A DNA stretch of 64,000 bases from Hyphomicrobiales bacterium. Lineage in GTDB: Bacteria; Pseudomonadota; Alphaproteobacteria; Rhizobiales; Beijerinckiaceae. Position numbers and translations under genes: made by a program. The notes beneath the pieces are model-generated. The model was not told where the DNA came from and searched no databases. It was given only the letters and a program-made list of their open reading frames with translations. The stretch lies in the NCBI GenBank assembly GCA_947454055.1, contig CANGIS010000003.1:1-64000 (forward strand), written 5' to 3'. The first letter of the stretch is position 1. Each line of letters opens with the position of its first letter. Shown piece after piece: positions 1 to 64,000 of the stretch.

Positions 1-296
1 GGCAAAGCAAAGCCGGTGATCTGTCGGCGCCCGTCGGACAAAGACCGAACCAGCCTTACAACGCCCGATGTGACGTTGAAAATCGAGACTGCCGCATCTT
101 CTTCCCGAAAAAGCGTCGATTTTTCGTCGAAAACGGCATCACCGGACATGTCTTCCAAAAAAGACAGCTCTTGGGGATCAAGCGCCGCGCAAACGCTCAA
201 CCGACGGACATTGCAAAATTTGCATTCATCTCCACGAACGTGATGGGCGCACCCATCGGTTTCGTGAGAAGGGGCGAAAGAGCCGTTATTGTCCAT
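1..296 (-). CDS. fnrL: FNR/FnrL-type oxygen-sensing transcriptional regulator, N-terminal part (cut by window edge)
   Basis: The reverse strand is open from an ATG at 296 to the window edge, giving about 98 residues. The N-terminus has cysteines at residues 16, 25, 28 and 36, with the C-x2-C-x7-C spacing and following CAALDPQEL I associate with FnrL/FnrN proteins. This cluster ligates an oxygen-labile [4Fe-4S] centre in the family. It leads into the start of a cyclic-nucleotide-like beta-roll ending in DGRRQITGF, which is also found in E. coli-type FNR. The DNA-binding domain lies outside the window, so function is inferred from the sensor half only. The start has a weak GAGCGGA ribosome site. 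The gene is divergent from ppc across about 220 bp. Another Crp/Fnr protein of this window (24292-24933) lacks the cysteines, so the two probably sense different inputs. Confidence 0.85.
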   Translation of the reverse strand, partial: MDNNGSFAPSHETDGCAHHVRGDECKFCNVRRLSVCAALDPQELSFLEDMSGDAVFDEKSTLFREEDAAVSIFNVTSGVVRLVRSLSDGRRQITGFAL

Positions 297-515
297 TCCG
301 CTCAAGGTCCCATGCTGACCAACAAAACGCAACCTAGCAGTAAATTCGCATTACACCTAGGGCTTCACAGTAAAAACTGCTAATTTTTACCCCTTTGCAG
401 CGCCGGACGGGCCTCATGTTTCGACGCCGCTCTCCGGCTTTTAGAAACCCGCATATTTTTTTGATGCACTGCACCATTCTGGCATGGTTTTTGGTTTAAA
501 AACCGGTGTAAGACG
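297..515. promoter_or_regulatory. Divergent intergenic region between fnrL and ppc
   Basis: This 219-bp spacer must hold the promoters of both flanking genes. It is AT-rich in patches and has an AT-type hairpin at 486-504 (GGTTTTT, 5-nt loop, AAAAACC) just upstream of the ppc start. I could not find a convincing FNR box (TTGAT-N4-ATCAA) or a clear sigma-70 promoter. Confidence 0.4.
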
Positions 516-3356
516 ATGTCTTGTCACCCGCCAACAGGCCATAAAAAAGGGCTTTATCCGATGAATGCCTCACCTGCACAGCCAAACGAAGCGGATCGTC
601 CGGAAGTGGAAAAAGACCGGCCCTTGCGCGATGATATTCGCCTGTTGGGTCGTTTGCTGGGCGATACCGTCCGCGAGCAGGAAGGCGAGGCGATCTTTGC
701 AATCGTTGAACAAATTCGCCAAACCTCGATCCGCTTCCACCGCGACAACAATGCTCCGGCGCGCGACGAACTCGAGGCTATTCTGGATGGCTTAACGCCC
801 GCGCAGACCATTCAAATTGTCCGCGCCTTCAGCCATTTTTCGCACCTTGCCAACATTGCCGAGGATCAGCACCACATCCGCCGCACCCGCGCACACGCCA
901 TTGCCGGCTCGGCTCCCCGCGTTGGTTCCTTGTCCTACGCGCTCGATCATGCCCGTAAAATGGGCGTCGGCGTGCCGGAATTGCAGGCATTTTTCAATGC
1001 CGCCCATGTCAGCCCTGTCCTCACCGCCCATCCGACGGAGGTTCGCCGCAAAAGCACGCTGAACCGCGAATTGGGGATTGCCGAACTTTTGGAACGGCGC
1101 GACCGCATGGTGGCAACGCCCGAAGAAAAGGACGCGCTGGAGGAAAGGCTCCGTCGCGACATCGTTACCCTTTGGCAGACCAATCTGCTGCGCGAGACCA
1201 AATTAACGGTCCTTGATGAGGTTTTGAACGGGCTTTCCTATTACGATTACACCTTCTTGCGGGAATTGCCGCGGCTCCATTCGATGCTGGAGGACCGGTT
1301 GCAAGCGATTGATCCGGAAGGCGCAACCCATGATATCGAAAGCTTCATCAAGATCGGCAGCTGGATCGGCGGCGATCGCGACGGCAACCCCTTTGTTACC
1401 GCCGATGTGCTGGAAAGCACGCTCGCCATGCATGCCCGCCGCATTTTCGGCTTCTATCTGGATGAGCTTGAAAAACTCTCCCGCGAATTGCCCTTGAGCG
1501 ACGGCATTGTCGGTATCTCGGACGCGCTCCGCTCGCTGGCCGATATGTCGCCGTCTACCTCGCCGCACCGCCAGCGCGAGCCCTATCGGCTGGCAATAGG
1601 CGGCATTCGGGCCAGATTGGCCGCTACCGCGCGTGATATTGCAGGTCTTGATATGGCAGGGCTTGCAACCGGCGCATTGGCCGGCCATGCGGCCGCCTAT
1701 GCCTCGGCGCATGAGTTCCGGCGGGATCTCGATACGGTGGATGAATCCCTTCGTAACCACGGCTCGGCGATTTTAACGCGCGGCCGTTTGCGCCTCTTGC
1801 GTCGTGCGGTGGATTGCTTCGGCTTCCACCTCGCGATCGTCGATTTGCGTCAAAACTCCGCCGTGCATGAGCGCACGGTTGCAGAATTGTTTGAGGCGGT
1901 AGCGCCCGGGACAAACTATCTGAGCCTGTCGGAAGCCGCTCGTATCGCGTTGCTGACGCATGAATTGCAAACGGCGCGTCCTCTGGTGTCGCCGCATCTT
2001 GTCTATTCCGAGGAAACCACCGGCGAACTCGCCGTTTTTAAAATGGCTGCCGCTGCCCACGCCCGCTATGGCCGCGAGGTGATCGCCAATTGCATCATTT
2101 CGAAGGCCGAAGGCGTGTCCGACATGCTGGAGCTCGCGGTTCTCCTGAAAGAAGTGGGCCTGATCGGCGCCGACGGTTCGGCGCATGTGAATGTGATCCC
2201 GCTATTTGAAACCATCGGCGATTTGCAGGTCTGCGCGGGTGTGATGGAAACCGCGTTTTCGGTTCCCGCCTATCGTGCTTTGGTCAAAAGCCGCGGCGAT
2301 ATGCAGGAAGTCATGCTCGGCTATTCGGACAGCAACAAGGATGGCGGCTTTGTTACCTCCGGCTGGGAACTCTACAAGGCCGAAATTCAGCTGATCGACG
2401 TGTTCCGCAAGCATGGCGTCGCGATGCGACTGTTTCATGGTCGCGGTGGCTCGGTCGGTCGCGGCGGCGGGCCAAGCTATGATGCGATTCTGGCGCAACC
2501 GGGCGGCGCGGTCAGCGGCGCGATCCGCATCACCGAGCAGGGCGAAATCATTGCGTCGAAATATTCGAACGCCGAAGTCGGTCGTCGCAACCTTGAAATT
2601 CTGGCCGCCGCCACGCTCGAAGCCTCGCTTCTGCATCCCGACCAGCCCGCGCCAAAGCCTGATTATTTGACCGCAATGGATGAGCTGTCGGCGGACGCGT
2701 TCTCGGCCTATCGCGGCCTTGTCTATGAAACGCCGGGTTTTGTGGATTATTTCTGGTCCTCGACCGTGATCACCGAAATTGCGACGTTAAACATCGGCTC
2801 GCGTCCGGCGTCCCGCACCAAAACCCGCAAGATCGAGGATTTACGCGCCATTCCATGGGTGTTCTCCTGGGCGCAATCGCGCGTGATGTTGCCGGGCTGG
2901 TACGGCTTCGGCTCGGCGGCCAAGGCCTTTGTCGCCCGCCACCCCGATCACGGCCTCGCTTTGCTGCAGGATATGGCCAAGGAATGGCCGTTTTTCCGCA
3001 CGCAATTGTCGAACATGGACATGGTGCTGTCGAAAAGCTCGCTGGCGATTGCCTCGCGCTACGCGGAACTCGTCACCGATACCGCGCTGCGCGAAAAGAT
3101 TTTCGGCCGCATCCAGCAGGAATGGACCGATAGCGTTGAGATGCTGTTGGCGATTACCGGCCAGACCAAATTGCTCGAAGCCAATCCGTTGCTGGATCGT
3201 TCGATCCGCAACCGTTTCCCCTATCTTGATCCGTTAAACCATGTGCAGGTCGAGTTTTTGAAAGAACATCGGGCCCATCCGGGCGATGCCAGAGTGCTGC
3301 AAGGCATTCAGCTGACGATTAACGGCGTATCGGCGGGGTTGCGAAACAGCGGGTAA
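516..3356 (+). CDS. ppc: Phosphoenolpyruvate carboxylase
   Basis: The protein (946 aa) fixes bicarbonate onto phosphoenolpyruvate to make oxaloacetate, refilling the TCA cycle in the cytoplasm. It is full length for the bacterial family. It carries the catalytic-histidine motif TAHPTE at about residues 170-175, the glycine-rich loop [14 protein letters not shown] at 640-653, the QGE and GSRP blocks further on, and the usual C-terminus ending GLRNSG. The first ATG at 516 has little ribosome-site support. A second in-frame ATG at 561 (protein starting MNASPAQ) is equally plausible, so the first 15 residues are uncertain. It stands alone, followed by a palindromic repeat. Confidence 0.97.
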
Positions 3357-3365
3357 TTGGAAGAG

Positions 3366-3484
3366 CGTCATTGCGAACGAACGTGAAGCAACCCATCTGA
3401 TGGTAACGGAAAGAACGCTATCTCATCGCTGCACCTTGATAATTGCCGCTAGCTGGATTGCTTCGCTTTCGCTCGCAAGGACGG
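3366..3484. repeat. REP-like imperfect palindrome after ppc
   Basis: The left arm begins CGTCATTGCGAACGAAC and continues GTGAAGCAACC. The right arm is TGGATTGCTTCGC followed by TTTCGCTCGCAAGGACG, its imperfect reverse complement. This resembles the CGTCATTGCGAGCGAAGC-type interspersed repeat that I know from many alphaproteobacterial genomes. Such elements usually sit between genes, may form a long stem in RNA, and can act as a transcript end. I see only this copy in the window. Confidence 0.6.
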
Positions 3485-3553
3485 CTGAAAAAACTTTCTG
3501 GCCTAAAACGAGGCAAGGGATTATCTGACGACACTTGGTTGGAGATTTTCCTC

Positions 3554-4372
3554 ATGTCGCATTTGCTTGTCCATCCGTCCGCGCCTGATGCTGAGGGCCG
3601 TATTTTGAGCGTCACGCCGGAATCGGCGGGCTGGACCTATGTCGGCTTCGAGGTCTTCCGCTTGAAAGCTGGCCAAAGCCTAACCCACCAAACGAAAGGC
3701 AACGAGATGTGCCTCGTTATCCTTTCAGGGCGCGCGACCATTCGGGCAGGTGCGCTCGATTGCGGCACGCTGGGCGAGCGGGCCAATGTGTTCGAAGGCC
3801 TGCCATGGTCGGTCTATGTTCCCGCGCAGTCCGATTATGCGATCAAAGCAGAAAGCGATTGCGAGCTCGCGGTTTGCGCGTGCCCGTCCAAAGGCGGCTT
3901 GGCGCCCCGCGTGATCACGCCCGCTGAAGTGGGCGAGGAAACGCGAGGCAAGGGCACCAATACCCGTCATGTCCGCAATATCTTGCCGGACGTCTCGCCT
4001 TTTACAGAGAATCTCTTGGTGGTTGAAGTGATCACGCCGGGCGGCAATTGGTCGAGCTACCCGCCGCACAAGCACGATACCGATGATTACCCGAACGAGA
4101 CCTATCTGGAAGAAACCTATTACCACCGTCTCAACCCGCCACAGGGCTTCGGCTTCCAGCGCGTCTATACCGATGACGGCTCGCTCGATGAAAGTTTCGC
4201 GATCAAGGACGGTGATGTCGTTTTGGTGCCAAAGGGCTTCCACCCCGTTGCCGCCCCGCATGGCTTTGATCTCTATTACCTCAACGTGATGGCAGGCCCG
4301 AAAAAGGCCTGGAAATTCACGATGTCGAAGGACCACGCGCATATTGGCTGGACGTCGACGGCGACAAAGTAA
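3554..4372 (+). CDS. iolB: 5-deoxy-glucuronate isomerase
   Basis: IolB isomerises 5-deoxy-D-glucuronate to 2-deoxy-5-keto-D-gluconate in myo-inositol breakdown. The 272-residue protein matches the family length and has the two-cupin layout, with the metal-binding motif PPHKHD at about residues 170-175 followed by an E-rich stretch (NETYLEETYY). The frame is open further upstream, but the ATG at 3554 has a GGAG ribosome site and gives the family N-terminus. The remaining iol genes are not here. The next plus-strand catabolic gene, mmsA/iolA, handles the last step of the same pathway, so the pairing makes sense. Confidence 0.93.
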   Translation: MSHLLVHPSAPDAEGRILSVTPESAGWTYVGFEVFRLKAGQSLTHQTKGNEMCLVILSGRATIRAGALDCGTLGERANVFEGLPWSVYVPAQSDYAIKAESDCELAVCACPSKGGLAPRVITPAEVGEETRGKGTNTRHVRNILPDVSPFTENLLVVEVITPGGNWSSYPPHKHDTDDYPNETYLEETYYHRLNPPQGFGFQRVYTDDGSLDESFAIKDGDVVLVPKGFHPVAAPHGFDLYYLNVMAGPKKAWKFTMSKDHAHIGWTSTATK

Positions 4373-4375
4373 CCC

Positions 4376-5257
4376 TCACGCAAACCGCGCCCGCATGCCT
4401 GCCGTCAGCTCGACCATGAAATCATGCACCAGCCGCACGCGGGCAAGCTCGCGCACGTCTTCGTGGGTGACGATCCAGTAGGCGCGCTTGACGCTGTAGT
4501 CCGGCAGGATGCGCTGAAGCGCGGGGTCGTCTTTCACAACATAATCATGCAGCACGCCGATGCCCGCGCCCGCTTTGACCGCTTCGATCTGGCCGATCAT
4601 GCCCGCGCATTCAAACCGGCGCTCGGGCGTGATTTTCAACTCGCCGAGATAATCGAGCGCATCGGTAAACAAAAGATCGCGCACATAGGTCACGATGCGG
4701 TGGGCCGATAAATCCTCGATCGTCCGGATGGGCGCCGCAGTCTTCAGATAGGCTTGGCTGCCATACAGGCTCAGCCGGTAATCGGTCAGTTTGCGGACCG
4801 CGAGTTTACCTTCCACCGGCGGCTCGATGGTCACGGCAATATCGGCCTCGCGTTTGGCTAGCGAAAAGGCGCGCGGCAGCGGCACAAGCTGCACCGTCAG
4901 CCCCGGATGCTGATCGAGAAAAGCCGGAAGATGGCGGGCCAGCACATAGGTGCCAAACCCGTCGGGTGCACCCACCCGCACGGTGCCGTTGATCGCGACA
5001 TCCTTGCCGCTGAATTCGGCCTGCGCGCGCAAAAGCTCCGTTTCAATCCGCTCGGCGGTGACCAAAAAGCCCTCGCCCGCTTCAGTTAAACTGCAGCCGC
5101 TGGTGCGCCGCTCGATCAGCTTGGCCCCGAGCCGGTTTTCGAGCGCTGTCATCCGGCGGCTCACCGTTGTGTGGTCAAGATCAAGGCTTTTGGCGGCGCC
5201 TAGCATTTGGCCCGAACGCGCCACCGCCAGAAACACCCGTATCAGATCCCAATCCAT
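4376..5257 (-). CDS. LysR-family transcriptional regulator, divergent from mmsA
   Basis: The 293-residue protein has an N-terminal winged helix-turn-helix (about residues 1-60, with LDHTTVSRRMTALE as recognition region) and a C-terminal substrate-binding domain. The ATG at 5257, giving MDWDLIRVFL, matches the family; upstream codons of the open frame would lengthen the N-terminus without homology. It is transcribed away from mmsA, the usual arrangement when a LysR protein controls its neighbour. The signal is unknown; a metabolite of inositol or valine catabolism is a fair guess. Its 3' end faces iolB with a 3-bp gap. Confidence 0.9.
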   Translation of the reverse strand: MDWDLIRVFLAVARSGQMLGAAKSLDLDHTTVSRRMTALENRLGAKLIERRTSGCSLTEAGEGFLVTAERIETELLRAQAEFSGKDVAINGTVRVGAPDGFGTYVLARHLPAFLDQHPGLTVQLVPLPRAFSLAKREADIAVTIEPPVEGKLAVRKLTDYRLSLYGSQAYLKTAAPIRTIEDLSAHRIVTYVRDLLFTDALDYLGELKITPERRFECAGMIGQIEAVKAGAGIGVLHDYVVKDDPALQRILPDYSVKRAYWIVTHEDVRELARVRLVHDFMVELTAGMRARFA

Positions 5258-5277
5258 GCTCCGCCACCTTACCGAAA

Positions 5278-5320
5278 TTCTGCACAATGGTTGCGCATAA
5301 CAGGTTATTGTTGTGCATAA
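5278..5320. promoter_or_regulatory. Candidate LysR operator between the regulator and mmsA
   Basis: Three related 10-bp half-sites lie in the divergent spacer: TTCTGCACAA (5278-5287), TTGCGCATAA (5291-5300) and TTGTGCATAA (5311-5320). The first two form an imperfect palindrome about a 3-bp centre. The last two are direct repeats exactly 20 bp apart, so on the same helix face. This looks like a recognition plus activation site of a LysR protein, but that is inference from pattern and position. Confidence 0.5.
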
Positions 5321-5369
5321 TAACATAGGCCATAAGGATGCCAACGCAATTCCAAAGGGAGAGACCACA

Positions 5370-6869
5370 ATGGTTCAGGAACTCACGCATTTTATTGGCG
5401 GCAAGCATGTAAAGGGCACCTCCGGCCGTTTCGCCGACGCCTTCTGGCCGATGACGGGCGAAGTCGCCTCGAAAGTGCCGTTGGCCTCGAAGGCTGAAGT
5501 TCGCTCGGCTGTCGAAAACGCCAAAGCGGCGCAGCCGGCATGGGCTGCCACCAACCCGCAGCGCCGCGCCCGCGTGATGATGCGTTTTCTTGAACTGGTC
5601 CACGCCGAATATGACAGCCTTGCCACGCTGCTCGCCAAAGAGCACGGCAAGACGGTGGCCGATGCGAAGGGCGACATTCAGCGCGGCCTCGAAGTCGTCG
5701 AATTCTGCGTCGGCGCACCCCAGATGCTGAAGGGCGAATTCACCGATGGTGCAGGCCCCGGCATCGACATGTATTCCATGCGCCAGCCGCTTGGCGTTGT
5801 GGCCGGCATTACGCCGTTCAACTTCCCTGCAATGATCCCGCTCTGGAAATGCGCGCCAGCGATTGCTGCGGGCAACGCGTTTATCCTGAAGCCATCCGAA
5901 CGCGATGTCGGCGTGCCGCTGCGCATCGCCGAATTGTTTATCGAGGCCGGTCTGCCCGCCGGCATCCTCAATGTCGTGCAAGGCGACAAGGAAGCTGTCG
6001 ACGCGCTGCTCGATGATCCGGATGTGAAGGCCATCGGCTTTGTAGGCTCCACACCGATTGCCGAATATGTTTACACCCGCGGCACGGCGGCCGGTAAGCG
6101 CGTGCAATGCTTCGGCGGTGCGAAGAACCACATGGTCATCATGCCGGATGCCGATATGGATCAGGTCGTCGACGCACTGATGGGCGCAGGCTACGGCTCG
6201 GCCGGCGAGCGCTGCATGGCAATCTCGGTTGCGGTTCCGGTTGGCAAAGCAACGGCCGATCGTCTGGTCGAAGCGCTCATTCCGCGCGTTGAAAGCTTGA
6301 AGGTCGGCACCTCGCTCGATCCTTCCGCCGATTTCGGTCCGGTGGTCACCAAAGAGCACCTCGCCAAGGTTAAATCCTATGTCGATATCGGCGTGGCAGA
6401 AGGCGCGAGCCTCAAGGTTGATGGTCGTAACTTCAAGCTGCAAGGCTATGAGAACGGCTATTACATGGGCGGTTGCTTGTTCGACAACGTCACCAAGGAC
6501 ATGCGCATCTACAAGGAAGAAATTTTTGGCCCCGTGCTCTCGGTTGTGCGCGCCAAGGATTACGCCGAGGGTTTGGCGCTCTGCAACGATCACGAATACG
6601 GCAATGGCGTCGCGATCTACACGCGTGACGGCGATGCGGCGCGTGACTTTGCGTCCAAAGTGCAGGTCGGCATGGTCGGCATCAATGTGCCAATTCCGGT
6701 GCCGCTGGCCTATTACACCTTCGGTGGCTGGAAGCGCTCAGGCTTCGGTGATTTGAACCAGCACGGCCCGGATGCGTTCCGCTTCTACACCAAGACAAAA
6801 ACGGTTACCACGCGTTGGCCCTCGGGCATCAAGGATGGGGCGGAGTTTGTTATCCCAACGATGCGGTAA
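5370..6869 (+). CDS. mmsA: CoA-acylating methylmalonate-semialdehyde dehydrogenase
   Basis: MmsA (IolA) oxidises methylmalonate semialdehyde to propionyl-CoA, and malonate semialdehyde to acetyl-CoA, in valine and inositol catabolism. The 499-residue protein has the aldehyde-dehydrogenase fold, with the oxyanion asparagine in PFNFP (about residue 151) and the catalytic cysteine in GERCMA (residue 282). The start at 5370 (MVQELTHFIGG) follows a GGGAG ribosome site; an upstream in-frame ATG at 5313 would overlap the operator region and is less likely. It ends just before a strong hairpin with a T-tract. Confidence 0.96.
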   Translation: MVQELTHFIGGKHVKGTSGRFADAFWPMTGEVASKVPLASKAEVRSAVENAKAAQPAWAATNPQRRARVMMRFLELVHAEYDSLATLLAKEHGKTVADAKGDIQRGLEVVEFCVGAPQMLKGEFTDGAGPGIDMYSMRQPLGVVAGITPFNFPAMIPLWKCAPAIAAGNAFILKPSERDVGVPLRIAELFIEAGLPAGILNVVQGDKEAVDALLDDPDVKAIGFVGSTPIAEYVYTRGTAAGKRVQCFGGAKNHMVIMPDADMDQVVDALMGAGYGSAGERCMAISVAVPVGKATADRLVEALIPRVESLKVGTSLDPSADFGPVVTKEHLAKVKSYVDIGVAEGASLKVDGRNFKLQGYENGYYMGGCLFDNVTKDMRIYKEEIFGPVLSVVRAKDYAEGLALCNDHEYGNGVAIYTRDGDAARDFASKVQVGMVGINVPIPVPLAYYTFGGWKRSGFGDLNQHGPDAFRFYTKTKTVTTRWPSGIKDGAEFVIPTMR

Positions 6870-6888
6870 TGAGACTTAAGGATTCAAA

Positions 6889-6917
6889 TTGAAGGTTAGT
6901 CAGCCCCGTGCTATCAT
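6889..6917 (+). promoter_or_regulatory. Candidate sigma-70 promoter of vapBC
   Basis: TTGAAG (6889-6894), a 17-bp spacer and TATCAT (6912-6917) form a good promoter match just after mmsA. The -10 element overlaps the left arm of the palindrome at 6904-6933. A repressor bound to that palindrome would therefore block the promoter. Confidence 0.5.
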
Positions 6918-6940
6918 TTTTGATAGCACGGGGTTTTTCT
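6904..6940 (+). terminator. Rho-independent terminator of mmsA, possibly also vapBC operator
   Basis: A perfect 13-bp inverted repeat (CCCCGTGCTATCA, 6904-6916; TGATAGCACGGGG, 6921-6933) with a TTTT loop is followed by TTTTTCTT. That is a textbook intrinsic terminator. The same palindrome lies over the -10 of the candidate vapBC promoter, where antitoxins usually bind to autoregulate, so it may work both as RNA and as DNA. Confidence 0.9.
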
Positions 6941-6958
6941 TAATGAGGAGGGGCCATC

Positions 6959-7198
6959 ATGACCGATCTTCTGGTTCGCGGACTTGATCCATCGGTGATC
7001 GAGCGGCTCAAAGCCAAGGCGAAGCGGAAAGGCCACTCGCTGCAGCAGGAAGCGAAGGAAATTCTTGTTCGGGCGGTGCCGATGACACCCGAGGAGCTCG
7101 AAGCACGATTTAAAGAGATTGATGCGACCTTCACTGATGGTCCAATTACGATTTCGATTGAAGAGTTAATTCGAGAGGAGCGCGAAAACAGACCATGA
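6959..7198 (+). CDS. vapB: VapB/FitA-like antitoxin with ribbon-helix-helix fold
   Basis: This 79-residue protein begins LLVRGLDPSVIERLKAKAKR and has the short beta strand plus two helices of FitA-type ribbon-helix-helix antitoxins, followed by an acidic tail (EELIREERE) that would wrap the toxin. It neutralises the PIN-domain toxin encoded next and probably represses the operon with it. The ribosome site GAGGAGG is strong and the stop overlaps the vapC start by ATGA. Base composition is visibly more AT-rich than the flanking metabolic genes, as expected of an acquired module. Confidence 0.88.
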   Translation: MTDLLVRGLDPSVIERLKAKAKRKGHSLQQEAKEILVRAVPMTPEELEARFKEIDATFTDGPITISIEELIREERENRP

Positions 7199-7608
7199 TG
7201 ATCGTTGACGCGAACATCATCGTTCACGCACTTGTTTCCGGCCCATATTCCGAACAGGCTCGCCGTATTTTTCAGGCAAATATAGATGTTGCGGCACCCG
7301 ATATCGTGGTTGGGGAGGTCTCCAATGCCCTTGGGAAAATGGTTCGAACTCAGGTAATTAAACGATCTCAAGCAGATTTGTTCTTTGATACGCTGCAACA
7401 ACTGCCGCTGAAATTGATTGAATCAAACATGATGCTTGCCAACGCCTTTGCCCTTTCGCTTGATTTCAATCACGGATTTTTTGATTGCGTGTACATTGAA
7501 GCGGCGCGGCGAGAGGCGGCCCAATTGCTAACGGTCGACGAAAAACTCATCAAAAAATTTGGTCCGTCATTTGCCAATATTTTCCACCTCAACGACTGGC
7601 CAGCGTGA
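7195..7608 (+). CDS. vapC: VapC-type PIN-domain ribonuclease toxin
   Basis: The 137-residue protein is a PIN-domain nuclease with the acidic metal-binding residues in place: D5 (VDAN), E41 (GEVSNAL), D97 (FFDCVY) and D115 (TVDEKL). VapC toxins cut tRNA or rRNA when freed from VapB. Two start codons, 7195 and 7198, are adjacent and equally possible. Its stop codon overlaps the GTG start of the helicase gene (GTGA), so the toxin is not the last gene of the operon. The catalytic set looks intact, so I expect a working toxin. Confidence 0.9.
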   Translation: MMIVDANIIVHALVSGPYSEQARRIFQANIDVAAPDIVVGEVSNALGKMVRTQVIKRSQADLFFDTLQQLPLKLIESNMMLANAFALSLDFNHGFFDCVYIEAARREAAQLLTVDEKLIKKFGPSFANIFHLNDWPA

Positions 7609-10085
7609 GCCTGCCTCAGCCCTTCGCTGATTGGTTTGCCTCACGCGGCTGGCAGCCTCGCGCGCATCAATTAGAATTGCTCGATAAAGCCAGCCAGGGC
7701 CGTTCCGCTCTGCTCGTTGCGCCAACAGGTGCGGGTAAAACGCTTGCGGGCTTTTTGCCCAGTTTGGTTGATCTTGCCTCGCTCTCCCCGGGCGCGCTGA
7801 AAAAACGCGGTCTCCACACGCTCTACATCTCCCCGCTCAAAGCGCTGGCCGTTGATATTGCGCGCAACCTCGAAACGCCCGTGTCCGAAATGGGCCTGCC
7901 CTTCACGATTGAAACCCGCACGGGAGACACGCCCGCCCATAAGCGCGCGCGGCAGGCGGAGCGTCCGCCGCATATCCTGCTGACAACGCCCGAGCAACTC
8001 GCCCTGCTCCTTGCCCACCGGAACGCGCACGACCTTTTCAGCGGGTTGAAAACCGTCATTCTAGACGAGTTGCACGCGCTCGTTACCTCCAAGCGCGGCG
8101 ATCTGTTGGCGCTTGATCTTGCCCGCCTTCATCACCTTGCACCTCAATCCATCGCGATGGGTCTGTCGGCCACGGTGCGCGAACCCGAAGCCTTGCAACG
8201 CTATCTCGTGCCGCAAATCTCGGGCGAGGATCGGCGGGCGGATCTCGTTACCGTCATCGGTGGGGCGAAGGCCAAAATCGGCATTTTGAAAAGCGCCAAC
8301 CGATTGCCGCTCGCAGGTCACACCGCGCTGGCTTCGATGCCGGAAATCTACAAGGCGATTGCCGCGCATCACATGACGCTGGTTTTCGTCAATACGCGGA
8401 TGCAGGCCGAATTTGTGTTCCAAGAACTCTGGAAACTGAATGAGGCTTCCCTTCCCATCGCGCTGCATCACGGCTCGCTCGATGTCGGCCAGCGCCGCAA
8501 GGTGGAGGCGGCGATGGTGTCGGGTACGCTGAAAGCCATTGTCTGCACCGCCACGCTCGATCTCGGCATTGATTGGGGCGATGTCGATCTGGTGATCAAT
8601 GTCGGGGCTCCCAAAGGCGCCAGCCGTTTGATGCAGCGGATCGGCCGGTCCAATCACCGGCTGGAAGAGCCATCCGAAGCGCTGCTCGTTCCGGCCAACC
8701 GGTTTGAGGCGATGGAATGCCAGGCTGCCTTAGGCGCGGTGGAAGCGGCGGCCCAAGATACGCCCGAAGCGCGGCAAGGCGCATTGGATGTCTTAGCCCA
8801 GCATCTGCTCGGCATGGCGTGTGCGGATGGCTTTGTTGCCGACGCGCTTTACCGCGAGGTCTGCTCAGCCGCACCCTATGCCGATCTTACCCGCGAAGAC
8901 TTTGACGCCGTGCTCGATTTTGCCGCAACCGGTGGCTACGCCCTCAGAAGCTATGAGCATTTTGCCAAAATCAAACGCGGCAAGGATCACGTCTGGCGCA
9001 TCGCAACGCCCCGCGCGGCGCAGCAATACCGGATGAACATCGGCACCATCGTTGAAGCCACCATGCTCAAAGTCCGGCTTGGGCGTATGACAAAGGCCGG
9101 CGCGCCGGCCCGCGGCGGCAGAGTACTGGGCGAGGTCGAGGATTATTTTGCGGAAGGTCTGGTGCTCGGTGATACCTTTATTTTCGCCGGCGAAATCCTC
9201 CGCTTTGAGGGATTGGTGGGCAGCGAGGTGGTGGTTAGCCGTGCCCAGCGCGGCGTCGATCCCAAAATCCCCGCTTATGCGGGGGGAAAATTTCCGCTCT
9301 CGACCTTTTTGGCCGAACGCGTCCGCGCGATGCTCGCTGATCCCCAAAGCTGGAAAACCCTGCCCCCCGAAGTTGGCGAATGGCTGATATGGCAGCGTGA
9401 CAAATCCGTGCTGCCCGCAGCCGATGAATTGCTCGTTGAAACCTTCCCAAGCGGGGATCGCAATTACCTTGTGCTCTACCCGTTTGAAGGGCGGCTGGCG
9501 CATCAAACCCTTGGCGTTCTGCTCACCCGGCGGCTGGAGCGGGCGGGCATGAAGCCGCTCGGCTTTGTTTGTAATGATTATGGTCTGTGCGTCTGGGCGA
9601 TCAACAATCTCGGACAGGCTTTGGCGGAAGGCATGTTGTCCCTCGACAGTCTTTTGGCGGAAGATATGCTCGGCGATGATCTGGAAGAATGGCTCGACGA
9701 AAGCTCGATCATGAAGCGGGCCTTTCGCCATTGCGCGGTGATTTCGGGTCTTATCGAGCGCCGGCATCCGGGGCAGGAAAAAACCGGCAAGCAAGTGACC
9801 GTCTCCACCGATCTGGTTTACACCGTTTTGCGGCGCCATGAGCCGCACCATATCTTGTTGAAAGCGGCGCGTGCGGATGCGGCGCTCGGCCTCCTCGATG
9901 TGAAGCGGCTGGGCGACAGGCTCAAGCGCATCCGGGGACATGTTGTCATCCGGTACCTCGACAAGGTCTCGCCGCTCGCCGTGGCGGTCTTGCTCGAAAT
10001 CGGCCGGGAATCGGTATACGGACAGGCGGCCGAGGATATTTTGGCCGATGCCGAGCAGGCTCTCCTCGCCGAGGCTACCCGATGA
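7605..10085 (+). CDS. Lhr-type (ligase-associated) DEXH-box DNA helicase
   Basis: The 826-residue protein is a superfamily 2 helicase of the Lhr core class, often annotated as ligase-associated DNA damage response helicase. Visible motifs are Walker A PTGAGKT (Lys45), motif II DELH (154-157), motif III SAT (about 188) and motif VI QRIGRSNHR (about 344-352), followed by the winged-helix and Lhr-specific C-terminal region. The GTG start at 7605 sits in the vapC stop and gives the family N-terminus (FADWFASRGWQPRAHQ). In other bacteria this helicase sits with an exonuclease, an ATP-dependent ligase and PdeM. Here only PdeM follows, by an ATGA overlap, so DNA repair is the likely role. Confidence 0.92.
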   Translation: MSLPQPFADWFASRGWQPRAHQLELLDKASQGRSALLVAPTGAGKTLAGFLPSLVDLASLSPGALKKRGLHTLYISPLKALAVDIARNLETPVSEMGLPFTIETRTGDTPAHKRARQAERPPHILLTTPEQLALLLAHRNAHDLFSGLKTVILDELHALVTSKRGDLLALDLARLHHLAPQSIAMGLSATVREPEALQRYLVPQISGEDRRADLVTVIGGAKAKIGILKSANRLPLAGHTALASMPEIYKAIAAHHMTLVFVNTRMQAEFVFQELWKLNEASLPIALHHGSLDVGQRRKVEAAMVSGTLKAIVCTATLDLGIDWGDVDLVINVGAPKGASRLMQRIGRSNHRLEEPSEALLVPANRFEAMECQAALGAVEAAAQDTPEARQGALDVLAQHLLGMACADGFVADALYREVCSAAPYADLTREDFDAVLDFAATGGYALRSYEHFAKIKRGKDHVWRIATPRAAQQYRMNIGTIVEATMLKVRLGRMTKAGAPARGGRVLGEVEDYFAEGLVLGDTFIFAGEILRFEGLVGSEVVVSRAQRGVDPKIPAYAGGKFPLSTFLAERVRAMLADPQSWKTLPPEVGEWLIWQRDKSVLPAADELLVETFPSGDRNYLVLYPFEGRLAHQTLGVLLTRRLERAGMKPLGFVCNDYGLCVWAINNLGQALAEGMLSLDSLLAEDMLGDDLEEWLDESSIMKRAFRHCAVISGLIERRHPGQEKTGKQVTVSTDLVYTVLRRHEPHHILLKAARADAALGLLDVKRLGDRLKRIRGHVVIRYLDKVSPLAVAVLLEIGRESVYGQAAEDILADAEQALLAEATR

Positions 10086-10783
10086 CCGTGCGCCGAGAGC
10101 CACCTTCCCCGTCATTTGCCTTGGGCGCGCTGGAGCTTGTTCCGGATGTGTCCGGTGCCCTTTATGCGCCCGACGAGCGCGCGGTGATCGTCGCCGATCT
10201 CCACTTTGAGAAAGGCTCGGCTCTGGCCCGCCGCGGTTCGTTGCTGCCTCCTTATGATTCGCGGGAAACGCTTTCCCGTCTGGGCGTTATGCTGGCACGG
10301 CTGAAGCCCAAAACCGTCATTGCGCTGGGCGATACCTGGCACGATGGCGGTGGCCACGCGCGTATGGACGCTGTTGATGCCGAGGCGTTCGCGGCGTTGC
10401 GCTTAGGCAGGGAGTGGGTTTTGATCACCGGCAATCATGATCCCGAACCGCCGCGGGATTTGGGAGCGCAGGTCCACCACGAGCTGATGCTCAAAGGGGT
10501 CATCCTCCGCCATCAGCCGAGCGCCTCTCCGCTAGGGCCGGAAATTGCGGGTCATCTGCATCCGGCGGCAAAGGTCAGCGGGCGGGGTCGTTCGGTTCGC
10601 CGGAAATGCTTTATGACGAGCGCCACGCGCTGCATCCTGCCGGCCTTCGGGGCCTATGCGGGGGGTCTTAACGTGCTGGATAAGGCTTTTCGGCCCTTGT
10701 TTGCGCCATCCGATTTTACGGCCCATGTCATGGGTGCGGATCGGATCTACGCGATCTCGCCCGCTTTGCTCTTGCCGGATTGA
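10082..10783 (+). CDS. pdeM: PdeM-type metallophosphoesterase, ligase-associated DNA damage response
   Basis: The 233-residue protein has the calcineurin-like metallophosphoesterase motifs in order: DLH (D39, H41), GDTWHDG (D84), GNHDP (N118, H119) and GHLHP (H158, H160). PdeM proteins are thought to act as endonuclease or phosphodiesterase partners of the Lhr-like helicase. The four-base overlap with the helicase gene supports a shared complex or pathway. The usual middle motif has F where this one has W (GDTWHD), a minor change. No exonuclease or ligase gene is found in the window. Confidence 0.88.
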   Translation: MTVRREPPSPSFALGALELVPDVSGALYAPDERAVIVADLHFEKGSALARRGSLLPPYDSRETLSRLGVMLARLKPKTVIALGDTWHDGGGHARMDAVDAEAFAALRLGREWVLITGNHDPEPPRDLGAQVHHELMLKGVILRHQPSASPLGPEIAGHLHPAAKVSGRGRSVRRKCFMTSATRCILPAFGAYAGGLNVLDKAFRPLFAPSDFTAHVMGADRIYAISPALLLPD

Positions 10784-11251
10784 TCAGGGCTGCGCCAACA
10801 GCGCTGCCAGCAGGCTTAGGGTAACAATGGCGGTCAATACCACGCGGAGCTTGCCATACCAGCGCGGGGCGCCACCTGATAGAACGAGGCCGACATCCGA
10901 GACACCCAAGGCCAGAAATATGCCGATCAGCATCATCAGATCGTAAGGCCGCGGCGTCGCGAGGGCCAGCCAGGCCACAAGCGACGGCAATACGGCGATG
11001 ATGAATTCGCGGGTTTGCTGCTCCGGCACACAGAGCGCGTTGCCCCACCTTACGCCGCCGAGAAACGACGCAATCAGCGCGCTATAGGTCACCAGCGCCA
11101 TATGCAGCGTGCGCGGTCCCACGCCCGGAAGATCGGGAGCGGCGATCATGGCCACGGCCAGACCGACAAAGGGAAGAAGTCCGCCAAGCCCCAGCAAAAG
11201 CGCCGTGCGGGGAATGGAGTGTGGCAAGGTCGGATCAGGAGATGTCGTCAT
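10784..11251 (-). CDS. DUF3429 family membrane protein
   Basis: The 155-residue protein has four to five hydrophobic segments and the family pattern FLGGVRWG in the middle. DUF3429 proteins are small inner-membrane proteins of unknown function. I start it at the ATG at 11251 (MTTSPDPTLP). A TTG at 11287, overlapping the tauE stop, would add twelve residues and would imply coupling. It is the last gene of a minus-strand set with tauE and two YeeE/YedE genes, but may simply be a hitch-hiker. Confidence 0.8.
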   Translation of the reverse strand: MTTSPDPTLPHSIPRTALLLGLGGLLPFVGLAVAMIAAPDLPGVGPRTLHMALVTYSALIASFLGGVRWGNALCVPEQQTREFIIAVLPSLVAWLALATPRPYDLMMLIGIFLALGVSDVGLVLSGGAPRWYGKLRVVLTAIVTLSLLAALLAQP

Positions 11252-11283
11252 AGCCGACCGATTGCGCGAGAATGGACAAAGAA

Positions 11284-12345
11284 TCAATCCCGATCAAACA
11301 AGCGGGCGCCGAAATAGCCGCATGAAAGTGCAAAAAATGCGGTAATCAAACCATAATAGCCGCTATTGCTGGTCGCTTGTAGCGCGATCCAGCCTTCCCA
11401 GGCAGGCAAAGCACCCAGCGTTATCTTGGCCGTTTCTCCCGGCACGGAGCTGCCGAAGGCGGCCGCCAGGAGGGAATAAAGAAAGCGGCTCGCCACAAGC
11501 AGAATGAGCAGTGCCAGAGCCAGCCGGAATTGTACGCCCTTGATCGCCCGTCCCGCCATGGTGCCGAGATGAGCACCCAGGACGCCCCCCAAAATCAGCG
11601 GCACCGCCAATACGATGTCGATGGCGTGGTTGAACACGGCATGCAGCAGCGTGGCCGCCACCATGGTTACCAGAATCTGCACCTGAGAGGCGGCTACTGC
11701 CGAGCGGATCGGCAAACCGAACAGATAGATCAGCGCCGGCACAAACATGAAGCCGCCGCCGACGCCGAGCACGGTGCCGATGACCCCGATGATCAGCGAA
11801 ATCAGAACCAGCGGAACAAGGCTGATGGACACACCAAGGCGCGGAAACGCCCGCCGCATCGGCAAGGACAAAAGCCAGCGCTGTACCGCATTTTCGGGCG
11901 GGCTTTCATTGATCTGCGTTTGGCGATGGCGGAACGCAGCGAGGCTTTCCTTCAGCATCAGCCCGCCAACGGTACCGAGCAAAACGACATAGGCGACACC
12001 AATCACGCTGTCGAGATGTCCAAGCCGGCTTAAAAGATTGAACAGGCTGATCCCGATCAACGTTCCCGACAGCGCGCCCCCGATCAGAAAGGCCGACAGC
12101 CTCGGATCAATCGTGCGCTGGCGGGCCGCGACCGTGGCGCTGAAGGTGGCGGAGGCCACCAATTGCGCCGAGCCCGTCGCCACCGCAATCGCGGGCGGAA
12201 CGCCAAGAAAAATCAGGATAGGCGTCATGAGAAATCCGCCGCCAACCCCGAACAGGCCCGACACGAAGCCGATCAGCAAACCAACGCCGGCAACAGCCCC
12301 AAGATTGATCCAGACGCCGGCAATGGGGAGAAGAAGGTCCAGCAT
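11284..12345 (-). CDS. TauE/SafE family sulfite/anion exporter
   Basis: This 353-residue integral membrane protein has two related halves, each with the glycine-rich motif (FGVGGGFLMTP near residue 33 and LGVGGGFMFVP near residue 195) typical of the TauE/SafE (DUF81) family. About eight to nine membrane helices are visible. Members move sulfite, sulfoacetate or related anions out of the cell. Its place directly behind two YeeE/YedE genes suggests export of a product of reduced-sulfur metabolism. The set recalls the BigR-regulated operons of Xylella and Agrobacterium, though BigR and the persulfide dioxygenase gene are absent here. Confidence 0.88.
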   Translation of the reverse strand: MLDLLLPIAGVWINLGAVAGVGLLIGFVSGLFGVGGGFLMTPILIFLGVPPAIAVATGSAQLVASATFSATVAARQRTIDPRLSAFLIGGALSGTLIGISLFNLLSRLGHLDSVIGVAYVVLLGTVGGLMLKESLAAFRHRQTQINESPPENAVQRWLLSLPMRRAFPRLGVSISLVPLVLISLIIGVIGTVLGVGGGFMFVPALIYLFGLPIRSAVAASQVQILVTMVAATLLHAVFNHAIDIVLAVPLILGGVLGAHLGTMAGRAIKGVQFRLALALLILLVASRFLYSLLAAAFGSSVPGETAKITLGALPAWEGWIALQATSNSGYYGLITAFFALSCGYFGARLFDRD

Positions 12346-12355
12346 GAGGGCCGGT

Positions 12356-12775
12356 TTACCTTTCCGCCGACGGAGTCAAAAAGCCCGCCATCACCATGCC
12401 GATGACCATGGCGGCGACAAAAAGCCCCGCTTTCCATTCGCCTGTACCCAGAGAGGCAATCGCAGGGCCCGGGCAAAAGCCGGACAGTCCCCACCCCACG
12501 CCAAAAATGACGCTGCCCGCGATCAGTTTCAGATCGATGGGTTTTAAATCATTGAGCAGGATGACACGGCCGAAAAGGCTTTGTTTGCGCCCTTTTGCCA
12601 TGCGAAACGCGAAAAAGCCGATCACGACGGCTCCGCCCATCACGAAAGCGAGGGAGGGATCCCAGTTTCCGGTAAGATCGAGAAATCCGATGACTTTGGC
12701 CGGATTCGTCATGCCACCTAGCAACAGGCCGGAGCCGAAGATGAGACCAACCAGAAATTCGCTGATACGGCGCAT
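12356..12775 (-). CDS. YeeE/YedE family transporter subunit (PmpB-like half)
   Basis: The 139-residue membrane protein has four predicted helices, with GGMTNPAKVIGF near the N-terminus and GLSGFCPGPA carrying C101. Full-length YeeE/TsuA thiosulfate transporters have two such halves in one chain; here the halves are separate genes only 3 bp apart. By family logic the conserved cysteine relays thiosulfate or a persulfide-type sulfur across the membrane. This is inference from the family and not shown by sequence alone. Confidence 0.85.
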   Translation of the reverse strand: MRRISEFLVGLIFGSGLLLGGMTNPAKVIGFLDLTGNWDPSLAFVMGGAVVIGFFAFRMAKGRKQSLFGRVILLNDLKPIDLKLIAGSVIFGVGWGLSGFCPGPAIASLGTGEWKAGLFVAAMVIGMVMAGFLTPSAER

Positions 12776-12778
12776 GAC

Positions 12779-13216
12779 TCAGCCCCCGATTCCGAAAAAA
12801 TGGACCGCCCAAACCGTCATCATGCCGCTGCCGACAAACAGGATGGTTGCAACAATCGAGCGGGGCGAAAGCCGGGCCATGCCGCATACGCCGTGTCCGC
12901 TGGTGCAGCCGGAACCGAGCGCGGTGCCGAACCCCACCAGAATACCTGCGAGGATCAGTCGAACCACGGATCCCTCGATCTGCACCTCGGGCAACACGCC
13001 GGCAAGGCGGGCAAGAAGGGGTGCCGCGATGAGGCCTAGCATGAAGGAGGCCCGCCAGAGAAAATCGCCCTTGAGCGGCCGCAGCATCCCGCCCAGAATA
13101 CCGCTGACCCCCATAATCCGGCCGTGCACGAGGATGAAGGCCGCCACCGCCAGCCCCACCAGCAAGCCGCCGCCAAGCGATTCAAGCGGCGTGAAATGGA
13201 TCCAGTCGATCCTCAT
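12779..13216 (-). CDS. YeeE/YedE family transporter subunit (PmpA-like half)
   Basis: This 145-residue membrane protein is the partner half, with the diagnostic GSGCTSGHGVCGM motif giving C104 and C111. I chose the ATG at 13216 (MRIDWIHFTP); an in-frame start 42 bp upstream adds residues with no family match. It heads a compact minus-strand operon (gaps of 3 and 10 bp) with the second half and the TauE/SafE exporter. Together they fit uptake of reduced sulfur and export of sulfite. No ArsR/BigR repressor gene is adjacent. Confidence 0.85.
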   Translation of the reverse strand: MRIDWIHFTPLESLGGGLLVGLAVAAFILVHGRIMGVSGILGGMLRPLKGDFLWRASFMLGLIAAPLLARLAGVLPEVQIEGSVVRLILAGILVGFGTALGSGCTSGHGVCGMARLSPRSIVATILFVGSGMMTVWAVHFFGIGG

Positions 13217-13303
13217 GACCAAGGCACTCCGAATGTAGCAGATCATCAACGCCCGCACCGATGCCAGAAAATCAATCTGCGCCGCAAGTGGAACCCGCGC
13301 CCT

Positions 13304-13318
13304 GCCGGACCTTCCGGC
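13304..13318 (-). terminator. Short GC hairpin after the coiled-coil hypothetical gene
   Basis: GCCGGA and TCCGGC form a perfect 6-bp stem with a 3-nt loop, nine bases past the stop codon of the minus-strand gene at 13327. There is no T-tract, so termination here would be weak or Rho-dependent. Confidence 0.35.
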
Positions 13319-13326
13319 CGATTTTC

Positions 13327-14214
13327 TTATGCGGCGGCGAAGGAAAAGCTCCAGCGCCGCCGCGGCTGCGATGCTGCCGGTTTGCCGGCGCGGTTCGGCT
13401 CGTCGATGGGCATTTGCGGTTGAAGGACAGCATGCGCGGAAGGCGTGTTTTGCGCCAGATCCGTCAAGGCCCGCGCGGCCGCGGCCCGCGCCGCGATCAA
13501 CATGGGACGCGGGTCAATCCGCTCTCGCTCGCCTGCGGGCGTCAAAGCCTTCCCTTCCGCCTTCCTGTCGGGGCGATCGGCATCGGGATGCGGCATGATC
13601 CGGTGTTCGACCTGCTCAAGGCGCTCGGACAGTCGCTCGATTGCCGCGTGCAAAGCCGCCAGCGAGGCATAATTACGCCGCCCGTCAGCGGCCACCGTCT
13701 TTTGCATGTCTGCCAACAGGCGAACTAGTTCTGACCCGTCGGGCGAGGGTGAGATGCTGCGCGGAAGGGCGGCAACGAGGTCGGAAAGGTGCGCCAACGC
13801 CGCATAGAGCCCGGATAGATCCGCCTCCGTCCCAACAGGACTGAGCGGAGTGGTATCAACGCTTATCACCCGTGTTGTCGCCTCGGTGTCGCGCCATAGG
13901 GTGTCGAGCTCCGCATCAATTCGCCGGACCACCGCGCGAATGCCGGGCGATTGATCGACGCAGAGATCCATCATCGCCCGCTCCCTGAGACAGGCCTCCA
14001 AAGTCAGGATCGAATAGCTCAATCGAAACAATTGGGGTCCGGCGTCCCTTTGCCGATGCAGCCCCACCAATCTCGTCTTCAGCCGGGCGATCTCGTCGCT
14101 CGCGCGGCGGTGGGAAGACATGACCTTATGTAATGTCTCCTCCGAATCATTTAATGACGCAGCGATAGCCAAGCTCTCAACTGCATCTTTTTCATTCTTC
14201 CGCATCGATACCAT
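13327..14214 (-). CDS. Hypothetical coiled-coil protein with a PodJ-like pre-membrane motif
   Basis: I do not recognise this 295-residue protein with confidence. The first two thirds are helical and charged, with likely coiled-coil stretches (residues about 10-60 and 180-205). Near residue 245 it has PRPMLIAARAAAARALTDL, which resembles the DFIAAARRAAQAA block found before the membrane segment of PodJ-type polarity proteins of Rhizobiales. Unlike those, it has no transmembrane helix and no Sel1 repeats, and ends in a basic tail (PRRRWSFSFAAA). It could be a shortened relative or unrelated. The ATG at 14214 has an AGCGGG ribosome site. It is a single-gene unit. Confidence 0.6.
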   Translation of the reverse strand: MVSMRKNEKDAVESLAIAASLNDSEETLHKVMSSHRRASDEIARLKTRLVGLHRQRDAGPQLFRLSYSILTLEACLRERAMMDLCVDQSPGIRAVVRRIDAELDTLWRDTEATTRVISVDTTPLSPVGTEADLSGLYAALAHLSDLVAALPRSISPSPDGSELVRLLADMQKTVAADGRRNYASLAALHAAIERLSERLEQVEHRIMPHPDADRPDRKAEGKALTPAGERERIDPRPMLIAARAAAARALTDLAQNTPSAHAVLQPQMPIDEPNRAGKPAASQPRRRWSFSFAAA

Positions 14215-14560
14215 CCCGCTGCGACAGAGGCTGACATGGACCAGCCTCTCCGACCCCTCGTGAGCGCGCCCATTTTGTTAAAAACGCTGATGAAGTTTGG
14301 AAAAATATCGTAAAATTCTCGTTAATTTTTTAAAAAATCCATGTAGTGGATGAAAACAGTTACCAAAATCCATAATTTTTTCAAAAAAAAGCCGACCAAT
14401 TTGGAACTTATGCGGAGCCGACCATAGTAGTTTTCCGAAAAATAATTTTTCATTTACAACATTTATTGATTTTCTCATTGACGGCTCACCCGTTTATGTT
14501 GAATTTTCGAAAATGAAAAACGCGTTGCGTGATTTTGTAAAATTTAAGCGGAGTTAGGTT
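14215..14560. promoter_or_regulatory. AT-rich spacer upstream of the MerR regulator
   Basis: This 346-bp region is far richer in A and T than the rest of the window, with many A- and T-tracts (14310-14400, 14430-14470, 14500-14545). I see no convincing gene; a 66-codon minus-strand frame at 14278-14478 has no ribosome site or recognisable content. The tracts suggest intrinsically curved DNA or a nucleoid-protein site between the two divergent genes. A GGAG ribosome site for merR lies at 14550-14553. Confidence 0.5.
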
Positions 14561-15001
14561 GTGGTGAAATCAGCGTTAAAAGCAAAACGTGCAACCGTCA
14601 TTGGCACGGTTTCAAGCCGTGGCCGTTCAAAGGCGGGGCTTGTGGACAGCGAGTATGTTCACACGATTGGTGATCTTGCGCATGAGTTCGGCGTTACCCT
14701 GCGCACGCTTCGCTTTTATGAGGATCGCGGCCTGATCAAGCCGAAGCGTCAGGGATTGACCCGGCTTTACAGCGATGCGTCCAAGGCCCGCCTCAAAGAA
14801 ATCATGAAGGCCACCAATCTTGGCTTCACCCTCACCGAAATTCGCGCTCTGCTCGGCGTTGATGGCAGCGCCAAGGCATCGCCGGCGTTGAAGCTGAACA
14901 AGACCCAGATCAGCGAACAGCTTTCGCATCTCGAAAAGCAGAAGGCCGAGATCGAAACGGCGATTGCCGAACTGAAGTCGATGCAGAAGCTGGCGGCATA
15001 A
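14561..15001 (+). CDS. MerR-family transcriptional regulator of the beta-oxidation genes (inferred)
   Basis: The 146-residue protein has a MerR winged helix (about residues 32-105: YVHTIGDLAHEFGVTLRTLRFYE and GLTRLYSD) and a C-terminal dimerisation coil (EQLSHLEKQKAEIETAIAELKS). It lacks the cysteines of metal-sensing MerR proteins, so an acyl-CoA or redox-independent signal is more likely. The GTG start at 14561 follows GGAG. It lies directly before a thiolase and a FadJ homologue, and an inverted repeat sits in the gap, so control of those genes is the simplest reading. The first 30 residues are a basic, disordered extension. Confidence 0.85.
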   Translation: MVKSALKAKRATVIGTVSSRGRSKAGLVDSEYVHTIGDLAHEFGVTLRTLRFYEDRGLIKPKRQGLTRLYSDASKARLKEIMKATNLGFTLTEIRALLGVDGSAKASPALKLNKTQISEQLSHLEKQKAEIETAIAELKSMQKLAA

Positions 15002-15046
15002 GCCTACCCTTTGTTGGTGTCTTTCCCGCGCCGTCATTGATCCCTC

Positions 15047-15079
15047 AACCGTGTCAGCCTAGACTGTGCCGACACGGTT
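15047..15079. promoter_or_regulatory. Inverted repeat between merR and the thiolase gene
   Basis: AACCGTGTC (15047-15055) and GACACGGTT (15071-15079) are perfect 9-bp inverted arms about a 15-bp centre. This may be an operator of the thiolase-fadJ promoter, or a hairpin ending the merR transcript. There is no T-tract, which favours the operator reading. Confidence 0.5.
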
Positions 15080-15098
15080 TGAATAAGGGGCAAGGCCA

Positions 15099-16307
15099 AT
15101 GGCGGATGCGTATATTTTTGATCATGTGCGCACACCGCGCGGGCGCGGCAAGCCGGATGGCGCGCTGCATGAAGTCACAGCCCTTGCACTAGCTGCCTCC
15201 CCGCTCCGCGCGCTCAAAGAGCGCAACCAGCTTGATTCGAAACTGGTTGATGATGTTGTGCTGGGCTGCGTCGATCCGGTCGGCGAAGCCGGCGGCAATA
15301 TCGGTCGTGCCGCGGCCCTTGTTGCCGGCTACGGCATCGGCGTTCCGGGTTTACAGATCAACCGGTTTTGCGCGTCCGGCCTGGATGCGATCAATTTTGC
15401 CTCTGCCCAAATCATGGCCGGCCAACAGCAGATGGCGCTGGCGGGCGGCGCTGAATCGATGAGCCGCATTGGCCTTGGCGCTTCGGGTGGCGCTTGGGCT
15501 GTCGATCCGGCGATTGCTATTCCCGCCTACTTTATGCCGCAGGGCATCTCTGCCGATCTCATTGCCACCAAATACGGTTTTTCGCGCGGCGATGTCGATG
15601 CCTATGCGGTTGAAAGCCAGAAGCGTGCGGCAAAGGCGTGGGCGGACGGATTTTTTGCCGCTTCGGTTTCACCCGTTCACGATATAAACGGCCTCGTAAT
15701 CTTGGACCGCGACGAGCATATGCGGCCCGATACCAGCCTGCAGTCGCTCAGTGGCTTGAAGCCCTCCTTTGCGGCTATGGCGGAACAGGGCGGTTTTGGC
15801 GCGGTGGCCCTGCAGGCGCATCCGGAGATCGAGATGATCGACCATGTCCATCACGCGGGTAATTCGTCCGGTATCGTCGATGGTGCATCAGCCGTGCTGT
15901 TGGGCTCGAAAGAGGCCGGACACGCTGCGGGCCTCAAACCCCGTGCTCGGATCAAAGCCTTTGCCAATATCGGCTCCGATCCGGCCTTGATGCTGACAGG
16001 CCCTGTCGACGTCACCCAAAAACTGCTCAAGAATGCCGGCATGTCCATCGGCGATATTGATCTTTTCGAAGTCAACGAGGCCTTCGCCGCCGTGGTCTTG
16101 CGGTTTATCCAAGCCTTTGGCGTTGATCCGGCCAAGGTCAACCCGAATGGCGGCGCGATTGCCATGGGCCACCCTTTGGGCGCTACCGGCGCGATGATTT
16201 TGGGTACCGCGCTCGATGAGCTGGAGCGCACGGGCAAAAGCGTGGCCCTCATCACGCTTTGCATCGGTGCCGGAATGGGCACGGCTACCATCATCGAGCG
16301 GGTATAA
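15099..16307 (+). CDS. Acetyl-CoA C-acyltransferase (3-ketoacyl-CoA thiolase)
   Basis: The thiolase cleaves 3-ketoacyl-CoA with CoA to give acetyl-CoA in fatty-acid beta-oxidation. All catalytic parts are present in the 402-residue protein: the nucleophile C91 (NRFCASG), the histidine of GHPLGATG (H358) and the second cysteine of LCIGAGMG (C388). The ATG at 15099 follows a GGGGCAAGG ribosome site. FadJ begins 5 bp after its stop, so the two make one operon and probably a multienzyme complex. FadI/FadA-type versus biosynthetic PhaA-type cannot be settled from sequence alone; the FadJ neighbour favours degradation. Confidence 0.93.
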   Translation: MADAYIFDHVRTPRGRGKPDGALHEVTALALAASPLRALKERNQLDSKLVDDVVLGCVDPVGEAGGNIGRAAALVAGYGIGVPGLQINRFCASGLDAINFASAQIMAGQQQMALAGGAESMSRIGLGASGGAWAVDPAIAIPAYFMPQGISADLIATKYGFSRGDVDAYAVESQKRAAKAWADGFFAASVSPVHDINGLVILDRDEHMRPDTSLQSLSGLKPSFAAMAEQGGFGAVALQAHPEIEMIDHVHHAGNSSGIVDGASAVLLGSKEAGHAAGLKPRARIKAFANIGSDPALMLTGPVDVTQKLLKNAGMSIGDIDLFEVNEAFAAVVLRFIQAFGVDPAKVNPNGGAIAMGHPLGATGAMILGTALDELERTGKSVALITLCIGAGMGTATIIERV

Positions 16308-16312
16308 AAACA

Positions 16313-18502
16313 ATGACCATGAACCTGACCCAATTCCGCTTCGAAACCGATACCGACGGCATCGCCACGCTGACATGGGATATGCCGGCCAAATCGATGA
16401 ATGTGTTCACCGATGTCACAATGGCCGAGCTCCTTCAGGTCATCGATCATGTTGCGAGCGACGCCGCAATCAAAGGCTGCGTCATCGTCTCCGGCAAACC
16501 GGATAGTTTTTCGGGCGGTGCCGACATCCGCATGCTGGAAGGCTTGGCCGAGCGCTCCCGCGAGAACGAAATCACTCTGGGGGCGGACGAGGCCAACCGG
16601 CTGTTTTTTGAAGAATCGCGGCACTTGTCGCAGCTTCTGCGGAAGCTCGAAACCTGCGGCAAGCCGTTTGCCTCGGCCATCAGTGGCGTGTGCCTCGGCG
16701 GTGCCTTCGAGCTGGCGCTCGCCTGCCATTACCGCGTCGTGTCGGATGATCCGAAAACCCGCCTCGGCCTGCCCGAAATCAAAATCGGCATTTTCCCAGG
16801 CGCAGGCGGCACGCAGCGCGTGGCCCGTCTTGCCCCCACCGGCGATGCTCTGCTCATGATGATGAAGGGCGAGCCGCTTAAACCAAGCGCCGCGCACAAG
16901 CTCAATCTGGTCCATGCGATTGCGCCCAAGGCCGAGATCGTTCAGCGCACCAAGGACTGGATTAAAGCGGGCGGTTCCGCGGTTCAGCCTTGGGATGCTG
17001 ACGGTTTCAAGCTGCCCTCCGGCCCCGTCTATTCCAAAGCGGGCATGATGGTGTGGCCGGCCGCCAGCGCCATTCTCCGCAAGGAAACCTACGATAATTA
17101 CCCCGCCGCCAAGGCCTTGTTGCAATCGGTCTATGAAGGTCTGCAACTGCCGATGGATGCGGCGTTACGGGTAGAAAGCCGCCATTTCGCCCATATCCTC
17201 AAGGGCCAAGTGGCCAAAGCGATGATCCGTACGTTGTTTGTCTCGATGCAGGCGCTCAACAAAGGTGCCCGTCGTCCAGCGGGCGAGCCTGTCTCATCGT
17301 TGCGCCGCATCGGCGTGATCGGCGCGGGCTTTATGGGAGCGGGTATCGCGACCGTCGCTGCGCTCGCCGGTATCGATGTGGTGCTGATCGACCGCGATCA
17401 GGCCGCTGCCGATAAAGGCAAGGCGTCGGCCGACAGGGTCATGGCGGGTCGCGTCTCGAAGGGACGGGCTACCGAGGCCGAGCGCGAGGCGTTTTTGGCA
17501 CGCATCACGCCGACGCCGGATTTTGCCGCCCTTCACGATGTCGATCTTGTGGTTGAAGCGGTGTTTGAAGACCCGACAGTCAAAGCCGACACGATCAAAA
17601 AGGCCGAAGCGGCGATGCCTGCTTCCGTTGTCTTTGCATCCAACACCTCTACTTTGCCGATTTCCGAACTGGCCACGCATTTTTCGCGGCGCCCCGATTT
17701 CATCGGCATTCATTTCTTCTCGCCGGTTGACCGGATGCAGCTGGTTGAAATCATCATGGGCAAGGAGACGGGACCCAAAGCCTTGGCGATCGCCTTCGAC
17801 TTTGTCCGCCTCATCGGCAAGACGCCGATTGTGGTCAATGACGCGCGTGGCTTCTTCGCCAATCGCTGCGTGTTGAACTATCTCCTCGAAGGGCATTTGA
17901 TGCTGCATGAGGGCGTGCCCCCCGCAATGATCGAAAATGCCGCGCGGATGGCCGGCATGCCGGTGGGGCCTTTGGCCCTATCCGATGAAATCGCGCTCGA
18001 TCTGATCTATAAAATCCTCAAAGCGACCAAAGCGGCGCTGGGGCCGAGCGCTGTTCATCCCGTGCAAGAAGCGATGATGACCAGCATGGTGGAAACCCAT
18101 GGTCGGCTTGGGCGCAAATCCGGCGGTGGTTTTTATGCCTATCCGCAAGGTGCCCCGAAGCATCTCTGGAACGGGCTTTCCGAATACCGTACCGCGACGC
18201 TTGATCCCGACACGATGGACATCGAGGAACTGAAGCATCGCTTGCTCGTCACTCAAGCGCTCGAAGCGGCCCGTTCGATCGAGGAAGGGATCGTCACCGA
18301 TCCGCGCGAGGCCGATGTCGGCGCGATCTTGGGCTTCGGCTTTGCGCCTTACACCGGCGGGCCGATCTCGATGATCGACGGTATTGGCCCGAACCGTTTC
18401 GTGGCGCTATGCGAGGCGCTGGCCCATAAACATGGATCGCGCTTTGCACCCAACGCGTTGCTGCGCAGCATGGCGGCTAAAGGCGAGCGCTTTTACCCTT
18501 AA
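16313..18502 (+). CDS. fadJ: Bifunctional enoyl-CoA hydratase / 3-hydroxyacyl-CoA dehydrogenase (FadJ-like)
   Basis: This 729-residue fusion performs the second and third steps of beta-oxidation. The N-terminal crotonase domain (1 to about 190) has the oxyanion loop CLGGAFELALA and the catalytic LPEIKIGIFPGAGGTQR block near residue 152. The NAD-binding domain begins at GVIGAGFMGAG (about 333), with SNTSTLPIS near 443 and the catalytic histidine in HFFSP near 467. The ATG at 16313 follows the thiolase stop closely; the open frame upstream runs into the thiolase gene. Its stop overlaps by 4 bp the end of the opposing sensor kinase gene. Confidence 0.94.
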   Translation: MTMNLTQFRFETDTDGIATLTWDMPAKSMNVFTDVTMAELLQVIDHVASDAAIKGCVIVSGKPDSFSGGADIRMLEGLAERSRENEITLGADEANRLFFEESRHLSQLLRKLETCGKPFASAISGVCLGGAFELALACHYRVVSDDPKTRLGLPEIKIGIFPGAGGTQRVARLAPTGDALLMMMKGEPLKPSAAHKLNLVHAIAPKAEIVQRTKDWIKAGGSAVQPWDADGFKLPSGPVYSKAGMMVWPAASAILRKETYDNYPAAKALLQSVYEGLQLPMDAALRVESRHFAHILKGQVAKAMIRTLFVSMQALNKGARRPAGEPVSSLRRIGVIGAGFMGAGIATVAALAGIDVVLIDRDQAAADKGKASADRVMAGRVSKGRATEAEREAFLARITPTPDFAALHDVDLVVEAVFEDPTVKADTIKKAEAAMPASVVFASNTSTLPISELATHFSRRPDFIGIHFFSPVDRMQLVEIIMGKETGPKALAIAFDFVRLIGKTPIVVNDARGFFANRCVLNYLLEGHLMLHEGVPPAMIENAARMAGMPVGPLALSDEIALDLIYKILKATKAALGPSAVHPVQEAMMTSMVETHGRLGRKSGGGFYAYPQGAPKHLWNGLSEYRTATLDPDTMDIEELKHRLLVTQALEAARSIEEGIVTDPREADVGAILGFGFAPYTGGPISMIDGIGPNRFVALCEALAHKHGSRFAPNALLRSMAAKGERFYP

Positions 18503-21500
18503 GACGGTCGAGCCGCCCGCCATTGGGCGAGCAGGGCGCGAAGCGCTGCGGGCTTGAGCGGCTTGTGCAGCACGACGATGGCAGCTGCGTCGGCTTCATC
18601 CCTTACCGTCGGAGTGCGGTCGGCGGTCACCAGAATAGCCCGGGTTTCAGAACCAAACTGCGCGCGCACCCTTCCGATCGCGTCGATGCCAGTGCCCTCG
18701 TCGAGATGGTAATCGGCGATCACGACCTCGGGTTGGCTTGCCAGATCGTCAAGCTCGCCAAGGCTTGCGGCCGTGGTGACGCGGCATCCCCACCCTTCCA
18801 GCAAAAGCCGCATGCCGTCGATGATCGCCGGTTCATTGTCGATCGCCAATATCGCCATTCCGGCCAAGGGGGTCGAAAGGGTTGGCGCATGGGAGGGAAG
18901 GGCTTTTGTCACCGCAACAGGATCGACGAGCGGAAGCTCGACCGAAAACAGCGACCCTTTGCCGGGCTCCGAGGTCAGCTTCAAAGGATGGCGCAACAGC
19001 CGCGCGATCCGTTCGACAATCGACAGACCCAACCCCAGCCCGCGGGCCACGCGGGCGCCTTCATCCAGCCGCTTGAATTCGCGGAAGATGGTTTTTTGTT
19101 GCGACAGCGGAATACCAAGCCCGGTATCGCGAACCTCGATCCTGATCTTGCCTTTCTTGCGGCGGCAGCCCACCAGAACGCGCCCTTCGGGCGTATATTT
19201 GATCGCGTTGGAAATCAGGTTTTGTAGCAAACGTCGCAACAAGCGCCGGTCCGAGCGGACGGCCAACGAGGTTTTGACGAAGATCAGCCGAAGGTCTTTT
19301 TCCTTGGCCATCGGTTCGAGTTCGATTGTTAGCTGGCTCAGCAGATCATCCAGCGCGAAACTCGTCAGCTCCGGCTTCATGGCGCCCGCATCGAGCCGCG
19401 AAATATCCAGAAGCGTGGTCAAAATATCCTCGACCGCCTCGAGCGATGCGGCCACATTTTCGGCAAGGCTTTCGTCGCCCTGTTTGCGGTCACGCTCGAG
19501 CAGTGCGGTCGAATAAAGCCGCGCGGCGTTCAGCGGCTGCAAAATATCGTGGCTGGCGGCAGCCAAAAACCGAGTCTTGGAGAGATTGGCATCTTCGGCT
19601 TCGGCCTTGGCGCGGGTCAATTCGCTGTTGAGCCGCAGCAGTTCCTCTGTCCGCTCCCTTACCCTTGCTTCGAGCGATTCATTGACGCGGGCGAGCGCCT
19701 CCTCGGCGTTCACGTTTTCGGTCACATCGGTATAGGTGGTCACAATGCCGCCATCGGGCAGGGGGGCGGAGCGGAACTCCACCGTCTTGCCATCGGGGAA
19801 CAGGCGCAGGCGCGACGGGCTGGTCTCGCCGACAAAACTCGCCAGCCGTGCCGCGATCAACCGGTCTTTTCGGCCCGGACCATAGAGTCCCTTTTTGGCG
19901 TTGAAGCTGACAATCTCCTCGAGCGACGTTCCCGCGCGCATCATGGTGTCGGGCAGGCCGAAGAGCTGCTGAAATTCGCGGTTCCAGCAGTTCATTTTCA
20001 GATCGCGGTCAAACACCGTAATGCCTTGGCGGGCATGGTCGAGCGCGTGCTGCAGCAAATCCCGATTATATTGCAGCGCAGCAGAGGCGTCGTCGAGCAG
20101 ACGCAGCGCATCGGCGCGACTCACATTCGAGCCGCTCAGCAACATCGACAAAACGCGGCGGGAGGAGGCCGCCCCGATGGCGGATGCCAATTGATGCTCG
20201 GCGAAACGCAGCATTTCAATATCGGCGGATCGATCGTCGCTTCCCTCGATCGGAAAGGACGGGATCATGCCCGCAAAGGCGCGGTCGGTTTGCTCGACAC
20301 CGAGATAGCGCCCCACCACGCGCTTCAATTCGCCGATTGTCACAGGACTCCGCCACAACCGGAAATTGAAGGGCCGTGTGGACCGGTCGGGGGCGACAAA
20401 CAAGCCCGCTTGCAAGGTCTCGATCGCATTGGGTGCCCGCAGCATGGAAAAGCCGACATAGGCCAAAAGATTGGTGGCAAGGCTGAACAGTGAGCCGTTG
20501 GCGATAAAGGGTAGATCGAGGCCGAAAAGCGCGGTCGGCCGCAGCCATCCGACGCCGAACGGGCCGTGGCCGAGCAGCAGGCTCAACGATCCGCGAACCG
20601 GATCGGCCAGATTGGGCAGCGCAAGCGTGTAAAACCATACCGCAATGCCGGCGATCAGCCCCGCACTGGCTCCCAGCGCCGTTCCGCGCCGCCATATCAG
20701 GCCGCCAAAAAAGGCCGGTGCGATTTGCGCAATCGCGGCAAAGGATACAAGTCCGATCGAGGCCAGCGCCGCCTCGCTCGTGGTTCGGAAATAGACATAG
20801 CCTGCGAGCAGCACCAGCACGATGGCGGCGCGCCGGATCGCCAGCACCTGCCCGCCGAGATCACCCGAACGCGGACGTGACAGCTTGTTCCGCCCTTGCA
20901 ACATCAACGGCATCACAAGGTCATTCGACACCATCGTGCCCAGTGCCACGCATTCCACGATCACCATAGCGGTGGACGCCGAAAGTCCGCCGATAAACAC
21001 AATCAAAGCGACGACCCCGTTGCCCGCATGCAGCGGCAGGTGCAGCACCGCCATATCGCGATCAATCGCACCGGGCGGAAAAATCAGGTCCGACCCCAGC
21101 GCGATCGGCACGACGAACACATTGATCAGCACAAGATAGAGCGGAAACAACCACGCCGCCCGCGTCAAATCCGCCTCGTTTCGGTTCTCGACGATGGCCA
21201 TGTGAAACTGGCGCGGCAACAGCAAAATAATGGCCGACGACAGCACCGTCATCGTCAGAATCGTGGCCAATCCACTGCTCCGGCCAAACAGCGGCACAAT
21301 ATCCGCGCGCGCCGTAACCGCCACGATCAACGGGCCGAGACCGCCAAACATACCCCAGACGACAAACCATCCCACCACCAGAAAAGCCGCCAGCTTGATC
21401 ACCGATTCAACCGCAACCGCCAGCGTCAACCCGCTATGATGGTCGCGCGAGTCGATGTGGCGGGTGCCGAACACGGTGGTAAAGGCGGCCAGAACAAGCG

Positions 21501-22008
21501 TCACCGTCAGGGCCAGCGGGCCGGAGCCGCGCGTCGAAAAGCCCGGCGCCCCGCCCGGTACGGCATCAAGAAGCGTCGCCAGGGAAACCGAAATCGCTTT
21601 GAGTTGCAGCGCGATATAGGGGATGGACCCGATCACCGCGATCACCGCGACAATGGCAGCCACCCTCGCATTCTTGCCATAACGCGAGGCCACAAAATCG
21701 GCCACCGAAAGAATATTCTGCGATTTCGACAGTGTCACGATCCGCGCCACGAAGGAGCGGCCGAAGCCGATCACCAGGATCGGGCCGATATAGATCGCCA
21801 GAAAATCGAACCCCGTGGCGGAGGCAAGGCCGACCGAGCCGAAAAACGTCCACGACGTGCAATAAACCGCCAAAGTCAGCGCATAAATCGTCGCGCCCAG
21901 CCGCCCTTTCAGAAAGGACTGGCCGTATAAATCGCCAAAATGCGCCACCGCGAACAGTCCCGACAAATAGATCAGGGCCGCCAGAATAATCACCCAACCT
22001 GCAATCAT
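18499..22008 (-). CDS. Hybrid sensor histidine kinase with N-terminal SLC5/sodium-solute-symporter domain
   Basis: The 1169-residue protein resembles the CbrA/CrbS class. Residues 1 to about 490 are a 12-13 helix sodium:solute symporter-like domain (start GWVIILAALIYLSGLFAVA). A PAS domain (about 655-760) follows, then a coiled coil, a histidine phosphotransfer domain with H820 (ASHDILQP), an ATPase domain (LISNAIKYTPEG, GLGLSIVERI) and a C-terminal receiver with D1099 (ADYHLDEG). In Pseudomonas and Vibrio such kinases control carbon and acetate use. The adjacent beta-oxidation genes and a FixJ-like regulator 1.6 kb away fit a carbon-responsive role, but its partner is not proven. The start has a GAGG site about 13 bases upstream. 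Confidence 0.9.
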   Translation of the reverse strand: MIAGWVIILAALIYLSGLFAVAHFGDLYGQSFLKGRLGATIYALTLAVYCTSWTFFGSVGLASATGFDFLAIYIGPILVIGFGRSFVARIVTLSKSQNILSVADFVASRYGKNARVAAIVAVIAVIGSIPYIALQLKAISVSLATLLDAVPGGAPGFSTRGSGPLALTVTLVLAAFTTVFGTRHIDSRDHHSGLTLAVAVESVIKLAAFLVVGWFVVWGMFGGLGPLIVAVTARADIVPLFGRSSGLATILTMTVLSSAIILLLPRQFHMAIVENRNEADLTRAAWLFPLYLVLINVFVVPIALGSDLIFPPGAIDRDMAVLHLPLHAGNGVVALIVFIGGLSASTAMVIVECVALGTMVSNDLVMPLMLQGRNKLSRPRSGDLGGQVLAIRRAAIVLVLLAGYVYFRTTSEAALASIGLVSFAAIAQIAPAFFGGLIWRRGTALGASAGLIAGIAVWFYTLALPNLADPVRGSLSLLLGHGPFGVGWLRPTALFGLDLPFIANGSLFSLATNLLAYVGFSMLRAPNAIETLQAGLFVAPDRSTRPFNFRLWRSPVTIGELKRVVGRYLGVEQTDRAFAGMIPSFPIEGSDDRSADIEMLRFAEHQLASAIGAASSRRVLSMLLSGSNVSRADALRLLDDASAALQYNRDLLQHALDHARQGITVFDRDLKMNCWNREFQQLFGLPDTMMRAGTSLEEIVSFNAKKGLYGPGRKDRLIAARLASFVGETSPSRLRLFPDGKTVEFRSAPLPDGGIVTTYTDVTENVNAEEALARVNESLEARVRERTEELLRLNSELTRAKAEAEDANLSKTRFLAAASHDILQPLNAARLYSTALLERDRKQGDESLAENVAASLEAVEDILTTLLDISRLDAGAMKPELTSFALDDLLSQLTIELEPMAKEKDLRLIFVKTSLAVRSDRRLLRRLLQNLISNAIKYTPEGRVLVGCRRKKGKIRIEVRDTGLGIPLSQQKTIFREFKRLDEGARVARGLGLGLSIVERIARLLRHPLKLTSEPGKGSLFSVELPLVDPVAVTKALPSHAPTLSTPLAGMAILAIDNEPAIIDGMRLLLEGWGCRVTTAASLGELDDLASQPEVVIADYHLDEGTGIDAIGRVRAQFGSETRAILVTADRTPTVRDEADAAAIVVLHKPLKPAALRALLAQWRAARPS

Positions 22009-22117
22009 GGCGTTCGCGTATCCTCAAAAATGTCAGGATGGGAGAATTCCAGTTCGCATGCGCTATGGCAAGCGCTGCTTCTTTATGAAACAAAGGAAGC
22101 CTTGATCCTTCAACCCG

Positions 22118-23326
22118 ATGAGTCCTGCCATGTTCACTGCCGACGCCGCGTCCGACCTTCGCCCGTTTGTCCGCTCAGAAGCCTTGGCGGCTCCACAAAG
22201 CGGTATCACGGATGTGTTTACCTATGGTTGGGGTCGGTCGGGTTTGATTCCGCTCTGGGCGGGCGAGGGCGACATGTCGACGCCGGCCTTTATTACCGAG
22301 GCGACGACGCGATCGCTGGCGGTCGGCGAAACCTTCTACACGCCCAATCGCGGCATTCCGGAGTTTCGGGCGGCGGTCGCCCGCTATATGTCCAAACTCT
22401 ACGGCCAGACTTTTGCGCCCGAGCGGTTCTTGTGCACCATTGGCGGTATGCACGCTCTCCAGATCGCCATGCGGATGACGCTGTCGGCGGGGGACGAGTT
22501 CCTCGTGCCCTCGCCCGCCTGGCCCAATTTCATCGGGTGCGGCACGGTTATCGGCGCGGTGCCGGTCGATGTGCCGATGGGTCTCACCGAGGACGGGCCG
22601 AAGGGCCGCTGGTTTCTGGATATTGATCGGATTGCTGCGGCCATCACGCCGAAGACGCGGGTGATCGTCATCAATTCGCCGTCGAACCCGACGGGCTGGA
22701 CCGCGACGCTTGCCGAGTTGAAAGCCGTCCTTGAGCTGGCCCGCAAGCACGGGCTGTGGATCATTGCCGATGAAATCTACGGCCAATTCGTTATGGATGG
22801 TTCGGCCCGCGCGCCGTCCTTCCACGATGTGATGACGGAAGATGATCGCATTCTCTTTGTCCAGACCTTCTCGAAAAACTGGGCCATGACGGGTTGGCGC
22901 ATCGGCTGGCTCGAATGCCATCCGTCTCTGGCCCAGACGGCCGAAAACCTGATCCAGTATTCGTCCTCCGGTGTTGCCACCTTCTTGCAGCGTGGTGCCA
23001 TTGCAGCGCTGGATCACGGTGAAAGTTTCGTCAAACACCAGATCGAGCGGGCCAAAAAGGGCTGCGACATTGTCTGCGAAGGCTTGGCCAGCACGGGGCG
23101 TGTCCGGTTTTTCCGTCCCGAAGGCGCGTTCTATCTCTATTTCCGACTGGAGGGTGCCAAAGACTCGATGGCAATTGCCAAGCGCCTGATTGATGACGCC
23201 AATGTGGGATTGGCTCCGGGCGTGGCTTTTGCCAGCAGCGAGGATGCCTGGTTAAGGCTTTGCTTTGCGCGCAAGGCGGAAGATGTGATGGAAGCGACCG
23301 CCCGACTGGTCAAGGCGCTCCGGTAA
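22118..23326 (+). CDS. Class I/II pyridoxal-phosphate aminotransferase
   Basis: The 402-residue protein is a fold-type I aminotransferase. The PLP-binding lysine is K253 in TFSKNWAMTGWRIGW, with SPSNPTGW near residue 190 and the FYTPNRGIPEFRAAVARY block near 75. Substrate specificity cannot be read off; aspartate or aromatic amino acids are typical for this branch. Starts at 22118 (MSPAMFTAD) and 22130 (MFTAD) are both possible. It is divergent from the sensor kinase across about 110 bp and not closely linked to the next gene. Confidence 0.88.
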   Translation: MSPAMFTADAASDLRPFVRSEALAAPQSGITDVFTYGWGRSGLIPLWAGEGDMSTPAFITEATTRSLAVGETFYTPNRGIPEFRAAVARYMSKLYGQTFAPERFLCTIGGMHALQIAMRMTLSAGDEFLVPSPAWPNFIGCGTVIGAVPVDVPMGLTEDGPKGRWFLDIDRIAAAITPKTRVIVINSPSNPTGWTATLAELKAVLELARKHGLWIIADEIYGQFVMDGSARAPSFHDVMTEDDRILFVQTFSKNWAMTGWRIGWLECHPSLAQTAENLIQYSSSGVATFLQRGAIAALDHGESFVKHQIERAKKGCDIVCEGLASTGRVRFFRPEGAFYLYFRLEGAKDSMAIAKRLIDDANVGLAPGVAFASSEDAWLRLCFARKAEDVMEATARLVKALR

Positions 23327-23625
23327 GGCAGCGTTTCCGCAATAATACCGACCTAGCCGAAAAATCCCCATTTTCGCCATATTATTCAAATAGATAATGG
23401 AGGCCATCAAGCAGGTCGATCCATGCCGCAGCGCCATGCGGACAAAGTCGCAAGACAAAATACGCAACCAAATTCAGACTGGATCGTTTTCGATTCAACC
23501 AATGCGGATTTAAGGCCTTTTAACATCGGTCTCTCGCAAAGGAAGAAATGAAAACAGATTGTAGGTTCTCTATTATTGAGCGCTTTTTCAGCGTTTTTTT
23601 GAGAAATCGCCGCAGGAGGTTTGTG
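23327..23625. other. Spacer between aminotransferase and FixJ-like regulator
   Basis: About 300 bp with no gene I can support. The last part (23548-23625) is an open extension of the regulator frame, but the ribosome site lies after it, so it is most likely the leader and promoter region. Confidence 0.4.
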
Positions 23626-24240
23626 ATGGTCGATTCCCGTATGGTTGAACAAGACATTTATATTGCCGATGCTGATCTTGCTTTTCGGAGTGCTGTGGCC
23701 TCGAGCCTTGAAACGCAAGGCTATCACGTTACTTTGTTCTCGGATGGTCAGTCTTTATTGGCAGCAACACGTCATCACGTTCCGGGCTGCATCGTCCTGG
23801 ATGCTGAGGTTTCCGGTACAACCGGCCATGATTTGCTCGGCGAACTCGGCCACCGCGTGGCCGCTCCCATCGTGATGATGTCCGATCATGCGAATGTCGA
23901 AATGGCCGTTAATGCCATGAAAAAAGGCGCCAGAGATTTTATGGCCAAGCCATGTTTTGCGGATGCCGTGGTCGGCCGTGTGCAACAGGCTCTGGCGGAA
24001 AAGCGGGGATCGAATGGTGCCGTGCCGAATGTGGTGTCGGTGCCCGGAGGTGACCGGCTAACGCCGCGCGAACGCGAAGTGCTGCAAAGGATTTCAGCCG
24101 GCGCCTCAAACAAAGAGGCTGGACGCCAGCTCGGCATAAGCCCTCGTACGGTCGAGGTGCATCGGGCCCGGATCATGGAGAAAATCGGCGCGCGCAATAC
24201 GGCAGATCTCGTCCGGATTGTGTATTCCGCCTCGTTTTAA
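23626..24240 (+). CDS. FixJ-like (LuxR/NarL-type) response regulator
   Basis: The 204-residue protein has an N-terminal receiver domain, with the acidic pocket at DADLAF, phospho-acceptor D59 (VLDAEVSG) and the conserved lysine of MAKP, and a C-terminal LuxR helix-turn-helix (about 140-200: LTPREREVLQRISAG, GISPRTVEVHRARI). The ATG at 23626 is chosen because AGGAGG lies 7 bases upstream; an in-frame ATG at 23548 lacks that. A Crp/Fnr gene follows 51 bp later, recalling the FixJ-FixK order of rhizobia. No FixL-type haem kinase is nearby; the SLC5 hybrid kinase is the only kinase at hand. Confidence 0.9.
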   Translation: MVDSRMVEQDIYIADADLAFRSAVASSLETQGYHVTLFSDGQSLLAATRHHVPGCIVLDAEVSGTTGHDLLGELGHRVAAPIVMMSDHANVEMAVNAMKKGARDFMAKPCFADAVVGRVQQALAEKRGSNGAVPNVVSVPGGDRLTPREREVLQRISAGASNKEAGRQLGISPRTVEVHRARIMEKIGARNTADLVRIVYSASF

Positions 24241-24291
24241 GCGTTTCGGATATCTGATCGGGTTTCCCGTTTTACCTCGGCAGGTGCCGTC

Positions 24292-24933
24292 ATGTCCCAG
24301 TATCTTGAGAAGGCAGGGGTGGAAAGCCCCGGCGTCGGTCGCATGGTCGACTTCCCGCCGCGGGTTACCATTATTGACGAAGGGGAGCCCGCGCGCTCCA
24401 TTTTCCGTATTGTTACCGGTAACGTCATGATTTCGAAGCTTTTGCCCGATGGTCGTCGGCAAATCTTCGAGGTTTTGGGACCCGGCAGCATCTTCGGTGT
24501 TACGCCCAACGGGCGCCATGACAGCGTGGCGGAATCATTGACGGACGTTCGCCTGACCGCCTTTGAAAAGGGGTTGGCCGAGCGCTCCTCGTCCTTCACT
24601 TCGCTCGTTGCGGATCGTCTGAAAGTTCAGATTTGCGCCTTGCATGGGCATGCGGTGTTGCTGGGCCGAAAATCCGCCGTCGAACGCGTCGCGTCCTATA
24701 TTCTCGAATTGATTGAGGCGCGCGAGGATACGGCTTTAGCGCCTGAAGGCAGCGTAACGGTTCGCGTCTTGATGACGCGGTCGGAAATTGCCGACTATCT
24801 CGGCTTGACGCTCGAAACGGTCAGTCGGGCCTTTTCGCAACTGAAACGCGATGGCGTTCTGGCCTATGAGCGCCATGATGGGCTCATGCGCGTCAGCATC
24901 CGGCGGCTACGACCCTTGACGGGTACCTATTAA
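24292..24933 (+). CDS. Crp/Fnr-family regulator, FixK-like, without iron-sulfur cysteines
   Basis: The 213-residue protein has a cupin-like effector domain (about 20-115, with PDGRRQIFEVLGPGSIFG) and a winged helix at the C-terminus (about 150-205, with the recognition helix in TRSEIADYLGLTLETVSRAFSQL). The E-SR pattern in that helix (ETVSR) is the one that reads TTGAT half-sites in FNR and FixK. There is no N-terminal cysteine cluster, so it does not sense oxygen through an iron-sulfur centre; FixK-type proteins are set by their abundance. Position after a FixJ-like regulator supports that relay. Confidence 0.88.
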   Translation: MSQYLEKAGVESPGVGRMVDFPPRVTIIDEGEPARSIFRIVTGNVMISKLLPDGRRQIFEVLGPGSIFGVTPNGRHDSVAESLTDVRLTAFEKGLAERSSSFTSLVADRLKVQICALHGHAVLLGRKSAVERVASYILELIEAREDTALAPEGSVTVRVLMTRSEIADYLGLTLETVSRAFSQLKRDGVLAYERHDGLMRVSIRRLRPLTGTY

Positions 24934-25193
24934 AGGCGGGCGGATCGCTTCCGGTCGCGCCATGAAGCCGCCAGCCCGCAAAAGCCATGGGCTTCGATTC
25001 AATCGTTTGAAAATGTGGGTGCCCGACACCGCTCCCCCGAGACATTGTCGGGCACCCGACCGCGAAGATGGTTTGGATCCCCGCGGCTACCCTGAGCCAG
25101 TTTGAAACCGTTCAGGACATTCAATTTGACACCCGCAACCGTCGGCTTCATTGATCATTCGCAACGGCAACGCTCGAATGTCACGGATGGCCC
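24934..25193. other. Spacer with a strong inverted repeat
   Basis: Apart from the inverted repeat at 25017-25057 I see no gene, tRNA or clear promoter here. Its right end may encode extra N-terminal residues of the next protein if a non-standard start is used. Confidence 0.4.
25017..25057. repeat. 12-bp perfect inverted repeat
   Basis: GGGTGCCCGACA (25017-25028) and TGTCGGGCACCC (25046-25057) are perfect complements around a 17-nt loop. A very stable RNA stem would form on either strand. No T-run follows on either side, so it is either a weak terminator for the fixK-like gene or a DNA site. Confidence 0.65.
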
Positions 25194-26318
25194 TTGCGAT
25201 CTCCCAATCAGCTTCAGCGTGATCCAACCCATTGGCTCAAGGATCCGCGACAATATTTGATGCTTGTCGCCGCCGCATCGGGCGGTGCGATCGGATGGTG
25301 GTTGAATATTCCCGCCCCTTGGTTGTCCGGTGCCATGGCGGCAACCATCCTTCTGGCCGCATCGGGACAGGGTTCAGCGCTTTCGATGCCACTGCGCAAT
25401 CTGGCCATGCTCAGCTCCGGCCTGACACTGGGATCCGCTGTCACATCCGAAACGCTGCATGCCTTTGTAACGATACCGCTCAGCCTGTTGGGTCTAGCGG
25501 TTACAAGTCTTGCGGTGATGGCGGTCACGTCGAACGTTCTGATGCGGTATTCGGGGTGGCAGCGGTGTGATGCGGTTTTGGCGGCAACGCCTGGTGCGCT
25601 GTCATCGGTCATGGCGGTTGCCGTCGAGGCGGGCGCCGATATTCCCCGGATCGCCATTGTGCAGCTGTTTCGGCTTGTCATGCTGGTGGCGGTCTTGCCG
25701 TCATTGATGGCTGTTGCAGGCATGTCCGCCACGCCCTCCGCGGTCGTTCAGCCTTATATCCCTGTCACTGGCGTTTTACTGATGGTTGGTTTCGGACTTG
25801 CCGGTGCGCTTGGTCTCAAGGCGCTGAACATGTCGGCACCCTTTGTTTTAGGCCCCATGCTGTTTGTTGGGGCCTTGCGAGGTTTGGACTTTTTTCCCGG
25901 ACAATATCCCTTCGAATTGTCGACCATCGGGTTCGTCCTGATCGGCGCCCTCATCGGGGGCCGTTTTCAGGGCATGCGGATGCGGGAAATTGTAGCGATC
26001 GCACCGGCCGCTTTGGTGTCGTTTCTGGTGGCTACAACCATCGGGTTTATGGGCGCGGTTCTTGTTTCCAACCTGATCGGATTGCCGCTCTCCTCAGCCC
26101 TGATTGCGTTTGCGCCGGGCGGCCTTGAAGCGATGACGGCACTGGCTTTCGCATTGCGGATTGACCCAGTGATTGTGGGTGTTCATCACATTGCGCGTTT
26201 CACCCTGATCGGGATAGGTCTGCCAATGGCCATGAAACTAAGGCCCTCAATAATCACAGGCCCGTCTGATCCGCCCCATGCCCCTACTTTGCAGGCACCA
26301 ACTGATAGCCCTTGCTGA
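25194..26318 (+). CDS. AbrB-family (YkvN/duplicated-domain) membrane transporter
   Basis: The 374-residue protein is a polytopic membrane protein with two related halves, each with a glycine-proline-rich helix (NIPAPWLSGAMAA near residue 38 and FVLGPMLFVGALRG near 215). That fits Pfam AbrB, a putative transporter family often mislabelled as ammonia monooxygenase. About ten helices are visible. The substrate is unknown. The start is uncertain: TTG at 25194 gives a 22-residue hydrophilic lead, whereas ATG at 25260 starts at the first membrane helix. The C-terminus ends on a disordered tail and faces the lipoprotein gene with 34 bp of overlap on the opposite strand. Confidence 0.8.
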   Translation: MRSPNQLQRDPTHWLKDPRQYLMLVAAASGGAIGWWLNIPAPWLSGAMAATILLAASGQGSALSMPLRNLAMLSSGLTLGSAVTSETLHAFVTIPLSLLGLAVTSLAVMAVTSNVLMRYSGWQRCDAVLAATPGALSSVMAVAVEAGADIPRIAIVQLFRLVMLVAVLPSLMAVAGMSATPSAVVQPYIPVTGVLLMVGFGLAGALGLKALNMSAPFVLGPMLFVGALRGLDFFPGQYPFELSTIGFVLIGALIGGRFQGMRMREIVAIAPAALVSFLVATTIGFMGAVLVSNLIGLPLSSALIAFAPGGLEAMTALAFALRIDPVIVGVHHIARFTLIGIGLPMAMKLRPSIITGPSDPPHAPTLQAPTDSPC

Positions 26319-26697
26319 AGAGACAGGATTCGACCGCCTGATTGCGTGGCTTTTCGTTCAAATCGCGGGTGGAATATGAGGGCGGCACATAGACCGGCGG
26401 CTGCGAATAACACATCCGAAATCCGTCATAGCGGCGACGGCAATGCGGGAAATCGTTGTAAATATAGCCGCCGCCTTCCATCTCGGTCACGGGGGCCAGC
26501 GGGTACAGTCTGGACGCGCGCTCCTCGCACGCAAACTTGTCCGTGCCAAACTGTTCGAGCGATTTCGTCGGATGAACCCATTCATACCGCTGGCATCCGG
26601 CCAGCGCTAATCCGGCCAGCAGCAAAAGGCCGAGCCTGCTTGCCGACGGTTTCAACAGGGGACGGCGCGAAAACGGAACGGACAATTTTATCTCCAT
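26284..26697 (-). CDS. Small lipoprotein of unknown function
   Basis: The 137-residue protein has a basic N-terminus, a hydrophobic run and a lipobox LALAGC, with lipidated C35. The mature part has four further cysteines (FACEER, PHCRRR, RMCYSQ, ESCLFS), enough for two disulfides in the periplasm, and a proline-rich middle (QPPVYVPPSY). I do not recognise a named family. The ATG at 26697 places the signal peptide correctly; the longer open frame upstream runs across the divergent anmK promoter. It is divergent from anmK by 76 bp. Confidence 0.72.
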   Translation of the reverse strand: MEIKLSVPFSRRPLLKPSASRLGLLLLAGLALAGCQRYEWVHPTKSLEQFGTDKFACEERASRLYPLAPVTEMEGGGYIYNDFPHCRRRYDGFRMCYSQPPVYVPPSYSTRDLNEKPRNQAVESCLFSKGYQLVPAK

Positions 26698-26773
26698 GGC
26701 GATTGACGATACCCTACGGCACGGAGCAAGACATCCTTTGGATGAATGGGCACTGAATGCGACGGAAAAAGCC

Positions 26774-27874
26774 ATGAACGTAATCGGCGTGATGAGTGGC
26801 ACCTCGATGGACGGTATCGACATCGCTTGGCTGGAAACAGACGGCGAAACACGGATTGCCCACGGACCATCATCGATGAGCGCGTACCCTGCCCCACTTC
26901 GTGACCGGCTGATTGCGCTTGTTGCCGATCAAAACCGTGCCGCAAGCGGTGACCTCTCCGACATCGCCGATGCCGTCACCGATGCGCAGTGCACGGCCGT
27001 TGAGGCCTTCATGCTCGCGCACCGACTTTCGCCCGCCTCCGTTGATCTCATCGGCTTTCATGGCCAAACCGTGTTCCATGCTCCCGAACGACGCCTGACG
27101 CGGCAATTGTTCAACGGCCCTCGTGCGGCAAAGCGTCTCGGTGTCGATGTGGTGTGCCATTTCAGAACCGCTGATGTTGCCCAAGGTGGTCAGGGTGCGC
27201 CACTCGCCCCGCTCTATCATCAGGCCTTGGCGAAAGCCTCGGGGCTTGCGATGCCGGTCATGGTGCTTAATCTCGGTGGCGTCGCCAATGTCACCTATCT
27301 GGATCACGATCATGTGGTGGCGTTTGATACGGGACCCGCTTCGGCCATGCTGGACGATTTTTTACGTTTGAGGCGGGGCCAGGCGTTTGATCGGGATGGC
27401 GCTTTGGCCGCATCGGGGCGTGTTCAACCGTCCCTTGTCGCGCAGTTTTTGGCGCATGATTATTTTGGCAAAACACCGCCAAAATCCCTCGACCGGAATG
27501 CGTTTCATGCGTGGATGTCGCTGGTAGCACCGCTTTCGGATGAAGATGGTGCGGCAACCTTGGCGGCGTTCGCGATTGAGTCCGTTGCTGCGGCGTTGCA
27601 CCATGTTCCGCATCCGCCGGCGCGCTGGCTCGTTGGCGGGGGCGGGCGCCATAACGCCCATGTGATGCAACGACTGGCCAAGCGATTGGGCGTTCCGGTT
27701 GATCCGGTAGAAGCCGTTGGCTGGAACGGCGATACGCTGGAGGCGGAATGTTTTGGCTGGCTTGCTGTCAGAAGTCTGAAGGGGCTGCCGCTCAGCCTGC
27801 CGTCCACCACCGGCGTGCCCTATCCGATGACAGGCGGTGAAGTATCGCGGGCGATCAGGGAGTCTATCGCGTGA
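26774..27874 (+). CDS. anmK: Anhydro-N-acetylmuramic acid kinase
   Basis: AnmK converts 1,6-anhydro-MurNAc released by lytic transglycosylases to MurNAc-6-phosphate, a step of cell-wall recycling. The 366-residue protein starts with the family signature GVMSGTSMDGID at residues 5-16 and retains the ATPase fold (GFHGQTVFHAP, FDTGPASAMLDDF, LVGGGGRHN). The ATG at 26774 is chosen because the signature normally lies at the very N-terminus. A serine hydrolase follows with a GTGA overlap, which suggests a joint task on muropeptides. Confidence 0.95.
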   Translation: MNVIGVMSGTSMDGIDIAWLETDGETRIAHGPSSMSAYPAPLRDRLIALVADQNRAASGDLSDIADAVTDAQCTAVEAFMLAHRLSPASVDLIGFHGQTVFHAPERRLTRQLFNGPRAAKRLGVDVVCHFRTADVAQGGQGAPLAPLYHQALAKASGLAMPVMVLNLGGVANVTYLDHDHVVAFDTGPASAMLDDFLRLRRGQAFDRDGALAASGRVQPSLVAQFLAHDYFGKTPPKSLDRNAFHAWMSLVAPLSDEDGAATLAAFAIESVAAALHHVPHPPARWLVGGGGRHNAHVMQRLAKRLGVPVDPVEAVGWNGDTLEAECFGWLAVRSLKGLPLSLPSTTGVPYPMTGGEVSRAIRESIA

Positions 27875-28881
27875 AACTCTTGGACCATATCGACGAAGTT
27901 TTTGAGCCAGCTCGAATGGCCTGCCTTGAGGGCCGCATACCCGGTGCCGCTTTTGGAATCGTCACCCGCGAGGGTACCCGCGCTGTTCGCGTCACAGGAT
28001 TTGCCCAGATCGAGCCCGACCCCGTTCCCCTCACCCGCGAGATGTGGTTCGATCTCGCCTCGCTGACCAAGGTGATTTTCACCACACAAAAGATCATGTC
28101 CCTTTGCGAGGCCGGCAAGATCGCGTTGGACGATCCGCTGGTCCGCCACATTCCGGATCTGCGTCAATATGACAGCGCGGCAACCGAGCGCGCGCTGACC
28201 ATCCGCCAGCTGCTCGCGCATCAAACCCATCTGCCCGCGGTCGAGCCGCTGTATACGCTCGGCCAGGATCCCGAAACGCTCCGCGCCTATGTGCTGCAGC
28301 GCATCTGGAAAATGGGTCCGCCCGTCTATTCCGACATCAATTATATCCTGCTCGGCATTCTGATCGAGCGGGTCACGGGTCAGCTTTTGGCCGAGCAGGG
28401 GCTGGCGCAGGGTCTCAGCTTTTTCCCACCCCCTGATCAAAGTGTGGCCACCGAGCGTTGCGCTTGGCGGGGCAGGGTCATGCGCGGGGAAGTACATGAC
28501 GAGAACGCATTTGCGCTCGGCGGACCGGCAGGACACGCCGGATTGTTCGGAACGGTCGATGGTGTACTCGATTACGCTTCTGATCTGCTGCAAGGCGGCG
28601 GCTTGTTACCCCAGACACTGGCGACATTGATCACACCGGTTGCCGGCAACAGGGCGCTTGGCTGGGAAGTTTTCGAGGCGGGCTGGCATGGTGGGGCAGG
28701 ACATTCCGCTCAAACCATCGGCCATCTCGGCTTCACAGGAACCGGCTTATGGCTTGATTTTGAAAGAGAAATCGCCTGGACCCTGCTCACCAACAGGGTC
28801 CATCCCTCCCGCCACACCGACACCGGCATCATGGCGCTCAGGCGCGCAACAGGCTCGTTGGTCGGTTCGCTTAGTGGGTAA
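27871..28881 (+). CDS. Class C beta-lactamase-like serine hydrolase, coupled to anmK
   Basis: The 336-residue protein has the penicillin-binding fold with S64-x-x-K67 (SLTK), YSDIN at 153-157 where class C enzymes have YxN, and the HLGFTGTG motif near residue 285 in place of KTG. No signal peptide is visible, so it acts in the cytoplasm, unlike AmpC. The GTG start overlaps the anmK stop. A cytoplasmic amidase or esterase acting on recycled muropeptides is a fair inference; beta-lactamase activity is doubtful given the location. Its last 11 bases overlap the end of the opposing methyltransferase gene. Confidence 0.85.
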   Translation: MKLLDHIDEVFEPARMACLEGRIPGAAFGIVTREGTRAVRVTGFAQIEPDPVPLTREMWFDLASLTKVIFTTQKIMSLCEAGKIALDDPLVRHIPDLRQYDSAATERALTIRQLLAHQTHLPAVEPLYTLGQDPETLRAYVLQRIWKMGPPVYSDINYILLGILIERVTGQLLAEQGLAQGLSFFPPPDQSVATERCAWRGRVMRGEVHDENAFALGGPAGHAGLFGTVDGVLDYASDLLQGGGLLPQTLATLITPVAGNRALGWEVFEAGWHGGAGHSAQTIGHLGFTGTGLWLDFEREIAWTLLTNRVHPSRHTDTGIMALRRATGSLVGSLSG

Positions 28882-29620
28882 GAGGTAGGCACGCCAATCC
28901 ACGATGAATCGCCTCTGCTTTGGCAGTAAAGCGACCGTTTTTCTCGTGCAATATCAATCCCTTCATCAGGGTAAGCGGCGCACGGCTTCCCTTGATGCCT
29001 TCCACCAGCAACCGCGTTGCTGAGGCACCCTCATGCGGATAAATCGGCAGAATCGAGAGTGCGCCAAAACGCCCCTGAAATGCTGATAGAAGCTCGGAAA
29101 GTGCATCCGCGCGATGGATCATCGTCAGACGACCATGTGGCTTAATCATCCCCTGACAGGCCACAATCCATCGATCCAGCCCCCCTTCCGGCATGGTATG
29201 GGCCCGTTGTCGGTTCAAATCGGGCGATGTTCGCGTTTTATGTTCATTCAAAAAGGGCGGGTTGGTGATCACCCAATCGGCATCGGACGCGGCCAATCCG
29301 AGCGCTTCCCGAGCATGATGGGGTGCTAGAAGATCGCTTTCAACCACTTCCGCACGGTCGCTAAACTGATTGGTCGCGATGTTTTTGCGGGCCAACTCCG
29401 CCTCATTCGGATCGATTTCGATCAATCGAAGCTTTGCCGCCGTAACGCGTGCTGTAACCGCCAAACCCGCAGCACCACTGGCTGATCCCGCATCGACCAC
29501 CTGACCATCAAACTCATCCGGCACGGTTGCTGCCAGAAGCACCGCGTCGGTACCCGCCCGATGGCCGGTTTCGGATTGGAAAAGGCGAAGTTTGCCACCG
29601 AGAAAGGGGATTTCTGTCAT
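28871..29620 (-). CDS. tRNA1(Val) adenine-N6-methyltransferase-like protein (TrmN6 family)
   Basis: The 249-residue protein is a class I S-adenosylmethionine methyltransferase. It has a glycine-rich loop VVDAGSASGAAGLAV (41-55), an acidic residue pair after strand 2 (LIEIDPNE) and the NPPF motif at 120-123 that marks N6-adenine or N5-glutamine methylation. Family members such as TrmN6 modify A37 of tRNA-Val. The substrate here is not proven. It is divergent from the polyprenyl synthase gene. Confidence 0.83.
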   Translation of the reverse strand: MTEIPFLGGKLRLFQSETGHRAGTDAVLLAATVPDEFDGQVVDAGSASGAAGLAVTARVTAAKLRLIEIDPNEAELARKNIATNQFSDRAEVVESDLLAPHHAREALGLAASDADWVITNPPFLNEHKTRTSPDLNRQRAHTMPEGGLDRWIVACQGMIKPHGRLTMIHRADALSELLSAFQGRFGALSILPIYPHEGASATRLLVEGIKGSRAPLTLMKGLILHEKNGRFTAKAEAIHRGLACLPLTH

Positions 29621-29735
29621 AAGATCTCAATTATCGATCTGTGTGACCGTTTGGCAAGTTGCGAAGCCGAGGCTTGCGTGGCATTTTGCGTCCGAATTCG
29701 CGCGGACAATTGTCCGCCATCGAAAGGAATACCGC

Positions 29736-30752
29736 GTGGGCGTTGTTGTTTCTCTGGAAGGCAAAGCCGTTTCCGGCCCGAGCCTTGATCCGCTTTTGCA
29801 GTTAACGAAAGTTGGCATGGAGGGCGTGAACCGGATGATTTTGTCCCGCGTCGGCTCCGACGTGGAAATGATCCCCGAAATCGCCAAACATCTGATCGAA
29901 TCGGGCGGCAAGCGTCTGCGCCCCATGCTGACCTTGGCCACCGCCGAACTCTGCGGTTATTCGGGCGAAGGCCACATCAAGCTCGCCGCTGCCGTCGAAT
30001 TCATGCACACGGCAACGCTTCTGCACGATGATGTCGTCGATGACAGCGAAATGCGCCGCGGCAAGCTCGCCGCCCGTATGCTGTGGGGCAATGAAGCCAG
30101 CGTGCTGGTGGGCGATTTTCTGCTCGGCCAAGCGTTCAAAATGATGGTCGAAGTCGGCTCCCTGCAGGCGCTCGATGTTTTATCCACCGCTGCCACCGTG
30201 ATTGCCGAAGGCGAAGTCTTCCAGTTAGCCGTTGCCAAAAACACGGCAACCACCGAGGACGAATATCTTTCCGTCATTCGCGGTAAAACGGCGGCTCTGT
30301 TTGCGGCCGCTTGCGAAGTGGGCCCCATCATTGCCGGCTTCGGTAAGGCGGAACAGGCGGCCTGCCGGTCTTATGGCGCCAATCTCGGAATCGCTTTTCA
30401 ATTGATTGATGATGCGCTCGATTACGGCGGCGTCTCGACAAAGCTGGGCAAAAACCTAGGCGATGATTTCCGCGAAGGCAAAATAACCCTACCAGTCGTG
30501 CTTTCCTTTCGGCGTGGCACAGAATCCGAGCGCGCTTTTTGGAAACGGGCACTGGAAGAGGGTCAAACAAGCGACGCTGAACTTGCCGAGGCGATTTCAA
30601 TCATGAAAAAGCATCGAACCATCGAGGATACTATCGAGCGTGCCCGCCATTACGGCGCGATGGCGCGCGATGCCTTGGCGCTCTTTGCCGATACGCCGAT
30701 GAAGAAAGCGATGATTGAAGCCGTCGATTTTTGTATTTCACGCGCGCATTAG
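29736..30752 (+). CDS. ispB: Polyprenyl (octa/decaprenyl) diphosphate synthase
   Basis: This trans-prenyltransferase extends farnesyl diphosphate to the long tail of ubiquinone. The 338-residue protein shows both aspartate-rich motifs, DDVVDD near residue 98 and DDALDY near 225, plus GGKRLRPML near 53. The GTG at 29736 is chosen because AAAGGAA lies 7 bases upstream; the open frame continues back to 29592 but overlaps the divergent methyltransferase gene. The next gene is on the other strand. Confidence 0.93.
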   Translation: MGVVVSLEGKAVSGPSLDPLLQLTKVGMEGVNRMILSRVGSDVEMIPEIAKHLIESGGKRLRPMLTLATAELCGYSGEGHIKLAAAVEFMHTATLLHDDVVDDSEMRRGKLAARMLWGNEASVLVGDFLLGQAFKMMVEVGSLQALDVLSTAATVIAEGEVFQLAVAKNTATTEDEYLSVIRGKTAALFAAACEVGPIIAGFGKAEQAACRSYGANLGIAFQLIDDALDYGGVSTKLGKNLGDDFREGKITLPVVLSFRRGTESERAFWKRALEEGQTSDAELAEAISIMKKHRTIEDTIERARHYGAMARDALALFADTPMKKAMIEAVDFCISRAH

Positions 30753-30759
30753 GGATTGA

Positions 30760-31122
30760 TTATCCCCGTGGCGAGCCGTGGTGCTGGGCAATGCGCCAAT
30801 GGCCATCCTGTTTGACGAGCATCCACGTCACCCGATAGGGCATTGGTGTGTCACCATCGGCGAAATCGACAAGGGCGGCGGTGGCCGCGACATCGTCGCG
30901 TATCATCACCACGCGGGGGAAGGGATAGTTCGCTACATGGACTTTGGGTCCTCGCCCGCCAAAATAGGCCTTGATCGCCGCACGCCCCACCACCAATTCA
31001 GGAATTGAACCGAACAGCATCGCATCTTCGGTATAAAGCGCTGCATGAGTATCCAAATCATGGCTGTTGAAGGCTTCAATCCATTTTTTATGGAAAGCTT
31101 CAATGGTAGGAGTGCCGGGCAT
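30760..31122 (-). CDS. SnoaL-like / SgcJ-EcaC family protein
   Basis: The 120-residue protein has the cone-shaped NTF2-like fold pattern: an N-terminal helix (FHKKWIEAFNSHD), ALYTEDAMLFG, a strand-turn with GRAAIKAYF, and a C-terminal strand ending HWRIAQHH. Members include ketosteroid isomerase-like and DUF4440 proteins, with no shared reaction, so no function is assigned. The ATG has a good GAGGGGGA ribosome site. It faces ispB tail to tail. Confidence 0.78.
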   Translation of the reverse strand: MPGTPTIEAFHKKWIEAFNSHDLDTHAALYTEDAMLFGSIPELVVGRAAIKAYFGGRGPKVHVANYPFPRVVMIRDDVAATAALVDFADGDTPMPYRVTWMLVKQDGHWRIAQHHGSPRG

Positions 31123-31289
31123 GCTATTTTCCCCCTCGTTTTATCGTTGGGCTCAGGATAGTCGGATGGTGTATCACCTGTCCATCTTCTAGCGAACAGG
31201 GGTGCATACCTCTTGATCCTTGCCCTGTTCCCGACTACGTCCCCTAACGGGTGCAGCGTGCATCCGCCTCTTTGACTGTTGAAAGCCTC

Positions 31290-32876
31290 ATGACCTCGCC
31301 CACCCCCGCTTCACGCCGCCGTACATTCGCGATTATTTCGCATCCAGATGCCGGTAAGACTACGTTGACCGAGAAATTGCTGCTGATGGGCGGCGCCATT
31401 CAGCTTGCCGGTGAAGTGAAGGCGAAGAAAAGCGGCACGCAAACGCGCTCCGACTGGATGGGCATCGAGCGCGAGCGTGGCATCTCGGTCGTTACCTCGG
31501 TAATGACGTTCGAATATGGCGATTGCGTCTTCAACCTGCTTGATACGCCCGGCCATGAAGACTTTTCTGAAGACACGTACCGCACGCTGACAGCGGTTGA
31601 TTCCGCCGTCATGGTAATCGACGCCGCCAAAGGCATCGAAGCGCGGACGCGCAAACTCTTTGAAGTGTGCCGCCTACGCGATATCCCGATTGTTACCTTT
31701 ATCAACAAGATGGACCGCGAAACGCGTGATCCGTTCGATCTGCTCGATGAAATCGAGAAGACGCTGGCGCTTGATACCGCCCCCGTCAATTGGCCGATCG
31801 GACAGGGCCGCAGCTTTGCAGGCACCTATGATTTGGCGCGCAACCGCGTCCGTCGCATCGATACGGATGAGGATCCGATGACGGTAAATGGTCCGGAGGA
31901 TTCGCGCGTCGAAGCTCTTCTGCCCAACCATGAATGGCCGGCATTTCTGGAACAAATTTCACTGGCGCGGGATGCCTGCCGTCCGTTTGAACTCGAAGCC
32001 TTCCGCGAGGGCCATTTGACGCCGGTGTTTTTTGGCTCGGCCCTCAGAAACTTCGGCGTGCGCGATCTGATCGACGCGATGGCGGAAATTGCACCACCGC
32101 CACGGGCGCAAGAGGCCGACACGCGCATGGTAACGGCGGAAGAGCCAAAAATGACCGGCTTCGTCTTTAAAATTCAGGCAAATATGGATCCGAACCACCG
32201 CGACAGGATCGCCTTTATTCGGGTGTGTTCGGGTAAACTCGAGCGCGGCATGAAGGCCAAGCTGGTACGAACCGGTAAGCCTTTACCCATAAACGCGCCA
32301 CAATTTTTCTTCGCGCGTAACCGCGCTTTGGCGGAAGAGGCTTATGCGGGCGACGTCGTGGGTATACCGAACCACGGCACGTTGCGCATCGGCGATACAC
32401 TGACCGAGGGCGAAGATCTTGTGTTTCGAGGTGTCCCGAGCTTTGCACCGGAAATCTTGCGCCGCGTTCGCTTAAAAGATGCGATGAAAGCCAAAAAACT
32501 CCGTGAGGCGCTTGAACAGCTTGGCGAAGAAGGCGTTGTGCAACTCTTTATCCCATCCGACGGATCGGGCGCGATTGTCGGCGTGGTCGGTGCGCTACAA
32601 ATCGACGTGTTGCTGGAGCGCCTTCAGGCCGAATACGGCGTAACCGTTGAATTCGAGCAGTCCCGCTTTTCGATCTGCCGATGGATTGAGTCGAAAGACA
32701 AAGTCGAGCTACAAAAATTCATCGATGCACACGCCTCCTCCATCGCGCATGATCTCGATGGTGCGCCGGTGTTTATGGCCCCCTCCGCCTTCACGTTGAA
32801 TTATGAGCGCGAGCGGTGGCCAGCGATTGAGGTCAAGGACATCAAGGACTATCAGGTGCGCGAAACCGCCGCTTGA
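31290..32876 (+). CDS. prfC: Peptide chain release factor 3
   Basis: RF3 is the GTPase that recycles RF1 and RF2 from the ribosome after peptide release. The 528-residue protein matches the usual length and has G1 HPDAGKTT (18-25), the DTPG motif near 85 and NKMD near 139, then the RF3-specific domains. The ATG at 31290 gives the normal short N-terminus; an in-frame start at 31251 is less likely. It is separated from the SnoaL gene by a divergent spacer of about 170 bp. Confidence 0.95.
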   Translation: MTSPTPASRRRTFAIISHPDAGKTTLTEKLLLMGGAIQLAGEVKAKKSGTQTRSDWMGIERERGISVVTSVMTFEYGDCVFNLLDTPGHEDFSEDTYRTLTAVDSAVMVIDAAKGIEARTRKLFEVCRLRDIPIVTFINKMDRETRDPFDLLDEIEKTLALDTAPVNWPIGQGRSFAGTYDLARNRVRRIDTDEDPMTVNGPEDSRVEALLPNHEWPAFLEQISLARDACRPFELEAFREGHLTPVFFGSALRNFGVRDLIDAMAEIAPPPRAQEADTRMVTAEEPKMTGFVFKIQANMDPNHRDRIAFIRVCSGKLERGMKAKLVRTGKPLPINAPQFFFARNRALAEEAYAGDVVGIPNHGTLRIGDTLTEGEDLVFRGVPSFAPEILRRVRLKDAMKAKKLREALEQLGEEGVVQLFIPSDGSGAIVGVVGALQIDVLLERLQAEYGVTVEFEQSRFSICRWIESKDKVELQKFIDAHASSIAHDLDGAPVFMAPSAFTLNYERERWPAIEVKDIKDYQVRETAA

Positions 32877-32900
32877 CGATAACCATCAGGGAAGAACGAC

Positions 32901-33980
32901 ATGGCAGGATCAGCGGTTCAGGAGAAGCGGATTGGCGCCGAGGCGCTCAAAGCCGTCGTCAGAGAGATCTTCCGCGCTGCAGGCTCCAATGCGCGCGAAT
33001 GCGGCCTCGTTGCGGATCATCTGGTTGAAGCCAACCTAAAAGGGCACGATTCGCATGGCGTCGGCATGATACCGGCCTATGCCGCTTCGCTTGCCGCGGG
33101 CGATCTGGTTTTGAATGCCACGCCCCGTATCGTTCAGGATATTGGCGGCACCATGGTGCTCGATGGCGGCTTGGGTTTAGGCCAGTCGACAGCGCATGAC
33201 GCGATGGCGCTTGGCATCGAGCGGGTGCGTGAAACAGGGTCAGCCATTGTAGCCCTTCGCAACAGCCATCACATCGGCCGTATCGGGCACTGGGCCGAGC
33301 AATGCGCGCGCGAAGGCTTGGTTTCGATCCATTTCGTCAATGTGATCTCCGAGCCGGTTGTCGCTCCTTTCGGGGGCAAATTGCCGCGTCTTGTCACGAA
33401 TCCGATCTCGATCGGTATTCCGCGTCTGAAGGCGGAGCCTGTGATTGTTGATTTTGCGACCAGCAAGCTGGCGCATGGCAAAATCCGTGTCGCCTATAAT
33501 AAAGGCGTTCAGGTGCCCGATGGCACCTTGATCGATGCCGATGGTCATCCCACCAACGACCCTGCCGCCATGTTTGAAGCGCCAACAGGTGCAATTCTTC
33601 CCTTTGGCGAGCACAAAGGCTGGACGCTCGCTTTTGCCTGCGAAGCCTTGGCAGGCGCCTTGACGGGTGGTCTTGCGATGAAGGGGCCTTCATCTCGAAA
33701 GGCAATCATCAATAATATGCTGTCGATCATCCTGTCTCCGGATGCGATGGGCACGCAGGCGAGTTATCTGTCCGAATTGGAAGAATTTGTGCGGTGGGCG
33801 CAATTGCCTTCATCGGGCGAAGCACCATCTGTCCTTTTACCGGGCGATCCCGAGCGGGCAATGAAGACGCAACGTCTCGCCGAGGGTATTCCGGTCGATG
33901 GTAACACCTGGGCGCAGATCTTGGCTTCCGGCGTTTCAATGGGCGTATCGGAAGCAACATTGGAAGCGCTCGCGATCTAA
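32901..33980 (+). CDS. Malate/L-lactate dehydrogenase family (Ldh_2) oxidoreductase
   Basis: The 359-residue protein belongs to the NAD(P)-dependent Ldh_2 family that includes ureidoglycolate, malate and sulfolactate dehydrogenases. The family patterns GHDSHGVGMIPAY (about 49-61), RNSHHIGRIGHWAEQC (near 120) and FGGKLPRLVTNPISIG (near 155) are intact. Substrate cannot be deduced. The ribosome site GGGAAG precedes the ATG. It lies 24 bp after prfC and could be co-transcribed. Confidence 0.88.
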   Translation: MAGSAVQEKRIGAEALKAVVREIFRAAGSNARECGLVADHLVEANLKGHDSHGVGMIPAYAASLAAGDLVLNATPRIVQDIGGTMVLDGGLGLGQSTAHDAMALGIERVRETGSAIVALRNSHHIGRIGHWAEQCAREGLVSIHFVNVISEPVVAPFGGKLPRLVTNPISIGIPRLKAEPVIVDFATSKLAHGKIRVAYNKGVQVPDGTLIDADGHPTNDPAAMFEAPTGAILPFGEHKGWTLAFACEALAGALTGGLAMKGPSSRKAIINNMLSIILSPDAMGTQASYLSELEEFVRWAQLPSSGEAPSVLLPGDPERAMKTQRLAEGIPVDGNTWAQILASGVSMGVSEATLEALAI

Positions 33981-34077
33981 CCCAATTCCGCACCGCTTGC
34001 TTCCGACAGGATGGCGGGCCATAGAACAGCCTATTGCCGCTCCCCTAGGGCGGATCGAGGATAAACTGAAGGACCGC

Positions 34078-35100
34078 ATGACGGACACGGCCAAGAAACG
34101 TCAATCTGCACCGCACGAAAACAGACCGGAGCATAAAGTGACGCGTTGGCTTGGCCCTGTGCTGAGCCTGGCGCTTATCATTGGCTCGTTTTTTGTCCTG
34201 CGGGCGCAGTTGGCTGATGTCACACTCGCCGATGTCGCGGACGGATTTCACAAAGCGTCCTTCGGCCAATTAGGCCGCGCGATTGGCTTCACCCTGCTCA
34301 GTTATATCTTTCTGGCGGGCTATGATTCTCTGGCCATGCGGCAATTGGGGATCAAAATCAGCTCGGCGACCGTAATTTTTGCCTCGTTCACCAGTTATGC
34401 CATCTCGTTCACGCTCGGCTTTCCGCTGCTAACCGCCGGCACCGTCCGATACCGGATTTATTCGGCGAGCGGCGTTTCCTCCTCCAAAGTCATGAGCCTG
34501 ACGCTGATTGCGGGGATGACCTTTATCCTCGGCATGGCCGTGGTCGTGGGCGTCGGGTTGATGTGGCAGGCCGAGGCGATTTCGGCGATCAATCAGGCAA
34601 CGGCCCATATCAATCAGCTTGCGGGAATGGCTGTTTTATCCGGTATCTTGGTCTATCTCGTATGGGCGGCTGCCAAACGCCGCCATGTCAAAATCAAGCA
34701 GTTTCTTATTGAATTGCCGACCCTTGGCGTGTCACTGGGCCAGCTCGCCCTTGGCGCGGCAGATGTTTGCGCCGCAAGTGCGGTCCTTTATGTGCTGTTA
34801 CCGGAGGGGCATGGCATTGCCTTCGAGACCTTCGCGGCGGTTTATGCCTTTGGCTGTATTCTTGGTGTCGTCAGCAATGTACCCGGCGGAATTGGTGTGT
34901 TGGAAAGCACGATGCTCGGTGCGTTTTCTGCCGTTGCAAAGCCCGATTTGATCGGCGCGCTGCTCTTGTTCCGCCTTTGCTACTATCTCGGACCCTTCGT
35001 CCTCGGCGTCTGCAGCCTCGGCATGTACGAGATCGTCATGCGATTGTCACGAAGGCGTGCGGGAGTAGCAGGTCACGCGCCCGAAGGTGACCAATCCTGA
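34078..35100 (+). CDS. MprF-like (UPF0104) integral membrane protein
   Basis: This 340-residue protein has about eight membrane helices and the patterns of the lysylphosphatidylglycerol synthase transmembrane region (FAAVYAFGCILGVVSNVPGG near 255). It has only the flippase-like half; there is no C-terminal aminoacyl-transferase domain. The ATG at 34078 with AAGGA is chosen over the open frame that overlaps the previous gene. It ends 30 bp before phoR, so it may belong to the Pho cluster, where membrane-lipid remodelling would fit. Confidence 0.85.
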   Translation: MTDTAKKRQSAPHENRPEHKVTRWLGPVLSLALIIGSFFVLRAQLADVTLADVADGFHKASFGQLGRAIGFTLLSYIFLAGYDSLAMRQLGIKISSATVIFASFTSYAISFTLGFPLLTAGTVRYRIYSASGVSSSKVMSLTLIAGMTFILGMAVVVGVGLMWQAEAISAINQATAHINQLAGMAVLSGILVYLVWAAAKRRHVKIKQFLIELPTLGVSLGQLALGAADVCAASAVLYVLLPEGHGIAFETFAAVYAFGCILGVVSNVPGGIGVLESTMLGAFSAVAKPDLIGALLLFRLCYYLGPFVLGVCSLGMYEIVMRLSRRRAGVAGHAPEGDQS

Positions 35101-35130
35101 TCATTGACGCGGCTGAAGGTGAGATACGGT

Positions 35131-36207
35131 ATGGAAATGAGCCAGCCTTCCCTTTTGCCCGAGGTGCTTGATGCGCTGTCGGACCCCGTTATTCTGGTGG
35201 ATGGACGAAAGGTCGTCACCTTTGGCAATCGTGCGGCTCTGTCGACATGGCCATCGCTGGTTAAAGGCGCTCCCCTTTCGTTCACGCTGCGGGCTCCGGA
35301 TGTGATCGATGCCATCGAGCGGGTTTTGGCCGGCATCGCGCCCGTTATTCGGGGCACGATGACGGAGCGGCTGCCGGTCGAGCGCTTGTTCGATTTTCAG
35401 GCGGTAAACCTCCTATCCGCATCGGCGGCCAGTCCGCGAACGGCTCCCGCCATCGTGCTTGTTTTCCGTGACTTGACGGAAGCCAGGCGGCTCGAGGCGA
35501 TGCGCGTCGATTTTGTTGCCAATGCCAGTCACGAATTGCGGACACCGCTTGCTTCTCTTTTGGGTTTTATCGAAACCCTGCAGGGTCCGGCCCGCAACGA
35601 TCCGCAAGCGCAAAGCCGATTTCTGGGTATCATGCGCGAGCAAGGTCGCCGTATGGCACGGTTGATCGACGATTTGCTATCGCTTTCCCGCGTGGAAATG
35701 AGCGAACACAAACGCCCTGTCGACGCCGTTGATTTCGGGCTTGTGATCCGTCAGGTCACCGACACGTTCCGGCCGGTTGCGGAAGAGCGCCGCGTCGCGA
35801 TCAATCTGGATTTACCAACGGAATCCATTTTGGTGGTTGGCGAGCGGGATGAATTGCTGCGGGTCGCTGAAAATTTGATCGAAAATGCAATTAAATATGG
35901 TCATGCCGGACAAAGGATCGAACTTGCTTTGACAAGGGAGCGCGCCAGCGTCGGTCGGTGTGATGAAGCCCATTTTACGGTCAGAGACTTCGGGCCCGGC
36001 ATAGCATCCGAGCATCTGCCGAGGTTGACGGAGCGTTTTTACCGGGTGGATGCATCGGCCAGTCGTGAAACCGGCGGAACGGGACTCGGCTTGGCCATCG
36101 TCAAGCACATTGTCAATCGGCACCGCGGACGATTGACCATCGAGAGCGAGGTGGGCGCAGGCTCCCTCTTCCACATTTTTCTCCCTCTGTTTAGTTCGGA
36201 ATCTTAA
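35131..36207 (+). CDS. phoR: Phosphate regulon sensor histidine kinase PhoR
   Basis: The 358-residue kinase has an N-terminal PAS-like domain (SDPVILVDGRKVVTFGN) and a dimerisation domain with H134 in NASHELRTPL. The ATPase domain has N box ENLIENAIKYG, G1 DFGPG and G2 GGTGLGLAIV. It has no transmembrane helix, so it is a soluble form that likely reads the state of the Pst transporter through PhoU. The start at 35131 follows a GGTGAG site; a TTG at 35104 is possible but unsupported. It opens the phoR-pstSCAB-phoU-phoB order. Confidence 0.92.
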   Translation: MEMSQPSLLPEVLDALSDPVILVDGRKVVTFGNRAALSTWPSLVKGAPLSFTLRAPDVIDAIERVLAGIAPVIRGTMTERLPVERLFDFQAVNLLSASAASPRTAPAIVLVFRDLTEARRLEAMRVDFVANASHELRTPLASLLGFIETLQGPARNDPQAQSRFLGIMREQGRRMARLIDDLLSLSRVEMSEHKRPVDAVDFGLVIRQVTDTFRPVAEERRVAINLDLPTESILVVGERDELLRVAENLIENAIKYGHAGQRIELALTRERASVGRCDEAHFTVRDFGPGIASEHLPRLTERFYRVDASASRETGGTGLGLAIVKHIVNRHRGRLTIESEVGAGSLFHIFLPLFSSES

Positions 36208-36239
36208 GCTTTTCCGGAATTCATTTCATCGTCTTACGA

Positions 36240-36277
36240 GTGTCACAAAAATGTCATCCGAAGGCTCTAGGTAGAGT
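36240..36277 (+). promoter_or_regulatory. Pho box and promoter of pstS
   Basis: The direct repeat TGTCAC-AAAAA-TGTCAT (36241-36257) has the 11-bp period of PhoB sites (consensus CTGTCAT-AAAT-CTGTCAT). A possible -10 TAGAGT follows at 36272-36277. PhoB-activated expression of the transporter under phosphate limitation is the expected role. Confidence 0.75.
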
Positions 36278-36282
36278 AGCAA

Positions 36283-36296
36283 GGCGCAAAAGCGCC
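36283..36296 (+). promoter_or_regulatory. Hairpin in the pstS leader
   Basis: GGCGC and GCGCC form a perfect 5-bp stem with a 4-nt A loop, followed by GTTT. It lies between the promoter and the start codon and may stabilise the leader or end read-through from phoR. It lacks a long T-tract. Confidence 0.4.
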
Positions 36297-36373
36297 GTTT
36301 GGACCGATGCACTTTTTGCCGGATCGCAAGGGCAGTTGGGCGTCGGGCTGCTTTTATCTTAGGAGTTCGTTCC

Positions 36374-37390
36374 GTGAAATTTTCGACCCTGATCGCCGCC
36401 GGCTTCGTCCTGGCCGCCTCCGCTTCCGCCGTTCTCGCCGATGACATTTCCGGCGCCGGCGCGACCTTCCCATTTCCGATCTATTCGAAGTGGGCTGACG
36501 CCTACAAAAAAGCGTCGGGCGTTGGTCTGAATTATCAGTCGATCGGATCGGGCGCGGGTATCAAGCAAATTCAAGCCAAGACGGTGACGTTTGGCGCAAC
36601 CGATATTCCGCAAAAGGCCGAAGATCTCGCCAAATTTGGTCTCGTCCAGTGGCCGCAGGTCATGGGTGGTATCGTTCCTGTGGTCAATCTTGAAGGCTTT
36701 GCTGCCGGGGATCTGGTTCTTGATGGGCCAACGCTGGCCAATATCTATCTGGGCAAGGTAAAAAGCTGGGACGATGCGGCGATTGTGAAGCTTAATCCGG
36801 GTTCAAAATTGCCGGCAACGCCGATCGTTGTTGTCCGTCGCTCGGACGGTTCGGGTACAACCTTCAACTTCACGACCTATCTTTCCGCCGTTAATGCGGA
36901 CTTCAAGGCTAATGTCGGTGCCGGTCAAGCTGTCGAATGGCCGGTCGGCGTCGGAGCCAAGGGCAATGATGGCGTTGCCGCCAATGTGATGCAGACCAAG
37001 GGCTCGATTGGTTATGTTGAATATGCTTTTGCCAAGCAGAACGGCATGGTCAACACGGATATGATCAATTCGGCCGGCAAGCGGGTCAAGCCGAAGCTTG
37101 AAAGCTTCGCCGCCGCGGCATCCAATGCCGATTGGAACAATGCTCCGAACTTCAATCTCGTGATCGTTAACCAGCCCGGTGACGAGTCCTGGCCTATGAC
37201 CAATGCCACTTTCATTTTGATGTATTCGCAGCCCGACGATAAGGCTGCCGCGGCCGCTGCTTTGGCGTTCTTCGACTGGTCGTTCACCAATGGTGGAAAA
37301 ATGGCCGAAGAGCTTGATTATATCCCAATGCCGGAGGCGGTTGTCGCGAAGATCAAGTCGTCCGCATGGACGACGATGATCACGAAGTGA
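36374..37390 (+). CDS. pstS: Phosphate-binding periplasmic protein PstS
   Basis: PstS catches inorganic phosphate in the periplasm for the PstCAB importer. The 338-residue protein has a typical signal peptide ([16 protein letters not shown]) cleaved after VLA at about residue 22, then [12 protein letters not shown], as in known PstS. The motif [12 protein letters not shown] near 160 binds phosphate. The GTG start at 36374 has AGGAG 8 bases upstream; the open frame continues back to 36299 but would place the signal peptide inside. Confidence 0.95.
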
Positions 37391-37406
37391 GATCAGCTTG
37401 AGACCC

Positions 37407-37435
37407 TTGAAGCGGTATCGACGATGCCGCTTCAA
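37407..37435 (+). promoter_or_regulatory. Hairpin between pstS and pstC
   Basis: TTGAAGCGG and CCGCTTCAA form a perfect 9-bp stem whose inner loop (TATCGACGATG) can pair further. Such stems behind a binding-protein gene protect its mRNA from 3' decay, letting pstS be made in excess over the membrane parts. No T-tract follows. Confidence 0.55.
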
Positions 37436-37458
37436 TCAGATCACCGGAGCATAGCATC

Positions 37459-38469
37459 GTGTCGACAGTGACCCAGACCATGCAAGACACCAGCAGCAAA
37501 AATACAGCCACGCAGCAGCGGGCCCGTGTTTTGGTTGGAATGGCTTTCGGCGACAAGGTTTTTGCTCTGGCAACAAAGCTGGCGGCCTACACCGTTTTGC
37601 TGGTCTTGGCCGGAATTATTGTATCGCTCGTTGTTGGAGCCTGGCCTGCGATGAAGGCCTTTGGCTTCGAATTTTTGATCACGCGCCGCTGGGCTCCACA
37701 GCTCGAACCGGAGCCGGTTCTGGGCGCCCTTGCGCCGATATATGGAACGCTCGTTTCATCCTTTGTCGCCATGCTGATTGCCGTGCCGTTTGGCTTGGGC
37801 ATCGCTATTTTTCTGACCGAGCTTTGCCCGCACAGCCTGCGCAAACCCATTCGTTTGGCCATTGAACTGCTCGCCGGTATTCCATCCATTATTTATGGCA
37901 TGTGGGGCTTTTTTGTTCTTGGGCCGTTTCTGGCCAATTATATTGAACCGGGTATTGTGGCTGCCTTTGCCAATATTCCGGTGCTGAATACGATTTTTGG
38001 CGGCGAGATTGTTTCAAACCTTAGCCTGTTCAATGCCTCTCTTATTCTTGCCATTATGATTTTGCCTTTCATCACGGCGATCGCCGTTGATGTTTTCTCA
38101 ACCGTGCCTCCGGTTTTGAAAGAGGCGGCTTATGGGATCGGGTGCACGACCTGGGAAGTCGTCAACAATGTCGTGCTGCCTTTTACCCGCGTCGGCGTCG
38201 TCGGCGGTGTGATGCTGGCCCTTGGTCGTGCACTGGGAGAGACGATGGCCGTTACCTTTATCATCGGTAACAGTTTCAAAATATCCGGATCGATTTTTGC
38301 CCCAAGCACCACGATTTCGGCCGCTATTGCGAGTGAATTTGCCGAAAGTTCCGGTGTTCATCAGTCGGCGCTCATTTTGCTCGGGCTCTTGCTGTTTGTG
38401 TTGACCTTTTTTGTTCTGGCCACAGCCCGCTTCATGCTGATGCGGCTTGAAAAACGTGCGGGAGCCTGA
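37459..38469 (+). CDS. pstC: Phosphate ABC transporter permease PstC
   Basis: This 336-residue protein has six membrane helices and the cytoplasmic loop EAAYGIGCTTWEVVNNVVLP, the EAA motif that contacts PstB. The GTG at 37459 has GGAG 9 bases upstream. A cytosolic, threonine-serine-rich N-terminal part of about 35 residues precedes the first helix. It works as the heterodimer partner of PstA. Confidence 0.93.
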   Translation: MSTVTQTMQDTSSKNTATQQRARVLVGMAFGDKVFALATKLAAYTVLLVLAGIIVSLVVGAWPAMKAFGFEFLITRRWAPQLEPEPVLGALAPIYGTLVSSFVAMLIAVPFGLGIAIFLTELCPHSLRKPIRLAIELLAGIPSIIYGMWGFFVLGPFLANYIEPGIVAAFANIPVLNTIFGGEIVSNLSLFNASLILAIMILPFITAIAVDVFSTVPPVLKEAAYGIGCTTWEVVNNVVLPFTRVGVVGGVMLALGRALGETMAVTFIIGNSFKISGSIFAPSTTISAAIASEFAESSGVHQSALILLGLLLFVLTFFVLATARFMLMRLEKRAGA

Positions 38470-38472
38470 ACC

Positions 38473-39315
38473 ATGCCAAGCTATGCCGCACGTCAACGGA
38501 AGAGCACGATCGTCATGGCGCTTTGCCTGATGGCCACGATCATTGGTGTCGCCTGGCTCTTTCTCATTCTGTTTTCGCTGTTGTGGAATGGATTGCCGGG
38601 ATTGAGCCTGAGCACCTTCACCGAGATGACGCCGCCCCCCGGCTCGCAAAGCGGCGGTCTGCTGAATGCCCTCTATGGCAGTTTGGTCATGACCGTGATC
38701 GGCGTGGGTATCGGTGCACCGATCGGCATTCTTGCCGGCACCTATCTTGCCGAATATGGCCGTCATTCAAAAATGACTCCCGTCATCCGGTTCATCAACG
38801 ACATTCTCTTGAGTGCGCCATCCATCATCATCGGTCTTTTTGTCTACGGAGCCGTCGTTGTGCCGATGCGCAGTTTCTCGGCTGTCGCGGGTTCGCTCGC
38901 CTTGGCCGTTATTGTCATACCGGTTGTTGTGCGCACGACAGAAGACATGCTGCTTCTGGTGCCGAACACGTTGCGCGAAGCAGCTTCGGCGCTCGGCTTG
39001 CCGCGCTCGTATGTCATTCGGAAGGTTGCTTATCGTGCCGCCCGCGCGGGGCTTATTACCGGCGTCTTGCTGGCGGTTGCCCGTGTCGGCGGTGAAACGG
39101 CCCCACTGCTCTTCACCGTCTTATCGAACCAGTTCTGGAGCGCCAATCTCCTGAAGCCGATGGCGAACCTGCCGGTTACGATCAATAATTTCATCAATAA
39201 TCCGGATGCGAACTGGAAGCATCTCGCCTGGACAGGCGCGCTTCTGATCACGGTTGCCGTCCTGAGCCTCAATATATCGGCGCGCATTTTCGGCGCGTCG
39301 AAAGATGGTCGTTAA
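38473..39315 (+). CDS. pstA: Phosphate ABC transporter permease PstA
   Basis: The 280-residue permease starts 3 bp after pstC and has six helices, the motif [14 protein letters not shown] near 113 and the EAA-loop [18 protein letters not shown] near 172. Together with PstC it forms the membrane channel of the high-affinity phosphate importer. No anomalies seen. Confidence 0.93.
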
Positions 39316-39351
39316 TGTCTATTTCCCCGCATTATAAGAGCTCGGTGTGTC

Positions 39352-40107
39352 ATGCTTGAAAAAATTTCTGTCAAGGATCTGAAGTTCTTCTACGGGGCGA
39401 ATATGGCTCTGAAGGGCATCAATATTCCGCTATATGCCAATAAAGTAACGGCTTTTATTGGGCCTTCCGGCTGTGGCAAGTCAACTTTGCTGCGAGTCTT
39501 GAACCGGATGTATGATCTCTATCCGGCTCAACATGCCGAGGGGCAGATCGTATTTGACGGCCGCAACATTTTGGACGCCGGTGAAGATCTGAATTTGCTT
39601 CGCGCCCGCATTGGCATGGTGTTCCAAAAGCCGACGCCGTTTCCGATGACGATCTATGACAACATAGCCTTCGGTCTGAAGCTCTATGAGAATCTATCAA
39701 AGTCGGAACTTGATGGCCGTATCGAAGACGCCTTGAAACGCGCTGCACTCTGGACCGAGGTCAAGGACAAGCTAGATGCGAGCGGGTTGAGCTTGTCGGG
39801 CGGTCAGCAGCAACGCCTCTGCATTGCGCGTACCGTTGCGATCAAGCCTGAAGTCATTTTATTCGACGAGCCTTGCTCTGCGCTTGATCCGATTTCGACG
39901 GCAAAAATTGAAGAGCTGATTGATGAATTGAAACACGAATACACGATCGCCATTGTGACCCACAATATGCAACAGGCAGCGCGTGTCTCGGAATATACGG
40001 CGTTTATGTATCTCGGCGAACTCGTTGAATTCGATGAAACGTCCAAAATTTTCACTTCGCCGCGTGATCCACGCACGCAGGATTACATTACTGGCCGCTT
40101 CGGCTAA
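39352..40107 (+). CDS. pstB: Phosphate ABC transporter ATP-binding protein PstB
   Basis: The 251-residue ATPase drives phosphate import. Walker A is GPSGCGKST (K43), the signature [13 protein letters not shown] begins near 148, and Walker [13 protein letters not shown] follows near 172. Length and order are normal for PstB. Confidence 0.96.
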
Positions 40108-40137
40108 CCGAATAAACTCCGATTGGGGGACCTATCA

Positions 40138-40845
40138 ATGACCGATCACACCGTACGCGCCTATGATGACGAGCTGATGGAAATCGGCCGTAAGATCACC
40201 GAAATGGGCGGCATTGCCGAAACCATGCTCTCCAATGCGATCCAGTCTTTGGTCAAAGGTGATACCGACCTCGCCCAGCGCGTCATCGCTACCGATCCAA
40301 AGCTCGATGCCCTCGAACGCGAGATTGAAGAAAAGGCCGTTTTGACCATCGCGCGCCGTCAGCCAATGGCGATCGATTTGCGCGCGCTGGTATCCGCAAT
40401 CCGGATCGCCAGCGACCTCGAGCGCATCGGTGATCTTGCCAAAAATGTCGGCAAACGGGTTGTGGCGATTGATGGCCAGTTTGCGCCGCAAAAAATTGTC
40501 GGCGGCGTGATCCATATCAGCGACCTCGCCCTTGATCGGCTGCACCGCGTTCTCGACGCCTATGCCCATCGCGACGTCGAAGGTGCCATGTCGGTGTGGA
40601 AGGAAGATGAAGAGATCGATCAGCTCTATAACTCGCTCTTCCGCGAATTGCTCACCTATATGATGGAAGACCCGCGCAACATCGGTTTTTGCGCCCATTT
40701 ATTGTTTTCCGCCAAAAACATCGAACGGATCGGCGATCACGCAACGAATATAGCCGAGACGATCAAATATCTGGTCACAGGCGAGAGCATGACAACGGAT
40801 CGCCCCCGTGCGGCCGACGGCTACGCACCGCTCCAAATTTCGTAA
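40138..40845 (+). CDS. phoU: Phosphate signalling complex protein PhoU
   Basis: PhoU links the PstSCAB importer to PhoR and keeps the kinase off when phosphate is plentiful. The 235-residue all-helical protein has the two PhoU repeats, with AIRIASDLERIGDLAKNV near 85 and SAKNIERIGDHATNIAET near 196, both carrying metal-binding E/D residues. The ATG at 40138 with GGGGGA is preferred over a TTG 15 bases upstream. Confidence 0.95.
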   Translation: MTDHTVRAYDDELMEIGRKITEMGGIAETMLSNAIQSLVKGDTDLAQRVIATDPKLDALEREIEEKAVLTIARRQPMAIDLRALVSAIRIASDLERIGDLAKNVGKRVVAIDGQFAPQKIVGGVIHISDLALDRLHRVLDAYAHRDVEGAMSVWKEDEEIDQLYNSLFRELLTYMMEDPRNIGFCAHLLFSAKNIERIGDHATNIAETIKYLVTGESMTTDRPRAADGYAPLQIS

Positions 40846-40878
40846 TTTATTTTCCGTCATACCGAGAGTTCCCCGCTT

Positions 40879-41586
40879 ATGTCTGCAAGACCTCGTGTTC
40901 TGATCGTTGAGGATGAAGAGCCGCTAACGCTGCTTCTTCGTTATAATCTTGAGGCAGAAGGTTATCTCGTTGATAGCGCCGCCCGTGGCGATGATGCGGA
41001 AATCATGCTGCGCGAACAGGTGCCCGATCTTGTCATCCTTGACTGGATGCTTCCTGGCCTGTCCGGAATCGAGCTGTGCCGTAGGCTTAGACTAAGGCCT
41101 GAAACCCAGAGCCTTCCGGTGATTCTTTTAACCGCACGCGGTGAAGAGAGCGAGCGGGTGCGCGGCTTGGCGACAGGGGCCGATGACTATGTCGTAAAGC
41201 CCTTTTCCGTTCCCGAGCTTCTGGCGCGCGTTCGTGCGCTTTTACGCCGTGCTTTGCCAAACCGGGTGGCTACATCCCTCGAGGCGGGTGAACTTTTGCT
41301 GGATCGGTCCAGTCACCGTGTCCGGCGCGGAAACCGCGAGCTGCACCTCGGTCCGACCGAATTTAAACTCTTGGAATTTTTGATGGAACGGCCTGGACGC
41401 GTGTTCACCCGCGGGCAATTGCTCGACAGCGTTTGGGGCATGGACGCCGAGATTGATGAGCGTACAGTCGATGTCCATGTTGGACGCCTGCGGAAGGCCA
41501 TCAACAAACCCCGCGAACGGGATCCCATTCGAACCGTTCGCGGCGCAGGCTATTCTTTTGACGAAAATTTTGGCCGTCGTCCCTAA
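40879..41586 (+). CDS. phoB: Phosphate regulon response regulator PhoB
   Basis: The 235-residue protein has a receiver domain with D55 (ILDWMLPG) as phospho-acceptor and K of VVKPFS, followed by an OmpR-type winged helix (about 135-230: LHLGPTEFKLLEFLMERPGRVFTRGQLLDSVWG). It binds Pho boxes such as the one before pstS. It sits at the end of the pst operon and ends 2 bp from the opposing gcrA stop. Confidence 0.96.
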   Translation: MSARPRVLIVEDEEPLTLLLRYNLEAEGYLVDSAARGDDAEIMLREQVPDLVILDWMLPGLSGIELCRRLRLRPETQSLPVILLTARGEESERVRGLATGADDYVVKPFSVPELLARVRALLRRALPNRVATSLEAGELLLDRSSHRVRRGNRELHLGPTEFKLLEFLMERPGRVFTRGQLLDSVWGMDAEIDERTVDVHVGRLRKAINKPRERDPIRTVRGAGYSFDENFGRRP

Positions 41587-41588
41587 GG

Positions 41589-42164
41589 TTACGACGGATC
41601 GCGAGGCTTGACCCGGCGACGATCATTGGACGGCTGATAGGCGATCCGCGCATGAAAGCTGCAATAGGGTGCCCCGACGGGCGAATTGCCACCGCAAAAC
41701 CGGAAATCCGTTGATGAAGGGTCGCCAAATGGCCAACGGCACGTTGTTTCGCGCAATTCCATGATCGTGATGCGTTCCGACATCGGCACAACCACATCTT
41801 CGAAGGGCTGCACGTTGTAATCGATAACCGGCGATAGCATGGTTGCAGCCGAAGCCGCGAGAGCCAGATTTCCGCGAACCGCGCCACCACCTCCGCCGCT
41901 GCTTGCCGCGAATGAACCCGTCGAGGCTTGCCGGCTACCGGCGGTATGCGTCAATGGATGGCTCGGCGCCCGCGTCACTTTCCGTGGGCGGGACGATGGG
42001 GTGGATGGCGTTTTAGCGCGTCCGGAAAGCCCCAAACGGTGCACTTTTCCAATGACAGCATTACGCGTAATGCCATGGTTGAGTTCCGTGGCGATCTGGC
42101 TTGCGCTTAGTCCCTGATTCCAGAGCTTGCGAAGCAATTCAACCCGTTCATCTGTCCAAGACAT
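41589..42164 (-). CDS. gcrA: GcrA cell cycle regulator
   Basis: GcrA is the alphaproteobacterial cofactor that recruits RNA polymerase to promoters with CcrM-methylated GANTC sites. The 191-residue protein has the N-terminal DNA-binding region (MSWTDERVELLRKLWNQGLSAS then NAVIGKVHRLGL) and the C-terminal sigma-contacting part with a cysteine set (CRWPFGD, FRFCGGN, YCSFHARIAY). The middle (about 50-110) is disordered and glycine-rich. Paired GANTC sites lie about 150 bp upstream. Position beside argD is common in Rhizobiales. Confidence 0.94.
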   Translation of the reverse strand: MSWTDERVELLRKLWNQGLSASQIATELNHGITRNAVIGKVHRLGLSGRAKTPSTPSSRPRKVTRAPSHPLTHTAGSRQASTGSFAASSGGGGGAVRGNLALAASAATMLSPVIDYNVQPFEDVVVPMSERITIMELRETTCRWPFGDPSSTDFRFCGGNSPVGAPYCSFHARIAYQPSNDRRRVKPRDPS

Positions 42165-42446
42165 TCTTTACCTCGTTAAACCCATAGGTCGCCGAAACAG
42201 TCCGGTCGACATACGCTCAACACCTCATCGCACCGGATGGCCGATGCGGGTTCTCTGGCACTAGCTCCACCAGATATCGTGTTTGACGCAGGCACAACCT
42301 ACAATATGCCGTGACTCTGCTGCAAGCATCGTGGAGTCAGGCAGACGGTTTTCCCCAGCGATCAGTGGTGGATATCTTCTTTAAAATTAGAATGGACAGA
42401 TTGGGGCTGCCCGCGATGCCCAAAAGAGATGGACGCCAACGATAGA
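42165..42446. promoter_or_regulatory. Divergent region between gcrA and argD with paired GANTC sites
   Basis: TGACTC (42312-42317) and GAGTCA (42334-42339) are inverted arms, each containing a GANTC site, with the GANTC starts 21 bp apart. No gene is apparent here. The gcrA ribosome site AGGT precedes its ATG. CcrM methylation at these sites could tune gcrA or argD, which is inference. Confidence 0.5.
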
Positions 42447-42474
42447 TTGACAGCGCGGCCATGCATTCTATGAT
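42447..42474 (+). promoter_or_regulatory. Sigma-70 promoter of argD
   Basis: TTGACA (42447-42452), a 16-bp spacer and TATGAT (42469-42474) make the best promoter match in the window. Transcription would start near 42481, giving a leader of about 67 nt before argD. Confidence 0.75.
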
Positions 42475-42500
42475 GGGCGTGCAAGATGAGCCGTCCCCGA

Positions 42501-42535
42501 AAGGGCGGCCATTTTTGTTTTAAACCGCCCTTTTC
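42501..42535 (+). promoter_or_regulatory. Terminator-like hairpin in the argD leader
   Basis: AAGGGCGG (42501-42508) and CCGCCCTT (42525-42532) form a perfect 8-bp stem with a 16-nt loop, followed by TTCT. It lies wholly inside the argD leader, directly before the AAGGAG ribosome site. A partial terminator or attenuator is likely; the poor U-tract suggests leaky termination. Confidence 0.55.
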
Positions 42536-42548
42536 TAAGGAGTTCGTC

Positions 42549-43784
42549 ATGGCTGAGACAAGTTCCGCCGCGCCTTCCTCATCGGCACTATTGCCGGTCT
42601 TCGCGCGTATGGATCTTGCGTTCGAGCGAGGCGAGGGCGCGTGGCTTATGTCAACCACTGGCGAGCGCTATCTCGATTTTGGGTCCGGCATTGCCGTCAA
42701 CGCGTTGGGCCATGCCCATCCGCATCTGGTTGAGGCGTTGAAAGCGCAGGCCGAAAAGCTCTGGCACACGTCTAATCTCTATAAAATGCCCGACGGCGAG
42801 CGTTTGGCGCAGCGATTGGTCGAACATTCCTTTGCCGATACGGTGTTCTTCACCAATTCGGGTGCGGAAGCGCTCGAATGTGCAATCAAGATGGCGCGCA
42901 AATACCATTCGGCCTCCGGCCATCCCGAGCGTTTCCGGATCATCACCTTTGAAGGCGCATTCCATGGCAGGACGCTGGCAACCTTGGCGGCGGGCGGACA
43001 GCAGAAATATCTCGATGGTTTCGGCCCGAAGGTCGAAGGGTTCGATCAGGTGCCGTTTGCCGATCATGACGCCATCGAGAAGGCCATCACGCCGGAAACA
43101 GCCGCCATTCTGATCGAGCCTATTCAGGGCGAGGGTGGCGTGCGCGTAGTGCCGACCCAATGCCTGCGGGGCTTACGCGAGCTTTGCGACCGGCATGGCC
43201 TGTTGCTAATTTTTGACGAGGTGCAATGTGGCGTCGGCCGTTCGGGCAAACTCTTCGCCTATGAGCGGTCGGGCATCGCGCCCGATATTATGGCTTTGGC
43301 CAAAGGCATCGGCGGCGGCTTTCCGATGGGTGCGTGTATCGCCACCAAAGAGGCCGGAAAAGGCATGACAGCAGGCTCGCATGGCACCACCTTTGGCGGC
43401 AATCCGCTGGCGATGGCGGTTGGCAATGCGGTGCTCGATGTCATCTTGGCCCCGGGCTTTTTGGATCATGTCGAGAAAACCGCGCTCTTGTTCAAGCAAA
43501 GGCTGGCTGAATTGAAGGACCGCCACCCGAGGATCATCGCGGAAATTCGTGGTGAAGGCTTGCTGATCGGTCTGAAAATGGCGGTTCCGAATACCGAGAT
43601 GACGGCCGCTTTGTTAAAAGAGCATGTCCTTGCGGTGGGAGCGGGCGATAATGTCGTTCGCCTGTTGCCCCCCTTGATCATTGATGACGCGCTGGTCGGC
43701 GAAGCGGTAAGCCGCCTTGATCGGGCCTGCTCGCATATTGAGGCCGATATGGGCCTGTCCCAAAAGAAAGCGGTAGGCGCATGA
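42549..43784 (+). CDS. argD: Acetylornithine aminotransferase
   Basis: ArgD makes N-acetylornithine (and can act on succinyl-diaminopimelate) in arginine and lysine synthesis. The 411-residue class III aminotransferase has [15 protein letters not shown] near 95, the GEGGVRV block and the PLP lysine K252 in [11 protein letters not shown]. The ATG at 42549 follows AAGGAG; an in-frame start at 42486 would lie within the leader. It overlaps argF by ATGA, so the two are translated together. Confidence 0.96.
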
Positions 43785-44737
43785 CTTCTTCGACAGTTTC
43801 AACCTCGCCCAAGCACTTCCTGGATCTCACGGATTTCTCGTCCGACCAGCTGCGCACCATTCTAGCCGGTGCTAGCACGATCAAAGCCGAACGCAACGCC
43901 GCCCGTGCAGCTGGCGGTCGCGCCAAAAACCGCCCGCTTGAGGGCAAGGTTCTGGCGATGATTTTCGATAAACCCTCCACCCGTACCCGCGTTTCGTTTG
44001 ATGTCGGCATGCGGGAGCTGGGCGGCGAAACCTTGATGCTAACCGGTGCCGAGATGCAGCTTGGTCGCGGCGAGACCATCGCAGATACGGCACGGGTGCT
44101 CTCGCGCTATGTCGACGCGATCATGATCCGTACACTCGATCACGCCAAAGTACGCGAATTGGCGGAAAATGCTTCGGTGCCCGTCATTAACGGGCTCACC
44201 AAAGTTTCGCATCCGTGTCAGGTGATGGCCGATGTCATGACCTATGAAGAGCATAATGGTCCTATCCAGGGCCGCACGGTAGCATGGATGGGGGACGCCA
44301 ATAATGTCCTCGCCTCGTGGGTGCACGCCGCCGCACGCTTTGATTTCCAGCTCAAGATCGCTTCCCCCGAAGAGCTTTCGCCAACGGCTGAATTGATCTC
44401 CTGGGCGCGCAACGAGGGTGCTCGGGTAACGGTAACCCGCAGCCCGCAGGATGCCGCCGAAGGTGCCGATTGCATCGTAACCGATTGCTGGGTGTCGATG
44501 GGCGACGAGGATGCAGGTCGCCGCCACAATCTGCTTTTGCCCTATCAGGTCAATGCGAAGCTGATGAAGCTCGCGTCCTCAAAAGCGCTCTTCATGCATT
44601 GCCTGCCTGCCCATCGCGGCGAGGAAGTGACCGACGAAGTCATGGATGGCCCGCAATCGGTGGTGTTCGATGAGGCTGAAAACCGGTTACACGCGCAAAA
44701 GGGTATTCTGGCATGGTCATTGGGGGCGATAGCCTGA
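43781..44737 (+). CDS. argF: Ornithine carbamoyltransferase
   Basis: ArgF joins carbamoyl phosphate to ornithine to give citrulline. The 318-residue protein has the carbamoyl-phosphate motif STRTRV at 66-71 and the ornithine-side HCLPAHRG starting at H273. It overlaps argD by four bases and is followed 2 bp later by hslO, a conserved order in related genomes. Confidence 0.96.
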
Positions 44738-44739
44738 TC

Positions 44740-45702
44740 ATGTCGGACCCATTTGACGAGCTACCTGACGACAAGGTTTTGCCGTTCACCGTCGAAGCGC
44801 TGGATATTCGCGGCCGCGCGGTCAGGCTTGGGCCGATGATGGATCAAATCCTGCGGCGTCATGCCTATCCCGATCCGGTGTCAGAACTGCTCGGGCAGGC
44901 GGTGACGCTTGCAGTGCTTTTGGGCTCGGCGTTGAAATTCGAAGGCCGTTTCCAGATCCAGACACGGGCCGATGGTCCGGTCGATATGCTGGTGGTCGAT
45001 TTTGAAGCGCCAGATCGGGTGCGCGGCTATGCCCGCTTTGATGCCACGCGTCTGGTCGACGGCATGACGCCTGCCGAAGTGCTCGGGCGTGGCCAGCTGG
45101 GCCTGACGATTGACCAAGGCAATGAAATGTCCCGCTATCAGGGCATTGTCGCGCTGGATGGGCAGGGGCTGGAAGAAGCCGCCCAACAATATTTCCGCCA
45201 ATCCGAGCAAATCCCGACCCGCATCAGACTTGCCGTCGGGCAGGTTCTGCAGGCGGATGGTGCGGGCGATTTGCAACCCGTGTGGCGGGCCGGTGGCGTC
45301 ATGGCGCAATTCATGCCGACCTCTCCTGAGCGGCAGAGAATGGCGGATCTCCACCCCGGCGATCAGCCGGAGGGAGCCGAAATCCTGCAATTCGGCGATG
45401 ACGATGCGTGGACCGAAGCGCGCCTGTTGATCGAGACCGTTGAAGATCACGAGCTGATTGATCCGATGCTGACCAGTGAAGAACTGCTCTATCGGCTGTT
45501 TCACGAGAGCGGCGTGGTGGCCTTCGAGGCTGAAACGGTTACAGCGCAATGCCGCTGCTCGCGGGACCGTATTCTTTCGATGATCAAAGGCTTCCCGCCC
45601 TCCGAGCGCCGCGAAATGGTCGCCGATGACGGCATGATCAGCGTCACCTGCGAATTCTGTTCGACGCGCTATGACGTTGCGCCTGAGGAAGCCGAAATTT
45701 AA
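44740..45702 (+). CDS. hslO: Redox-regulated chaperone Hsp33
   Basis: Hsp33 holds unfolded proteins during oxidative stress. Its zinc-binding cysteines are present: C271 and C273 (QCRCS) and C304 and C307 (CEFC). Under oxidants they form disulfides and switch the chaperone on. The 320-residue length is normal. The ATG at 44740 is taken because earlier in-frame codons lie inside argF. Confidence 0.95.
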   Translation: MSDPFDELPDDKVLPFTVEALDIRGRAVRLGPMMDQILRRHAYPDPVSELLGQAVTLAVLLGSALKFEGRFQIQTRADGPVDMLVVDFEAPDRVRGYARFDATRLVDGMTPAEVLGRGQLGLTIDQGNEMSRYQGIVALDGQGLEEAAQQYFRQSEQIPTRIRLAVGQVLQADGAGDLQPVWRAGGVMAQFMPTSPERQRMADLHPGDQPEGAEILQFGDDDAWTEARLLIETVEDHELIDPMLTSEELLYRLFHESGVVAFEAETVTAQCRCSRDRILSMIKGFPPSERREMVADDGMISVTCEFCSTRYDVAPEEAEI

Positions 45703-45749
45703 ACCGCTTCGGTAAGAAGACTTGTCTCGTCCACACGCGCCGACTATAA

Positions 45750-45772
45750 CGCTTCCGTAACAATCGGAAGCG
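45750..45772. promoter_or_regulatory. Palindrome overlapping the marR ribosome site
   Basis: CGCTTCCG (45750-45757) and CGGAAGCG (45765-45772) are perfect 8-bp inverted arms around TAACAAT. The right arm contains the GGA of the ribosome site and touches the start codon. It could be the operator of the MarR protein or an RNA hairpin that hides the start. Confidence 0.55.
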
Positions 45773-45774
45773 TG

Positions 45775-46125
45775 ATGAGCATTGCCCTTCGTCCCTCGGA
45801 AGCGTTGAAATTATGGCACGACGTCACGCTCGGTCTGGTGCGGGACGACGGGCATGATTTTTCTGCTCGTCAAATTACGATTTTGCTGACTGTCTATCTG
45901 GAGCCGCCACCCCACACGGTGCGAGGTCTTGCGGCCAAGCTTGGGGTCACCAAACCCGTCATCACCCGCGCGCTGGATACGATGGGGCGGCTCGAACTGG
46001 TCAGCCGCCGGCGTGACGAGGCCGACCTGCGCAATGTCATTATCCAGCGCACCGTCAAGGGTGCCTTGTTCGTTGAAAAGATCGGTGATCTGATCGTGGC
46101 CCGTGCGAAGGAGCTTTCCCGATGA
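45775..46125 (+). CDS. MarR-family transcriptional regulator
   Basis: The 116-residue protein is a small winged-helix regulator (about 30-95, with TVRGLAAKLGVTKPVITRALDTMGRLELVSRRRDEADLR). It is shorter than most MarR proteins and lacks part of the dimer helices. Adjacent starts GTG 45772 and ATG 45775 are both possible. Its stop overlaps the NlpC/P60 gene start (ATGA), so it probably controls that hydrolase, likely through the palindrome at 45750-45772. Confidence 0.82.
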   Translation: MSIALRPSEALKLWHDVTLGLVRDDGHDFSARQITILLTVYLEPPPHTVRGLAAKLGVTKPVITRALDTMGRLELVSRRRDEADLRNVIIQRTVKGALFVEKIGDLIVARAKELSR

Positions 46126-46994
46126 CAACAACCGATCGCCGGCTGACGCCCGCCCGTCCCGATCTTGCCGCCGAGCATCTTCGCGGCATCGTGGATGCGC
46201 CGCATTATGTGACGGGCGAGCCCTGCATTGTTTTCGACGGCGCCGCCGATTTACGCCGCGCGCCGGTGCCCGATGCGCCGCTCGATACCGAGGCTCTGCA
46301 TGGCGAAGTGTTCACGGTCTATGATCGCGATGAGGAAGGCTGGAGCTGGGGGCAATTGGCGCGCGACGGTTATGTCGGCTTTATGCCGTCGAAAGCCCTG
46401 ACCGCCGATGTGGCAAAACCCACGCATCGCTTAGCGGTCCTGCGCAGTTTTCTCTACGGCGGACCCAGCATCAAACTGCCACCCATGGCGGCTTTATCAC
46501 TGGGTAGCCGATTGACGATTGTGGGTATCAAAGATCAGTTCGCCATTACCCATCGCGGGCATTATGTTATCGCACATCATCTGATGCCGGTCGCTGAATT
46601 AGAGCGCGATTTTGTTACGGTTGCCGAGCGGTTTATCGGGATTCCCTATTATTGGGGTGGCAAAACCAGCCTGGGCCTCGATTGCTCGGGCCTCGCGCAG
46701 GTTTCCCTTGATGCAGCCGGTATAAAGGCTCCGCGCGATACCGATATGCAGGAAAGCGCGGTTGGAAAGGTCTTGGCCTTTAACGGCGATCTGAGTGGCT
46801 TGCAGCGCGGTGATTTGATCTTCTGGAAAGGTCATATCGGCATCATGCGGGATGCAACCGAAGTGCTGCACGCCAGCGGCCATCAGATGCTGGTTGTCGG
46901 CGAGCCTTTGCAGGTGGCCGTTGACCGGATCGCAGCCAAAGGCGCCGGACCGATCACCTCGATCCGGCGGTTGCCTGCTCTATCCGCTCAATAG
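46122..46994 (+). CDS. NlpC/P60 peptidoglycan endopeptidase with SH3 domains
   Basis: The 290-residue protein has two SH3-like bacterial domains (about 45-95 and 100-150) and a C-terminal NlpC/P60 cysteine peptidase with C188 (LDCSGLA) and H238 (GHIGIM). This class cuts D-glutamyl-diaminopimelate bonds in muropeptides. I see no signal peptide, so it probably recycles cytoplasmic fragments, in line with YkfC-type enzymes. Its 3' end overlaps the opposing ghrA stop by 7 bp. Confidence 0.88.
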   Translation: MTTTDRRLTPARPDLAAEHLRGIVDAPHYVTGEPCIVFDGAADLRRAPVPDAPLDTEALHGEVFTVYDRDEEGWSWGQLARDGYVGFMPSKALTADVAKPTHRLAVLRSFLYGGPSIKLPPMAALSLGSRLTIVGIKDQFAITHRGHYVIAHHLMPVAELERDFVTVAERFIGIPYYWGGKTSLGLDCSGLAQVSLDAAGIKAPRDTDMQESAVGKVLAFNGDLSGLQRGDLIFWKGHIGIMRDATEVLHASGHQMLVVGEPLQVAVDRIAAKGAGPITSIRRLPALSAQ

Positions 46995-47932
46995 CCCCTC
47001 GCGCGGCTAACCGTATTCAGCAACGCCTCGCCTTGTTCAACGCGACGCACTTGCGCCGCAATCGCGCGCGCAACTGCCATCGGATCCGACACCGAGGCAT
47101 TATGCGGGGTGACGGTAACGCGCGGATGCGTCCAAAGCGGCGAGTTTTGCGGCAAAGGTTCGATTTGGAACACATCCAGCACCACCTCATGCAGCGTGCC
47201 ATCGTCCAGACACGCCAAAATATCCGTCTCGATCTGCAAATTGCCGCGTCCGGCATTGATGAGCGAGGGGGCCGGAACACGGCCATCGTGGGCCAAACTT
47301 TTCAGTAGCTTGGCGTTGATGATGCCGCGTGTATCATCCGTCAGCGGAAGCAGAACCACCAGAATATCAGTGCGCGCCAGAAAAGCGGAAAGCTCCGCTT
47401 CACCCGCAAAGGTCTCGATCCCGTCGAGCGTCTTTTTTGACCGGCTCCAACCCGCAACATCAAAGCCGATCAGTTGTAATTTGTGCGCAGCATCGCTGCC
47501 CAGCACACCCATGCCCATAACGCCGACACGAACATCGCTTGCAGCCGGCTGCCAATCATCATCCAGCCAAAGCTTTTGGTTTTGCTGATCGCGGTACCGC
47601 CGCGTCTGCCGCATCACGGAGAGGGCGTGCAGCACGACATATTCGCTCATCCGGTTGGTAAGATCCGGATCAACCACGCGCGCCATCGGCACATCGGGCA
47701 GATTGGGGTCACGAAAGAGATGGTCAACGCCCGCGCCCATCGAGAAAACGGCCTTTAAATGTGGATAGACCGCAAGCGAGCCGGGCGGGTGATACCAGGT
47801 CATCGCGAATTCAACACCCGCAGGGTCATAGCTGTCGCCGAGTTTAACAATCTGGTGATCGGGTAAAAGCGCGCGAAACTGTTCGACCCATGGATCAGGA
47901 TCACCGGAACCGAGTGCAACTAGAAAGCTCAT
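46988..47932 (-). CDS. ghrA: Glyoxylate/hydroxypyruvate reductase A
   Basis: GhrA reduces glyoxylate and hydroxypyruvate with NADPH. The 314-residue D-2-hydroxyacid dehydrogenase has the Rossmann loop GVMGMGVLGSD near 137, the substrate arginine in NAGRGN, the catalytic E in IEPLPQ and the H in TPHNAS. It starts 3 bp after the deoA stop on the same strand, so they are one transcript. Confidence 0.9.
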   Translation of the reverse strand: MSFLVALGSGDPDPWVEQFRALLPDHQIVKLGDSYDPAGVEFAMTWYHPPGSLAVYPHLKAVFSMGAGVDHLFRDPNLPDVPMARVVDPDLTNRMSEYVVLHALSVMRQTRRYRDQQNQKLWLDDDWQPAASDVRVGVMGMGVLGSDAAHKLQLIGFDVAGWSRSKKTLDGIETFAGEAELSAFLARTDILVVLLPLTDDTRGIINAKLLKSLAHDGRVPAPSLINAGRGNLQIETDILACLDDGTLHEVVLDVFQIEPLPQNSPLWTHPRVTVTPHNASVSDPMAVARAIAAQVRRVEQGEALLNTVSRARGY

Positions 47933-47935
47933 GAA

Positions 47936-49258
47936 TTAAAGTCCTTTGCCTTGAAAGCGGTCATGAATCAGGGGGCGGATCGCTGGCTTTTGCAGCCCGA
48001 TCGAATAGGCCTGTTGTAAAGCTATGGACGCCGCTTGTGCCGCTCCCTCGGTGCGCGCATGCACGAAGCCGAGCGGCGTATCCTTTGTCACCTCAGATCC
48101 GGTAGCCAGCAATGCCGAGAAGCCCACGGCATGGTCAATCCCGTCTTCGGCCCGCGTCCGTCCACCGCCAAGGGTAACGACAGCGAGGCCAATATCTCGG
48201 GTGGAAATACGGGTCACATAGCCTGCTTCTTCGACCAAAACCGGCCGGATGATGGGGGCCTTTGGCAAATGGGCATCTGGTCGGATGATAAGATCGGAGG
48301 GCCCGCCCAGCGCCGTTACCATGCGTTGGAAATGCTCCGCCGCCGCGCCGCTCGCGATGGCGGTTGCAAGCATGGTGCGGCCTTCCTCAAGCGTCGCCAC
48401 CAGCCCGCCGATCAGCAACATTTCCGTGCCAAGCGCGAGCACGACCTCGTGCAAACGAGGATCGCGATGTGCGCCAGTGAGATAGTGGATCGCATTCCTC
48501 ACCTCGACCGCATTGCCCGCAGCGGATGCCAAGGGCTCGTCCATATCGGTGATCAAGGCGGTCGTGGGCAATCCCGCACCCGTTGCTACATCGGCTAGGC
48601 TTTTCGCCAGCTCGGTTGCGCCTTCCAGTGTCGGCATAAACGCACCGCTTCCGGTCTTCACATCCATCACCAAGCCCTGAAGGCCAGCAGCGAGCTTTTT
48701 TGACAGGATCGAGGCGGTGATCAACGGAATGGATTCAACCGTCGCCGTCACATCGCGGATCGAATAGAGCTTTTTATCCGCGGGGGCGAGATCGGCGGTC
48801 TGGCCAATAATCGCCGCCCCCGTTTCACGGACGACACGGCGGAACGAGGCCAAGTCGGGCTGCGAGACATAGCCGGGAATGGAATCGAGTTTATCAAGCG
48901 TGCCGCCGGTATGGCCAAGACCACGCCCCGAAATCATCGGCACAAAGCCGCCGCACGCCGCAATCGCAGGTGCCAGCATCAGGCTGACATTGTCGCCTAT
49001 GCCACCGGTGGAATGTTTATCAAGCACGGGACCTGATAAATCCGCCCAATCCAGCACCGTGCCCGATTGCATCATGGCGGAGGTCAGCGCCACGCGCTCA
49101 TCCATCGTCATGCCGCGAAAAAATACCGCCATCGCAAAGGCGGCCGCCTGCGCATCCGTGACGCTGCCCTGAGTTAGGCCCACAATAAATTGGGAAATCT
49201 CGGCAGCGCTTAACCCGGCGCCGTCGCGCTTCTTACGGATGATTTCTTGCGGCAGCAT
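47936..49258 (-). CDS. deoA: Thymidine phosphorylase
   Basis: DeoA splits thymidine to thymine and deoxyribose-1-phosphate. The 440-residue protein has the signature DKHSTGGIGDN at 80-90 and the phosphate and pyrimidine contacts that follow (GRGLGHTGGTLDKLDSIPGY). The family length is normal. The start at 49258 has a plausible leader and lies some 60 bp downstream of the olsB stop on the same strand. Confidence 0.94.
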   Translation of the reverse strand: MLPQEIIRKKRDGAGLSAAEISQFIVGLTQGSVTDAQAAAFAMAVFFRGMTMDERVALTSAMMQSGTVLDWADLSGPVLDKHSTGGIGDNVSLMLAPAIAACGGFVPMISGRGLGHTGGTLDKLDSIPGYVSQPDLASFRRVVRETGAAIIGQTADLAPADKKLYSIRDVTATVESIPLITASILSKKLAAGLQGLVMDVKTGSGAFMPTLEGATELAKSLADVATGAGLPTTALITDMDEPLASAAGNAVEVRNAIHYLTGAHRDPRLHEVVLALGTEMLLIGGLVATLEEGRTMLATAIASGAAAEHFQRMVTALGGPSDLIIRPDAHLPKAPIIRPVLVEEAGYVTRISTRDIGLAVVTLGGGRTRAEDGIDHAVGFSALLATGSEVTKDTPLGFVHARTEGAAQAASIALQQAYSIGLQKPAIRPLIHDRFQGKGL

Positions 49259-49318
49259 AAGCCTTCCCCCTGATCGATGTGTGATACAGGGCTTTGCGCA
49301 AAAAATCAGGTCTAAAAA

Positions 49319-50206
49319 TTACGCCGCATAGCGCGTGGCATCTTCGCCATAATGGTCGATATAGCGTGGATGGATTGCGCTAACGGGCAAAATAACCAGC
49401 ACATCGGTGGTGCCGAATTGGTGGTCGATGACCGCACCATCGCCGATTTTTGCTCCCACCCGCAAATAGCCCTTGATTAAAGGGGGCAGCGCATGAAGGG
49501 CCAGCTTGGCATTGATCGTTTCGGCGCCCATCCGGTCCATGGCAACACGGCGATGCGGCAGCGCGCTGGCGCTCCACTTCTGCTCGGCGCGGGCAGAATG
49601 GTGCAAAAAGCTGAGCGGTAACGCCAGCGCGTCAGGGTCCGTCCCCTCAAAGCTCGCGCAGCCGAACATCACGTCGATCTTGTAGCGCTTCACATAGGCC
49701 CAGATGCCGTGCCACAGCAGTTCAACCGTGCGCTTGTCGCGATAAGGTTTGGCGACACAGGAGCGACCAAGCTCCAAGAACCGCGCGTCCGGATGAGCCT
49801 CCAACATCGGGCCGATATCGAATTCGGATGCAGTATAAAATCCGCCATACCGGTTGGCGACATCCTGCCGCAACAGGCGATAGGTGCCGACAACTTTGGG
49901 CTTGGCGAGTGCGTGGTCTATCACCAGCAAATGGTCGCAAATGGCATCGAATGCATCGATATCACGGCGCTTCAGGCGTGAGACGAGGTCTGGAACCGCC
50001 GACATTTCCTCGCAAAAAACCAGGTAACGCAAGCGTTGGGCGCGCTTAATATCTTTCTTCGTTGCGGCAAGGCGCACTTCAAGCGAGCCAATGCGCCCCA
50101 GCGTGAAAGCATCCACCATCGGGCGGTTCAAAAACGAGAGCATGAGACCCGAACCGGCCCGCGCCGCAGAGGCGACATGTCCGGTGATGGTCTTGTGATC
50201 GAGCAT
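49319..50206 (-). CDS. olsB: Ornithine-acyl-ACP N-acyltransferase (OlsB-like)
   Basis: OlsB attaches a 3-hydroxyacyl chain to ornithine, the first step to ornithine lipids. The 295-residue protein is of the GNAT-like hemolysin/acyltransferase family, with FCEEMSAVPDL (near 66), FDIGPMLEAHPDARFLELGRSCV (near 130) and PLIKGYLRVGAKIGD near the end. I prefer ATG 50206, which has an AGGGA site and gives the usual length. An ATG at 50251 adds 15 residues but has no ribosome site. OlsA is not in the window, so the route is split. A candidate Pho box lies upstream. Confidence 0.85.
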   Translation of the reverse strand: MLDHKTITGHVASAARAGSGLMLSFLNRPMVDAFTLGRIGSLEVRLAATKKDIKRAQRLRYLVFCEEMSAVPDLVSRLKRRDIDAFDAICDHLLVIDHALAKPKVVGTYRLLRQDVANRYGGFYTASEFDIGPMLEAHPDARFLELGRSCVAKPYRDKRTVELLWHGIWAYVKRYKIDVMFGCASFEGTDPDALALPLSFLHHSARAEQKWSASALPHRRVAMDRMGAETINAKLALHALPPLIKGYLRVGAKIGDGAVIDHQFGTTDVLVILPVSAIHPRYIDHYGEDATRYAA

Positions 50207-50282
50207 GGCGGCGATCCCTCGCGTGACGTTTCCAGAAAACGACTCTGGCATCGTTTATATATGACAATGTCATCATGAAACG

Positions 50283-50300
50283 CTGACGGGAATATGACAG
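50283..50300 (-). promoter_or_regulatory. Candidate Pho box upstream of olsB
   Basis: On the minus strand CTGTCAT-ATTC-CCGTCAG matches the Pho box layout (CTGTCAT-AAAT-CTGTCAT) in both 7-bp repeats with an 11-bp period. It lies about 80 bp before the chosen olsB start. The spacing to a -10 is not ideal, so treat it as a lead. An extra palindrome ATGACAATGTCAT lies at 50261-50273. Confidence 0.45.
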
Positions 50301-50316
50301 CCGAATATGGTTATGT

Positions 50317-51843
50317 TCAGCTCGTAATGTCCCGCGCCCGGTAACTCAAGGCTTCGGCCAAATGAATTCGGCGGATAGGGTCTGAACCGTCGAGATCAGC
50401 CAGCGTTCGGGATACTTTTAAAACCCGATGATAGCCGCGTGCGGTCAACCGCATGGCATCGGCAGCGCTTCGGAGCAAAGCGAGGCCTGCATCATCCAAT
50501 TGGGCGATTTCGGCCAGATCGCTCACCGGACAGGCCGCATTGCAGGTCACATCGGGTAATCCGAGCGCTTCATAACGCCGTGTCTGGATCGCGCGCGCGC
50601 GGGCAACGCGCAGTGCAACGCCTTTTGAGGCTTCCGATTTTCCTGGCGCTATCAGGTCCGAGGCTGTGACCGAGGGCACCTCGATGACAAGGTCGATCCG
50701 GTCGAGAAACGGGCCTGAAATGCGCGATTGGTATTGCGCCATGCAGGTGGCATTCGGGGCCTTTTTGCAGGTAAATCCGGGCTCGGTGGCGTGTCCGCAT
50801 CGGCATGGATTCATCGCCGCCACGAGCTGGAACCGCGCCGGATAGCTGATGCGATGATTGGCTCTTGCGATAATCACCTCCCCCGATTCGAGGGGTTGGC
50901 GCAGGCTATCGAGTACTTGGGGCTGGAATTCAGGTAATTCATCGAGGAATAAAACGCCATGATGGGCGAGCGACACCTCGCCGGGCCGCGCGCGGATACC
51001 ACCTCCCACCAAAGCGGCCATCGAGGCGGAATGATGCGGCGCGCGGAAGGGCCGTCGATCGGTCAACTCCCCGCCCGCCAGCGCACCGGCTACCGACTGG
51101 ATCATCGAGACTTCCAAAAGTTCCCGCGGCCCCAGCGGCGGCAGGATGGAAGGCAGCCGCGCCGCCAGCATCGATTTACCTGCACCGGGCGGTCCCGAGA
51201 GCAACATGTTGTGGCCGCCCGCCGCAGCAATCTCGAGCACCCGACGCGCCGTTTCCTGTCCCTTGATGTCGGCGAGATCGGGTAATGGCACGCCCTCGCT
51301 GCGGATCACCGGTTCGGGACGGCTGAGCACCTGTGTGCCTTTGAAATGATTGGCGAGCTGAATGAGCGAGCGCGGCGCGATGATCTCGATCTCGCGTGAC
51401 GCCCATGCCGCTTCGGGCCCCGACGCATAAGGACAAATCAGGCTATGCCCGCGGATATTGGCCGCAATCGCTGCAGGCAATACGCCGGCCACCGGCGAGA
51501 TCGAGCCATCAAGCCCCAATTCGCCAAGGACGGTGAATCCCTCCAGCGCATCGGGTGGAATGGCACCAATCGCTGCCATGAGAGCCAGCGCAATCGGCAG
51601 GTCGAAATGGCTGCCCTCTTTCGGCATATCGGCGGGTGCTAGATTGACCGTGATGCGTTTGGCGGGCAGGGCTAAGCCCGAGGCCACCAAAGCCGAACGC
51701 ACCCGCTCGCGGGATTCTCCCACCGCTTTGTCAGGCAGGCCAACAAGATTGAACAGCACTTTGCCCGGCGCGATTTGCGCCTGCACATCAACGGGCTTGG
51801 CCTCGATGCCCTCAAAGGCAACCGTTGCAACGCGCGCTACCAT
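50317..51843 (-). CDS. comM: YifB/ComM-family AAA ATPase (Mg chelatase-like)
   Basis: The 508-residue protein has the N-terminal Lon-like fold (LVGLPDKAVGESRERVRSAL), an AAA+ core with Walker A GPPGAGKSML (about residue 217) and Walker B LFLDELPEF, a cysteine group (NPCRCG, FTCKKAPNATC) and C-terminal helical part. ComM is a bidirectional helicase that speeds branch migration during natural transformation; YifB is its enterobacterial name. All motifs are intact. Confidence 0.94.
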   Translation of the reverse strand: MVARVATVAFEGIEAKPVDVQAQIAPGKVLFNLVGLPDKAVGESRERVRSALVASGLALPAKRITVNLAPADMPKEGSHFDLPIALALMAAIGAIPPDALEGFTVLGELGLDGSISPVAGVLPAAIAANIRGHSLICPYASGPEAAWASREIEIIAPRSLIQLANHFKGTQVLSRPEPVIRSEGVPLPDLADIKGQETARRVLEIAAAGGHNMLLSGPPGAGKSMLAARLPSILPPLGPRELLEVSMIQSVAGALAGGELTDRRPFRAPHHSASMAALVGGGIRARPGEVSLAHHGVLFLDELPEFQPQVLDSLRQPLESGEVIIARANHRISYPARFQLVAAMNPCRCGHATEPGFTCKKAPNATCMAQYQSRISGPFLDRIDLVIEVPSVTASDLIAPGKSEASKGVALRVARARAIQTRRYEALGLPDVTCNAACPVSDLAEIAQLDDAGLALLRSAADAMRLTARGYHRVLKVSRTLADLDGSDPIRRIHLAEALSYRARDITS

Positions 51844-51865
51844 GGGAGTGCCGTTGGCTCAGGGC

Positions 51866-52462
51866 TCATTGCCAAGGCTTTGCTGTAACAAGCTCATAGG
51901 CCGAAATCATATCCCGGACAGCTTGAAGCTGAGCCCCATTCAAGGTCCGGTCCGCATAATATTGCTGACCCTCGAAGCGAAGCGTCACTTCTTTTGAATG
52001 AGCGATCTGGCGCAGAGCAGCAATATCGTCAGCCACTTCGACGGGAGCATCCGACCATTCCCAAATTTTCCCGCTGCCATTGTCGCGCTCCCAACCTGAA
52101 AAGCTCTCACTCGTTTGAGGTATGGCGATTTTTTTGCCGTCTGCCTTTCCCCAAACGCTTTTGACAAACAGCCAGGAGTCGCTCGCATAGGTGATTTTGA
52201 GGCGTAGAGGCGTCAATATCTGATCGTCGGTAATTCCGAAATAGAGGTAGAACGTGTTGGTATTGTCATATTTTGGCGTAGCTGAATTCCTGTACCAGGT
52301 TATTTCCCGCATGGCGTCGTGGACACCAACAAGGCCCTTGATCGTTTTGGCGACCGATGCCGGCGTATTGGGCTTAACTTGTTCCGCGCGCAACGCGGAC
52401 GAGACCGAAAACAAGCCAATGCCGAAACCAAATACAAGTGCAAATTTCACGACGAATTTCAT
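51866..52462 (-). CDS. Secreted hypothetical protein
   Basis: The 198-residue protein begins with a signal peptide (FVVKFALVFGFGIGLFSVSS) cleaved near RAEQ. The mature part is mixed alpha-beta, with YRNSATPKYDNTNTFYLYFGI and WLFVKSVWGKADG, and no cysteine. I do not recognise a named family. The ATG at 52462 is preferred; a GTG at 52474 would add four residues. It is upstream of comM on the same strand by only 22 bp and may share its transcript, without any obvious link in function. Confidence 0.7.
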   Translation of the reverse strand: MKFVVKFALVFGFGIGLFSVSSALRAEQVKPNTPASVAKTIKGLVGVHDAMREITWYRNSATPKYDNTNTFYLYFGITDDQILTPLRLKITYASDSWLFVKSVWGKADGKKIAIPQTSESFSGWERDNGSGKIWEWSDAPVEVADDIAALRQIAHSKEVTLRFEGQQYYADRTLNGAQLQAVRDMISAYELVTAKPWQ

Positions 52463-52545
52463 GGCGGACGACACTCCAAGAGCTCCTCACTTGCGTGTCA
52501 GTTTATCGGGTTAAAATACGCTGTACCCTGTCCAATGTGACAGGG

Positions 52546-55251
52546 TTACTCTTTCGCCAAACCCTTTAATCTATAAAGCGCGTCCAGCGCTTCGCGCGGC
52601 GTCATTTCATCGGGATGGATATCGGCCAAACCCTCGCGCAGCAGATCGGGCTTTTCGATCCTGTCAGCGACGGTAGGCACCGGCTTCACCAATGCCGAGA
52701 ACAGCGGCAAATCGTCGATCATCCGCGCCACGGGAGCTTGCCGGTCGGAGGCTTCCAATTCGGCCAAAATGGTGGTGGCGCGTTCAATCACGGAGCGTGG
52801 CAGGCCGGCCAGTCGGGCTACTTGAATACCGTAAGAGCGGTCGGCGGTGCCGGGCACGACTTCGTGCAAAAAGATCACTTCGCCGTGATGGTCGGTCACG
52901 CGCATGGTGGCGTTGGTCAGACGGTTGAGGCGCTTGGTCAGCGCGGTTAATTCGTGAAAATGGGTGGCAAACAACGCGCGGCAGCGATTGCCTTCATGAA
53001 GATGCTCAACGGTGGCCCACGCAATCGAGAGGCCATCAAAGGTTGCCGTGCCACGGCCAATCTCATCCAGAATGACGAGCGAGCGCTCACTGGCTTGATT
53101 GAGAATGGCGGCGGTCTCGATCATCTCGACCATAAAGGTTGATCTGCCCCGAGCCAGATCATCGGCTGCGCCAACGCGCGAAAACAAGCGGTCGACAATG
53201 CCGATTTTGGCACGCCGCGCGGGCACATAGGCTCCCGCTTGCGCTAACACGGCAATCAGCGCGTTCTGGCGCAGATAGGTCGATTTACCCGCCATATTAG
53301 GGCCGGTTATGATCTGGATTCCGCCTCCGCTTGACCCCGAAAACGGCGATAGATTGGCGTGGTTGGCAACAAACGCCTCGCCATTGCGCATTAACGCCGC
53401 CTCGACCACGGGGTGCCGTCCACCTTCAATATCGAAATCCAGCCCCGTGCCGATTTCGGGCCGGACGTGACCTTGATCATCGGCGAGTTCGGCGAGCGCC
53501 GCTGACACATCAATGATCGCCAAGGCATCGGCGGCGTGTTTGATCGCTTCCATCTGACGGGTCACGCGGCTGGCGAGATCGGCGAACAGAGCGAGTTCGA
53601 GTTCAAGCGCTTTATCGCCTGCGGATGCGATCCTTTGGTCGAGATCGGCCAGCTCGACGGTTGAAAAGCGCATCGCGCCTTGCATGGTCTGGCGGTGAAT
53701 GAACAAGGTTGCATGCGGCGGTTGCACCAGCTGCTCGCCAGCGGCCTGCGGCACTTCGAGATAATAGCCTAAGAAATTATTGTGCTTGATGCGCAGCGTC
53801 CGGCAGCCGGTGAGCTCGCTATATTGGGCTTGTAATGCGGCAATCACGCGGCGGCTTTCATCCCTTAAACCGCGCACCTCATCGAGCTCGCGGGTGAAGC
53901 CCGCCCGAATAAACCCGCCATCGCGTTTGTTGAGCGGCAGCTCGTCAGCCAGTGCGGCATCAAACAAAGGGGCCATTGCCGGATCAAGTGTTTCGAGCGC
54001 GTGGCAGGCGGCGCGAATTTCAAGCGGCGCTTCCTCATTGCCAATGATCCGTTTGACCACGGCACTTGCCAGATGAAACGCATCGCGCAGGCCCGCCAGA
54101 TCACGCGGCCCGCCGCGATCCATCGCTAGACGCGACAAAGCGCGTGCCATATCGGGGGCTGATTTGAGCGCGCTGCGTAACTCGCTGCGCAAGCCGCGAC
54201 GATCGAGAAAAAATGCCACCGAATCGTGACGCGCGGAAATGGCCTCTGGATCGGTCAGTGGTCCCGCAATCCGCTCGGCCAGCAACCGCGCGCCTTGAGG
54301 GGTCACGGTGTAATCAATGGCGGCCAACAGGCTGCCGCGTCGCTCCCCCGCAAGGGTGCGGGTGAGTTCGAGATTGGCGCGCGTTGCCGCATCGATCTGC
54401 ATCGCGCCATGGGTGGCTTCACGCACCGGCGGCGATAGAGGCGGGCGGACGCCCAATTGCGTGCGCTCGACATAGGCGGCAATGGCAGCGGCTGCTGCAA
54501 GCTCGGCCTTCGAGAACGCACCAAAGCCCGACAACGAGGCCACACCGAAAAAATCCTGCAACCGGCGTTCGGCGGATGTGGCATCAAACCCGTCGCGCGC
54601 CATCGGAGTCACGGCACTCGGCATATCGCGATAGAGCGTTTTGAGCGGGCCGGGCTCGTCAATCAACGTATCGGGCAGCAAAATTTCGCGCGGCTCAAGA
54701 CGGGCGATTTCGGCGAGCAGCGAGGCTTCTTCCGTCTCCAAAACCCGAAACCGTCCGGTTGAAATATCGGCGGAGGCCAGGCCATAGCGCCAACCGCCAT
54801 CGTCTTGCCGTGCTCGTGCCACCGCCACCAGCAAATTGGCCCGCGCGGGGTCGAGCAGCCGCTCCTCGGTAATCGTACCGGGCGTCACCAAACGGGTCAC
54901 ATCGCGCCGGACGACAGATTTAGGCCCGCGCTTTTTGGCTTCTGCGGGGTCTTCCATCTGCTCGCAGACGGCCACGCGATGGCCGCCCGCAATCAGGCGC
55001 TGGAGATATTCATCGGCGCGCTCCACCGGCACGCCGCACATCGGGATATCGGCGCCCTGATGCTTGCCGCGTTTGGTCAGCACAATGCCTAGCGTGCGGG
55101 AGGCAATCTCCGCATCTTCAAAAAACAATTCGTAAAAATCGCCCATCCGGTAGAACAACAGCGAATCCGGGTTTGCACCCTTGATTTCGATAAATTGCGC
55201 CATCATCGGCGTCGGGCGGTCTTCGGAAGCGATGTCTGGGGTGCGGCTCAT
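52546..55251 (-). CDS. mutS: DNA mismatch repair protein MutS
   Basis: MutS finds mismatches and starts repair. The 901-residue protein has the mismatch-reading F-x-E (F39, E41) in [10 protein letters not shown], the connector and lever domains, and the ATPase with [12 protein letters not shown] (near 650) and [14 protein letters not shown] (near 735). Its length is normal. It lies head to head with a RelB-YafQ toxin-antitoxin pair. Confidence 0.97.
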
Positions 55252-55388
55252 GGCTAATACGCTAGCAAAGCTGGGCGCTTACTTCACGCCCTGAGGTGAA
55301 GTTATCCGACCTTTTATCGAGCTGGGTGATCTTTTTGCCCCGAGCTTTCCGAAAGGATTGCATCCTAACCAACGCAATATTTCTTTCA

Positions 55389-55412
55389 TTTGTATTTCAA
55401 ATGTAATACAAA
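55389..55412. promoter_or_regulatory. Operator-like palindrome before relB
   Basis: TTTGTATT (55389-55396) and AATACAAA (55405-55412) are perfect 8-bp inverted arms with an 8-bp centre. A nested repeat CATTTG-N5-CAAATG lies at its left. RelB-type antitoxins bind such sites to repress their own operon. Confidence 0.6.
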
Positions 55413-55446
55413 TAGCCAAATCATGGTTATTGGATAGGGTAAGTTG

Positions 55447-55716
55447 ATGAGCAAAACAGTATCGGTTCAAGCCCGCATGGAGCCCGAGCTTAAGGCTGAA
55501 GCGGAGGCCATCATGGCGTCGCTTGGTCTCAATGCAACGACGGCAATTACGCTGTTCTACACGCAAATGGTGCGCCAGCGTGGCATTCCGTTTGAATTGA
55601 AGGTGCCGAAAGAGGAGCTGGCTACCGCGATGCGGGAGCTTAAAGATCCAGCCTTTCGTAAGAAGGCGAAGAAATATAGTTCCGTTTCGGCGTTTATGGA
55701 TGATTTAAGCCGGTAA
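55447..55716 (+). CDS. RelB/DinJ-family antitoxin
   Basis: The 89-residue protein has the ribbon-helix-helix N-terminus of RelB/DinJ (TVSVQARMEPELKAEAEAIMASLGLNATTAITLFYTQMVRQRGIPFEL), followed by a flexible toxin-binding tail. The ATG at 55447 is used; the preceding TTG is in frame as well. Its stop is directly followed by the toxin start. The A- and T-rich leader differs from the flanking genes, in line with acquisition. Confidence 0.88.
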   Translation: MSKTVSVQARMEPELKAEAEAIMASLGLNATTAITLFYTQMVRQRGIPFELKVPKEELATAMRELKDPAFRKKAKKYSSVSAFMDDLSR

Positions 55717-55995
55717 TTGCCCTTGATCAAACCCATCATCAAATCCAGTCGTTTCAGGCGAGATTTCAAACGGGTTTTGAAACGCGGATGCGACCCGAGG
55801 AAACTGGAACAAGTGCTTGAGGCGTTGGTCAATGACATCGCCCTGCCGCGCCGCTTTAGGCCGCGTCGTTTACTCGGAGAATATGCGGGCTATTGGGAAT
55901 GCCATATCGAGCCAGATTGGCTGCTGATTTATGATGTAACTGAAGAGTTTGTTGAACTGGCAGCAACGGGTTCCCACGCTGATCTTTTTAAATAA
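55717..55995 (+). CDS. YafQ-type mRNA interferase toxin
   Basis: The 92-residue protein is a RelE-superfamily toxin with the YafQ pattern: YWECHIEPDWLLIYD near 68-82 and GSHADLF at the end, holding the catalytic histidines and aspartate. These cut mRNA in the ribosomal A site. No ATG is available at the start; TTG at 55717 directly after the relB stop, or TTG at 55723, is used. Coding appears complete. Confidence 0.87.
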   Translation: MPLIKPIIKSSRFRRDFKRVLKRGCDPRKLEQVLEALVNDIALPRRFRPRRLLGEYAGYWECHIEPDWLLIYDVTEEFVELAATGSHADLFK

Positions 55996-56088
55996 TCCGA
56001 CATTTTATCCTCTACGACGGAAGGATTGTTGAGCTTCTGGCGCGCGGGCCCTAAGGTTGGGACAACACGGTCTTCAGGTGAGGGGTAA

Positions 56089-58383
56089 ATGGGCATGGCT
56101 GACGGCAAACCGACAAAGCGGACGCGTCCGACGATTTCCGATAAGGAAGCGCTCGATTTCCATTCGATGGGCCGTCCCGGCAAGATCGAGATTGTCGCCA
56201 CAAAGCCCATGGCAACGCAGCGCGATTTGTCGCTGGCCTATTCGCCAGGCGTCGCCGTTCCCGTCAAAGCCATCGCTGAAAATCCGGCCCTTGCTTATGA
56301 TTACACCGCCAAGGGCAATCTCGTGGCCGTTATTTCGAATGGCACCGCCATTTTGGGCTTGGGCAATCTCGGCGCGCTCGCCTCCAAACCCGTGATGGAG
56401 GGCAAAGCGGTGTTGTTCAAGCGCTTTGCCGATGTTGATTCGATTGACCTGGAAGTCGATACCGAAGACCCCGAGCAGTTTATCAATGCGGTGCGCTATT
56501 TGGGGCCATCCTTTGGTGGCATCAATCTCGAGGACATCAAGGCACCGGAATGCTTCATCATCGAGGAAAAACTCCGCGAATTGATGGATATTCCGGTCTT
56601 CCATGATGACCAGCACGGCACCGCCATTATCGCCGCCGCAGGCATCATGAATGCGATGAAGCTGACGGGGCGCGAGCTTAAAACCACCAAGCTTGTCTGC
56701 AATGGCGCGGGCGCTGCGGGTATTGCCTGTCTGGAGCTCATCAAAGCGATGGGCTTTGCGGCTGAAAATGTGGTGCTGTGCGACACCAAAGGAGTGGTCT
56801 ATCGCGGCCGCGCCGAGGGCATGAACCAGTGGAAATCGGCCCATGCGGTCGAAACCACGGCCCGCACGCTGGATGACGCGATGCGCGGCGCCGATGTGTT
56901 TTTCGGCCTTTCCGCCAAGGGCGCGCTTTCGGCCGAGATGGTCAAAAGCATGGCACCTAACCCGATCATTTTCGCTATGGCCAATCCCGATCCGGAAATC
57001 ACGCCGGAAGAGGCGCATGCCGTGCGCGACGATGTGATCATCGCCACGGGGCGCTCTGATTACCCCAATCAGGTCAATAATGTGCTGGGCTTCCCCTATA
57101 TTTTCCGTGGCGCGCTCGATGTGCGGGCTTCCACCATCAATATGGAAATGAAGATTGCGGCGGCTTATGCGCTGGCTGAACTCGCGCAAGAAGATGTGCC
57201 CGATGATGTCGCCGCCGCCTATCAAGGCGCGCGCCCGCGCTTTGGCCGTGAATATATCATTCCCGTACCATTCGACCCGCGCCTCATCCACGTCATTCCG
57301 CCAGCGGTGGCCAAAGCCGCGATGGAAACCGGCGTGGCGCGCAAGCCGATTGCCGATATGGATGAGTACAAAGCGCAACTCTCCGCCCGGCGCGATCCGG
57401 TGGCGGGCGCTTTGCAGCGCATTTTCGAGCGCGTGCGGCGTTACCCGAAGCGTGTGGTGTTTGCCGAGGGCGAGGAAGAACAAGTCATCCGCGCGGCTGT
57501 TTCCTTTGTCGCGCAAGGGCTTGGCACGGCGATTTTGGTGGGCCGCGAAGAGCGGGTACGCGAACGCGCGCTGGCTGCCGGCATCGAGATGGATGGCCGC
57601 GACGGCATCGAAATCCACAATGCCAAGCTCTCGAAGCGTAACCCCGCTTACGCGCAATATCTCTATGAGAGGTTGCAGCGCAAAGGCTATTTGCTGCGCG
57701 ATTGCCAAAGGCTGATCAATCAGGACCGTAATTATTTCGGTGCCGCCATGGTAGCTTTGGGCGATGCCGATGCCATGGTGACGGGGGCCACGCGCAATTA
57801 TTCCGTGGCGTTAAACGATGTGTTGAACGTGATTGACGCCAAGCCCGGCCATAAGCTGATGGGCGCGTCCCTCGTGCTCGCCCGCGGGCATACGGTGGTG
57901 GTGGCCGATACCGCTATTACCGAAATGCCGACCGCCGAACAGATCGCCGATATTGCGGTTGAAGCGGCTGGCGTTTCGCGCCGTCTGGGCTATGAACCAC
58001 GCGTGGCAATGCTGGCCTATTCCACCTTCGGACATCCGCAGGGCGAACGCTCGGCCAAGGTGATCGAAGCGGTCAAATTGCTCGACAAGCGCCGCGTCGA
58101 TTTCGAATATGACGGCGAAATGGCCGCCGATGTGGCGCTCAACAAGGATATCATGGCGCAATATCCGTTTTGCCGGTTGACCGACACGGCCAATGTGCTG
58201 GTGATGCCCGCTTTCCACTCGGCCTCCATCGCCACCAAAATGCTGCAGACCATCGGTGGATCGACGGTTATCGGCCCCGTGCTGGTAGGCTTGGACCGCT
58301 CGGTGCAGATCATACCGCTGGGCGCAAAGGATTCGGATATTGTAAACATGGCGGTGTTAGCCGCGTTTAATGTGGGTGGGTGA
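56089..58383 (+). CDS. maeB: NADP-dependent malic enzyme with phosphotransacetylase-like C-terminus
   Basis: MaeB decarboxylates malate to pyruvate. The 764-residue protein has a malic-enzyme half (1 to about 430: [37 protein letters not shown]) and a C-terminal half homologous to phosphotransacetylase ([28 protein letters not shown]), the usual build of this family. That C-terminal part normally has a regulatory role, sensing acetyl-CoA. GAGGGG lies 4-5 bases before the ATG at 56089; the ATG at 56095 is also possible. It is followed by a hairpin-rich spacer. Confidence 0.96.
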
Positions 58384-58389
58384 GGCGCG

Positions 58390-58525
58390 GTTCGCGGAGC
58401 GAACAAAACGATCCTGTGAATCGTTTTGAGCAACGCACGCACGGAGCCCTAGCGACGGGCCGGCTGATGAAGCTTGTACCGACTGCGCGCCGGGAGGCGC
58501 GCGGTCCAAGGCTACCTAAGCTTGG
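58390..58525. repeat. Mosaic of four hairpins after maeB
   Basis: Four perfect inverted repeats follow each other: GTTCGC/GCGAAC (58390-58404), CAAAACGAT/ATCGTTTTG with a 7-nt loop (58404-58428), GCGCGCC/GGCGCGC with a GGGA loop (58485-58502) and CCAAG/CTTGG (58506-58525). The stretch looks like a REP/BIME-type mosaic element or a structured RNA. The second hairpin may terminate maeB but has no T-tract. Confidence 0.55.
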
Positions 58526-58540
58526 AGGGCAAAGAACCCG

Positions 58541-58678
58541 TCACGGATGAATCATCCGCGCCATCGCAAACACTGCAGCTAAAATAATCAGCGTTTGACC
58601 GAATATCCATTTCAGAATATCAGCCTTTACACTTTCGATTTTGGCTTCAAGTTCTAGCTTGATTTGGTCCAAATCCAT
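58541..58678 (-). CDS. 45-residue membrane microprotein coupled to a VOC gene
   Basis: This small gene, read right to left, starts at the ATG at 58678, one base after the VOC stop codon, and ends at TGA 58541-58543. The product begins MDLDQIKLELEAKIESVKAD, a short charged helix likely to be a coiled coil, and continues into one membrane helix (WIFGQTLIILAAVFAMARM). It resembles the C-terminal tail of DUF1640/CCDC90-type proteins (KADILKWIFG), with the N-terminal part missing. The GGGGGTGAG around the VOC stop is a good ribosome site. It may be a stand-alone microprotein or a remnant of a longer gene. Confidence 0.6.
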   Translation of the reverse strand: MDLDQIKLELEAKIESVKADILKWIFGQTLIILAAVFAMARMIHP

Positions 58679-58679
58679 C

Positions 58680-59060
58680 TCACCCCCGCTCCACCGGCGT
58701 CATCCATCCCATCGGCGCGCCGGTCGGGTCTTGCACAATCGCGATGCGGCCGACGCCGGGTACGTCGAAGGGTGCGCTGAGAATAACGCCGCCTGCTGTG
58801 ATCAGCGCCTCGAGCCTTTTATCGACATCATCGACCGCAAGATAAGAAAACCAATGCGGTGGCGCGCCGGGTGGGGCGAACATCGAGAGTGGCACAATGC
58901 CCGCTTGCGGGGCGCCGTCGTTGAACGCGATCCAATAGTTGGGGTCGCCGTTCGGCATGGTGGCAAAGGTCCAGCCGATGGTCTGGCCAAAAAAGGCCTT
59001 CGCTTTCTCAACATCGCCGGTGTTCAATTCACTCCAGAAAAATGTGCCATGCTTTGACAT
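58680..59060 (-). CDS. VOC (vicinal oxygen chelate) family protein
   Basis: The 126-residue protein has the paired beta-alpha-beta-beta-beta modules of glyoxalase-like proteins: GTFFWSELNTGDVEKAKAFF and HWFSYLAVDDVDKRLEALITAGG, ending GAPMGWMTP. The reaction cannot be inferred. The ATG at 59060 has a GGAG 6 bases upstream. The microprotein follows directly on the same strand. Confidence 0.82.
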   Translation of the reverse strand: MSKHGTFFWSELNTGDVEKAKAFFGQTIGWTFATMPNGDPNYWIAFNDGAPQAGIVPLSMFAPPGAPPHWFSYLAVDDVDKRLEALITAGGVILSAPFDVPGVGRIAIVQDPTGAPMGWMTPVERG

Positions 59061-59151
59061 TACCAACTCCGGTTTGGACGATAGGCATCAAGCTTCCTGC
59101 AAAAGCCTGACACATAACACTAACCAAGGGTTGCAAGGGCGGAAGGTTCCC

Positions 59152-59607
59152 TTACCCTCGCCGCTCGGCGAAAAACCCGCGCAATAATTCGGCTGCTTCG
59201 GTTTCCCTGATGCCGCCATAGACTTCAGGCGCGTGGTGGCAGGTGGGTTGCGAGAAAAAGCGCGGGCCGTGATCCACCGCCCCGCCTTTTACATCCGGAG
59301 CGCCGTAATAAAGCCGCCGAATGCGGGCCAGCGAGATCGCTCCGGCGCACATCGCGCAGGGCTCTAGGGTGACGTGAAGATCGCAGCCAATCAAACGTTC
59401 CGAGCCGATTTTATGGGCGGCTTCGCGCAAAGCGAGGATTTCGGCGTGGGCGGTCGGGTCACGGTCCATCAGGATTCGGTTGCCTGCAATGCTTAAAATC
59501 TCGCCATTGCGGGTAATAACCGCGCCAACGGGAACTTCGCCGCGTTCGGCGGCTTGTTTTGCAGCCTCAAAGGCCCGTTCCATCGGCGTCATTGTTTTTT
59601 GATCCAT
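59152..59607 (-). CDS. tadA: tRNA adenosine(34) deaminase
   Basis: TadA turns A34 of tRNA-Arg(ACG) into inosine. The 151-residue protein has the zinc and proton-shuttle motif HAE (H54, E56) and PCAMC (C84, C87), as in the whole cytidine-deaminase class. The ATG at 59607 gives the expected length; upstream the open frame runs antisense through rluB. It is divergent from rluB across 53 bp. Confidence 0.94.
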   Translation of the reverse strand: MDQKTMTPMERAFEAAKQAAERGEVPVGAVITRNGEILSIAGNRILMDRDPTAHAEILALREAAHKIGSERLIGCDLHVTLEPCAMCAGAISLARIRRLYYGAPDVKGGAVDHGPRFFSQPTCHHAPEVYGGIRETEAAELLRGFFAERRG

Positions 59608-59660
59608 CTTCTCGTCAAGCGAAGCTCGCAACCGTTGAAATACTCTGCTATCAGCGGCGC

Positions 59661-61724
59661 ATGAATGACAAAAGCAAAAATCGTGGTGGCGGCAAAGGTC
59701 GGCCACCGAGTGGTGGTTCCGGTGCAGGTCGCAGTCGCGGCCCGGGCGCCCGTGGCGACTCCTCAACCCCACGCGGCTTTCACAAAGCCCGCACCCCCGC
59801 GCCACGCGGCCCATCGGGCGATGAGGAGGGCAAAAAAGCCTTTCGTCCCCGCCGTCCAGCTGAAGCACGCAACGCAGGCGAGAGCGGCGGCGCCAAGCGA
59901 CCGTTTTCACCGCGCCCGCCGCGCGAAGGCGCAAGCGAGGGCAAACGCCCGTTTACACCGAGAGGCGAGCGGCCAACCGGGGATCGCCCGAACCGCGAGC
60001 GGCCCGCAGGCGACAGGCCTTACTCAGCCCGTCCGCCGCGCGAAGGCGCAAGCGAGAGACCCTCGGGGGATCGTCCGAGAGATAATCGATCCGGCGGTGA
60101 TCGTCCCTATAGCGATCGCGGCGGTAAACCGTCCGGCTTCAAGGGCAAGCCACGCGTGGCCTCCGTGCCAAAGGAAAACCCCGGTGAGCGCATCGCGAAA
60201 GTGATGGCACGCGTCGGCCTCTGCTCGCGTCGCGATGCCGAGGAATGGATTTTGGCCGGTCGCGTGTCGATCAATGACGAGGTGCTCACCAGCCCCGCGC
60301 GCGACGTACGGCCAACCGATAAAGTGGAAGTCGATGGTGCGCCTTTGCCGACGCGCGAGCGTACCCGCCTGTTCCTCTACCATAAGGAACGCGGTCTGGT
60401 GACAACCGCGCGCGATCCGGAAGGGCGGCCAACCGTGTTCTCACGGCTGCCCAAAAATCTGCCGCGCGTGATCACCATCGGACGTCTCGACATTAACACC
60501 GAAGGTCTGATGCTGCTGACCAATGATGGCGGTTTGGCTCGGATCATCGAGCTGCCGGAAACCGGATGGCTCAGGCGGTATCGGGTGCGCTGTTACGGCG
60601 AAATCAGCCAACCCGTGCTCGATAGTTTGCGCAGCGGCATCACCGTTGACGGCATGAATTACGGCCCGATTGAAGCAACCCTTGATCGCGAAAAGGGCGA
60701 CAATGTCTGGCTGACGCTCGGCCTGCGCGAAGGCAAAAACCGCGAAGTCAAACGCGTGTTGGAGCATCTCGGCCTGCAAGTGAACCGGCTGATCCGCGTT
60801 TCCTTCGGCCCGTTCCAGCTTGGCGATTTGTCGGATGGCGCGGTGGAAGAGGTCAAGACCAGCTTCCTCAAAGCCCAATTGGGGCCAGCGCTTACAACCG
60901 AGTCGGGCGTCGATTTCGAAGCACCGATCTTCAACCACGAGCCGGAGCCGGAGCCAGAGCCGGTACGCGAACGCTACCAGCGTCCGGAGCGCACGGATCG
61001 TTCTGATCGCCCAGAGCGGCCGGAACGTGAAGAACGTGCTGACCGTCCTGCGCGCGGGCGGCCCGATGAAACCGATAACCGCCGTGGCAAGCCGGACCGC
61101 ATGACGCGCACTGGCCCAAGGCCCTCACGGCCAGGTTCATCGCGCCCGCGGGATGACGCAGCAGAAGCCTCTAGTGACGCTCCTGTTCGGCCAAAATGGC
61201 GCCACCCAACCGAGCCGTTGCGCAGCATTTGGCGCGCAGAGGATGCGGAGCAGGTCAGCTCGACGCGTACAACGCCAAAAGCACCTCGTCGTGGCGCGGA
61301 TCCGAAGGAAATCCGGACGGAGAATGCCGAGCGCGAGCATCGCCGTTCCGGCAGCATCAAAACCCGTGGCGGCAAGTCCGTGCTGGTTGAAAAGCTGGCA
61401 CCCTCCCGCAAAGAGGCACCGGTGCGCGAACGCGCCGATGTCGAGGCCTCGCGTCCGTCCGCACCGTTTAAGCCGAGAAAGCCTCGGTCGGAGGGTGAGA
61501 GAGGCGATGCGGCCCCCAAGCGCGAATGGTCGCCGGGTGGACGCTCCGTTGCAACCCGCTCGGCTGCCAAGCCCTCGGGCGAGCGTCCGACCACGGGGCG
61601 TGCGGATAGCAAACCCTATCGCGGCGGCAGACTTTCGGGCGGCAAGCCGTCTGGCGATAAGCCGACAGGTGGCCGTCCATCGGGTGGTGCGGCGCGCGGA
61701 CCGCGTCCGCCCCGGTCGCGTTGA
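59661..61724 (+). CDS. rluB: 23S rRNA pseudouridine synthase (RluB/RsuA type) with long disordered arms
   Basis: This 687-residue protein has a normal core: an S4 RNA-binding domain (about 180-235, RIAKVMARVGLCSRRDAEEWI) and the pseudouridine synthase domain with catalytic D277 (GRLDINTEGL). It has an N-terminal arm of about 170 residues and a C-terminal arm of about 260, both low in complexity and rich in R, G, P, S, D and E. Repeats such as ARPPREGASE recur in the N-arm. Alphaproteobacterial RluB proteins often carry such basic tails, but these are long. They would bind RNA or promote condensation. The start at 59661 gives MNDKSKNRGG. Confidence 0.9.
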   Translation: MNDKSKNRGGGKGRPPSGGSGAGRSRGPGARGDSSTPRGFHKARTPAPRGPSGDEEGKKAFRPRRPAEARNAGESGGAKRPFSPRPPREGASEGKRPFTPRGERPTGDRPNRERPAGDRPYSARPPREGASERPSGDRPRDNRSGGDRPYSDRGGKPSGFKGKPRVASVPKENPGERIAKVMARVGLCSRRDAEEWILAGRVSINDEVLTSPARDVRPTDKVEVDGAPLPTRERTRLFLYHKERGLVTTARDPEGRPTVFSRLPKNLPRVITIGRLDINTEGLMLLTNDGGLARIIELPETGWLRRYRVRCYGEISQPVLDSLRSGITVDGMNYGPIEATLDREKGDNVWLTLGLREGKNREVKRVLEHLGLQVNRLIRVSFGPFQLGDLSDGAVEEVKTSFLKAQLGPALTTESGVDFEAPIFNHEPEPEPEPVRERYQRPERTDRSDRPERPEREERADRPARGRPDETDNRRGKPDRMTRTGPRPSRPGSSRPRDDAAEASSDAPVRPKWRHPTEPLRSIWRAEDAEQVSSTRTTPKAPRRGADPKEIRTENAEREHRRSGSIKTRGGKSVLVEKLAPSRKEAPVRERADVEASRPSAPFKPRKPRSEGERGDAAPKREWSPGGRSVATRSAAKPSGERPTTGRADSKPYRGGRLSGGKPSGDKPTGGRPSGGAARGPRPPRSR

Positions 61725-61742
61725 TCGGGCGGGTAGAAGCGT

Positions 61743-62327
61743 ATGCGGATCATCGCCGGACGTTTCAAAGGCAGGGCGCTCACGCCACCGCAAGGCGACG
61801 AGACGCGCCCGACCTCTGATCGGTTACGGGAAGCGCTCTTTAACGTGTTAGCGCATGGCTATGATGATCCGGTCACGGGTGCGCGGGTGCTCGATTTATT
61901 CGCCGGCACCGGTGCATTGGGGCTGGAAGCGCTTTCGCGTGGCGCGGCCTTTGTGCAGTTTGTCGAGGAGGCCGCCGCCGCTCGCGGTCTGATCAAGGCC
62001 AATGTCGAGGCGTTTGGCGTGGCGGGTATCACCAAAGTCTATCGGCGGGACGCGACCTATATGGGGCCGGTGTCACCCGCCGAACCCTTCTCGCTCGTCT
62101 TTTGCGATCCGCCCTATGGCAAAGGCTTGGCCAAGCTCGCGCTCGCCTCAGCCCTTAAAGGCGGTTGGCTCACGCCTGATGCGCTCGTCATCATCGAGGA
62201 GCGCGCCAATCAGATCGACATTTTGCCCGAGGGCTTTCATGTCATCGAAGAACGCGTGTACGGCTTAACCAAGCTGGTCTTTGCGGGCCTCGACCGTCCG
62301 GATGGCACCACCGAAGGTCTGAATTGA
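61743..62327 (+). CDS. rsmD: 16S rRNA (guanine966-N2)-methyltransferase
   Basis: RsmD methylates G966 of 16S rRNA during 30S assembly. The 194-residue protein begins MRIIAGRFKGRAL with RPTSDRLREALFN, as in the family, and has the SAM loop LDLFAGTGALGLEAL near 49 and the catalytic DPPYG at D122. It follows rluB by 18 bp, both RNA modification enzymes, in one operon. Confidence 0.94.
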   Translation: MRIIAGRFKGRALTPPQGDETRPTSDRLREALFNVLAHGYDDPVTGARVLDLFAGTGALGLEALSRGAAFVQFVEEAAAARGLIKANVEAFGVAGITKVYRRDATYMGPVSPAEPFSLVFCDPPYGKGLAKLALASALKGGWLTPDALVIIEERANQIDILPEGFHVIEERVYGLTKLVFAGLDRPDGTTEGLN

Positions 62328-62390
62328 GATAATCCTCATTGGCCCTTCCGTTACGATGCGAGCTAGCAATTCCGCGAAAGGGAGTGGGTC

Positions 62391-62795
62391 ATGACCAGCG
62401 CACATAAGCTAAGGACGGGTGGTTGTCTGTGTGGAGCCGTTAAGTTCACGGTCGACGCGCCGATGCGCGAGGTTATTGCCTGCCATTGCGGACAATGCCG
62501 CAAGACTACGGGCAATTTCTTGGCCGCCTCCAATGCGCCCGTCCAGAGCGTTACCTTTGTTTCAGATAGCGGGCTGGCCTGGTTCAAATCGTCGGAAAAG
62601 GCCGAGCGTGGCTTTTGTAAAACATGCGGCAGCAATCTCTTCTGGCGGGAATTCAACAGCGACACGATTTCAATCACGGCCGGATCGCTCGATGGGGCAA
62701 CGGGGCTCCACATTGCCGAGCATATTTATGTCGGTGATAAGCCGGATTGGTACGAAATTACCGACGGCAAGCCGCAATTTACGGTCTGGCGCTGA
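62391..62795 (+). CDS. GFA (glutathione-dependent formaldehyde-activating) family protein
   Basis: The 134-residue protein has the zinc-binding pattern of the GFA/Gfa1 family: CLCG (C12, C14), CHCGQC (C31, C33, C36) and FCKTCG (C76, C79). Members are known or proposed to add glutathione to formaldehyde, but most are uncharacterised, so no specific function is claimed. It lies 63 bp after rsmD. Confidence 0.86.
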   Translation: MTSAHKLRTGGCLCGAVKFTVDAPMREVIACHCGQCRKTTGNFLAASNAPVQSVTFVSDSGLAWFKSSEKAERGFCKTCGSNLFWREFNSDTISITAGSLDGATGLHIAEHIYVGDKPDWYEITDGKPQFTVWR

Positions 62796-62831
62796 CCTTC
62801 AAGCGTATGCGTAATCATTGACGGGTTTGGG

Positions 62832-62837
62832 TATAAT
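62832..62837 (+). promoter_or_regulatory. Perfect -10 element directly before the hydantoinase gene
   Basis: TATAAT ends 5 bp before the ATG at 62843, so transcription would begin at or beside the start codon. I found no matching -35 at 17 bp spacing and no ribosome site, which hints at a leaderless message. It could also be chance. Confidence 0.3.
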
Positions 62838-62842
62838 TTCTG

Positions 62843-64000
62843 ATGGCGCTTCTTTTAGGCATTGATACCGGTGGCACCTATACGGATGCCGTGCTGTTTA
62901 ACGATCAAACCGGATGGGTGGTGGCGAAAGCCAAATCGCTGACCACGCGGCATGATCTTGCCATCGGTATTTCCGGTGCTGTGGACAGCGTGATTGCACT
63001 GTCGAAAACCGAGCCATCGGCGATTGAGCTTGTCTCGCTTTCCACCACACTTGCCACCAATGCGTTGGTGGAAGGCCAGCAGCGCCGCATCGGTCTGGTG
63101 ATGATCGGCTTTGGTGAAGCGGATGTGAAGCGCGCGGGGCTTGATACAGCGCTCGGCAATGATCCGATGGCGCGCATTGGCGGTGGCCATACCGTTACCG
63201 GTGACGCGGCCATGCCGCTCGATACCGCAGCGCTTGAGCGCTGGCTTTCCGCTGAGGGCAGCACGGTGACGGGCTATGCGATTGCCGGCTATTTCTCGAC
63301 GCGCAATCCCGAGCATGAAATTGCCGCCCGCGAGTTCATTCGTGCGCGCACGCATCTACCCGTTACCTGCAGCCACGAATTGACCAGCCAGCTTGACGGT
63401 CCTCGCCGCGCGCTGACGTGCCTGCTCAACGCGCGTCTTGTGCCGCTGATTGATGGCTTGATTGCTGCAACCGGACGTTTTCTCGATGCCCGCGGTATTC
63501 AAGCGCCTGTCATGGTGGTGCGCGGCGACGGCGCGCTGATTGCCGCCGATGTGGCGCGTGAACGGCCCATCGAGACGATCCTGTCCGGCCCCGCTGCGAC
63601 TTTGGTGGGTGCTGCCTTTTTGACCGGATCGCAAGACGCGCTTGTCTCCGATATTGGCGGCACGACAACCGACATTGCGGTCATGAAAAACGGCACACCT
63701 CGGCTGGATCCGTTGGGCGCTCGCGTCGGCGGGTTCCAGACCATGGTGCAGGCGGTGGCGATGCGGACCATCGGCTTGGGTGGTGACAGCGAAGTCCGCC
63801 TTGTCGAAGAAGGGCTGAATATCGCCATGGAGCTTGGCCCGCGTCGCGCGATGCCGGTGAGCCTGTTGGCGATGGATCACCGTGCGATGGTGCATCAGGC
63901 GCTGGATCGGCAATTGCGTGCCGAAGTGGCGCGTGCAACCGACGCCCGCTTTATCGTGCCGATGCCGGTAACCGATGCCGCACGGGCGGGTTTATCCACG
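62843..64000 (+). CDS. Hydantoinase/oxoprolinase A-type protein (cut by window edge)
   Basis: The frame is open from ATG 62843 to the end of the window (386 codons seen). The start MALLLGIDTGGTYTDAVLF is the ATP-binding motif of the HyuA/N-methylhydantoinase A and 5-oxoprolinase family. STTLATNALVEG near 72 and ISDIGGTTTDIAVM near 270 follow the family order. Such proteins hydrolyse ATP to open five-membered amide rings, often with a HyuB partner, which may lie beyond the edge. Many family members have a different substrate, so this stays open. Confidence 0.88.
   Translation, partial: MALLLGIDTGGTYTDAVLFNDQTGWVVAKAKSLTTRHDLAIGISGAVDSVIALSKTEPSAIELVSLSTTLATNALVEGQQRRIGLVMIGFGEADVKRAGLDTALGNDPMARIGGGHTVTGDAAMPLDTAALERWLSAEGSTVTGYAIAGYFSTRNPEHEIAAREFIRARTHLPVTCSHELTSQLDGPRRALTCLLNARLVPLIDGLIAATGRFLDARGIQAPVMVVRGDGALIAADVARERPIETILSGPAATLVGAAFLTGSQDALVSDIGGTTTDIAVMKNGTPRLDPLGARVGGFQTMVQAVAMRTIGLGGDSEVRLVEEGLNIAMELGPRRAMPVSLLAMDHRAMVHQALDRQLRAEVARATDARFIVPMPVTDAARAGLST

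Follow-up and report, generated by a model that had tools for sequence, protein, structure and literature searches.

The window analysed here is a 64,000-nucleotide stretch of DNA from a Hyphomicrobiales bacterium (contig CANGIS010000003.1, positions 1 to 64,000), and coordinates without further label refer to it. On its minus strand, comM/yifB (50317..51843; TIGR00368, 512.6 bits against a cut-off of 362.4) is the upstream neighbour of olsB (49319..50206), the gene for L-ornithine N(alpha)-acyltransferase, whose product scores 403 bits with NF052555, above the curated cut-off of 320. The gap between the comM stop (50317) and olsB holds an intergenic site, 16 nt downstream of the end of comM, which reads CTGTCATATTCCCGTCAG from 50300 to 50283 on the strand that encodes olsB. 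It is built of two 7-nt CTGTCAT-like direct repeats with a period of 11 nt, CTGTCAT (unit 1) and CCGTCAG (unit 2), separated by the 4 nt ATTC. Unit 2 differs from the consensus at two positions, so that the box agrees with the E. coli consensus CTGTCATNNNNCTGTCAT at 12 of 14 positions, one more than the pstS box of the window (11 of 14). The first-pass annotation had proposed a Pho box fitting the PhoB consensus at 50261-50300, and this claim held exactly for 50300-50283; besides the 18-bp box, that interval contains a weaker third unit and a fourth TGTCAT.

The listed reading frame of olsB starts at 50251, giving a protein of 310 aa, but the true start is probably the ATG at 50206. This ATG is preceded by GAGGGA, and the four closest homologues, whose own ATGs follow purine-rich sites, align from it. 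Start 50251 is disfavoured because similarity to these four relatives begins only at residues 11-16 of the 310-aa reading, in which the ATG at 50206 is residue 16, and because the ATG at 50251 lies at or before the predicted transcription start. The relative G010 also has an open upstream reading, as judged by eye, so this revision is not proof. With the start at 50206, a 76-nt spacer separates the box from the coding sequence.

The regulator expected to bind the box is encoded in the same window, where a phoR-pstSCAB-phoU-phoB cluster spans 35104-41586 on the plus strand. It comprises the sensor kinase gene phoR (35104..36207; adjacent to pstS; searched from 35131, best match TIGR02966 with 316.8 bits, slightly short of the cut-off of 334.2), pstS (36374..37390; NF008171, 408 bits, cut-off 339), genes for PstC, PstA and PstB named by eye, phoU (40123..40845; TIGR02135, 234.4 bits, cut-off 130.25) and phoB (40879..41586; TIGR02154, 332.5 bits, cut-off 296.2). 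A PDB search returned no matches at 1e-50; at 1e-16, its matches included PhoB chains from E. coli, 1gxp among them. The earlier statement that Pho genes lie near olsB stood, with the cluster roughly 9-15 kb off, yet the distance itself is no evidence of regulation; its rhizobial setting has to be amended, the host being an uncultivated Hyphomicrobiales relative rather than an established rhizobium. The genome also carries a second pstS paralogue (G000:C17:9813-10823, plus strand), 82% identical to that of the window, with a weak upstream site of 6.9 bits. Elsewhere in the window, two short adjacent reading frames of 90 and 92 aa (55444-55995, plus strand) resemble a RelB/YafQ-type toxin-antitoxin pair by eye.

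Pattern searches singled out the site before olsB. It was the only zero-mismatch match to CTGTCATNNNNCYGTCAG in the window and the only exact match to STGTCATNNNNYYGTCAK in the whole 2.67 Mb genome. Allowing at most one mismatch to STGTCATNNNNYYGTCAK gave 16 matches genome-wide against 1 for the reversed pattern, and another pattern search gave 65 places against 6; because the reversed control was not composition-matched, neither pair of counts was used as a significance test. Loci were available for 30 of the 65 places, and 7 of those 30 were looked at. Loose matches with three mismatches occurred in the window at the chance rate (6 found, 6.59 expected). The evidence for the box is its exact match, its matrix score and its conservation, rather than the count of loose matches.

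The comparison with a PhoB weight matrix that the first-pass annotation had suggested bears out the box. Using the E. coli consensus as seed, we derived an 18-bp matrix by expectation-maximisation from pstS upstream regions of 29 relatives; the window's own pstS region was held out, and olsB sequences were excluded from training. Among 127,966 placements on both strands of the window, the olsB box ranked second with 17.35 bits. First rank went to the PHO box GTGTCACAAAAATGTCAT before pstS (36240..36257, plus strand) with 24.67 bits, despite its having been held out, and the sites that followed olsB scored 12.73 (35033-35050) and 10.06 bits. A score of 17.35 bits was not attained at any of 2,000,000 positions simulated with a first-order Markov model. 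The third-ranking site, at 35033-35050 on the plus strand (12.7 bits), is intragenic, lying inside the 3′ end of an LPG_synthase_TM gene just before phoR; in the window, coding sequence runs through it and offset 28 lacks a TA, and counterparts of 12.3-16.9 bits were found at the corresponding place in six of the seven other genus genomes examined. For the comparison of phoR promoters, loci L208-L210 were left out and replaced by other loci.

The box is conserved among relatives. After loci with repeated upstream DNA had been removed, 71 of 98 distinct olsB upstream regions had a coding-strand site of 8 bits or more, compared with 3 on the opposite strand and a mean of 2.4 in shuffled sequences. 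Because this set is rich in Microvirga, the count was redone with one locus per genome, in a panel of 81 of the 83 olsB genomes, the window's own included, that leaves out G058 and G085 (contig-end fragments) and the second copies in G018 and G073. Here, sites of at least 8 bits preceded olsB in 52 of 81 genomes (opposite strand 6; shuffled 3.7), and sites of at least 6 bits in 62 (opposite strand 7; shuffled 6.0). The control and comparison panels consisted of the best-matching 30 loci from 55 pstS, 52 olsA, 45 plcP and 58 argF genomes; among the 30 argF upstream regions, one reached 6 bits and none 8 bits. By kinship, the sites of at least 8 bits were distributed over 10 of 11 genomes in the genus, 28 of 41 in the family and 14 of 29 in the order, with 1, 2 and 3 opposite-strand sites, respectively. 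Since 19 of the 81 genomes, including the genus member G007, stayed below 6 bits before olsB, the panel suggests that box and olsB are often, though not always, linked in the order. The box was kept near olsB in L022, where comM is separated from it, and in L041, L027, L030 and L093, in which the fetched locus contains no comM; L064, also without comM in the fetched locus, had only 3.4 bits before olsB. Assignment of the box to comM was rejected, since the box accompanies olsB even without comM next to it.

Downstream of units 1 and 2 the 11-bp phase continues. In the window, the array reads CTGTCAT/CCGTCAG/TCATGAT/TTGTCAT in 11-bp steps and is nearly identical in G009, while G010 and G008 share CTGTCAC/CCGTCAG/TTATGAT/CTGTCAT. 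The third unit (50272..50278, minus strand), TCATGAT in the window and TTATGAT or NTGTGAT in several genus members, takes the NTGTGAT form in the more distant G011, G004 and G003, and none is recognisable in G001. TGT or CGT occurred at the third-unit offset in 15 of 52 olsB sites and in 0-6 of them at any other offset between 19 and 39; at the same offset it was present in 10 of 29 pstS sites and in 0 of 25 plcP sites. As a pair, units 2 and 3 score only −3.2 bits with the pstS-trained matrix; the third unit is thus backed by phased conservation and not by matrix score. The fourth unit, TTGTCAT (50261..50267, minus strand), keeps the same phase and overlaps the predicted −10 element by one base. 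The window and the four relatives closest to it have it as TTGTCA or CTGTCA, and the other aligned genus members lack it. The best matrix site of G008 and G006, with 21.1 bits, consists of unit 4 and a further downstream unit rather than units 1 and 2.

The spacing between the array and a putative −10 element was modelled on the pstS promoters, in which a TA, taken as the −10, starts 28 nt after the start of the box in 24 of 29 cases. In the window, the TA of the predicted −10 element TATATA (50256..50261, minus strand) lies 39 nt past the start of the box, which is 28 nt past the start of units 2 and 3. When nine olsB promoters from the genus, that of the window among them, were aligned on unit 1, seven had a TA at offset 39 (11+28). 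Units 2 and 3 may be the pair proximal to the promoter, an arrangement that predicts this offset. The spacing rule fails order-wide: of the 52 olsB sites, 8 have TA at offset 28, 8 at offset 39 and 9 at offset 23. A consensus scan found no sigma-70 −35/−10 pair at the site, as would be expected of a PhoB-dependent promoter. From the spacing, transcription would start near 50250.

The site before olsB is very probably a functional PHO box. That olsB is tied to Pho control, as the first-pass annotation had proposed, is upheld at the level of sequence by the family scores of OlsB and PhoB, the independently trained matrix, the conservation across the order and the promoter spacing within the genus. 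When phosphate is scarce, PhoR would phosphorylate PhoB, and PhoB, by analogy with established knowledge of this regulator, would bind head-to-tail to the 11-bp-phased units at 50300-50272. Bound PhoB would take the place of the missing −35 element and bring sigma-70 RNA polymerase to a −10 element lying at about 50261-50256. From the predicted starts, near 50250 for transcription and at 50206 for translation, more OlsB would then be made, which would N-acylate ornithine, and a phosphorus-free ornithine lipid would be expected to replace phospholipid.

PhoB could bind the box with only a minor effect if olsB were expressed mostly by read-through from comM or constitutively. The comM gene does lie upstream on the same strand, 16 nt from the box, no terminator-like site was found on the minus strand when 50150-50420 was scanned, and constitutive ornithine lipids are reported in PMC7814305 for Burkholderia sensu stricto, where five species have predicted boxes. 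This explanation is improbable all the same, since the genus has largely retained the box, a phased third unit and the position of the TA as a set, and the box is also found where olsB lacks an adjacent comM. Considerably less probable still is that the site serves another regulator, for example one reading the 11-bp near-palindrome TGACAATGTCA at 50262-50272, which is present in the window and, as TGACTTTGTCA, in G009: G010, G008 and G006 have kept the direct-repeat units but not the near-palindrome, and the matrix that picks out the site was derived from pstS promoters alone. A separate operator at TGACAATGTCA was rejected as not conserved. Chance resemblance, compatible with the chance-rate frequency of three-mismatch matches and with the 15-16-bit sites elsewhere in the genome that lack an evident phosphate link, is scarcely credible and was rejected by the matrix null (2,000,000 simulated positions), the opposite strand (52 genomes versus 6), the shuffles and the argF control.

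Near-matches to STGTCATNNNNYYGTCAK elsewhere in the genome precede phnC (TIGR02315, 330.5 bits, cut-off 266.1), ppk (TIGR03705, 615.5 bits, cut-off 465.85) and olsA (NF052553, 320.8 bits, cut-off 300). Another precedes the gene for a transporter-like protein, whose sole NCBIfam match, 'phosphonate utilization associated', scored 124.8, below the cut-off of 288.15, and a further one precedes a metallophosphoesterase gene followed by a GT4 glycosyltransferase gene, both with NCBIfam scores below the curated cut-offs. From gene order and general knowledge, we take this pair to be plcP-agt. The box of the plcP-like gene was kept at 27 of 30 loci at 6 bits or more; we think that the raised opposite-strand scores of this panel (10 of 30) and of the pstS panel (9 of 30) at that threshold stem from the complementarity of TGTCA and TGACA. 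The remaining near-matches to STGTCATNNNNYYGTCAK in the genome were not linked to phosphate genes. Three sites of 15.1-16.3 bits (C1:23289, C2:65187 and C11:26125) are unexplained or lie inside possible genes, with no phosphate-related gene recognised alongside, so a high matrix score alone is no proof of function.

The box before olsA (G000:C1:138704-138721, plus strand; locus L002) is weak, with 9.8 bits. In the window genome and the five genomes closest to it, a site of 8.5-12.1 bits occupies the same position, yet the olsA box was conserved in only 7 of 30 loci, all from the genus, and in the window genome it lacks a fitting −10.

The genome also encodes a stand-alone acyltransferase (PF19576/PF01553; G000:C8:15731-16672, minus strand; locus L305:533-1474), whose match to OlsF covers the N-terminal half of that enzyme and scores 140.9 bits, less than the 620 set as cut-off for the full length. 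Its box (L305:1501-1518) scores 19.3 bits, and a TA stands exactly at offset 28. The gene was found in 26 of 100 genomes, its own included. Within the genus, the best site reached at least 11.9 bits and began 43-45 nt before the second codon at 12 of 12 loci (11 of 12 genomes), with TA at offset 28 in six of these loci; over all 27 loci of the gene, 21 reached 8 bits, compared with 9 on the opposite strand. One genus member, G005, rated 100% complete, gave no olsB match at E 1e-10 and carries both a boxed olsA and a boxed OlsF-front-like gene. We put forward tentatively, as an unlikely proposal, that in this genus PhoB drives both acylations of ornithine-lipid synthesis, with OlsB as the N-acyltransferase and the OlsF-front-like enzyme, not mainly OlsA, as the O-acyltransferase. 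If true, the genus would have a split, phosphate-induced pair of OlsB and an OlsF front. The opposite-strand sites at 9 of the 27 loci speak against this proposal, and the acyltransferase may instead act on another lyso-lipid, because its presence does not track that of olsB, which is found in 22 of the 26 genomes with the gene and in 61 of the 74 without it.

The window host belongs to the same order as Methylosinus trichosporium OB3b. Overproduction of ornithine lipid under phosphate limitation is described for this methanotroph in PMC9239053. A putative Pho box in the olsB promoter is described for Agrobacterium tumefaciens (PMC3972451), which resembles the window in the gene, the predicted PhoB box and its place in the Alphaproteobacteria, and differs in lineage; its ornithine lipids are given there as reaching 45-50% under low phosphate. 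For Burkholderia sensu lato, olsB Pho boxes were predicted in 21 of 43 genomes with a matrix from alphaproteobacterial training sites; these are Betaproteobacteria, unlike the window host, and some of them have constitutive ornithine lipids (PMC7814305). In Acinetobacter, a CTGTCATNNNNCTGTCAT-type box before olsB is described, and lipid formation was examined in phoR mutants; its olsA is presented as having no box and no phosphate response (PMC11828411), in contrast to the olsA of the window genome and of the five genomes closest to it, which has a weak box. A Pho box before olsB is thus already known in Agrobacterium, Burkholderia and Acinetobacter, and the window adds a further example.

The build of the site is also familiar. 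The E. coli PHO box is described as head-to-tail 11-nt direct repeat units of 7 conserved and 4 less conserved nucleotides (PMC4415409); the window box shares this 7+4 head-to-tail build and adds a degenerate third unit on the promoter-proximal side, which appears as TGTGAT or TATGAT in several relatives of the window genome. Since 10 of 29 pstS promoters have a unit at the same offset, the third unit does not make a new box type. In E. coli, most intragenic PhoB sites are reported as inert, and spacing to the core promoter as important (PMC10294691).

For the genus, we propose the corrected olsB start, the pstS-trained matrix and the spacing rule. The candidate phosphate-linked acyltransferase would open the second step of aminolipid synthesis to testing. 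With the box before olsB, predicted PhoB control over the synthesis of ornithine lipids would reach a further group, an uncultivated Hyphomicrobiales clade whose genomes measure about 2-3 Mb.
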